Shown here piece after piece: positions 1 through 26,484 of a DNA stretch of 26,484 bases; the first letter of the stretch is position 1, and the number at the start of each line of letters is the position of its first letter. The notes beneath the pieces are model-generated. The model worked only from the letters and a program-made list of their open reading frames with translations. It was not told where the DNA came from and made no database searches. The stretch is from positions 1 through 26,484 of the IMG/VR virus record IMGVR_UViG_3300032516_000168; one strand, 5' to 3'. The position numbers and the translations under genes were made by a program. The stretch is from a virus.

Positions 1-682
1 CAGCACCTGTTCCGCCTAAGTCTGCATTACTAAAATTAAAGGTATCACCTGTATTATATAATGTACCTGGTGCCGTAGGGGTAGAGCTTAATACTATTGC
101 AGTCACTACACCTAAAGTTACAGTAACATCAAAGGACGCTCCTACACCTACTCCAGTTAATGTTACAGCAGGTACATTTAAGAATACTGCTGATCCACCA
201 CCGTCATAACCGGCTCCGCCGTTTGTAATAGTTTCTGTTTTTATACCACCATTACCTACTACTGCAGTTCCTGCTGCTAAAGTTCCTGTACCTAATACAG
301 TAACTAAAGGAGGATTTCCTGGAAGATATGCTGTACCAGGATTAGTAACTACAAAACTAGCAACACCTACAGCATTACAAGTAATATTATATGAATCACA
401 AGTAGGATCTGGAGTAAACGTCGAAGTAAAAGGTACTCGTCCATTAAGAGATCCAATGTCTTCACAGACAGCTTGAACATATCCTTCATAAGTTACAGGA
501 TCACAAGTCTCATTATCTACAGTGATAGCTATGTTAGCTGAACACGGATTACCGCCTCCTAAACATGATACTACAGTACTACAGTTATAAGGTCCTGCAT
601 TACCTATTCTCCAGCATACTCGGTGCCCACCGGCATAGTTACTGGTAAAGTTTACATTGATTGTTGCTGGAATTGCTGCCAT
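1..682 (-). CDS. Gly/Tyr-repeat tail fibre-like protein, partial (C-terminus off the left edge)
   Basis: The frame is open from an ATG at 680-682 to the window edge (227 codons), so the C-terminus is missing. The first ~100 residues are Cys-containing and beta-rich. The rest shows degenerate repeats of the type NPGTAYLPGNPP and NGGAGYDGGGSA, each followed by a V/T-rich strand and a GVGVGA-type turn. Such G-x-G-Y repeats are common in phage tail-fibre and baseplate-associated adhesins. I infer a virion surface or receptor-binding role; no catalytic motif is visible. It starts 4 bases after the stop of the fibronectin-III gene and is the last gene of this run seen here. Its leader carries AAACCA directly abutting the ATG, a motif shared with other genes in the window. 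The start is supported by an MAAIPATINVNF N-terminus and absence of overlap with the upstream gene. Confidence 0.72.
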   Translation of the reverse strand, partial: MAAIPATINVNFTSNYAGGHRVCWRIGNAGPYNCSTVVSCLGGGNPCSANIAITVDNETCDPVTYEGYVQAVCEDIGSLNGRVPFTSTFTPDPTCDSYNITCNAVGVASFVVTNPGTAYLPGNPPLVTVLGTGTLAAGTAVVGNGGIKTETITNGGAGYDGGGSAVFLNVPAVTLTGVGVGASFDVTVTLGVVTAIVLSSTPTAPGTLYNTGDTFNFSNADLGGTGA

Positions 683-686
683 TGGT

Positions 687-1223
687 TTATACTTTAGTTT
701 TTATTAATATAGTTACTGAATAACAGATAGTCGCACATATAGCTTTTACGCGTACATGATAATAAGTATCTGGAGTTAATCCTCCGATAGTGTCTGTAGT
801 TACCGTATTGGCTACATTGGGATTTTGGAACCAGATAAATAGAGAAGCTTCTTTATATTCTACAGCGTAGTTAGTCGGAGTACCGTTTAACCCCCAAGTT
901 ATCTTGGCCGTTGTAGGAGAAATGATAGGTGCCTGAACATTTAAAGGAGACTTGCACACTGCATTAGGATCGTTACATACAGGATTAGTAATATTAAGTA
1001 CTAATAACTGTAAGATCTCACACATAGAATCTCCCTGATTTATTCCTAGGTCTACAATACCTGGGCCATTATGTATCACACAACAATCACTGAAAGTCTC
1101 AGAGCATGGTTCCGGAGTAGGGCATAATAATGTATCCTGCTCACAAGAAGTAGGAGTTGTTAGACCTTGATCTTCGCAGCCACACTTGGCCTTTTTACAT
1201 TTATTACATGTTGGACAGCTCAT
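687..1223 (-). CDS. Cys-rich virion protein with C-terminal fibronectin type III domain
   Basis: 178 aa. I chose the ATG at 1221-1223, two bases after the stop of the upstream gene, rather than one 42 bases upstream that would overlap it, because the protein then begins with the compact Cys motif MSCPTCNKCKKAKCGCED. That motif resembles the start of the 65-aa protein at 5712-5909. Residues ~20-90 are Cys- and Pro-rich (PTPEPC, DCCVIHNGPGI). Residues ~95-178 form a fibronectin type III-like sandwich: ITWGLNGTPTNYAVEYK, then GLTPDTYYHVRVKAIC, which is the usual L-x-P-x-T-x-Y signature. FnIII domains are frequent on phage surface proteins and bind weakly to carbohydrate or protein. I infer a tail or fibre accessory component. 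The function of the N-terminal Cys motif (zinc or disulfide) is unknown. Confidence 0.75.
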   Translation of the reverse strand: MSCPTCNKCKKAKCGCEDQGLTTPTSCEQDTLLCPTPEPCSETFSDCCVIHNGPGIVDLGINQGDSMCEILQLLVLNITNPVCNDPNAVCKSPLNVQAPIISPTTAKITWGLNGTPTNYAVEYKEASLFIWFQNPNVANTVTTDTIGGLTPDTYYHVRVKAICATICYSVTILIKTKV

Positions 1224-1225
1224 AG

Positions 1226-2710
1226 TTATATAATTGTTGCAGATACACTCGATGGAGGAGGACATACTGCTGATAATGTACTTACTACAGTGAATGGACA
1301 GAATGTATCTATACCGTTTACTGTTACTTTAACTCTTAATTTATAGTTAGTAGCAGGATCTAAAGTTAAGAAAGTTCCTGTTAATATAGCAGGACCGTTT
1401 AATAACTGTACCTTATTGCTTAGCATAGTCATACCTGAGTTATTCCATAACTCTAAAGTATACGTTGCTATACCAGCTTGAACAGTACCTGTATATGTAA
1501 TACTTCCTTGAGTTGTATCATAAGTCATTGCTGGACAGATAGCTGAATTTATAATTACTGTTTGTAATACTGATTGACAAGTAGCACTTGTGCTAGCATT
1601 AGTAAGACAAGCTTGAATAGTAATAGTAATATTAGAGGCTGGATTTACAGGAGTTCCTGCTAAAGGAATTGTATATCCCGTAGGATTATTAATAGAAGTT
1701 ACTATATTAAAGAATGTAGTATAAGAACCACCTTCTGAATCAGATACTGTAATAAGAGTACCTAAAGGATTACATGTTAAGAATCCTGCAGGGATTGTAC
1801 CTGTTACATAAATAGTAGCATTTGTTCCTACTACTACTCCTTGAAGATTCATAAGAATTCCAGAACACGCGGTAGGGCAACAGTTAACTTGGATGTTAGT
1901 AATAGCTTCTCTGATATCACAGATAGTTAACCATAAGTTATTAAGAGAAGATGCTAGATTAGTAACACTTCCTTGCCATCCTGGAATAGAACCCATAGTT
2001 CCACCACCTCCACCTAACGCTGGTGCTTGAGCTAATCCCGCACATTGTTTAGATATAGCGAGATAAATTTCATTAGCTGTTCCTACAGCACCTAGTAAAA
2101 TACAAAATTGTTGTTCAAGAGCTACTACCACTGTTTCTACTAAGCTAGGTTCCGGAGGAAGTACACATGTAGGTGATATAAGTACTGGAGTATTATTTTG
2201 TACTTGACTATTTTGAAAGTCCTGAAGAGCAGTAATTTGTTGAGTATGTGTAGCAATAACAGATTGATCTAGACCTAACTGTTGAATCATGTTACATATA
2301 GTATTACCTATAGTAGTAACATAATCTTGAAGAGTCATAGTAGTAACCTGATCGCCAAATTGATTGTTGAAGTAAAAGCAAGATGCTATAGGAACTTGTA
2401 CATTCGAAGTAGAAGATGAGGTTGTTGCTGGATCTACATTAATAAGAGCACATATCTTTTCTACAAGTAACTGTATAAGACCTTTAATATCTGTTGGAGT
2501 TGCTGTACCTAAGTTTAAACAAGATAAGTCATAATTAGAAATAGCTAGTTGGTCCATGATAGCACACAACTCTACAGCTAACTTATATACTACATCACTA
2601 ATAGTATCACCTTTACATAATTTTATACAAGGAATATCATTCCCTTGCCAAATTACGCAATTGGAGCTTATGGGATTACACCCTGGATTTTCGGCATTTA
2701 ATGGCTTCAT
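1226..2710 (-). CDS. Large Cys-containing tail/adhesin-like protein with FnIII-like C-terminus
   Basis: 494 aa. The N-terminus (residues ~15-60) carries NCVIWQGNDIPCIKLCKGD followed by an amphipathic helix (VVYKLAVELCAIMDQL). A weaker form of the same theme, CCVIHNGPGI ... MCEILQLLVL, occurs in the neighbouring 178-aa protein, so the two may share an assembly module. The central part is Gln/Thr/Ser-rich and probably helical, with a GGGGG-type linker near residue 236. The last ~210 residues are beta-rich, with two or more Ig/FnIII-like units; the final one has LDPATNYKLRVKVTVNG. There is no enzyme motif. It sits between the 979-aa propeller protein and the FnIII protein, so a host-contact role is inferred. 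A near-consensus -7 box (AATATTTG) lies about 45 bases upstream but is too weak to call. Confidence 0.7.
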   Translation of the reverse strand: MKPLNAENPGCNPISSNCVIWQGNDIPCIKLCKGDTISDVVYKLAVELCAIMDQLAISNYDLSCLNLGTATPTDIKGLIQLLVEKICALINVDPATTSSSTSNVQVPIASCFYFNNQFGDQVTTMTLQDYVTTIGNTICNMIQQLGLDQSVIATHTQQITALQDFQNSQVQNNTPVLISPTCVLPPEPSLVETVVVALEQQFCILLGAVGTANEIYLAISKQCAGLAQAPALGGGGGTMGSIPGWQGSVTNLASSLNNLWLTICDIREAITNIQVNCCPTACSGILMNLQGVVVGTNATIYVTGTIPAGFLTCNPLGTLITVSDSEGGSYTTFFNIVTSINNPTGYTIPLAGTPVNPASNITITIQACLTNASTSATCQSVLQTVIINSAICPAMTYDTTQGSITYTGTVQAGIATYTLELWNNSGMTMLSNKVQLLNGPAILTGTFLTLDPATNYKLRVKVTVNGIDTFCPFTVVSTLSAVCPPPSSVSATII

Positions 2711-2765
2711 GATCTTTCTATTCGTTATTAATATACATATTTTTTATGACTATGACAAATATTTA

Positions 2766-5705
2766 TTATGGTCCACATGTTCCTGATGCACAACTTCCTA
2801 ATGTAGTACTTAATGTATAAGATGTTGGTGGACATAATGTTGTTGGTGCACTGGTAGAACATACATAAGCTTGTGTTGTAACTATTATAACTTGTGGTAC
2901 TCCCATACAATCATTATATGTAAAAGTACATGGTCCTAAAGTTACATTTATAAGATAACATACGCAAGGTACTAGAGGATAAAGTATTATTCCTGATATT
3001 GCATCTTCTGGTGCAGGGCATGGACTAGGTGGAATCTCAATATCTGATATTACATTAGATGGAGGATCACAAACCATTATAGGAGTAAATACTTGTACTT
3101 CTGCTGTAAGACATGTAGGTGGACAACATACGCTAAAAGTAGACTTACATAAAGCAGGATCATAAATAGCTCTAAGATCTAAAAGTTGTTTCTTAATATC
3201 CCATTTTTCTAAGTCATCTCCACAACAAGGTGTTATACCATATCGTTTAACTAACATTGTATCATATACACCTTCTGCGAAAGCACAGTTAACTCTTTCT
3301 GTATAATCTGGAGGACAACCTGCAGTATAATATCCAGGTTTAACTCTTCTTGGATGTAGATCTACAGGGGGCGGCGGAATAAAAGGTAAGCACTGAGCAC
3401 ATGTATTATAAACTACTGTAACTGTTGTTCCAGAATCTATAGCTCCTATACAATCTAATGCTAAGAATACTTCCCAGCATCGGGTGCCTGAATTAGCAAG
3501 ATTTACTATCTTACCTACATAAAGACTATAGTCATCTGATACTTTTATAGTTTCTTGTGTAACACAATCTACCAGTAAATAACAAACAGGTTCGCATTCT
3601 ACGCAAGTATCATAAGTAAGTAATAAAGTAACTGCTACAGAACCCTGACATCCAGGAGCTGTAGTTACTAAGTAACAATTAGGATCTCCGGCAATAGTAA
3701 TGATTTTTCCTACTACCAGACTTAAATCTGTATTAGTAAGTATTGGAGCAAAAACACCATTACAATCTGTTAGTAAAAAACAACAAGGATTATAAGGTAA
3801 TGTTTCTATACAATTACATACAGGAACTATACCACATACATTAACATTACATCCTTGTCCACAAGTATAACCTGTTATTACACCTGGACCACTACCTGAT
3901 GTAACGTTTTGTCCTAGTAGACTATATGCTGTAAATAATAGATAAGGTGTTAAGGCTGCTGCATTTAAAACAGCTTGAAGTTGAGGAAATGTAGCATTAT
4001 ATATCTCAAAGGCTAATCCTGTATTAAGTCCTGTATCAAAGCCTTCGATTTTGAAAGTATTTATTCCAGCACTAAGCGTTATAGGGAATAAGGACAACGA
4101 AGGAAAGCCGTATCCAGATGAAGTAGTATCTATTATAAGTTGACCATTAATAGTGATCTTATAAGCATCATCTGCTGAAATACCTAAAATATAGGTCTTC
4201 GTAGTAGGGATATTCTGACAAAAGTCCATACCCCATTGAGATAATACTCCAGGAAGTCCTGGCCAGATACCTGCACCGTTTAATCTACCTGAATTAGGTA
4301 TAGATCCTAATCCGTCCCAACCCCAAGTAATATTTCCAGGAGTGGGTAATATTCCACCCGTTGGTACTAATGGTGTAAGAGTAGCATCTCTTAATTGAGG
4401 ATAAGAAATATAAGGAATAGCTCCGGTTCCTGGAGGACTAGTAGGTATACCAATAAGAGGATTTCCCGTTATAGGAAAAGCTGCTGTAGTAATATCAGGA
4501 TATAAGACGGCACCCCATATATTGTTTACAGAATTCTTTGTTAATATAGGACCTATAGCTATAGGATTAGGATTACTAGTTGAAGTAGTTGTAACTTTCT
4601 CACATAATCCCGTAAGTATATTATAAGTATAACCTGCAGGACATCCACAGTAATTAGGAGGTGGTGGATTATTATTTATCCATGTCCATATAGCTTGAGG
4701 AATAATTCCTGTCCATGCATCTTGTTGTATAAGCGTATTGAAATTATTAGTAGAATGATGGATTTGACCATCTACAAGACCACTAGATGTTATGAAGCCT
4801 TTATTACTATCATAGAGATGTGCACCAAATTGATCATCACAAGGATTACACCCTGTTATAATAGTTTGACCAGGTAGGATAAATCCGGCAGTTCCTTGAA
4901 TACGAGCTTCTCCTGACTGAGTAACTTCTGCAGATAGTGTACCATCACCGTTCCATGTAAGATGTTGACCAAAATGACTATTTAAAGTATCGAAAGAAAT
5001 CGCGATAGAAAAAGTAGCGCCGGTATCTGTAGATATTAATTGAAAATTTTGACTAGTAAAAGAGATATCTGTAAGAGTAGGAAGAATAAGAGCTCCTACC
5101 AAGATTCCGGCAAAGTTACCTGTTTGACTAAAAGAGAATCCACCATTAAGATGAGTCCATGTAACTCCGCCATTATTAGTATAGGCTGCTCTATCATTAC
5201 CTCCTACAACTCCTATTAAAGGAGTAGTAAAATTAATAGACCACGCTTCGCTAATAGTTACTGGTAAAGCTCCTGCACAAATAGCAAAAGTTAATCCACC
5301 ATCTGTACTTTTTATAACATGTCCTGTTTGAGAACACGCGTATATAGTATTAGCATCAACCCAAGTAACTTCTCTAAATAAAGGAGCTTGGCCGAAAGCC
5401 AGTATATCTGCTCCATATGTTCCTCCTGGAATTACCCAAGTTACTCCTTTGTTTATAGATAATGCTAAACCAAAATATGTAGGATTAAGTCCTAAGTTAG
5501 TATCTCCGACAGCTATAACTTTATCGCCATTAGTGGGATCTGTCTCTACATCATAGAGAGTTAATACACTTCCACTGGCTATACCTCCGGCAAGAAGCGA
5601 TACGTCTACCCAATTAGGATTTATTCCTGCAGTATTTACTCCTACAAGATCATCTAATCTTCTTACAGTACCACCACTACCACAGACATATGTTCTAGCT
5701 GCCAT
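2766..5705 (-). CDS. Tail/receptor-binding-like protein: Asp-box beta-propeller, PA14-like domain and Cys-rich tandem repeats
   Basis: 979 aa, the largest protein in the window. Residues ~1-340 form a predicted beta-propeller with four Asp-box (BNR/sortilin-like) turns: SINKGVTW (83-90), STDGGLTF (133-140), TNNGGVTW (176-183) and STDTGATF (225-232). A short Cys module follows (CGCPAGYTYN, 353-362). Residues ~395-575 resemble PA14/carbohydrate-binding domains, with ADDAYKITINGQLI at 511-524. Residues 641-705 and 708-772 are two tandem copies of a ~65-aa unit, each with C-x-LL-x-DC, VGKI and a closing C-x2-C. A conserved-looking block with RRVKPGYYTAGC and KWDIKKQLLDL follows, then a Cys-rich tail. 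The propeller and PA14-like folds suggest recognition of host surface glycan or protein; that is inference. The high Cys content suggests disulfides or metal sites stabilising an extracellular protein. Confidence 0.78.
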   Translation of the reverse strand: MAARTYVCGSGGTVRRLDDLVGVNTAGINPNWVDVSLLAGGIASGSVLTLYDVETDPTNGDKVIAVGDTNLGLNPTYFGLALSINKGVTWVIPGGTYGADILAFGQAPLFREVTWVDANTIYACSQTGHVIKSTDGGLTFAICAGALPVTISEAWSINFTTPLIGVVGGNDRAAYTNNGGVTWTHLNGGFSFSQTGNFAGILVGALILPTLTDISFTSQNFQLISTDTGATFSIAISFDTLNSHFGQHLTWNGDGTLSAEVTQSGEARIQGTAGFILPGQTIITGCNPCDDQFGAHLYDSNKGFITSSGLVDGQIHHSTNNFNTLIQQDAWTGIIPQAIWTWINNNPPPPNYCGCPAGYTYNILTGLCEKVTTTSTSNPNPIAIGPILTKNSVNNIWGAVLYPDITTAAFPITGNPLIGIPTSPPGTGAIPYISYPQLRDATLTPLVPTGGILPTPGNITWGWDGLGSIPNSGRLNGAGIWPGLPGVLSQWGMDFCQNIPTTKTYILGISADDAYKITINGQLIIDTTSSGYGFPSLSLFPITLSAGINTFKIEGFDTGLNTGLAFEIYNATFPQLQAVLNAAALTPYLLFTAYSLLGQNVTSGSGPGVITGYTCGQGCNVNVCGIVPVCNCIETLPYNPCCFLLTDCNGVFAPILTNTDLSLVVGKIITIAGDPNCYLVTTAPGCQGSVAVTLLLTYDTCVECEPVCYLLVDCVTQETIKVSDDYSLYVGKIVNLANSGTRCWEVFLALDCIGAIDSGTTVTVVYNTCAQCLPFIPPPPVDLHPRRVKPGYYTAGCPPDYTERVNCAFAEGVYDTMLVKRYGITPCCGDDLEKWDIKKQLLDLRAIYDPALCKSTFSVCCPPTCLTAEVQVFTPIMVCDPPSNVISDIEIPPSPCPAPEDAISGIILYPLVPCVCYLINVTLGPCTFTYNDCMGVPQVIIVTTQAYVCSTSAPTTLCPPTSYTLSTTLGSCASGTCGP

Positions 5706-5711
5706 TATTTT

Positions 5712-5909
5712 TTAGGTCTTAAATACATTTACTACAAGATTCGAAGGTGGTGTATTTGTACTAGGGACTACTACCTTCGGAGCAGCTAACCTTTTAAGTT
5801 CTACTTCATACCCTGATATACAATAAGTACATACAGGTGTACCGTTACTTGCCATCTTCTTTTGACAGCCGCAACTAAGTGTCGTTTTACAGTTTGAACA
5901 AAGACTCAT
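5712..5909 (-). CDS. Small Cys-rich zinc-binding-like protein
   Basis: 65 aa. The N-terminal half holds C-x2-C-x5-C-x-C (CSNCKTTLSCGC) and, after MASNGTPV, a second C-x2-C (CTYC). This is consistent with a treble-clef or ribbon-type zinc site. The C-terminal half is basic then Pro/Thr-rich and probably extended. The opening Cys motif resembles the start of the 178-aa FnIII protein at 687-1223. It lies between the 183-aa gene and the 979-aa adhesin-like gene, 6 bases before the latter. Its leader contains two AAACCAAY copies, one of which overlaps the stop codon of the upstream gene. I do not recognise a named family; a chaperone or minor virion role is guesswork. Confidence 0.68.
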   Translation of the reverse strand: MSLCSNCKTTLSCGCQKKMASNGTPVCTYCISGYEVELKRLAAPKVVVPSTNTPPSNLVVNVFKT

Positions 5910-5912
5910 ATC

Positions 5913-5929
5913 GTTGGTTTTATTGGTTT
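5913..5929 (-). promoter_or_regulatory. Tandem AAACCAAY leader motif upstream of the 65-aa gene
   Basis: On the minus strand AAACCAAT is followed by AAACCAAC with a 9-base period, ending 3 bases before the ATG. The same octamer occurs in tandem before the genes starting at 11359 and 15007, and singly before those starting at 24869 and 682. Function unknown; it may be a translation-initiation or RNA-binding element, since no Shine-Dalgarno sequence is present. Confidence 0.45.
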
Positions 5930-6479
5930 AGCATGTACTACATGTCATCTTACCTAAAAGCTTTATGGCGTAATTATATAACTCCATACCTTTTTCAGCA
6001 TGATGACAAAATTCTACTTCAGCCTTAGCAGCTAAAAGTAATTGTTGAATATATCTGATATCTTCTAATTTCTTTTTAATGGATACAGGAGGATCACAGG
6101 TTCCTAAATCGAGGTTACAATAGACTCCTTGAACTTTATTAAGTGCAACAGTTATTCTTAAATGATTGTATTCTACATAAACTATCTCATTAGGAGATAC
6201 ACTATATCTAATAATATAAATACCATCTGGAAGATCTCTGTAACTATTTCCACAATCAGCAGTTTGCATCTCTAAGTCACAGGCTGTAAGATTAAGATTA
6301 AATCCTATACTTATAGTCGTATCTGTAAAATTTACAGGATGAGTAAATCCTGGAGGAGTTACTTGTAATAAAGGACATACTGGAGCTGAATTGGGATTAT
6401 ATACACTCGTGTCCTGAATTCTCAGGATACATTTATTGAGTGTATCTGGTGCTTCTACGCTTAAGACATTTTGTGCCAT
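5928..6479 (-). CDS. Conserved-type phage structural protein, function unknown
   Basis: 183 aa, first gene after the terminator/promoter pair at 6504-6544, so it probably leads the tail/adhesin transcript. The N-terminal ~120 residues are predicted beta-sandwich (ISIGFNLNLTACDLEM, LPDGIYIIRYSVSPNE, YNHLRITVALN). The C-terminal ~55 residues are helical (KKLEDIRYIQQLLLAAKAEVEF) and end with CHH...CSTC, a possible metal or disulfide cluster. The beta-plus-helix layout with a shared Cys style fits a tail-assembly or adaptor protein that anchors the following adhesins; this is inferred from position only. No enzymatic motif is present. The stop codon overlaps the AAACCAA leader motif of the next gene. 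Confidence 0.68.
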   Translation of the reverse strand: MAQNVLSVEAPDTLNKCILRIQDTSVYNPNSAPVCPLLQVTPPGFTHPVNFTDTTISIGFNLNLTACDLEMQTADCGNSYRDLPDGIYIIRYSVSPNEIVYVEYNHLRITVALNKVQGVYCNLDLGTCDPPVSIKKKLEDIRYIQQLLLAAKAEVEFCHHAEKGMELYNYAIKLLGKMTCSTC

Positions 6480-6503
6480 TATTGACTAGTATATAGGGTA
6501 AGA

Positions 6504-6511
6504 CAAATATA
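6504..6511 (-). promoter_or_regulatory. Bacteroidota-type -7 box for the tail/adhesin operon
   Basis: TATATTTG on the minus strand matches TAnnTTTG exactly and lies about 25 bases upstream of the ATG at 6479. It directly abuts the U-tract of the terminator at 6511-6544. No TTG is found at the expected -33 spacing, so the call rests on the -7 box and its position. Confidence 0.5.
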
Positions 6512-6544
6512 AAGAAAAAAAGGGAGGAGTCAGACCCCTCCCTT
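6511..6544 (-). terminator. Intrinsic terminator after the 453-aa gene
   Basis: On the minus strand an 8-bp perfect stem, AAGGGAGG / CCTCCCTT with a 9-base loop, is followed immediately by a run of seven T and then CTTT. It starts 22 bases after the stop codon of the 453-aa gene. This is a textbook Rho-independent terminator. Confidence 0.88.
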
Positions 6545-6566
6545 AGATTTTCAATCTTAGACCTGA

Positions 6567-7928
6567 TTAGTCAGGAATAATAGTACAGTGTACACATGCT
6601 TGAGTTTCCATAGTAACACAGTTAGCACAATTAGTTAACCATGTATTCATGAATGCCTCGAATGCAGCATTAGGTGTATTAACAATTACTTCTAACATAT
6701 AACGATCGTCATCAAATGTTCCAGTAGGATTATTGAAACGAGGTACACTATGTAAAAGAAAGTAACGAACATATAAAGCATTACGATTAATCGCGTTTAA
6801 GATTTGATCACCTTGTGTGATTTCACGAATACGGATATCTGTAGCAAAGAAGTTTTGTAAGTAAGATTCTGACATAATTAAGTCACGAAGTACTTGTTCT
6901 CCAAAGCCCATACCTTGTTTACCTAAACAATCGTTATATACACAAAGTCCTTCAAATACGCAAGGATCTCCAGTGTAATCTACTAATGAAGCATAGATCT
7001 TAACGATTTCTTTTTCAAAGAAGTCAGTGATTTGGAAAGAACAGTTACCAAACTTAGTTTCGATATAAGCACCGAATAAACGCATACCTGCTTGACAAGT
7101 ATTTGCTAAAGCTGGTGTCCATGCTAAAGCTTGAGCAGAAGCTGGATAATTATCCCACCATTGTGCTGGAGTTACAGGAGTATTTAAACCATCATAACTT
7201 ACAGTTGTTCCTGGAGCATACCATGCTACTTGAGTATAGTCATAAACTACAGGCGCTACAAAAGACTTAATATAATCATTGATTACTAAAGCTTTAGCCC
7301 AACTAATATAAACTGTAGTAGGATCTACTGTTGTAGGTACAGGACCTGAACAACATCCTGTATAAGCAGATAATGTTTGGTAAGCATTGTGATTTAAGAA
7401 ACGTAATGCAGGAGAACCCTTAACATCAATACGTAAATAGTAAGTCTCACCACAAAGGAAGTCATAACAACAATTTGCCTGAACAGTACCTCCTTGGAAG
7501 TTTTCTACAGGTAATAATGGAATAGCTGTTTGAGGAGTAAAACCTACTGAAGCAACGGATTGCTGAGGTACACAAGTATCTACACGGTAAAAACGGTGTA
7601 TGTACTTAGGATTGATTACTTTAGACTTGTTAGTCTCTTGGTAACCACCGATAAAAGGACTGATCTTATCTTTGCTATACAAAGAAGAAGAAGCTAATAA
7701 TAAAGGACAGCAGTTGTCTGCAGTCAAAATATCTTTAGCTAAGTAAGTGTTTGGATCAAACATACCGAAGTATCCTGGTCCTAGCAAAGCTACTACCGAA
7801 GTAGGAGTTCCTGCTGTTGTAATAAATCCATCAGTTGAGTGAGGATTTGCTGGGGTGTTAGGACCCGCTGCGCGAGTAACACCTGTTCCAAGAAAAATCT
7901 TGGTAAATGCGTGATTAAAATAAGCCAT
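6567..7928 (-). CDS. Abundant virion structural protein (453 aa), exact role unknown
   Basis: 453 aa, flanked by its own intergenic leader (7929-8004) and a strong terminator, so it looks like a separately controlled single-gene unit. It has many Cys residues (DNCCPLL, QANCCYDFLCGETYYLRIDVKG, TNCANCVTMETQACVHC). Its C-terminal third contains GFGEQVLRDLIMSESYLQNFF and a CxxC ... CVHC tail. Nearly all arginines I checked use CGT/CGC and none AGA, whereas TerL uses AGA freely. The same bias is seen in the major capsid gene, which suggests very high expression. The leader is A-rich (AAAAACAAAAAAAC before ATG). From memory this resembles a family common in uncultured environmental phages, whose function I cannot name. 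Candidates are a main tail or collar protein, or a second capsid-lattice protein. Confidence 0.78.
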   Translation of the reverse strand: MAYFNHAFTKIFLGTGVTRAAGPNTPANPHSTDGFITTAGTPTSVVALLGPGYFGMFDPNTYLAKDILTADNCCPLLLASSSLYSKDKISPFIGGYQETNKSKVINPKYIHRFYRVDTCVPQQSVASVGFTPQTAIPLLPVENFQGGTVQANCCYDFLCGETYYLRIDVKGSPALRFLNHNAYQTLSAYTGCCSGPVPTTVDPTTVYISWAKALVINDYIKSFVAPVVYDYTQVAWYAPGTTVSYDGLNTPVTPAQWWDNYPASAQALAWTPALANTCQAGMRLFGAYIETKFGNCSFQITDFFEKEIVKIYASLVDYTGDPCVFEGLCVYNDCLGKQGMGFGEQVLRDLIMSESYLQNFFATDIRIREITQGDQILNAINRNALYVRYFLLHSVPRFNNPTGTFDDDRYMLEVIVNTPNAAFEAFMNTWLTNCANCVTMETQACVHCTIIPD

Positions 7929-8004
7929 GTTTTTTTGTTTTTATAAATATATAAGGTTAATATAAGTAATATTATTGTATTATGCAAATCTTTTTTAAAA
8001 TGTT

Positions 8005-8535
8005 TTATCCTCCCATTTCTTCATCTAACATTCTTAGAGCTATCTTATCATCTCCAAAAGTGTTAAGCTTATCTAACCAGGTCTGAGTTTTATCATGTTC
8101 CTCCACCTGTTCTTTCAAATAACGCATACAAAGTTCATATAACATATGATCACCTTCCTTTAAAGCACCACTAGCCATCACCTTGATTTGCTTAGTAACT
8201 ACTATTTCATGATCATAAGAAGCTCTAATAATTGCGGGCAAACCTTCAAAAGTAGTAGGTTGAACAGCAAGAACGGGTGTAGACGGAGTAACACCCATGG
8301 CCAACAAGTACTCACGAGCCCAATCTGAATGAGTCATTTCCTCATCAGCATATTTTTTCCACAACTTTGCGGCGCCCGTATATCCTTCATTATTTAACCA
8401 CATTGACATGGATAAGTAAAGGCGTGAAGATTCTTCTTCTTGTTGGATACGATATTGTAAGTTCTTAATACAATGGTCATCAATCATTGGATTGTGAGTC
8501 TTTTTGTACGGTCTTTTTAAAAAATCTGTTGCCAT
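8005..8535 (-). CDS. Ferritin (bacterial non-haem FtnA-like) with intact ferroxidase centre
   Basis: 176 aa, close to the ~165 aa of bacterial ferritins, with an N-terminal extension of ~17 basic residues. The four-helix bundle pattern is complete. Against E. coli FtnA the di-iron ligands can be placed one by one: E33 (E17), E66 and H69 in DEEMTH (E50, H53), E110 in YDHE (E94), Q143 and E146 in KEQVEEH (Q127, E130). All are present, so iron oxidation and storage is expected. It is therefore neither a decayed copy nor a Dps, which would carry a different inter-subunit site. The gene lies 2 bases after the stop of the connector-like gene and just before the 453-aa virion gene, inside the structural block. 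Estimated GC (~40%, by eye) is a little above its neighbours, which may mean separate acquisition. Whether the protein is packaged, part of the virion, or acts in the infected cell cannot be told. Confidence 0.9.
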   Translation of the reverse strand: MATDFLKRPYKKTHNPMIDDHCIKNLQYRIQQEEESSRLYLSMSMWLNNEGYTGAAKLWKKYADEEMTHSDWAREYLLAMGVTPSTPVLAVQPTTFEGLPAIIRASYDHEIVVTKQIKVMASGALKEGDHMLYELCMRYLKEQVEEHDKTQTWLDKLNTFGDDKIALRMLDEEMGG

Positions 8536-8537
8536 AA

Positions 8538-9239
8538 CTAGTTATTATTTTCTACTGCCTGAGTTGCTCTTTGTACTTGATTCATCGATTCTATATCTCC
8601 TGCTAAAATCTTAACAGCTTCATCTATAAAGACTTCTACTAGATCATCTTTAAATTCTGAATCTACAGTCGTAGTAGAAAGTACTCCAGTATATGGATTA
8701 ACTATTCCTGCTATTTGGATTCTTGTAGGTTGTTTATAATAAGTAAGCTGAGGATTAACTACCTCAAACTCACCATTAGTATAGATCTGGATCTTATTAG
8801 TCTTTTGTGTACAGAAAGTCTCTGCCCACTCAAAACTAGGTTTCTTATTCTTATCTCTTAATAAAATATCTACATTGGCTTCTTCTGCTAAATAAATAAC
8901 TAAAGGCCGAGCATCAGGACAACAATCATTCTTTCCAGAAGCGGATAGTCTTTTCCACTGTAAATAATCAGCAGGTCTATCTATCTCATAGAAGGTCTCT
9001 CTATTTACAGGTAAAAGATTAGTGATTGTAAGTAATACTTCTAAATCATCTACGCGACGATTAGATTGTTCATCACCTTCTTTTACTACATTTAACCCAT
9101 GAAGATTTCTTCGACACCAGTCTACCTGGCCCTTATTAAAAGCCTCAACAATCTGCCATGACTCGATATTATCGTAATCATTTGACGACAACTTATTGAT
9201 TCGTTCTTTAACTTTAATAAGAATAGTAGTGTTAAGCAT
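8538..9239 (-). CDS. Putative head-tail connector/adaptor protein
   Basis: 233 aa. The N-terminal ~85 residues are helical, with ERINKLSSNDYDNIESWQI, EAFNKGQVDWCRRNLHGLN and a DDLEVLLT segment. The central and C-terminal parts are mixed alpha/beta: LPVNRETFYEIDRPADYLQW, the Cys pair DCCPDARP, then TYYKQPTRIQIAG. The last helix (DLVEVFIDEAVKILAGD) is amphipathic. The E-x-F-N-K-x-Q-x-x-W-x-R-R pattern resembles connector/stabilisation proteins of crAss-like and related Bacteroidota phages; that is recollection, not an alignment. Its place after the head genes fits an adaptor or ring role. The ATG shares one base with the stop of the next small gene (TAATG). It ends with TAG just before the ferritin gene. 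Confidence 0.62.
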   Translation of the reverse strand: MLNTTILIKVKERINKLSSNDYDNIESWQIVEAFNKGQVDWCRRNLHGLNVVKEGDEQSNRRVDDLEVLLTITNLLPVNRETFYEIDRPADYLQWKRLSASGKNDCCPDARPLVIYLAEEANVDILLRDKNKKPSFEWAETFCTQKTNKIQIYTNGEFEVVNPQLTYYKQPTRIQIAGIVNPYTGVLSTTTVDSEFKDDLVEVFIDEAVKILAGDIESMNQVQRATQAVENNN

Positions 9240-9436
9240 TATTTGTTACTCTTACCAATGTTTTTAATGTCAGGTACTGTACTAGGTAATAAGTTAAGAT
9301 CGAATAGACTAGTAATCTCTACACGATTTTTTTCTTTCATATCATTGAAAGCTTTCATGATGTCATTATTCTTTACATCTTGATTTTTACTTGGAGTTGC
9401 TGGTAAAGCGTACCCACTGTTTTTATTATTTGCCAT
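9239..9436 (-). CDS. Small hypothetical head-region protein
   Basis: 65 aa, mostly polar and basic (KNSGYALPATPSKNQDVKNN, FNDMKEKNRVEITSLFDLNLLP). It probably has one central helix and disordered ends. It is coupled to the connector-like gene by TAATG and follows the 47-aa gene by one base. Its place in a series of five tiny genes between the 341-aa gene and the connector suggests a minor head component. No recognised family. Confidence 0.6.
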   Translation of the reverse strand: MANNKNSGYALPATPSKNQDVKNNDIMKAFNDMKEKNRVEITSLFDLNLLPSTVPDIKNIGKSNK

Positions 9437-9437
9437 A

Positions 9438-9581
9438 TTATTTATTTTTAGCCATTGCTTTGAAAGTACGAGCTAATGCCTTACGCTTAGGCGTACAGGT
9501 AGCTTTTGTCATAGGAGTGCAGAAACCCTTGTGTTTAGGATTAACTGCTCCTTTTATCCAATCTTTTTTTGCCTTTGCCAT
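9438..9581 (-). CDS. Very small Lys-rich protein with a TPMTKATCTPKRKALA motif
   Basis: 47 aa. It runs from ATG at 9579-9581 to TAA at 9438-9440, two bases after the 129-aa gene stop and one base before the next ATG. The sequence has a KDWIKGAVNP start, then FCTPMTKATCTPKRKALARTFK and a basic end. I recall similar CTPMTK-CTP-RRKALA small proteins in many uncultured phages, without a known function. About one residue in four is Lys or Arg, so binding to packaged DNA or to an acidic scaffold is plausible. The tight spacing on both sides supports it as a real gene despite its size. Confidence 0.68.
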   Translation of the reverse strand: MAKAKKDWIKGAVNPKHKGFCTPMTKATCTPKRKALARTFKAMAKNK

Positions 9582-9583
9582 AA

Positions 9584-9973
9584 TTACTTCTTTTTAGATT
9601 TTGAGGCACCACCTTTTTTAAAGTATGTAGCTATTGTTGCACTACTGCTAGGTTTAGAAGGACTAATATCTTTTCTCTTTATACTTACAGTCTTGTTTTT
9701 TTGAGGAGCTACTGTTATATTCTTAGTCGTAGTAGAAGTAGAATCTTTCTTTACGGGACCTCCTGTCTGTTTCTTAGCTACAGTAATTCTTACAGATCCT
9801 ACTCTAGCTGTATCTTTACCTACAGGTGCATTTACTTTAACTACATCCATGTTCATGGCATCCATTCTAGCTTTAGTCTTTGCAGCGGCTGCTTTATATA
9901 AAGAGTCTCTTCGCGCTTCTTTAGCTTGACCAGGACTCATACCACCTGTTTGTTTCTTTGCTAACTTTTTCAT
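9584..9973 (-). CDS. Lys-rich low-complexity protein with KKQTGG repeats
   Basis: 129 aa from ATG 9971-9973, one base after the upstream TAG. An in-frame GTG 18 bases further up would overlap that gene and is not preferred. The motif AKKQTGG appears twice (residues ~5-11 and ~66-72). The chain is strongly basic, low in hydrophobic residues and ends in YFKKGGASKSKKK, so it is probably disordered. An Ala-rich helix (QAKEARRDSLYKAAAAKTKARMD, taken as ~17-39) may be the only ordered part. The likely role is a minor head protein or DNA-binding internal protein; that is inferred from composition and from the neighbouring 47-, 53- and 55-aa basic genes. Confidence 0.65.
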   Translation of the reverse strand: MKKLAKKQTGGMSPGQAKEARRDSLYKAAAAKTKARMDAMNMDVVKVNAPVGKDTARVGSVRITVAKKQTGGPVKKDSTSTTTKNITVAPQKNKTVSIKRKDISPSKPSSSATIATYFKKGGASKSKKK

Positions 9974-9974
9974 A

Positions 9975-10142
9975 CTAACAAGCTTTACCACCCATCTTCT
10001 TAGATGGAATAGCGCCTTTTGGAGCTGTACTCTTAGGTCCTGTAAATTTTACAGAAGCACTCTTTGAAACTACGGCGGCCTTATTAAGTTTTTTATTACC
10101 TGTTGGTTTTGTAACCATCTTAGCTTTGATATTTTTTGCCAT
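9975..10142 (-). CDS. Very small Lys-rich protein (55 aa)
   Basis: 55 aa from ATG 10140-10142 to TAG 9975-9977. It is basic and Gly/Pro-containing (MAKNIKAKMVTKPTGNKKLNK, read as two halves around VTKPTG, ending SKKMGGKAC). The VTKPTG/VTKPGG element is shared with the 53-aa protein next to it, suggesting tandem duplication and divergence of a small gene. It lies 3 bases after that gene and 1 base before the 129-aa gene. No function known; a DNA- or capsid-associated minor protein is likely. Confidence 0.6.
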   Translation of the reverse strand: MAKNIKAKMVTKPTGNKKLNKAAVVSKSASVKFTGPKSTAPKGAIPSKKMGGKAC

Positions 10143-10145
10143 AGC

Positions 10146-10307
10146 TTATTTTTTTAATTTACCAGTTGGTACATCACAAGCAGCTTTGTTAAAGCCACCC
10201 GTGTACTTGGTGGGGTTAGTACAAACAGTTACTTCTTTATTGGTTCCGCCAACGCGTCCTCCTGGTTTTGTAACCACTGTAGGAAATGTATTTAATGTTT
10301 TTGCCAT
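10146..10307 (-). CDS. Very small basic protein (53 aa)
   Basis: 53 aa from ATG 10305-10307 to TAA 10146-10148. It contains TVVTKPGGRVGGTNKE, then two single Cys (VTVCTNP, KAACDVP) and ends GKLKK. It follows the 341-aa gene by 26 bases and precedes the 55-aa gene by 3 bases. The shared MAK start and VTKP-GG element link it to its neighbour. It is part of a chain of tiny head-region genes; biochemical role unknown. Confidence 0.6.
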   Translation of the reverse strand: MAKTLNTFPTVVTKPGGRVGGTNKEVTVCTNPTKYTGGFNKAACDVPTGKLKK

Positions 10308-10333
10308 GATATATTAGTTTTAAGATTTATAAA

Positions 10334-11359
10334 TTATTGTAACCAGTACTTATCTACTTTCTTTTGAAGATCTATTAAGATAGCTTCTTGTAAAGGATTC
10401 TTCAAGAACTCTAAACAATCTGAAGGATTTCTACCCATCATAGTGCTTGTATCTAAGTGATAGATAAAGCCGTCTGCTTTTGGATGAATGAACTTATAGA
10501 AAGTAGAATCTTTGATAAGAGCTTTAATCTTAAGAGTCTCCATATCCATAGCGCAAGCATCTAAGAAAGATTGAGCAGCACGTTTGATATTAGTTTCTAC
10601 ACCTTGGCCTGTAATATATTTATCCATGTTATCATAAATAACATCATTAGGTGTAGACTTTTTATATTGTACACTATTACCATCTACTACTTTAGCCACT
10701 AACATAAGTTTATTCTGATTCTTATCAAATAACTTAGTAAGTTCTGAGATAGCTTTATTACGTAATTTACTAACTTCTGTTTTAGTAGAAATAGTATCTA
10801 CGTATTTGTCTAGATAGAATTTTGGAGCAACCGCTCTACTACGAGCATCTTCATAACTTTTACCTACTAATGAAAAGCCACCTGCTTCTATAGCGTAGAT
10901 CTTGATTAAATCGTAAGGATCTTTATTAGGATCTAAAGCTAATGCTTGATTAGTACATCTAAGACTTATCTTTCCCCAGAATTCATCATTATCTGGACGT
11001 AAAAGTTTTACCTTATTCCAGAATTCAGGATCATCTTCTTTTATAATATTACCTGCTAATTCTTTTTCAAGCTGACATACTGTTTTTCTGATGTCTTTAA
11101 TTCTAGCATCCCTCATCAAAGGATCTGATAAGTTCTTTACTTCTGGAGCAAACTCATTTAATCCTGTGATATATCTACGAACACCATTACGCTCAATAAG
11201 CGCTAGTTGTTCTTCATGAGCTATACCGTCGAATAAAGCTATTCCGTATTTTTCTAATCCCATATTACTCTGATTTCTATCAAAGTATGGCTTAATAGAG
11301 ATAGTCCCACTCTTGGGACCATCTGTTACTGTTTCTACTATTGTTACATTGTTACTCAT
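10334..11359 (-). CDS. Conserved-type phage protein (341 aa), probable virion/head component
   Basis: 341 aa, largely alpha-helical and soluble, with no signal or membrane segment. Visible blocks: SGTISIKPYFDRNQSNMGLE near the start, FDGIAHEEQLALIERNGV, TGLNEFAPEVK, a helical KIYAIEAGGFS region around residue 155, then PKFYLDKYVDTISTKTEV and SELTKLFDKNQNKLMLVAK. From memory this arrangement is common in uncultured Bacteroidota-type phages downstream of the capsid gene, with no function known to me. The gene has its own -7 box (11389-11396) and a tandem AAACCAAC leader, so it seems to be transcribed apart from the capsid gene. A capsid-internal or assembly role is inferred from position. Confidence 0.72.
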   Translation of the reverse strand: MSNNVTIVETVTDGPKSGTISIKPYFDRNQSNMGLEKYGIALFDGIAHEEQLALIERNGVRRYITGLNEFAPEVKNLSDPLMRDARIKDIRKTVCQLEKELAGNIIKEDDPEFWNKVKLLRPDNDEFWGKISLRCTNQALALDPNKDPYDLIKIYAIEAGGFSLVGKSYEDARSRAVAPKFYLDKYVDTISTKTEVSKLRNKAISELTKLFDKNQNKLMLVAKVVDGNSVQYKKSTPNDVIYDNMDKYITGQGVETNIKRAAQSFLDACAMDMETLKIKALIKDSTFYKFIHPKADGFIYHLDTSTMMGRNPSDCLEFLKNPLQEAILIDLQKKVDKYWLQ

Positions 11360-11364
11360 TATAT

Positions 11365-11385
11365 GTTGGTTTATTGGGTTGGTTT
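11365..11385 (-). promoter_or_regulatory. Tandem AAACCAAC leader motif upstream of the 341-aa gene
   Basis: On the minus strand AAACCAAC occurs twice with a 13-base period, the second copy ending 5 bases before the ATG. It lies just downstream of the TATCTTTG -7 box, so it is at or within the start of the predicted mRNA. The same octamer precedes four other genes here. Confidence 0.45.
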
Positions 11386-11388
11386 ATG

Positions 11389-11396
11389 CAAAGATA
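11389..11396 (-). promoter_or_regulatory. Bacteroidota-type -7 box for the 341-aa gene
   Basis: TATCTTTG on the minus strand is an exact TAnnTTTG match in the gap between the 174-aa and 341-aa genes. Predicted transcription would begin about 7 bases downstream and leave a leader of ~24 bases. A -33 TTG is not evident, because that stretch overlaps the end of the upstream gene. Confidence 0.5.
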
Positions 11397-11402
11397 GTAA
11401 TA

Positions 11403-11927
11403 TTATCCTTCTACATTAGTAGTTAATAATACTATTTCTATAGTAGTGTTATTAAAAAGATCGAAAGCAGCTACTCCTGCATTATAAGTCTTAATAACAT
11501 ATACAAAATTACTGATCTTTTCTACTGTAGCTAACGAAGTAGGAAGTAAGAAATTATATACATTAACGTATGATCCGTAATAAGTAGTATTAGGGCTAGG
11601 TGTGATAACTAAATCGTAAGTACCAGGAGCTGCATTAGCTGTTAAAGCTGCTGTACTTTTACAACTGTATGCACAAGCATTTAAACAAGTAGGACAACCG
11701 CTTCCGCCACCTTGGCAGGTACATTGTACAGTAGCTACAGATAATGCTAATCCTGGAAGATCTGAAACAGATATTACAATAGACTCTTTAGAGTTATTAC
11801 CTGAAAGATTAAGTTGTGAAATAAGATTATTTACATCATTGATGGTAGCTAATCTATTGTCTCCAATAAAGGGTCCAGTAAAAGTAAAAAATTTACGAAG
11901 AACTCCGGGTATGATTTTATTAAACAT
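11403..11927 (-). CDS. Cys-rich capsid-auxiliary or head-fibre-like protein
   Basis: 174 aa, first gene after the capsid gene and its hairpins. The N-terminus is a hydrophobic/basic helix (KIIPGVLRKFFTFTGPFIGD), then RLATINDVNNLISQLNL, a pattern often seen at the capsid-anchoring end of fibre proteins. A Cys cluster follows (CTCQGGGSGCPTCLNACAYSCK region, about residues 69-90). The last ~85 residues are beta-rich (APGTYDLVITPSPN, FVYVIKTYN, TTIEIVLLTT) and could form a small surface domain. Position right behind the major capsid protein favours a decoration protein or head fibre; this is inference. The Cys cluster may bind zinc or form disulfides. Confidence 0.6.
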   Translation of the reverse strand: MFNKIIPGVLRKFFTFTGPFIGDNRLATINDVNNLISQLNLSGNNSKESIVISVSDLPGLALSVATVQCTCQGGGSGCPTCLNACAYSCKSTAALTANAAPGTYDLVITPSPNTTYYGSYVNVYNFLLPTSLATVEKISNFVYVIKTYNAGVAAFDLFNNTTIEIVLLTTNVEG

Positions 11928-11950
11928 TGTATGATATATTAATTGTTAGA

Positions 11951-11993
11951 CCTCTGCCGAAGTTACGAGCTCCGAATTGACGCATCGCAGAGG
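11951..11993 (-). other. Stem-loop A in the capsid-gene 3' region
   Basis: A 7-bp perfect stem (CCTCTGC / GCAGAGG) closes a 29-base loop that contains the palindrome GAGCTC and is richer in CG than its surroundings. It lies 11 bases after stem-loop B in the transcript and before the 174-aa gene. There is no T-run, so it is not a classical terminator. Confidence 0.55.
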
Positions 11994-11997
11994 GAAG

Positions 11998-12048
11998 GTA
12001 TCTGTTTGTGAGAGGGGTGATATGAAAACCCCTCTCCAGATACAAACA
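11998..12048 (-). other. Stem-loop B directly after the capsid stop codon, with two alternative outer stems
   Basis: An 8-bp perfect core, GAGAGGGG / CCCCTCTC (12010-12017 with 12029-12036), has an 11-base loop. Outside it, either TGTTTGT/ACAAACA (12003-12009 with 12042-12048) or GTATCTG/CAGATAC (11998-12004 with 12037-12043) can extend the stem with a 5-base bulge on one side. The two extensions exclude each other. No U-tract follows, so I favour an mRNA-stability, processing or attenuation element over an intrinsic terminator. Confidence 0.7.
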
Positions 12049-13674
12049 TTAGAAGCTTCCTCCTGTAATAGGATTACGCATCACAATCTTCAGAACTTTG
12101 GTTGGATCTTTTACCCAGATTGCAGGCATTGTCTGACTCATCATCACACGATATCCATTAAACTGACCACTAGATTGGAAACCTTGGGTACGACCCATGT
12201 AATCCATAGTACCATTTTGATACCACCATTTAAGTTGATTATCCCAAGATAACTTCAACAAGAAGATGTTATCATTACCTGTATCAGTGATATCAAAAAT
12301 CACGAAGCTGTATGAGCTTAATGGATTTCCATCAATGATTGGATTCTCGATATCATTAGTATGTAAGTTATCGAAAGCTGGATTTAATACAAACTTAACG
12401 TTAGCTAAGAAAGGAATAACGTAGCTAGTGAAAGCAAATCCGTAATTCAAATCCATACCTTGACCAGTGATTGCTCCGATACCATTGTTGCTAGCTGCTT
12501 GAATAACTAAACCTGAGTTTACTGCTTCACGCTTGATAGCCTCGTTAACTAAACGCATTCCACCCATTCCGGTTTGTACGATTAATTGACGCTTAGGATC
12601 TGGACCTTGGAATTCCACACGACCTGCGTAGAAGTTATAGATCTCACCACGGAATAATTCTAAAGAGAAAGTTGCTTTGTTATATACACGCTTGAATGAG
12701 TTGTCTAATTGTTTCCAAAGACCAACTGATAAACGCATATCATCTGGACCATCTTGTTTAAGACGACCACCATGTCCCCACATTAAGTAACTTTCGATAT
12801 CCGTAGAAATCTTAGTTAAGTGAGCTGCTTCCATAGTAGTTAAGAAAGTACGAGTTAAAGTACCATTTCCTACTGCGCGCTTTAAATAATCTTTACCCAT
12901 CTTAGATGCAATATCTTCGATTTTAGAGATAGACGGATCTAAACTCTTATCAAAGTTACGCCAGATCTCAGTTACAGGAACAGTACCATCTGCATGCATA
13001 CCACCTTTTAACATTAAATCTGCACGAGACGAAATAGAGTAATGAACGTGAGCTTCTGCACCTCCTACGAAGTTATAGAATTCACGGAAACCTGCTTTAG
13101 TTTGGATATCAGAGAATCTCTCGCCGTATTCACCACGAGCAGAACCTTTTCTAAATACCTTAGTTTGAGGAGATAAGTATTTGTTCTCTAGGAACTTATA
13201 GTTATCGTTATTTACTAATTGTACAGTGTAGATGAAAGCATCACCCAAAGGTAAGATATCATCAGCTGTGATGTACATCTCAGCTCCATTGTACTTGTCA
13301 AAAGTGATGATATCACCATGACCAAACTCGCGTTTGTTAATCTTGATTTTGAAAGTTGTACCGTCAACACCTTTAGCTAAGTTAGCTGGCTCGATATCTT
13401 CGATGATATAAGCTAAGTCTTGGGATACTGGTGTTTGCCATTTATACTCACCACGAGCGTTATCCACCATGATAACGTTTTTACCACCAAATGAAGATAG
13501 TTGATAAAGAGGCATTTCAACCTTCTGAGTCATTGCCCAGATGTCTACTGGACCTAAGTCCATAGGTTCTGCATCTTTTAACATGTTCACTAAGTGGTAT
13601 GAGTCTACGTGAGAACTAGCATTGTAGTTCGTATCACGCAAGAACATACCATTGTTTAATACTGGAGTTGCCAT
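12049..13674 (-). CDS. Major capsid protein (HK97-fold expected)
   Basis: 541 aa. It is identified mainly by position, size and expression signature. It follows TerL, portal and an acidic scaffold-like gene in the canonical order. It has a long helical/beta mixed chain with EYGERFSDIQTKAGFREFYNF, a region FSLELFRGEIYNFYAGRVEF, and a C-terminal beta-rich end (TKVLKIVMRNPITGGSF). Arg codons are mostly CGT, unlike most neighbours, as expected for the most abundant virion protein. The leader is A-rich (AAAAAAACAAGAAAA before ATG) without Shine-Dalgarno. It is expected to form the hexamers and pentamers of the head. I saw no N-terminal pro-domain typical of self-scaffolding MCPs, consistent with a separate scaffold. 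Tandem hairpins follow the stop. Confidence 0.85.
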   Translation of the reverse strand: MATPVLNNGMFLRDTNYNASSHVDSYHLVNMLKDAEPMDLGPVDIWAMTQKVEMPLYQLSSFGGKNVIMVDNARGEYKWQTPVSQDLAYIIEDIEPANLAKGVDGTTFKIKINKREFGHGDIITFDKYNGAEMYITADDILPLGDAFIYTVQLVNNDNYKFLENKYLSPQTKVFRKGSARGEYGERFSDIQTKAGFREFYNFVGGAEAHVHYSISSRADLMLKGGMHADGTVPVTEIWRNFDKSLDPSISKIEDIASKMGKDYLKRAVGNGTLTRTFLTTMEAAHLTKISTDIESYLMWGHGGRLKQDGPDDMRLSVGLWKQLDNSFKRVYNKATFSLELFRGEIYNFYAGRVEFQGPDPKRQLIVQTGMGGMRLVNEAIKREAVNSGLVIQAASNNGIGAITGQGMDLNYGFAFTSYVIPFLANVKFVLNPAFDNLHTNDIENPIIDGNPLSSYSFVIFDITDTGNDNIFLLKLSWDNQLKWWYQNGTMDYMGRTQGFQSSGQFNGYRVMMSQTMPAIWVKDPTKVLKIVMRNPITGGSF

Positions 13675-13717
13675 TTTTCTTGTTTTTTTATGTTTATATT
13701 ATTAATTAATTATATTA

Positions 13718-15007
13718 TTATCTTTTAAAGAATCCTGCGGGTCTTGCTAAACCTGTAGTCTTCTTACCTGTACCTCTTTGCTCATTTTCATCTACTCCAT
13801 TTCCTGAAGAGGTATTCTTATTAGCTTCTTCTGTTTTAAGTTTTCTAACAGTATCTGCTGTAACTTCTTTTTTAGTAGTCTCTCTAACTTTAGCTTTGTA
13901 TCCCTCGGGATCTGCTAATAACCAAAGAGCTTCTGCAATACGACCATGATCAGGCTCAATCCATTGATACTTTTCTAGTAAGTGACCTAACATGTTAGTT
14001 TTGGCGCCTTGTCTAGAAGTATAAGCGGGATTAATTAATCCGGCATATAACATACTTTGAGATTTCTTATCAAGCTTAATACCATTGATATTATCAGAAT
14101 CTAATACTTTATATACATCTTCTGTATAAGCTTTAGTCTGAGCTTGATACTGTCTCATTGCTCCTTCTTGTTGTTTAAGAATCCTATCACGCTCTTGCTC
14201 TTTAAGAGCTGTAAGTTTAGGTTGGAAGTTATTAAACTTCTTCTCTAATAGATCCTGATCTTTCCACTCATTAAGTTGTTCCTGGATTTCATCAGCAGTA
14301 CCAAATTGAGTAGCTGTAAGATAGTTCCTAATAACCATTTCTTGAGAGGCTTCAGACTTACCATCTACTTCGTAGACTTCTCTTACATCGGCTAGTTTTT
14401 TAAATAAGCCTTTTAGATCTTGTCCACCATTAGCTACGTAACTTGCAGCGAATTGTAGTTCTTCTGGTAAGTTATCAAAAAACGCAGTAGAAAGATCCTT
14501 CTGCATCTTTTCTTCTTTAGCTTTATTATTCTCCTTATAAAGATCTTCAAAGTCTTTTAAGGTATACTTGTCTATAGGAGTATCTCCTTCAAAAGCTGTA
14601 AGTAAACCTTCTTCAATAAGTTTAGTAGTAAGTTCTACTATACCTGTTGCTCGTCCACCTTTTTTATTAGGATCTGGTGTACCACCTTCATCCTCTTCGC
14701 CTTCTTTCTTACCCAGATTATCTAGTAAGTCTGCACCAGCTTGAGTAGATGCTGGAGTAGGATTAGCAGCTGCAGCTTTTGCGGCTTCGGCAGCTTTCTT
14801 CTTTTCAGGATCTGCTTCATCTCCTTCTCCTTCATCAGGATCGGGATTGTCAAGGAACGTCATGTCCATTTTTTTATTCGAGAAGATGGACGGCTTCTCT
14901 GGTTTCTTTGTGCCGTCAGGAAGAAGAGCTACGTCTGCTCCTGGTTGGGCTAACAGAGTGTTGATATCGATATCAGCCTCTGCTACTGTTGTTTGGGTAT
15001 TACTCAT
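13718..15007 (-). CDS. Capsid scaffold-like protein, acidic and helical
   Basis: 429 aa between portal and major capsid genes. Residues ~50-120 are very acidic and Ala/Pro/Gly-rich, probably disordered (DNPDPDEGEGDEADPEKKKA). A helical section follows with many charged residues (EEKMQKDLSTAFFDNLPEEL, LTALKEQERDRILKQQEGAM). The C-terminus is a short basic patch (GLARPAGFFKR). Acidic disordered segment, long helices and a basic C-terminal capsid-binding tip are the usual layout of phage scaffolds, which line the procapsid and leave before packaging. Position supports this. The gene has its own -7 box (15056-15063) and a tandem AAACCAAC leader. An alternative is a permanent internal head protein. 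Confidence 0.7.
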   Translation of the reverse strand: MSNTQTTVAEADIDINTLLAQPGADVALLPDGTKKPEKPSIFSNKKMDMTFLDNPDPDEGEGDEADPEKKKAAEAAKAAAANPTPASTQAGADLLDNLGKKEGEEDEGGTPDPNKKGGRATGIVELTTKLIEEGLLTAFEGDTPIDKYTLKDFEDLYKENNKAKEEKMQKDLSTAFFDNLPEELQFAASYVANGGQDLKGLFKKLADVREVYEVDGKSEASQEMVIRNYLTATQFGTADEIQEQLNEWKDQDLLEKKFNNFQPKLTALKEQERDRILKQQEGAMRQYQAQTKAYTEDVYKVLDSDNINGIKLDKKSQSMLYAGLINPAYTSRQGAKTNMLGHLLEKYQWIEPDHGRIAEALWLLADPEGYKAKVRETTKKEVTADTVRKLKTEEANKNTSSGNGVDENEQRGTGKKTTGLARPAGFFKR

Positions 15008-15008
15008 A

Positions 15009-15026
15009 GTTGGTTTTTGTTGGTTT
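15009..15026 (-). promoter_or_regulatory. Tandem AAACCAAC leader motif upstream of the scaffold-like gene
   Basis: Two perfect AAACCAAC octamers on the minus strand with a 10-base period; the second ends one base before the ATG. They lie in the predicted 5' leader made from the TATTTTTG box at 15056-15063. Confidence 0.5.
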
Positions 15027-15055
15027 TTTCTAGTAATCCTTATTTATAATATACA

Positions 15056-15063
15056 CAAAAATA
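15056..15063 (-). promoter_or_regulatory. Bacteroidota-type -7 box for scaffold/capsid transcription
   Basis: TATTTTTG on the minus strand matches TAnnTTTG. It sits in the 128-base gap between portal and scaffold genes. One AAGTTTA site (minus strand, 15070-15076) lies just upstream. That heptamer is clustered at the promoter near 24900. No clear -33 TTG was found. Confidence 0.5.
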
Positions 15064-15135
15064 TGCAAATAAACTTTATAAGTGTGCGAATATTATATCT
15101 TAATAAAAAATATATGCTAACATAGGGCTAATACG

Positions 15136-17901
15136 CTATTTCTTTTTCTTAGCAGGCTCTTTTTTATCAAACTTATTTTTATTAACTTCTGCGATCTTGA
15201 GATCTATTTGCTTAAGTCTATCTTGAGCTGCTATTTTCTCACGTTCTATTTGTAATCTATCACTATCACTCTTTACTTTATTAGTCTCTTTACTAGTCTG
15301 TAAGTTCATATTAGCTTGAAACTCTTCAGAGTTTTTAATCTCTCCTAAGGCATCTAAGAAGTCACTCTGTTTATTCTCATTAATGTCTTGCATGGCACCA
15401 TAACCTGCGGCTCTGATTTCAGCAACTAAAATATCTCTTCTACGATTCTTCTCAGCTTCTAGATCTTTATGATCAATATCCATCTGCTTCTCTTTAAGAC
15501 GAGATTCAATCTCCATTTGCTTAAGCTTCTCTTGCTCTTGGTAATCTTCTTGACGAACCTTGTTAGCTTTTTCTTCAGTGGCTTTAAGACTGGTGTTAAT
15601 CTCTGCCATAGATTCAGACTGCATGATTTTTCCTAAATCGAAAATACTAGCTCCTGCTGTATTATTTGTTACAGCTAATTTCTTAATCTCTTCTACCATG
15701 GCTCTAGTATTAGACTTCGTAGTAGCAAATACATTTATATCACGTAATAGAAGATCTGTGCCATTCATCTCGAAGTTTACTTTTTCGTCCTTACCTGTAA
15801 TATACTGTAATCTGAAAGAAGGTTTAGTAGAGTTATAGTATTGAGCTAAGTCTGTACGCATCTGATGTATACGAGGCATTAAATGGTCGCAGTGTTGTAT
15901 AAAATACTTTTCTGTTTGTGCATAGGATCCTACTACAGACTGCTCTACTCCTGTAGCTGTTTGTGTTTGACCTATTTGTTGACCTAATCTTTGTGGAGTA
16001 ATACCAATTACTTCATAGCATTGTTGCTTAAAATAAGTAGCTAGTTGAACCCTAGACATCATACGTTGAGTCTGCTCTAAGTTCATTACTTGAAAGTGTT
16101 GGAAGTTTAAAGCATTCTCTGTATTAGTAATGCTAGTATCTAAGGGTAACATAGAAAAATCTTTCATAGCTACATATGCTTTAGCAAGATTATTCTTTCC
16201 CCAATCCTCTCCAAGAGAGTGCTTAGGTAAAGCATTTTGATCTAACATGATTACGGTACCTAGTTCATCTACTAAGATATCAGCAATTTGATTATTTACT
16301 ATGTTATAGCCAATCTGGAAAGGCTTCATTAAATCAACCATAGAACTAGAGCGAGTATTACGATCATTGAATACAGCGCCTTCTACAGGTAGTTTACAGC
16401 CATAAAGAGAGTTGTCTCCTTTAAACTGAAACTTAAGAGGGCCCAATGTATTACGACCGATGCCTAAGTACATCGGATTGATACCTCCTGGATTATTCAT
16501 ACCCCAGAAGCTTGGTTGGTTAGGACCTATCTTTACTCCACCCCATACTTCATTAATCCAGATCCAATCTATATGTTCTCCGAATACTAGATTATCTTTA
16601 GTCTTGTTCTTTATTAAAATAGTATTGTATAATGGCTTATCAGTTATTTTATATTCTTCACTGATAATATCTGTTATAACTTCTCCTTCTTCAGTAATCT
16701 TTGTTAAGTGACCTACTTTTCTTTGTGACTTCCAGTAAGCTGTTGTACAACGAAGTAGGAAAGCTGCTCCCATGGGTGCGTAATCTTCACTTTCTGACAT
16801 AATCCACTGTACAATATCTCCTCCTTCAAATATGAAGTTATTATACATAGATGTAAACTGTCTATAGGCTAAGCCTGGCATATTTGTATTCCATTCATGA
16901 GACTTAGTAGCGTCATAATAACTACCATCATTTTGATATCCTTGTAATGGATAACCTGCAGATCTTACAGGATAAATAGCTTCTAAAGATTCTAGTTGTT
17001 GAGTTGTCATTAAGTAACCATACTTGTCTATAACATCGGCTACAGTAAGCATGTCTATACGACCTACCCAGTTACCCTCGGATATATATCTTGAGTCTGG
17101 AGATTTATGATAAAATGTAGTAACCGGATTCCATAGTTCTATATCGTAATCATCTTCATTCATCTTAAAGTGCCAGAACTCACGATCAGTAATAAGCATA
17201 TCTCTAAAGCCTCTTTGCTCTAATTCATCCATCCGGAATCTTTCTTCATCTACTTTATGTTGATGAACTGCCCATTCTTCACACATGCTTCTATAGTCTT
17301 TTACAAAAAACTCTTGAATTTCTGGTAAAGTCTTAAGATTTTCTGGAGACAACTGTTGGTCCATCTGTTGTTTAGCTTCAGGATCATTAGGATCCATACC
17401 AGCTTCTAACATCTTAGACATTAGTTTTTGCTGAGCATCTTGTAATAAGACTCCTTCTATTTGAGATCTTTTTTGTTCTAGTAATTCGTTATAGGAAAAT
17501 TCATCGGCGCCTGTGAATGTAACTTTAGTATTACGCTTAGCGAATTCCGCTATCATAACATTGATCACGTTAGGTACTATAGGATAAAACTTTAACTCTA
17601 AAGCACTTACATCTTCTTGAGTAAGAGTCTCTATAATATCCGTCATCTCATTATCTGTATTTACAATATAATCAGACTTATCTATTTGACCATCAGCAAG
17701 TTTGTAATTCTTCATTAAACGACGAGCATTACGACGAAGTTGCTTTAAACCGTTCCATTCTGTCCAATCCATGTTCCAGGCTGTCCACTCAGGATCTTTA
17801 TCTTTTCTTGATAAGAATTGAAGAGGTTGAGTAATAGAGCCCATACGATTGTATTCGGCTTTCTTACCAGACTTTAATTGCATCGCGTTGAGAACTTCCA
17901 T
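15136..17901 (-). CDS. Portal protein (large, crAss-like size)
   Basis: 921 aa, immediately downstream of TerL (6-base gap), where tailed phages place the portal. The dodecameric portal forms the vertex through which DNA is packaged. The N-terminal part has WTAWNMDWTEWNGLKQLRRN. The middle is rich in Trp/Tyr and beta (GNWVGRIDMLTVADVIDKYGY, HIDWIWINEVWGGVKIG). A block around residue 560-660 has the helix-rich wing/stem character of portals (GIGRNTLGPLKFQ; SMVDLMKPFQIGYNIVNNQI; GITPQRLGQQIGQTQTATGVE). The last ~145 residues are a very charged, probably coiled-coil tail (KQMEIESRLKEKQMDIDHKD) ending KKKK. That tail may project into the capsid as a barrel or interact with the scaffold or cargo. 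Size and the charged C-terminal extension fit crAss-like portals. Confidence 0.82.
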   Translation of the reverse strand: MEVLNAMQLKSGKKAEYNRMGSITQPLQFLSRKDKDPEWTAWNMDWTEWNGLKQLRRNARRLMKNYKLADGQIDKSDYIVNTDNEMTDIIETLTQEDVSALELKFYPIVPNVINVMIAEFAKRNTKVTFTGADEFSYNELLEQKRSQIEGVLLQDAQQKLMSKMLEAGMDPNDPEAKQQMDQQLSPENLKTLPEIQEFFVKDYRSMCEEWAVHQHKVDEERFRMDELEQRGFRDMLITDREFWHFKMNEDDYDIELWNPVTTFYHKSPDSRYISEGNWVGRIDMLTVADVIDKYGYLMTTQQLESLEAIYPVRSAGYPLQGYQNDGSYYDATKSHEWNTNMPGLAYRQFTSMYNNFIFEGGDIVQWIMSESEDYAPMGAAFLLRCTTAYWKSQRKVGHLTKITEEGEVITDIISEEYKITDKPLYNTILIKNKTKDNLVFGEHIDWIWINEVWGGVKIGPNQPSFWGMNNPGGINPMYLGIGRNTLGPLKFQFKGDNSLYGCKLPVEGAVFNDRNTRSSSMVDLMKPFQIGYNIVNNQIADILVDELGTVIMLDQNALPKHSLGEDWGKNNLAKAYVAMKDFSMLPLDTSITNTENALNFQHFQVMNLEQTQRMMSRVQLATYFKQQCYEVIGITPQRLGQQIGQTQTATGVEQSVVGSYAQTEKYFIQHCDHLMPRIHQMRTDLAQYYNSTKPSFRLQYITGKDEKVNFEMNGTDLLLRDINVFATTKSNTRAMVEEIKKLAVTNNTAGASIFDLGKIMQSESMAEINTSLKATEEKANKVRQEDYQEQEKLKQMEIESRLKEKQMDIDHKDLEAEKNRRRDILVAEIRAAGYGAMQDINENKQSDFLDALGEIKNSEEFQANMNLQTSKETNKVKSDSDRLQIEREKIAAQDRLKQIDLKIAEVNKNKFDKKEPAKKKK

Positions 17902-17907
17902 AGTATA

Positions 17908-20109
17908 TTATCTTATGTTTCTAAAAGGATTACGAGGGGGCTTTTTACCAATCATACTTCCAGAAGTCGATCCCATATTACGGAATAGACTCTTGGGTAA
18001 TTTATACAAATTTTCTGACTTATCCAAATGTTTCTTACTAGTCTTATCTATTCTTTTCTTATATCCACGGTTAGCTTGTTGTACTTTAGCAAAGGCTATT
18101 AGTGCTGCTAAAGATACTAATCTATCGACGTTTAAACCTTCTCGATAAGCCATCATTTCTTTCATAGCCATACCATCAGGTATTCTTTCTATACCGTAGA
18201 CTATCTTAACAACAGTACCATCTTCTTTGGTCTCTTCATCTATTTGCTCTCTTAAAAACTCTATAAGATAACTTAAGAGATGCGACTTAAATAAAGTTCC
18301 GGTGTTCTTCCATCCGTAATCGCTATAGACAGATCTATTAGATCCCAGATCTTTTAAGAATAGAATCTGATCTTTTGGTACTAGATACTTTTGTTTCCGC
18401 TTGCTTATCATGTACTGGATAAATAGAGAGATGTTATTCTCTACTATTGTCCATGCATTATACCACTCGATCATAGACTCCAGTCTTTCATGCGTCTTAG
18501 TGATATCGTCAAAACGTCCACACCAAGAAGCTACAATCTTATCTCTCTCAATATAACTAGTTATCTCTTCTCCATCTATCTTGGTAACTTCTACTGGATT
18601 CTTATATATGAAAATAGAACAGAGTGAATCTGAAGTAGTAGTCTTTCCTTCACTAACAGGGTCAATACTAGCATAGTAGGTACCCCATTCTGCATTAAGA
18701 TCGGGCTCTTCATAAACCACAATAACACCAGTTTTATCCTCTGTCTTCTTCGTTATAGGAAACTCAAGTATAGGGAGTTTATTAGTTGATTTTACTTCCC
18801 AGGTATTATCTTGTCTTTTATTAATTTCTACAAATTTATACGAGTACTCTTTTTCATCTATCCTCCTTTGCTGCGCGGCAACAAGATGAGTAGGAAATAT
18901 AGATACGGTTCTTGTAGCAAAAGCTTCTTTTATATTACGTGGATGCTGAGAAATCTCTAGTTGATATTCTTGAGGAGCTAAGTCTTTCTTCTTTTTAGCA
19001 AAGTATTCATCAAGCATCTTAAGAGCTTCTTCTACTTTAGAATTACCGAATTCATCTACACATGGAGGCATGGACCATTGCTCTGGAATGAATAGACCAG
19101 ATTTACCAAAAGTATTGTGTTCATCTAAGAGAGTACTTTCGACATAGAAGATATCATTAGCCTCTGGATTTATAATCATGTTATTGAGGGGCTCGCACTG
19201 ATCTAAATCACCTACAGAGCCTGCCGCTATAAAAGTACCGGTAGTAATCATACCAGACTTAAGAGCAGGCTTCATGAATCCAAAAGTCTCCATCATATCT
19301 GGAGCTACTCCAGCCTCTTCATGAAAGAAGTAAGTACAGGGTCCACCAACACCTGCTGTAGCATCCTGATCAAAAGAGGTTCCTTTAAGAATACCTTTAA
19401 GACCTTTAAGAGTTTTTCTTGTACTTCCTGGAATAGTAATTTCTATTTGTTGTTGCCAATCTAATACTTTACCTGGATTCATTGGACGATACCATGCGGT
19501 ATTCTCGTCTAAGAAGTTTTTATATTCTACTAAGAACTTCCAAGTATCATTAACATATACTTTAAGAGAGGCTCCCATCTTTAATATAGGTGTCTCTTCA
19601 AACCAGATCTGATTGATAAACTTAGCTGCATGAAAATAAGAAGAAGCTATCTGACGTTTCTTTAAGATAGCACAGTGTTTATAATATAACTCTGCTAATA
19701 GTTCATAGAGGGCCATGTGATATTGAGCATCTCTAACATCCGCAAAAGCAAATGCTCGAGTCTCTTTATTATTAATAGGCAAGAAGTTTAACCACATGTA
19801 ATACTCTCTAGTCAAGAACCAAGTCTTACCTTTATTATGAAAGAGTACTCCTTTTCTACAACGTCGTTTTTGCTCATCCCAAAAAGCACTGTAATCCTTA
19901 CTTCCATTAGGGACAGCTATATAAAATTTATCTTTGTTATATTGCCTAGCTTGTTCATTAAATATAAAAGAAGTCTCGTCGAAATTATATAATCCAGGCT
20001 CCTTAAAAAGAGTAAGTATATAAGTTCTAAACTCTTCTCGAGAAGTAAAAGAAGTATTAGTCCATACTCCATTATCCCAAGTAGGAATATCTTTATAGAA
20101 ATCTAACAT
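17908..20109 (-). CDS. terL: Terminase large subunit
   Basis: 733 aa packaging motor with ATPase and nuclease domains. The ATPase part has a deviant Walker A at 150-157 (KKRQIASS, where canonical terminases have R-x-x-G-K-T/S). Walker B and the catalytic Glu are in FFHEEAG (261-267), and a coupling-type ITTGTF is at 288-293. The C-terminal RNase H-like nuclease has its acidic residues where expected: D483 (YYASIDPVSEG), E557 (WTIVENN) and D662 (NVDRLVSLAALIAFAK). An insert-rich ~730-aa length is large for a terminase but usual for crAss-like phages. It is coupled to the upstream 77-aa gene by a one-base overlap and is followed by the portal gene. The GK-to-AS substitution in Walker A is the main oddity. 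No small terminase is certain in the window. Confidence 0.93.
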   Translation of the reverse strand: MLDFYKDIPTWDNGVWTNTSFTSREEFRTYILTLFKEPGLYNFDETSFIFNEQARQYNKDKFYIAVPNGSKDYSAFWDEQKRRCRKGVLFHNKGKTWFLTREYYMWLNFLPINNKETRAFAFADVRDAQYHMALYELLAELYYKHCAILKKRQIASSYFHAAKFINQIWFEETPILKMGASLKVYVNDTWKFLVEYKNFLDENTAWYRPMNPGKVLDWQQQIEITIPGSTRKTLKGLKGILKGTSFDQDATAGVGGPCTYFFHEEAGVAPDMMETFGFMKPALKSGMITTGTFIAAGSVGDLDQCEPLNNMIINPEANDIFYVESTLLDEHNTFGKSGLFIPEQWSMPPCVDEFGNSKVEEALKMLDEYFAKKKKDLAPQEYQLEISQHPRNIKEAFATRTVSIFPTHLVAAQQRRIDEKEYSYKFVEINKRQDNTWEVKSTNKLPILEFPITKKTEDKTGVIVVYEEPDLNAEWGTYYASIDPVSEGKTTTSDSLCSIFIYKNPVEVTKIDGEEITSYIERDKIVASWCGRFDDITKTHERLESMIEWYNAWTIVENNISLFIQYMISKRKQKYLVPKDQILFLKDLGSNRSVYSDYGWKNTGTLFKSHLLSYLIEFLREQIDEETKEDGTVVKIVYGIERIPDGMAMKEMMAYREGLNVDRLVSLAALIAFAKVQQANRGYKKRIDKTSKKHLDKSENLYKLPKSLFRNMGSTSGSMIGKKPPRNPFRNIR

Positions 20110-20342
20110 TAGCCTTTTGTAATCTTCTTTACAAAGCGTGTACCATGTTCTAATAGAGCTTCTATCTTTTTAGAATCACCTTGTGTAAGAACAAGTATCT
20201 CTACTAATGTCGAGTGCTTAGACGCTGATAAAGTATTAGCAATGTCTCCATTAAAATAAGCGGATAAGTCATCTCTCTTAAAAGCTGACCACATCATCGT
20301 ATAAGGATTGTAATGAAACAACCAGTTGTGTAATTCTTCCAT
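20109..20342 (-). CDS. Small conserved-type phage protein upstream of TerL
   Basis: 77 aa from ATG 20340-20342. I prefer this to the ATG 18 bases upstream, which overlaps the previous gene, because it follows that gene's stop by one base. The motif LHNWLFHYNPYTMMWSAFKRDD, then YFNGDIAN and STLVEILVL, is one I recall from many Bacteroidota phages next to the packaging genes. It is probably a small mixed alpha/beta protein. A partner of TerL is possible but no small-terminase helix-turn-helix is evident. The stop shares one base with the TerL start. Confidence 0.65.
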   Translation of the reverse strand: MEELHNWLFHYNPYTMMWSAFKRDDLSAYFNGDIANTLSASKHSTLVEILVLTQGDSKKIEALLEHGTRFVKKITKG

Positions 20343-20343
20343 A

Positions 20344-20862
20344 TTAGTGTTTTTGGTCATATGCTAATGAACCGCCTCCGCGAGTTCTAGTTTCTTGTTC
20401 TTCTTTAAGATCTCTATAAGCACCTTTAAAAGAGTTTCGTATAGAATCATACTTGGCGCCTGCGGCTAGTAAAGAATTAATATTTCCATCTCGTCCATGC
20501 GAGATTGGAGTTATTTCCATATATATTGCTAGTCTATCAAGCATCGCACTAATACCTTTATAGGCACGACTCATAGAAGTCTCAAAGAGTTTATGAGCAT
20601 TCTCTATAGCGATAATTATCTCGGGATCTTCTACAGAGAAGTCTGCTTCTATATCTTTTAAAATAATTTCTTCTTTATCTGTAAGAGGTACATTGAAGTA
20701 AGGATTAAGCTCATCATGATTACAGGTCATGTAATAAATATAAGCATAGACTTTAAGATGATTATCTGGATATTTATCCAGGATATCCTTAAGCCATTTG
20801 ATAGTATAACAGTGCTCTGTAGGAATAATAGTTCCTGCTTGTAATTCTAAGAATTTAATCAT
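20344..20862 (-). CDS. Conserved-type helical phage protein near packaging genes
   Basis: 172 aa, mostly helical. It starts IKFLELQAGTIIPTEHCYTIKWLK and has LNPYFNVPLTDKEEIILKDIE. A middle part (ENAHKLFETSMSRAYKGISAM) leads into THE ISHGRDGNINSLLAAGAKYD segment and a basic Gly-rich end (EEQETRTRGGGSLAYDQKH). The order and the LAYDQ ending match my recollection of a family found just before TerL in Bacteroidota phages. A head-completion or small-terminase role is conceivable but not shown. It begins within the upstream stop (ATGA overlap). Confidence 0.62.
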   Translation of the reverse strand: MIKFLELQAGTIIPTEHCYTIKWLKDILDKYPDNHLKVYAYIYYMTCNHDELNPYFNVPLTDKEEIILKDIEADFSVEDPEIIIAIENAHKLFETSMSRAYKGISAMLDRLAIYMEITPISHGRDGNINSLLAAGAKYDSIRNSFKGAYRDLKEEQETRTRGGGSLAYDQKH

Positions 20863-21230
20863 ACTCCTAATATAATAAGTCTATTTAAAACATCATTGCT
20901 TGTATGACCGTCCCATTCTGGAGCTTTGTCTAAAGTCTCCGCAAACATAGTGAGTGTCCATAACGCTATAGGAAGGTGGTAACTAATCTGCTCTCCGGCA
21001 TCTTTACATACACCCATTATAAACCAGTCATTATCGATACTTCCATCAGATTGTTTAATACTGCGCCATACATGATGTGTATTAGCCTCTTTAATAAGCT
21101 TAGCTAATTTTACAAATAAAATATTACGATGATCATATAACTCACCAAAGGTGTGATAACCATCACTTATCTTATTTTTGTCCGCCTCTTTTATTAAAGC
21201 GTTTAAGGCTTCTTCTTTTGTCTGTTTCAT
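20859..21230 (-). CDS. Conserved phage protein with SDGYHTFGELYDHR and WDGHTS motifs
   Basis: 123 aa from ATG 21228-21230, which removes most of the overlap with the upstream 92-aa frame. The protein begins KQTKEEALNALIKEADKNK, then ISDGYHTFGELYDHRNILF, WRSIKQSDGSIDNDWFIMG, ISYHLPIALW and finally APEWDGHTSNDVLNRLIILG. This motif series is a widespread phage family of unknown function. The conserved His, Trp, Asp and Glu residues hint at a metal- or nucleic-acid-binding role, but none has been shown. It overlaps the 172-aa gene by ATGA, so the two are translationally coupled. Confidence 0.75.
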   Translation of the reverse strand: MKQTKEEALNALIKEADKNKISDGYHTFGELYDHRNILFVKLAKLIKEANTHHVWRSIKQSDGSIDNDWFIMGVCKDAGEQISYHLPIALWTLTMFAETLDKAPEWDGHTSNDVLNRLIILGV

Positions 21231-21450
21231 CTTTTTTACTTTTTGGCAAAATAATCTTTGTTGTTGGTATAGGTCGTTGCTTGACATTGTTAACTTTATT
21301 TTTTAATAAGAAGTGTTTCCAACATTCCTCATAGTGATCTATCATTTGTTCTTCATCCCCTCTTAAAGGACGTCGTAGGAAATACTTAGACATAAAGTAT
21401 TTCATATCTTGACATAACTTTAACTCTTCCTTTATATCTTCTTTTATCAC
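21172..21450 (-). CDS. Small basic hypothetical protein with GTG start
   Basis: 92 aa starting with GTG at 21448-21450, which overlaps the previous stop as GTGA; this coupling argues for the unusual start. Residues 1-50 are helical (ELKLCQDMKYFMSKYF, DEEQMIDHYEECWKHF) and the rest is basic and disordered (TKIILPKSKKDE, KRFNKRGGQK). Its last 59 bases overlap the start of the next gene in another frame. The overlap and lack of a known family lower confidence, but without it there would be an unexplained 200-base gap in a dense operon. Confidence 0.5.
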   Translation of the reverse strand: MIKEDIKEELKLCQDMKYFMSKYFLRRPLRGDEEQMIDHYEECWKHFLLKNKVNNVKQRPIPTTKIILPKSKKDETDKRRSLKRFNKRGGQK

Positions 21451-21779
21451 TTTATTATTCTCTTCTTTACAGTCTTTCCTGTTTTTATTTTTATATCTTT
21501 TACTATATTACCTTTTTCAAGATAAGGCTCTTTACATACTTCCCATGCTGCTAAACATGCTACATTCCAACATATAGTCTTCCAATGAGTCTCATCTAGC
21601 CATGGAGAATGTGGATGTACAACAACTGTTTGATTTTTAAGAGTCTTACTGTATATATTATTAAAGGCTTTTTTAGAGTCATCTGTTTTAAAGCTCTTCC
21701 ATAACTTAAGATTAATCTTATAAGTATTAGGTATTTCTTTAGTACTTTTCTTAGCACTCTGTTCAGCTGTTATATTCAT
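21447..21779 (-). CDS. Small hypothetical protein
   Basis: 110 aa. A polar N-terminus (EQSAKKSTKEIPNTYKINLK) leads to a compact part with WKSFKTDDSKKAFNNIYSK, VVVHPHSPWLDETHWKTICW and an Ala/Trp/Cys helix (NVACLAAWEVCKEPYLEKG), then a basic tail. The HPHSPWL...HW stretch is rich in His and Trp but no metal site can be assigned. It is coupled by ATGA to the nuclease gene upstream and by GTGA to the next gene, so it lies in the same operon. Function unknown. Confidence 0.62.
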   Translation of the reverse strand: MNITAEQSAKKSTKEIPNTYKINLKLWKSFKTDDSKKAFNNIYSKTLKNQTVVVHPHSPWLDETHWKTICWNVACLAAWEVCKEPYLEKGNIVKDIKIKTGKTVKKRIIK

Positions 21780-22585
21780 TGTTTTATATATTTTATCATT
21801 GTTAATACTTCGTCTTTTAAATAAGGTACCTCGTAAGGAATTACCTCTTGCACTATAGGTTGTCCTGCGTCATCACGTTTTAGGATAACATTGTCAAACT
21901 CATCAACACCATTCTTCTCAAACACTATATGTTGTAAAATCATCTTACCGGCTTTAAAGTGAGGATTGTGCTTTAAGATAATATACATGTAAGTACTTAG
22001 CTGTAAAGAATAATGATTAAAGTTACAGTCATCTAAGTGATTAAGAGGCTCTAACATCTTCTTAGATATTCCTTCCCAATTAATAAATCCTTGCATTTTT
22101 ATCTCTTCATTAGTCTTATAGTCAATAACATCTACAGTATCTTTAATTACTTCTACTCTATCAGCTTGTCCACATAGTCCCGCAGATTTTAAATATACAA
22201 AATGTTCTGGATATACACCTTCTAATAACATTTGTATAGGAGCTATCTTTCGACCATTATCAAATATAGGTTGTACTATAGGAAGTGTACGACCAGATCT
22301 TTCGATAGTAGAAAGACCTAATATATCAGACTCGCGTTGCTCATGATACCATGAACCCGTAGTTATAGCTCTATCTGTTTTACCTGACCAGATTCTTTGA
22401 ATCTCTAAAGGATCCATACCATACCACTTAGACTTCTTATTTTTAGAGCACTTAAGAGATACTGTTACAGGGTCGAATTTTTCTTTAAACTTTCCTACAA
22501 AGCTAGTAACACTTAACCATTTTATATCTTCTGTAGGATCTACACTTTTATATTCGTGCTTGTCCGCTGTAAATGATACTGACAT
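21776..22585 (-). CDS. PD-(D/E)XK family nuclease (RecB/Cas4-like core)
   Basis: 269 aa. The RecB-like motif order is visible: an early helix with GSWYHEQRE (77-85), then GLCGQADRVEVI with the G-x-x-D aspartate at D142, then VDVIDYKTNEE with D155 and K157 of the (D/E)-x-K motif. A Gln/Tyr helix follows (HYSLQLSTYMYIILK), equivalent to the Q-x-x-x-Y motif of this family. No helicase domain and no four-Cys iron-sulfur cluster are present, so it is a stand-alone nuclease rather than a full Cas4/AddB. Likely roles are DNA end processing in replication, recombination or packaging. It precedes a row of small genes leading to TerL. The N-terminus (SVSFTADKHEYKSVDP) resembles other phage nucleases of this group. 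Confidence 0.85.
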   Translation of the reverse strand: MSVSFTADKHEYKSVDPTEDIKWLSVTSFVGKFKEKFDPVTVSLKCSKNKKSKWYGMDPLEIQRIWSGKTDRAITTGSWYHEQRESDILGLSTIERSGRTLPIVQPIFDNGRKIAPIQMLLEGVYPEHFVYLKSAGLCGQADRVEVIKDTVDVIDYKTNEEIKMQGFINWEGISKKMLEPLNHLDDCNFNHYSLQLSTYMYIILKHNPHFKAGKMILQHIVFEKNGVDEFDNVILKRDDAGQPIVQEVIPYEVPYLKDEVLTMIKYIKQ

Positions 22586-22588
22586 ATT

Positions 22589-22969
22589 TTAAGTTTTAGG
22601 TATTCTAGGATTATGCTTCATTCTTTCTAAAGACTCACTGACTTCTTTATTATAGGCATCTATGCTTTCTTGTTTATTCTTTTCAGCCTTCTCTCGTAAA
22701 CTACAAGCCCAGTTGTTTTGAATATCTGCCATACAAGGTTCTACTAGTTCAAATATCTTAGCTTTTTTAAAGATCTTCTCTTTAGCAAATATTATTACAA
22801 TACTTCTACCAAAAATATTAAAGTCCCATCTCTTAGAAAAACTAGATATTTTTTTTCCTACAGGAGGATACTTTAATGTATCTAATAGTTCATTAGATTC
22901 TACCTTTGGTACTCTTATTGTAGGAGCCTCTTGTACTTCTGGATGTTTATCATTTCTCTTTATTATCAT
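22589..22969 (-). CDS. Hypothetical protein (126 aa)
   Basis: 126 aa. The N-terminal ~35 residues are polar, then KYPPVGKKISSFSKRWDFNI, a hydrophobic strand (GRSIVIIFAKEKIFKKAKIFELV) and a C-terminal charged helix (SLREKAEKNKQESIDAYNKE) with a basic tail. No transmembrane helix long enough to call and no enzyme motif. It lies 3 bases before the nuclease gene and 3 bases after the Cys-rich gene. I do not recognise the family. Confidence 0.58.
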   Translation of the reverse strand: MIIKRNDKHPEVQEAPTIRVPKVESNELLDTLKYPPVGKKISSFSKRWDFNIFGRSIVIIFAKEKIFKKAKIFELVEPCMADIQNNWACSLREKAEKNKQESIDAYNKEVSESLERMKHNPRIPKT

Positions 22970-22972
22970 ATT

Positions 22973-23245
22973 TTATAGTTTTTCTGATTTCCACTTAGCA
23001 CCATCTGGGTGAGGACATTCTGAATCTAAAGATCTGAGTTTTACAGACTCACTACAACCACATTGACCACAGCAAGGACCTGTACCAGGAACTAAGCATT
23101 TACTTCCTACTACGTCTCTTAAAGGACAAGCTACACAGATCTTTAGTCTCTTGTAATATATTTTTTCTATAGGATCTCTTTTAAAGATCTTATTCAGTAA
23201 TCCTGCTAGTATCAGGAATTTGCTCTGCCATATCTTTTTTAGCAT
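22973..23245 (-). CDS. Cys-rich putative metal-binding protein
   Basis: 90 aa from ATG 23243-23245. A longer frame upstream would only enlarge the overlap with the HU/IHF gene, which is already 56 bases. The N-terminus is a hydrophobic helix (IWQSKFLILAGLLNKIF). Then comes RLKICVACPLRD, KCLVPGTGPCCGQCGCSES and ECPHPDGAKW, giving nine Cys: C-x2-C, C, CC-x2-C-x-C and C. The spacing suggests two zinc or iron-sulfur sites. I recall similar CCG-CGC small proteins in large phages and Bacteroidota, without a function. The hydrophobic N-terminus could attach it to a membrane. Confidence 0.6.
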   Translation of the reverse strand: MLKKIWQSKFLILAGLLNKIFKRDPIEKIYYKRLKICVACPLRDVVGSKCLVPGTGPCCGQCGCSESVKLRSLDSECPHPDGAKWKSEKL

Positions 23246-23612
23246 AATATTCTTCTCTTCTTTTTCTAGTTTCAAACTTACGAGTAGATTCACTATCTAG
23301 CATCTTAAAAAGATTACTAAATTTATCTACTCTTTCTTGTACACTCTTACGTATGGTAACCATCTTAAAACTACTAGAGTCCGATAATTTTTTTAACATA
23401 CGTTGATACTTTTCATGTATTAAGGTAATCTTTTTTCTTTTTACTTTAAAGGTTCCTAGTCCTAGTACATGTATATTAATAAAAGTAAGCTCTGATAAGT
23501 TTCTTCTAACTTCTTTATAATAATGATCTACAGCAGCCTGTACTAAGCTCTCCGATACTCCTAGTTTAGTAGCTACTATTTTATACATGTCTTTAGGCTT
23601 CTTGGGTACCAA
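23190..23612 (-). CDS. HU/IHF-like DNA-binding protein with C-terminal extension
   Basis: 140 aa. The core aligns with the HU fold: a helix-turn-helix start (DMYKIVATKLGVSESLVQAAVDHYYKEVRRNL) followed by beta strands with INIHVLGLGTFKVKRKK, matching the V-x-L-x-G-F-G-x-F signature at the base of the DNA-binding arm. HU is ~90 aa, so the last ~50 charged residues (FETRKRREEYYAKKD) are an extension. I start at TTG 23610-23612 because this supplies the first HU helix (KPKDMYK). The first ATG (23586-23588) would cut it and leave only three residues before the conserved block. The TTG overlaps the upstream gene by 20 bases. An IHF-like protein near the packaging genes is a known feature of crAss-like phages. 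It may bend DNA in replication, packaging or transcription. Confidence 0.75.
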   Translation of the reverse strand: MVPKKPKDMYKIVATKLGVSESLVQAAVDHYYKEVRRNLSELTFINIHVLGLGTFKVKRKKITLIHEKYQRMLKKLSDSSSFKMVTIRKSVQERVDKFSNLFKMLDSESTRKFETRKRREEYYAKKDMAEQIPDTSRITE

Positions 23613-24015
23613 CGTAAAAAGCTTTATAGTTTAATAAAATATTACCTGTTGTTTGTATCTTAATATCCGGATGTAAATATATAGTCTTTCTTCCTTTACC
23701 TTCTTTCTTTATTAAGTTAAACTTTTCCGCACGAAGTAGGACATTACGTATAGTCTGGGGAGACGGCTCAGGCTTCTCTTTTCCAGCATACTCTTCTGCC
23801 CTCTTTTGAATCTTGGCTTCTAGTCTAATAGCAGCAAGATCATCACAGAATTCTGTAAGTTCAGATTTACCTAGTTGCCCTAAGTAAGATAAACACTCTA
23901 AGTCTAACTCGCTTAGAGGAATCTTCTCTATATGGCAATGAGTAATAAGTTGGAACCGGATAAGATCATCCAGTTCCATCTTTATTTGCTTATCTACTAC
24001 ATTAAATTTTGCCAT
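23593..24015 (-). CDS. Winged-helix-like putative DNA-binding protein
   Basis: 140 aa from ATG 24013-24015. The upstream ATG five codons earlier is possible. Residues 1-75 are helical and acidic (VDKQIKMELDDLIRFQLITH, LDLECLSYLGQLGKSELTEF). Residues ~84-116 look like a winged helix: SPQTIRNVLLRAEKFNLIKK, where the recognition helix would be, then a Lys/Gly turn and RKTIYLHPD as the wing strand. Together with the HU/IHF-like gene next to it, a regulatory or DNA-architecture role is inferred. A 90-base gap separates it from the M15 peptidase gene and may hold a promoter, but no consensus -7 box was found there. Confidence 0.6.
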   Translation of the reverse strand: MAKFNVVDKQIKMELDDLIRFQLITHCHIEKIPLSELDLECLSYLGQLGKSELTEFCDDLAAIRLEAKIQKRAEEYAGKEKPEPSPQTIRNVLLRAEKFNLIKKEGKGRKTIYLHPDIKIQTTGNILLNYKAFYVGTQEA

Positions 24016-24105
24016 GGTGTATATATTCAAAATGTTTACCTATTTGATAGTGTATGGTAGAAACACCTTTATTTATAAGTCTTATATGTAAATACACGTA
24101 ATACA

Positions 24106-24567
24106 TTATGGTTTAACTGCTTGAAAATGCATATAATCGTATCCCTTCTCTTTACCTAAAGAATACCATCCGTGTTTATAGAAAATATCGATCATAGGTT
24201 TATAAGGGGCATCGTCAAAGATTGCTTTATCTGCATGCATGGTTAAGTCATTATCTGTAGGATCTAAGTCTATGGCTATTCCCCAAGAGTGTACACTCCA
24301 CTCAGATCCATTACGCATCTTGCGAAAGTTATAGCATCCTCCAAATCTATCAATCTTAAGTTCTTGTAATTTAGCTAATCCATAATGACTTAAAAGATCT
24401 TTAAAGATAGCTTGCATAGTGGTAGCTACTAGTTTATGACACTGAAGCTTTGTTACAGTATGAGTAAGATCCCATGATATCTTCATAGGATAGGGTAGTT
24501 GAATAACTACCAAATTCTCTACTTCGCCTGGGGCTCCATAAAGTTTAGTGATATCTGCAGAAGTCAT
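24106..24567 (-). CDS. M15-family D-Ala-D-Ala carboxypeptidase/endopeptidase-like endolysin
   Basis: 153 aa. The M15 (VanY/M15_4) metal site is complete: S-x-H at 91-93 and D100 in SVHSWGIAIDLDP, then GYDYMHFQ with D144 and H147. This zinc-dependent fold cleaves peptide bonds in peptidoglycan cross-links. There is no signal peptide, so release into the cell wall would need a holin or similar; the membrane protein at 25012-25467 is a candidate. Length is close to small phage M15 endolysins. The gene shares one base with the stop of the 100-aa gene (TAATG) and belongs to the transcript from the promoter at 24893-24923. It may instead be a virion-associated lysin used at entry. Confidence 0.88.
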   Translation of the reverse strand: MTSADITKLYGAPGEVENLVVIQLPYPMKISWDLTHTVTKLQCHKLVATTMQAIFKDLLSHYGLAKLQELKIDRFGGCYNFRKMRNGSEWSVHSWGIAIDLDPTDNDLTMHADKAIFDDAPYKPMIDIFYKHGWYSLGKEKGYDYMHFQAVKP

Positions 24568-24869
24568 TACGCGTCTGGCTTAAGTTTACGAATAGGAGTT
24601 TCTGTAGTAGCTGAAACTTTTTCTTGAGCTTGTGCTTCTTTCATCTGAGCATCCATCTGAGCCATCTTGATAATGGCCATTCTGTTACGAAGTTCAAACT
24701 CTGACATCTCTGATATCATCTTTACATATTCATGTTCATACTTATGAGCGTCGATAAGAGTTTTGTAGTATTCCTCCATATCTTTACGCTTCGCTAAAAA
24801 TTCTTCTGCTTGTGCTTTTGTAGCTACGGATTCTTCCACTACAACACCTGGATCCATTGTGTCTGACAT
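24567..24869 (-). CDS. Small helical protein (100 aa), first gene after the AAGTTTA promoter
   Basis: 100 aa, soluble and almost all helical: ATKAQAEEFLAKRKDMEEYY, then DAHKYEHEYVKMISEMSEFE and an Ala/Gln-Met helix (AIIKMAQMDAQMKEAQAQE). A long amphipathic helix or coiled coil without a membrane segment is likely. I recall similar helical proteins in Bacteroidota phages close to the structural genes, with no assigned role. It is the first gene downstream of the best promoter in the window and is coupled to the M15 peptidase by TAATG. The leader has one AAAACCAAC motif 4 bases before ATG. Confidence 0.65.
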   Translation of the reverse strand: MSDTMDPGVVVEESVATKAQAEEFLAKRKDMEEYYKTLIDAHKYEHEYVKMISEMSEFELRNRMAIIKMAQMDAQMKEAQAQEKVSATTETPIRKLKPDA

Positions 24870-24883
24870 ACTTGTTGGTTTTA

Positions 24884-24970
24884 AAGTTTAGACAAATATA
24901 CTATATAAGTTTAACTTCTACAAGTTTATACTTAAACTTTTTTGTTAAAAAGATAAACCCTGTAAGTTTA
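24884..24970. repeat. Cluster of five AAGTTTA heptamers around a promoter
   Basis: AAGTTTA occurs at 24884-24890, 24907-24913, 24922-24928 and 24964-24970, and inverted (TAAACTT) at 24933-24939. The third and fourth form a perfect 7-bp inverted repeat with a 4-base spacer (24922-24939). The sites sit downstream of the -7 box, between -7 and -33, over the -33, and in the loop of the terminator. The pattern suggests an operator for a dimeric regulator; the region is AT-rich, so some copies may be chance. Confidence 0.55.
24893..24923 (-). promoter_or_regulatory. Bacteroidota-type promoter, TTG-20-TATATTTG
   Basis: On the minus strand TTG (24921-24923) and TATATTTG (24893-24900) are 20 bases apart, matching the -33/-7 layout TTG...TAnnTTTG of Bacteroidota promoters. 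Predicted transcription starts near 24886 and would give a ~17-base leader to the ATG at 24869. It lies directly after a terminator, as expected for a new operon. Confidence 0.75.
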
Positions 24971-24982
24971 ACTACAGGGTTT
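24944..24982 (-). terminator. Intrinsic terminator after the holin-like gene
   Basis: On the minus strand a perfect 10-bp stem, AAACCCTGTA / TACAGGGTTT, with an 8-base loop is followed by ATCTTTTTAAC. It lies 29 bases after the stop of the gene at 25012. It separates the hydrolase/holin operon from the promoter at 24893-24923. Confidence 0.85.
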
Positions 24983-25011
24983 AGGTAGGGACTATATGTA
25001 AAAGAACGATC

Positions 25012-25467
25012 TTATTCTTCTTTCTTAGCTCTAATGTATCCAGTTAATTCAGCAAGATTGGTGCTTATTAAATTCATCTGAGTTCCTAGAGTATCAAGCT
25101 TTACACTCATTTTCTCATGAGAGTCTTTTTGCTCTTTTCTACTGTCTTCAATCTTTATATAGATCTGAGTTTCTTTCTCCTTAAACTCTTCCCTGTTACG
25201 GTTAATTTCTTCATATATAGCCATGATGTTTGCTTTTTTTGCATTCTTAGCATGGAGGAACTTTTCATCCATATCGGTTTTCATAGTTACTAAGGACTTC
25301 TCAGTATCAGATTGTAACTCATCTTGGGCTAGATCTAAGCTATTCATTCTTGTCTTATTTTTATCAGCTTGATTCTTTATAGCGTAAACAAACCCCGCAC
25401 CTGATATTATAGCTACTATTATAGCTACTACATCTTTAATACCGAATGTTAAATCCTCTATATTCAT
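25012..25467 (-). CDS. Membrane-anchored coiled-coil protein, holin/spanin-like candidate
   Basis: 151 aa. One N-terminal membrane helix (VVAIIVAIISGAGFVYAI, about residues 13-30) is followed by a basic turn (KNQADKNKTR). Then comes a long heptad-like region to the end (EKSLVTMKTDMDEKFLHAKN, EIKDSRKEQKDSHEKM-type, LGTQMNLISTNLAELTGYI). This topology, a short N-out anchor plus a long coiled coil, is seen in phage lysis accessory proteins such as XhlA/holin-like or spanin-like proteins. Its neighbours are a permuted NlpC/P60 hydrolase upstream and an M15 peptidase downstream of a terminator, so a lysis cassette is inferred. One membrane helix alone does not prove pore formation; a tail or entry membrane protein is also possible. 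Confidence 0.6.
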   Translation of the reverse strand: MNIEDLTFGIKDVVAIIVAIISGAGFVYAIKNQADKNKTRMNSLDLAQDELQSDTEKSLVTMKTDMDEKFLHAKNAKKANIMAIYEEINRNREEFKEKETQIYIKIEDSRKEQKDSHEKMSVKLDTLGTQMNLISTNLAELTGYIRAKKEE

Positions 25468-25473
25468 AGTACT

Positions 25474-26019
25474 TTACTCTATTATAAAAGCATTGTTTTT
25501 ATTTAAGTATCTTAAATAATCTTGAGGGAACGCTATAGAAAGATTATTAAACTCCTCTGTCACCATCCCTAAAGTTATAGCATATTCAGCATCAAGTGCC
25601 GAGCAAATACTTGTATCTCCGCGAAGTCTTATCTTAAGTTTTGTTTTACAAAGTCTATTGATAAGTTCTTTGGTACCATTAATAAAATCATATTTTATCC
25701 ACTGATTATCTCCACGAGATAAAAGTTTAGCTAGTTGTTCTTTTATTAAATCTTTGTCTGCCGTAGGTCTAAGTATCTTAAAATCTCCACCTTTATATCC
25801 TTTTATTCTCCAAGAAAGTCTGTCTGATTGAACTCCGTTTGCGTTGGAATCTTCAATAAATAAAGCACCATGACTTTTGAATATAATACCTGTATGATTT
25901 GCCCATGATTTATCACAATACTGAATGAGCTTTGCTAAAATACCTCGACCATGGAATATAATAATATCTCCATCCTTTATTAAAGGTCTAAGATTATTGT
26001 ATTTTTCTTGAATAGTCAT
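25474..26019 (-). CDS. Circularly permuted NlpC/P60-like (YiiX-type) cysteine hydrolase
   Basis: 181 aa from ATG 26017-26019, rather than 14 codons earlier inside the previous gene. The permuted papain-like order is visible: a start with IKDGDIIIFHGRG (GDI motif, 17-19), the catalytic His in NHTGIIF (H42), an acidic residue in LFIEDSN (E56), and the catalytic Cys late, in SICSALDAEYA (C139). In YiiX/YebB-type members His precedes Cys, as here. Substrates of this group are peptidoglycan stem peptides or acyl/amide bonds of lipids or peptides. In this phage, cell-wall cleavage at lysis or entry is the likely role, given the nearby M15 peptidase and membrane protein. No signal peptide. It follows the zinc-ribbon gene by 23 bases and ends 6 bases before the membrane protein gene. 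Confidence 0.78.
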   Translation of the reverse strand: MTIQEKYNNLRPLIKDGDIIIFHGRGILAKLIQYCDKSWANHTGIIFKSHGALFIEDSNANGVQSDRLSWRIKGYKGGDFKILRPTADKDLIKEQLAKLLSRGDNQWIKYDFINGTKELINRLCKTKLKIRLRGDTSICSALDAEYAITLGMVTEEFNNLSIAFPQDYLRYLNKNNAFIIE

Positions 26020-26042
26020 ACTCTTATAGGTTAAATATACTA

Positions 26043-26252
26043 TTATACGCGTTGATTCCAAGCAGTTAATACTGTATTAACATCATCTGTATTCATTGTA
26101 AAAGCATGCTCATTCTCACACATGATTAGTGGAATATCATTTCCATCTCTTATGTTCTGAAACTTGGTCAAATAAGCTGTAGCTCCACAATGAGGACAAA
26201 ACTGATTTGAGCCAGGAGGTAAAGCTTCTAAAGGGAATTTCTCGTAAAACAT
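26043..26252 (-). CDS. Small zinc-ribbon-like protein
   Basis: 69 aa. A CPHC knuckle (FCPHCGATAYL) is followed after ~25 residues by MCENEHAF, giving C-x2-C and C-x3-H as four possible zinc ligands. The N-terminus is short and hydrophobic (YEKFPLEALPPG) and the C-terminus is polar (MNTDDVNTVLTAWNQRV). Small zinc-ribbon proteins like this are common in phages, as DNA-binding or assembly factors or with no known role. It follows the QKFW-repeat gene by 11 bases and precedes the permuted hydrolase. Confidence 0.62.
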   Translation of the reverse strand: MFYEKFPLEALPPGSNQFCPHCGATAYLTKFQNIRDGNDIPLIMCENEHAFTMNTDDVNTVLTAWNQRV

Positions 26253-26263
26253 AGTCTATAGTA

Positions 26264-26449
26264 TTATTCAAACATTAAAAAGAATGAGGGCCAATTGATA
26301 GTATTAGGAAACAAGTTCTGTTCTGTCATACCATTAACCCAAAATTTCTGTGAGCCAGTATCATTACCAGATGCCTGCTTCTTAACCCCTTCAAAGGTCA
26401 TACCATCTATCCAGAATTTCTGGTCTCCATATGGATCTATTGCTGCCAT
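26264..26449 (-). CDS. Short repeat-type protein with two QKFW-x2-GMT repeats
   Basis: 61 aa. Two copies of a Gly/Asp-flanked unit are seen, DQKFWIDGMTFEG and SQKFWVNGMTEQN, about 23 residues apart; the rest is polar and ends WPSFFLMFE. The same W-V-N-x-D-x-W style is seen in the C-terminus of the gene truncated at the right edge. Such Trp/Gly repeats suggest a beta-structured fibre or neck appendage tip, which is a guess. It starts directly after the TAG of the upstream gene with no gap. Confidence 0.55.
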   Translation of the reverse strand: MAAIDPYGDQKFWIDGMTFEGVKKQASGNDTGSQKFWVNGMTEQNLFPNTINWPSFFLMFE

Positions 26450-26484
26450 CTATTTTGCATTCCAATCATCAACATTAACCCAAC
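26450..26484 (-). CDS. C-terminal end of an upstream gene, cut by the window edge
   Basis: The minus-strand frame ends WVNVDDWNAK and TAG (26450-26452), immediately before the ATG of the 61-aa gene. Only 10 codons are in the window. The Trp/Asn/Asp composition resembles the QKFW-repeat protein, so it may be a related repeat protein. Confidence 0.5.
   Translation of the reverse strand, partial: WVNVDDWNAK

Follow-up and report, generated by a model that had tools for sequence, protein, structure and literature searches.

Phages of a crass-like group carry a predicted iron-storing cage protein at one fixed place in the virion gene block. It belongs to either of two kinds, a ferritin or a Dps-like protein. 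Judged from a tree of the neighbouring connector protein, ferritin and Dps have replaced each other at least about 20 times. Both proteins begin with the same short peptide, and the retention of this peptide through the swaps suggests a cage fixed to some component of the phage and not loose cargo. The ferritin from which this account starts is encoded in the window, i.e. the whole stretch of 26,484 nucleotides of viral DNA that was analysed (IMG/VR record IMGVR_UViG_3300032516_000168).

The ferritin gene lies on the minus strand at 8005-8535 and is a complete open reading frame, from ATG to TAA, of 176 amino acids. The protein scores over the curated cut-off of the Pfam Ferritin family PF00210 (E=2.9e-22, 79.6 bits, cut-off 24.5), and its best relative of solved structure is the ferritin of V. 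cholerae (3qz3, E=3.4e-20). The AlphaFold2 model (mean pLDDT 90.2) comprises a four-helix bundle with a fifth (E) helix at residues 164-175, and superposes on 3qz3 with an rmsd of 0.9 Å over 159 columns. The ferroxidase ligands are E33, E66, H69, E110, Q143 and E146, which we take to be the equivalents of E17, E50, H53, E94, Q127 and E130 of E. coli FtnA; the register is taken from the alignment, with an offset of 16 residues. The residues of the bacterial third site are also present, as E65, E142 and E145. Across 46 phage ferritins none of these nine iron-site residues varies. The median pairwise dN/dS of the ferritin is 0.10, and the corresponding values are 0.17 for Dps, 0.09 for the capsid protein, 0.14 for the connector and 0.26 for a neighbouring protein of 453 aa. 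With its iron site intact and under purifying selection, the window ferritin appears to be functional. A preliminary description of this DNA had proposed a complete ferritin with the six FtnA-type ligands, maintained by purifying selection, and each of these points was borne out. Dozens of homologues in synteny rule out chance as an explanation of the window ferritin.

The protein shares with bacterial Ftn (3qz3, and E. coli FtnA, 1eum) the fold, the five helices and all of the ferroxidase and third-site residues. It differs in having an N-terminal tag and linker, in its setting within a phage head/connector cassette, in sequence (about 28-32% identity) and in belonging to a separate clade. 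In a tree with 52 bacterial ferritins, those of Bacteroidota included, a branch with an SH-aLRT of 99 sets the phage ferritins apart from the bacterial ones (one contig, L212, was mis-trimmed, with 19% of columns filled, and its placement was disregarded). The question of whether phage ferritins form a clade of their own or nest within those of Bacteroidota is thus answered by separation from the bacterial ferritins sampled. The nearest nominally bacterial ferritin, from a Sulfuricurvum MAG, is encoded on a contig that is itself phage-like. This MAG includes two phage-like contigs (L352 and L506) with ferritins that are 47% and 34% identical to that of the window. We also note that two ferritin-bearing GenBank entries named 'Bacteriophage sp.' (MT839617.1 and MT838721.1) seem to derive from bacterial contigs. 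Bacteria universally have ferritins, and a recent capture from the host, or contamination by host sequence, might be considered. Given the dozens of syntenic viral homologues across many contigs and the separate phage clade, we regard this as extremely improbable, and the contamination or recent insertion for which the preliminary description had allowed finds no support.

The window phage is crAss-like on the sequence of its head genes. The major capsid protein (12049-13674; all window genes given here are on the minus strand) belongs to the crassvirus family (PF23898 Crass_capsid, E=8e-31, 107 bits against a cut-off of 27), and the portal protein (15136-17901; phrog_6547, E=1.4e-84) and terminase large subunit (17908-20109; phrog_6681, E=1.1e-52) are also crass-like. 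A probable scaffold or head protein (13718-15007) is encoded between the portal and capsid genes and has a profile match to a structural protein of csAssE-Sib (E=1e-7). The crass-like order TerL-portal-head protein-MCP-...-ring protein is therefore present in the window. By capsid, the closest annotated phage is Leptolyngbya phage Lbo-JY46, at 28%.

The 5′ neighbour of the ferritin gene encodes a ring/adaptor (connector) protein (8538-9239; phrog_29507). This matches the profiles of the csAssE-Sib 'ring protein' (E=2e-23) and of gp062 of Cellulophaga phage phi4:1 (E=3e-21), a virion protein by MS/MS. The two genes are separated by 2 bases, in agreement with the close coupling to a connector-like gene that had been described. 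The 3′ neighbour encodes a protein of 453 aa (6567-7928), a predicted virion protein by synteny, related to a protein of 631 aa in the equivalent place in Lbo-JY46 (E=6e-6). Two genes downstream of the ferritin is a virion protein of 183 aa (5928-6479), with profile matches to phi4:1 gp056 (E=4e-8), structural by MS/MS, and to a csAssE-Sib structural protein (E=7e-11). Since the homologues gp062 and gp056 are structural by MS/MS in phi4:1, the ferritin lies inside the virion gene block, as had been proposed. A search with PF00210 revealed no ferritin in Lbo-JY46 or phi4:1; in csAssE-Sib it gave a weak match under the cut-off, inside a frame of 962 aa. Elsewhere in the window a very basic protein with a repeated KKQTGG motif is encoded upstream of the ring gene (9584-9991), and by eye we recognize HU/IHF-like (23190-23612), peptidase M15-like (24106-24567) and permuted NlpC/YiiX-like (25474-26061) proteins.

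We define the slot as the place between the ring/connector gene and the gene of the 453-aa protein. The slot-bearing crass-like phages considered here are all uncultivated contigs, often fragments, and some are near-duplicates. In a first pass ferritin homologues were found on thirty viral contigs, nearly all of them in the slot. Relatives were gathered by a capsid search and a connector search, both blind to the content of the slot. The capsid search gave 80 loci, many of which lack ferritin and have a gene of 141-172 aa in the slot instead, and the connector search gave the same picture. When each connector/slot combination is counted once there are 77 unique complete slots, of which 51 hold a Dps-like gene, 13 a ferritin and 13 nothing of that size. 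Most of the last group are gaps of 73-120 bp, and with 13 of the 77 slots empty the function is dispensable. In three cage-less slots (L283, L292 and L293) small Lys-rich ORFs, some of histone-H1-like composition, lie just past the connector. Plain presence or absence of ferritin was rejected as a description once the replaced slots were read and the Dps-like gene was found there. Absence of the gene at this locus in relatives had been named as a finding that would count against the ferritin; many close relatives do lack it, but they usually have a Dps-like cage instead, with no signs of decay.

The Dps-like slot protein matches phrog_858 (about 1e-16 to 1e-21) and Pfam DUF5856. The phrog_858 match was found in eight Dps-bearing contigs and in neither of two long ferritin contigs tested. 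The best score of the slot protein with PF00210 is 24.1 bits, below the cut-off of 24.5, and since its family is DUF5856/phrog_858 we call it Dps-like rather than Dps. The model is a four-helix bundle, and Dps proteins make up most of the top 50 Foldseek matches in the PDB (TM up to 0.69 and probability about 1.0, with E-values of only about 5e-3). The Dps ferroxidase residues H-x11-H-x14-D-x3-E (spacing 12/15/4) are invariant in 85 of 85 Dps-like proteins; in one of them (L041) they are H47, H59, D74 and E78. The protein belongs to a different subfamily from the window ferritin. phrog_858, the 'starvation-inducible transcriptional regulator' (T4-like rI.-1), is the family found in the same slot of most relatives. 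The slot protein shares the ferroxidase spacing and the main fold matches with Dps and differs from it in the phage tag and the PF00210 score. RB49-type rI.-1 is annotated beside the lysis-inhibition gene rI, unlike the slot gene, which lies in a head cassette.

At their N-termini both the ferritin and the Dps-like protein carry a tag, hydrophobic-K/Q-R near residue 7 (often with the consensus MEKPRMLKR), followed by a flexible linker that extends for 8-40 aa between motif and core in relatives. In the window ferritin the tag is residues 1-9 (MATDFLKRP, codons at 8509-8535; motif [LIVMFY][KRQ]R), the linker is residues 10-16 (8488-8508) and the core is residues 17-176 (8008-8487), with all nine iron residues and the fifth helix. 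Taking the first ATG as the start of each protein, the motif is found within the first 22 aa of 34 of 42 slot ferritins and 75 of 81 slot Dps-like proteins (i.e. it is missing in eight and six respectively), compared with 35 of 889 unassigned ORFs. The corresponding Fisher values of 3e-35 and 7e-77 are descriptive only, because the motif was spotted before counting. It is near zero in most families flanking the slot. Identical starts such as MEKPRMLKR occur on both proteins, and a further motif, ISRP, is common to the linkers at differing positions. The N-termini are disordered in both models. A few contigs carry ferritin and Dps in tandem in the slot, and in the tandems of the window lineage the motif has been lost from the Dps; in L212, L214 and L225 (about 7881-8938) LKR is kept by the ferritin only. 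A scan of most of three long contigs of relatives (G004, G021 and G014) for further ORFs with the tag revealed no convincing third cargo. The net charge of the tag is +1 to +2, with the R invariant and the K mostly present, and given this mildly basic character it may bind nucleic acid. The N-terminal extension that had been remarked upon is real (about 16 residues) and meaningful, but it is a conserved short motif with a variable linker rather than merely a basic DNA-binding tail.

On the connector tree (166 rows) the slot state requires 34 changes, compared with an average of 51 for shuffled states; the Dps label requires at least 27, of which 21 are forced by well-supported branches. Two pairs of contigs illustrate the exchange. 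In L246 and L311 the DNA of the connector and of an 11-codon tag (MAEQPRNLLKR) is 100% identical, the breakpoint falls directly after the tag codons, the cage bodies that follow are unrelated, and identity returns at 97.3% in the next gene. For L267 and L290 the break lies at the stop codon of the connector; the cage bodies differ and so do the tag codons, and LKR is kept. The motif therefore survives both exchange after the tag and swapping of the whole gene. In both families the tag is often encoded as TTA AAA AGA, so that part of the sharing may reflect recombination and not selection.

A second lineage of Crassvirales, whose capsid is that of a canonical crassvirus (PF23898, E=1e-132), has ferritin and/or Dps between the portal region and the scaffold/MCP genes. 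Here the two proteins share a different tag, M-DIN-K; the starts are MALDINK on both proteins in L012, MALDINS and MIDINK in L224, and MALDIAK and MININK in L218. We do not claim several independent entries of ferritin into this lineage, as a single clade was not rejected (p-AU 0.56). Two other contigs that are crassviruses by capsid (L030 and L031) have a ferritin after the portal region without the DIN tag. Beyond the crass-like group, two P22-like podophages (DSL-LC05 and ctNMl277) have a Dps-like gene of phrog_858 that overlaps the portal gene at its end (L538 4504-4866; L539 4528-4890). Taking the core Crassvirales, L030 and L031 and these podophages together, linkage of ferritin-superfamily proteins to portal and head genes is wider than one clade. 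In a different phage (L029, 9962-10450) a ferritin lies between genes of 3316 and 1374 aa.

The intact iron sites, the purifying selection, the fixed slot, the repeated swaps and the shared tag are shown by the sequences. From them we infer with moderate confidence that the slot encodes an outward-tagged ferroxidase cage that is made late, docks to some component of the virion or of its assembly and limits Fenton damage there. The cage would be made along with the head and connector proteins. N-termini are on the outside of the cage in both Ftn and Dps, and these (24 per ferritin, 12 per Dps) would bear a docking peptide specific to the phage lineage on its flexible linker. The tag would tether the cage to the scaffold, the portal, the ring or the capsid interior. 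The tethered cage would remove free Fe(II), and in the case of Dps hydrogen peroxide also, so that packaged DNA and the proteins of the particle would be spared Fenton damage. We propose that either ferritin or Dps will serve, since what the phage needs is an iron-oxidizing cage of whatever kind, provided that it has the tag. At 12 nm an intact ferritin cage should be too large for the portal channel, and a cage packed in the head would therefore act in the particle or during assembly, and not be ejected whole. It is possible, although we put this more tentatively, that an HK97-type head takes up the cage by means of an N-terminal address, the enzyme being exchanged and the two lineages using different addresses.

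Alternatively the cage could be a soluble antioxidant that lowers Fe(II) and peroxide in the host cytoplasm during virion production, placed in the virion operon only for late expression, with a tag that serves translation start context, solubility or cage stability. Ferritin works without a partner, and the ROS-defence genes already described in phages, Dps among them, are read in this way (PMC8008677, PMC6802176). We nevertheless think this unlikely, as it leaves unexplained both the one phage-specific peptide on two cages through many swaps and the second lineage with another slot and another shared tag. It is less likely again that the tag acts like the Lys-rich tail of E. coli Dps, binding phage DNA so that the cage coats or condenses it while it replicates or once it is packaged. 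The invariant R and frequent K of the motif, the Dps-like nature of the replacement and the Lys-rich ORFs in a few empty slots favour such a tail, but a net charge of only +1 to +2, a motif that is strict (hydrophobic-K-R at about residue 7) and not generally basic, and the non-basic M-DIN-K of the core Crassvirales speak against it. The tag might also be the mark of a recombination junction, a conserved 5′ end that provides microhomology while the peptide has no function; the break just after the tag codons in L246 and L311, and the prevalence of TTA AAA AGA, could be so read. This we consider highly improbable, since the whole-gene swap between L267 and L290 keeps the motif with other codons, ISRP is shared by linkers at different positions, and a different tag is used in the second lineage. 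Both the DNA-binding tail and the relic of recombination are thus disfavoured by the DIN tag and by the L267/L290 pair.

Iron in tails, i.e. a Ferrojan horse in which an iron-loaded cage at the tail exploits host iron uptake, was among the earlier suggestions. It has been proposed for phage tails, and one study reported a ferritin, assigned by Phyre2 at low identity, in the virions of Vi01-like phages, which in that study showed no dependence on TonB/FeoB (PMC10892097). The genes to which the slot gene is linked are those of the ring, portal, scaffold and capsid, nothing here supports iron in tails, and we give the idea practically no weight.

The preferred reading, a tagged cage docked to the phage, may be compared with known systems. 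In encapsulin systems the gene of an HK97-fold shell is linked to that of a ferritin-superfamily protein, which bears a short peptide resembling a targeting signal. This peptide usually lies at the C-terminus, and the cargo protein does not close into a cage of 24 or 12 subunits. In the slot proteins the conserved peptide is N-terminal, the Ftn core with its fifth helix matches caged ferritins and not cargo of the encapsulin type, and packaging in the phage head is a proposal. Heads of Crassvirales store cargo proteins near the portal in phi-crAss001, where the known cargo consists of gp45, gp46 and subunits of RNA polymerase and includes no iron cages (PMC10172136). Ferritin-superfamily proteins with a proposed role in oxidative stress include Dps and Mn-catalase in 'Gratiaviridae' and Lactobacillus phages and ferritins counted among the ROS genes in freshwater phages; the available portions of those reports describe neither swapping in a fixed virion slot nor a shared tag (PMC8008677, PMC6669764, PMC6802176). 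In the open-access literature on crass-like phages with ferritin or Dps we found no account of slot swapping.

So far, phage ferritins and Dps have been catalogued as stress genes, with no evidence as to where they act. In these phages evolution has repeated a domain-swap experiment in which the cage changes and the address stays, and this points to a docking site. The iron content of virions is directly testable in this widespread group of crass-like phages, and there is a possible link between phage heads and the iron compartments of encapsulins. If the tag is indeed an address, it would constitute a viral counterpart of the loading of encapsulin cargo, and might be used to load other proteins into these widespread phages.

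Follow-up and report, generated by a model that had tools for sequence, protein, structure and literature searches.

The late activator C of phage Mu acts at the promoters lys, I, P and mom (PMC4461284). As proposed for the phage described here, one Mu protein serves a handful of late promoters for lysis, head and other modules and works with the host RNA polymerase (PMC4461284); in both cases the target promoters have poor -10/-35 elements and the arrangement of sites varies by promoter. The Mu system belongs to another host phylum and another promoter type, and its C sites lie upstream of the -35, whereas the sites here are in the -33/-7 spacer or nearer. Protein p4 of phi29 is also a sequence-specific phage protein that reads AT-rich inverted repeats (PMC3100819). 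It represses promoters with sites over the -35 and activates a late promoter with a poor -35 (PMC3100819), and both signs of control are proposed here too. It is partnered by the nucleoid protein p6, much as a winged-helix gene and an HU gene are paired here. However, p4 has its own fold and binds CTTTTT-N15-AAAATG between adjacent promoters, while the present sites are spread among three or four promoters that lie far apart. At the middle promoters of T4, the MotA box replaces the upstream promoter element and the host -10 is kept, and this locus likewise has a phage box in place of an upstream element with the host -10 retained. The MotA boxes are asymmetric, centred near -30 and need AsiA, in contrast to the palindromic and multiple half-sites here, and the fold of the candidate regulator resembles the activation domain of MotA only weakly. 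The bacterial repressors Zur/Fur and MecI/BlaI resemble the present case in predicted fold and in palindromic operators that overlap promoters, but the candidate has no significant sequence match to solved structures.

The window, which is the whole 26.5-kb stretch of DNA analysed, is a piece of an uncultured tailed phage with its main genes, among them terminase, portal, scaffold-position and capsid genes, all on the minus strand. A ferritin/Dps-like gene (8005-8535; Pfam PF00210, E 3e-22) lies amid the structural genes. The 142-bp gap at 24870-25011, between genes 25012-25467 and 24567-24869, holds five copies of AAGTTTA (Table 1), four direct and one inverse, as the first-pass annotation had reported. 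None of 20,000 dinucleotide-shuffled versions of this gap attains five copies, and 0.65% of shuffles (26/4,000) have at least five of any heptamer. The annotation took all five for an apparent operator around the promoter. This holds for the four that surround promoter A, but the copy at 24964-24970 forms the loop and stem edge of a strong terminator hairpin and is probably incidental, a part of the terminator and not of the operator. The 56-nt stretch folded for this hairpin gives -16.7 kcal/mol (z -3.7), and several relatives likewise have a hairpin and T-run immediately before promoter A.

Table 1. Coordinates of the promoter elements, boxes and genes in the window.
Feature	Position	Strand	Remarks
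AAGTTTA, direct copies	24884-24890, 24907-24913, 24922-24928, 24964-24970	+	
AAGTTTA, inverse copy	24933-24939		
Promoter A (lysis/packaging operon), -7 element TATATTTG	24893-24900	-	Sequence; kept in relatives
Promoter A, -33 TTG	24921-24923	-	20-nt spacer; sequence
Half-site over +1 of promoter A, about -2 to +5	24884-24890	+	Sequence; relatives
Putative main operator, near-palindrome AAGTTTAACTT	24907-24917	+	TTTAAAC in spacers of relatives
Inverted repeat AAGTTTA-TACT-TAAACTT, about -34 to -51	24922-24939		Overlaps and lies upstream of -33
Intrinsic terminator hairpin of upstream gene 25012-25467	24954-24983	-	Holds fifth heptamer
Promoter B box AAGTTTA	15070-15076	-	6 nt upstream of -7; kept in relatives
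Promoter B (scaffold/head operon), -7 element TATTTTTG	15056-15063	-	Sequence and relatives
First gene of operon A, 100 aa	24567-24869	-	Family in 10/10 near-complete relatives
Endolysin, M15 peptidase	24106-24567	-	
Winged-helix protein, candidate regulator	23593-24015	-	Conserved start MAKFNV; alignment, fold model
HU/IHF-like protein	23190-23612	-	Overlaps winged-helix gene by 20 nt; conserved in relatives
Scaffold-position gene, first of head operon under promoter B	13718-15007	-	

The primary promoters of Bacteroidota, read by sigma-ABfr, have the -7 consensus TANNTTTG, in which -12 is T and -5 is G (PMC6847099). The -7 elements of promoters A and B both agree with it, and the TTG of promoter A agrees with the -33 of this class (TTTG/TTG at about 17-23 nt). 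In form, promoter A is a real Bacteroidota-type promoter on the minus strand (TTG-20-TATATTTG), with a predicted +1 near 24888. Read along the minus strand, the terminator hairpin is followed by the inverted repeat AAGTTTA-agta-TAAACTT and the TTG, then by the near-palindrome AAGTTAAACTT, 6 bases and the -7 element, and finally by 2 bases, a TAAACTT over the predicted start site and AAACCAACAAGT-ATG. The inverted repeat noticed at the -33 is indeed perfect, has a 4-nt spacer and touches the TTG; its exact arrangement is not the commonest layout among relatives. The most conserved element is the near-palindrome AAGTTTAACTT, which the annotation overlooked while listing the heptamers correctly. 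On the minus strand it places TAAACTT at -25 to -19, with 6 nt between this word and the -7, and its full form in many relatives is AAGTTTAAACTT. A literature search for this palindrome gave 11 papers; the titles of the 10 that were listed have nothing to do with phage promoters.

The leader of operon A also holds, on the minus strand, the word AACCAAC (in the stretch 24870-24882), the most enriched intergenic 7-mer of this phage group at 18-fold over coding sequence. It is found in leaders of scaffold and other genes of the relatives and sometimes just past the ATG. Across ten genomes, 36 of 801 start codons have this word in the preceding 30 nt, compared with 3-5 for rearranged words, and it is possibly a translation-start or 5'-mRNA element. 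To our knowledge, Bacteroidota are without Shine-Dalgarno sequences.

The comparison with relatives used 160 loci from terminase and winged-helix scans, some of which share contigs. Since a direct scan with the 100-aa first gene found no relatives, the region upstream of operon A was located by scans with the terminase, the endolysin and the winged-helix protein. The box core is carried by the lysis/packaging promoter in 50 of 60 dissimilar relatives, and these 50 regions with a recognisable promoter are the denominator for the counts that follow. The typical layout is (AAG)TTTAAACTT-N6-TATATTTG-N2/3-TAAACTT. TTTAAAC lies inside the spacer in 40/50, a half-site follows the -7 by no more than 16 nt in 38/50, and a TTG is present at a spacing of 17-23 in 29/50.

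The single copy that had been noticed beside the -7 of the scaffold promoter also has a conserved position, and its orientation is opposite to that of promoter A. At least 32 of 35 relatives have the core GTTTA there (AAGTTTA in 26, ATGTTTA in 4); in at least one of the three exceptions (L015) the box is just outside the scanned stretch. The 6-nt spacing from box to -7 is present in 21 of the 24 relatives with a recognisable -7. Promoter B has no -33 TTG at the sigma-ABfr position. Upstream of this promoter, directly after the stop of the portal gene, many relatives have a conserved TAGC[T/C]ATATA[A/T]TGC (17054-17074 in L126).

Two further sites lie outside the window in long relatives, three of which are about 117 kb and probably complete because their ends are repeated. 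Promoter C, before a virion gene of 930-1130 aa, has three half-sites arranged R-N3-F-N1-R, usually 12 nt from TANNTTT[A/G]; at least two half-sites are present in 33/53, with 12 nt the commonest spacing. The likely promoter D has a half-site pair, R-N3-F, before a gene of 1000-1860 aa. One word recurs at several promoters in a conserved position, as expected of a regulon, which covers at least a third late promoter beyond A and B and probably a fourth.

A repeat cluster close upstream of the terminase genes could also be a set of replication iterons or a packaging (pac/cos) site. That reading is very improbable, and a terminase-adjacent site of this kind is rejected, since the same half-sites, in register with -7 elements, recur at promoters that are 9 kb and about 40 kb distant; promoters are therefore marked and not one locus. 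Chance clustering in AT-rich intergenic DNA, retained through common descent, is less credible still. The word is AT-rich and some copies inside genes are background, but shuffles, permuted words and conservation in mutually dissimilar intergenic sequences all contradict this explanation. The whole window has 21 AAGTTTA against 11.8 expected, a number that none of 100 shuffles attains. The annotation held that a density equal to that of coding regions, or loss of position in relatives, would speak against an operator; instead, the density in relatives is 3.0/kb between genes and 0.55/kb in coding sequence, a 5- to 6-fold difference, and the positions are kept at both promoters. In the larger relative set AAGTTTA is the commonest intergenic 7-mer with one G/C and is 6.1-fold enriched. 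Clusters of at least two AAGTTTA are present in 37 of 60 mutually dissimilar regions upstream of the winged-helix gene, and at least two GTTTAAA on either strand in 49 of them, compared with 13 and fewer for the best permuted words without overlap with the motif. In 17 long contigs, 19 of 25 matches to strict A-like and B-like patterns fall on promoters A and B, while 40 permuted heptamers give a mean of 1.5-1.8 matches in all in the same contigs. Judged from these comparisons, AAGTTTA is a real, conserved box at the few promoters for lysis, packaging, head and other virion genes, and is in all likelihood functional.

The box could instead belong to the core promoter itself, serving as an alternative -33 or as an extended -7 that RNA polymerase reads with a phage or host sigma factor. 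The constant distance of 6 nt from the -7, shared by A and B, fits this explanation, but the distance grows to about 12 nt at C and to 17-20 nt at D, the orientation differs between A and B, additional copies cover the +1 and lie upstream of the -33, and the scanned proteins include no recognisable sigma factor or RNA polymerase. A core-promoter role is accordingly improbable. The annotation's proposal of one regulator site common to the lysis/packaging and head operons gains strong support from the intergenic enrichment, the conserved position and spacing, and a change of the box in one subclade. In that subclade (L037, L048 and G024) the scaffold promoter has ATGTTTA as its box and the promoter A half-sites are mostly TAAACATTT and AAATGTTTAA, so that the change from AAGTTTA to ATGTTTA affects two promoters 8-9 kb apart, which would be expected if one trans-acting factor reads both. 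In another relative (G017) the half-sites of promoter C are all AGGTTTA/TAAACCT while promoter A keeps AAGTTTA; the co-variation is therefore not general and is only suggestive of one factor. The winged-helix recognition helix (PQTVRN) has no obvious residue change in the ATGTTTA subclade.

Taken together, AAGTTTA is probably the half-site of a phage-encoded, sequence-specific regulator that co-ordinates late host-type (sigma-ABfr) promoters, with the winged-helix protein as candidate binder, promoter A repressed and promoters B, C and D activated. The phage regulator would read the half-sites and work with the host RNA polymerase. Promoter A is the best host-consensus promoter of the set. Because boxes fill its -33/-7 spacer and cover the +1, the geometry suggests that bound protein blocks polymerase there, giving autorepression. 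At promoters B, C and D a clear -33 is missing, the -7 is often imperfect and the boxes lie solely upstream of it; for this reason bound protein may recruit polymerase at these promoters and activate them. Operon A would first yield its regulator and then shut off while the head and other virion operons come on. On this geometry the late switch may be self-limiting, and it would be comparable to the phi29 p4/p6 and Mu C systems. A single simple dimer mode does not explain all of the sites, since half-site orientation and spacing differ between promoters.

The winged-helix protein of operon A is the best candidate for the regulator, a plausible assignment given its position and predicted fold, and it may bind as a dimer or array. 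Its family is present in 10/10 near-complete relatives. The predicted model (pLDDT 80.7) has a winged-helix fold with Zur, MecI and BlaI as structural neighbours in the PDB, the best match being the zinc regulator Zur in its DNA-bound form (Z 11.5; 89 residues at 2.4 A). The protein has no match in Pfam or PHROGs and none by sequence in the PDB up to E 1, and membership in the Fur/Zur or MecI/BlaI families is not proposed, for want of sequence homology (Pfam, PDB). A tblastn search found no relatives in named phages; the distant Leptolyngbya phage Lbo-JY46 (L352) was recovered only by profile and encodes homologues of the winged-helix and HU proteins in the same order, with no such box at its scaffold promoter. 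The gut crAss-like phage cr55_1 has no AAGTTTA in the gaps read before structural genes, and its annotated regulator upstream of the terminase has no significant profile match to the winged-helix family.

The annotation had named both the winged-helix and the HU/IHF-like proteins as possible binders. The HU/IHF-like protein (Pfam PF00216, E 6e-4, below the curated cut-off) is the weaker candidate, and may help its neighbour through DNA bending. That the same operators have another reader, whether this protein, an undetected early phage protein or a hijacked host regulator, is unlikely, with evidence on both sides. The HU-like gene is also conserved next to the winged-helix gene, many conserved early genes have no recognisable family, and phage late activators are usually early or middle proteins. 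However, HU proteins bind DNA with low specificity, and a host factor would not readily account for box changes across a subclade. An early-strand protein with a helix-turn-helix-like N-terminus (L219:11473-12105), conserved in 8/10 near-complete relatives, is beside a helicase-like gene and is therefore more likely replicative than regulatory, possibly a helicase loader.

The nearest named relatives are crAss-like phages, whose best-scoring terminases share about 25% identity or less with the one here, and the best match of the capsid protein is Lbo-JY46 at 28%. Without a close terminase or capsid relationship, membership in the named Crassvirales families was rejected and the kinship is distant only. 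The clade is a large uncultured crAss-related phage group, and its hosts are probably Bacteroidota. Lbo-JY46, which is kin to the clade, has promoters of the Bacteroidota type TANNTTTG and a record that names a cyanobacterial host; its real host may be a Bacteroidota companion.

A phage late-gene regulator is a known class of mechanism; the box and its regulon are new, and the regulator family probably is. It is proposed only tentatively, as a possibility open to considerable doubt, that an undescribed family of phage winged-helix regulators with an HU-like partner uses shared AAGTTTA half-sites to repress its own lysis/packaging operon and to activate those for the head and other virion genes, as the dedicated late switch of this crAss-related clade. 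Late-gene control is little known in the crAss-related phages of Bacteroidota. The box defines a small regulon, with three or four promoters in each genome, which is readable straight from metagenomic genomes and testable with a few DNA fragments and a single small protein. Phage-derived, regulatable promoters for Bacteroidota would be a further gain.
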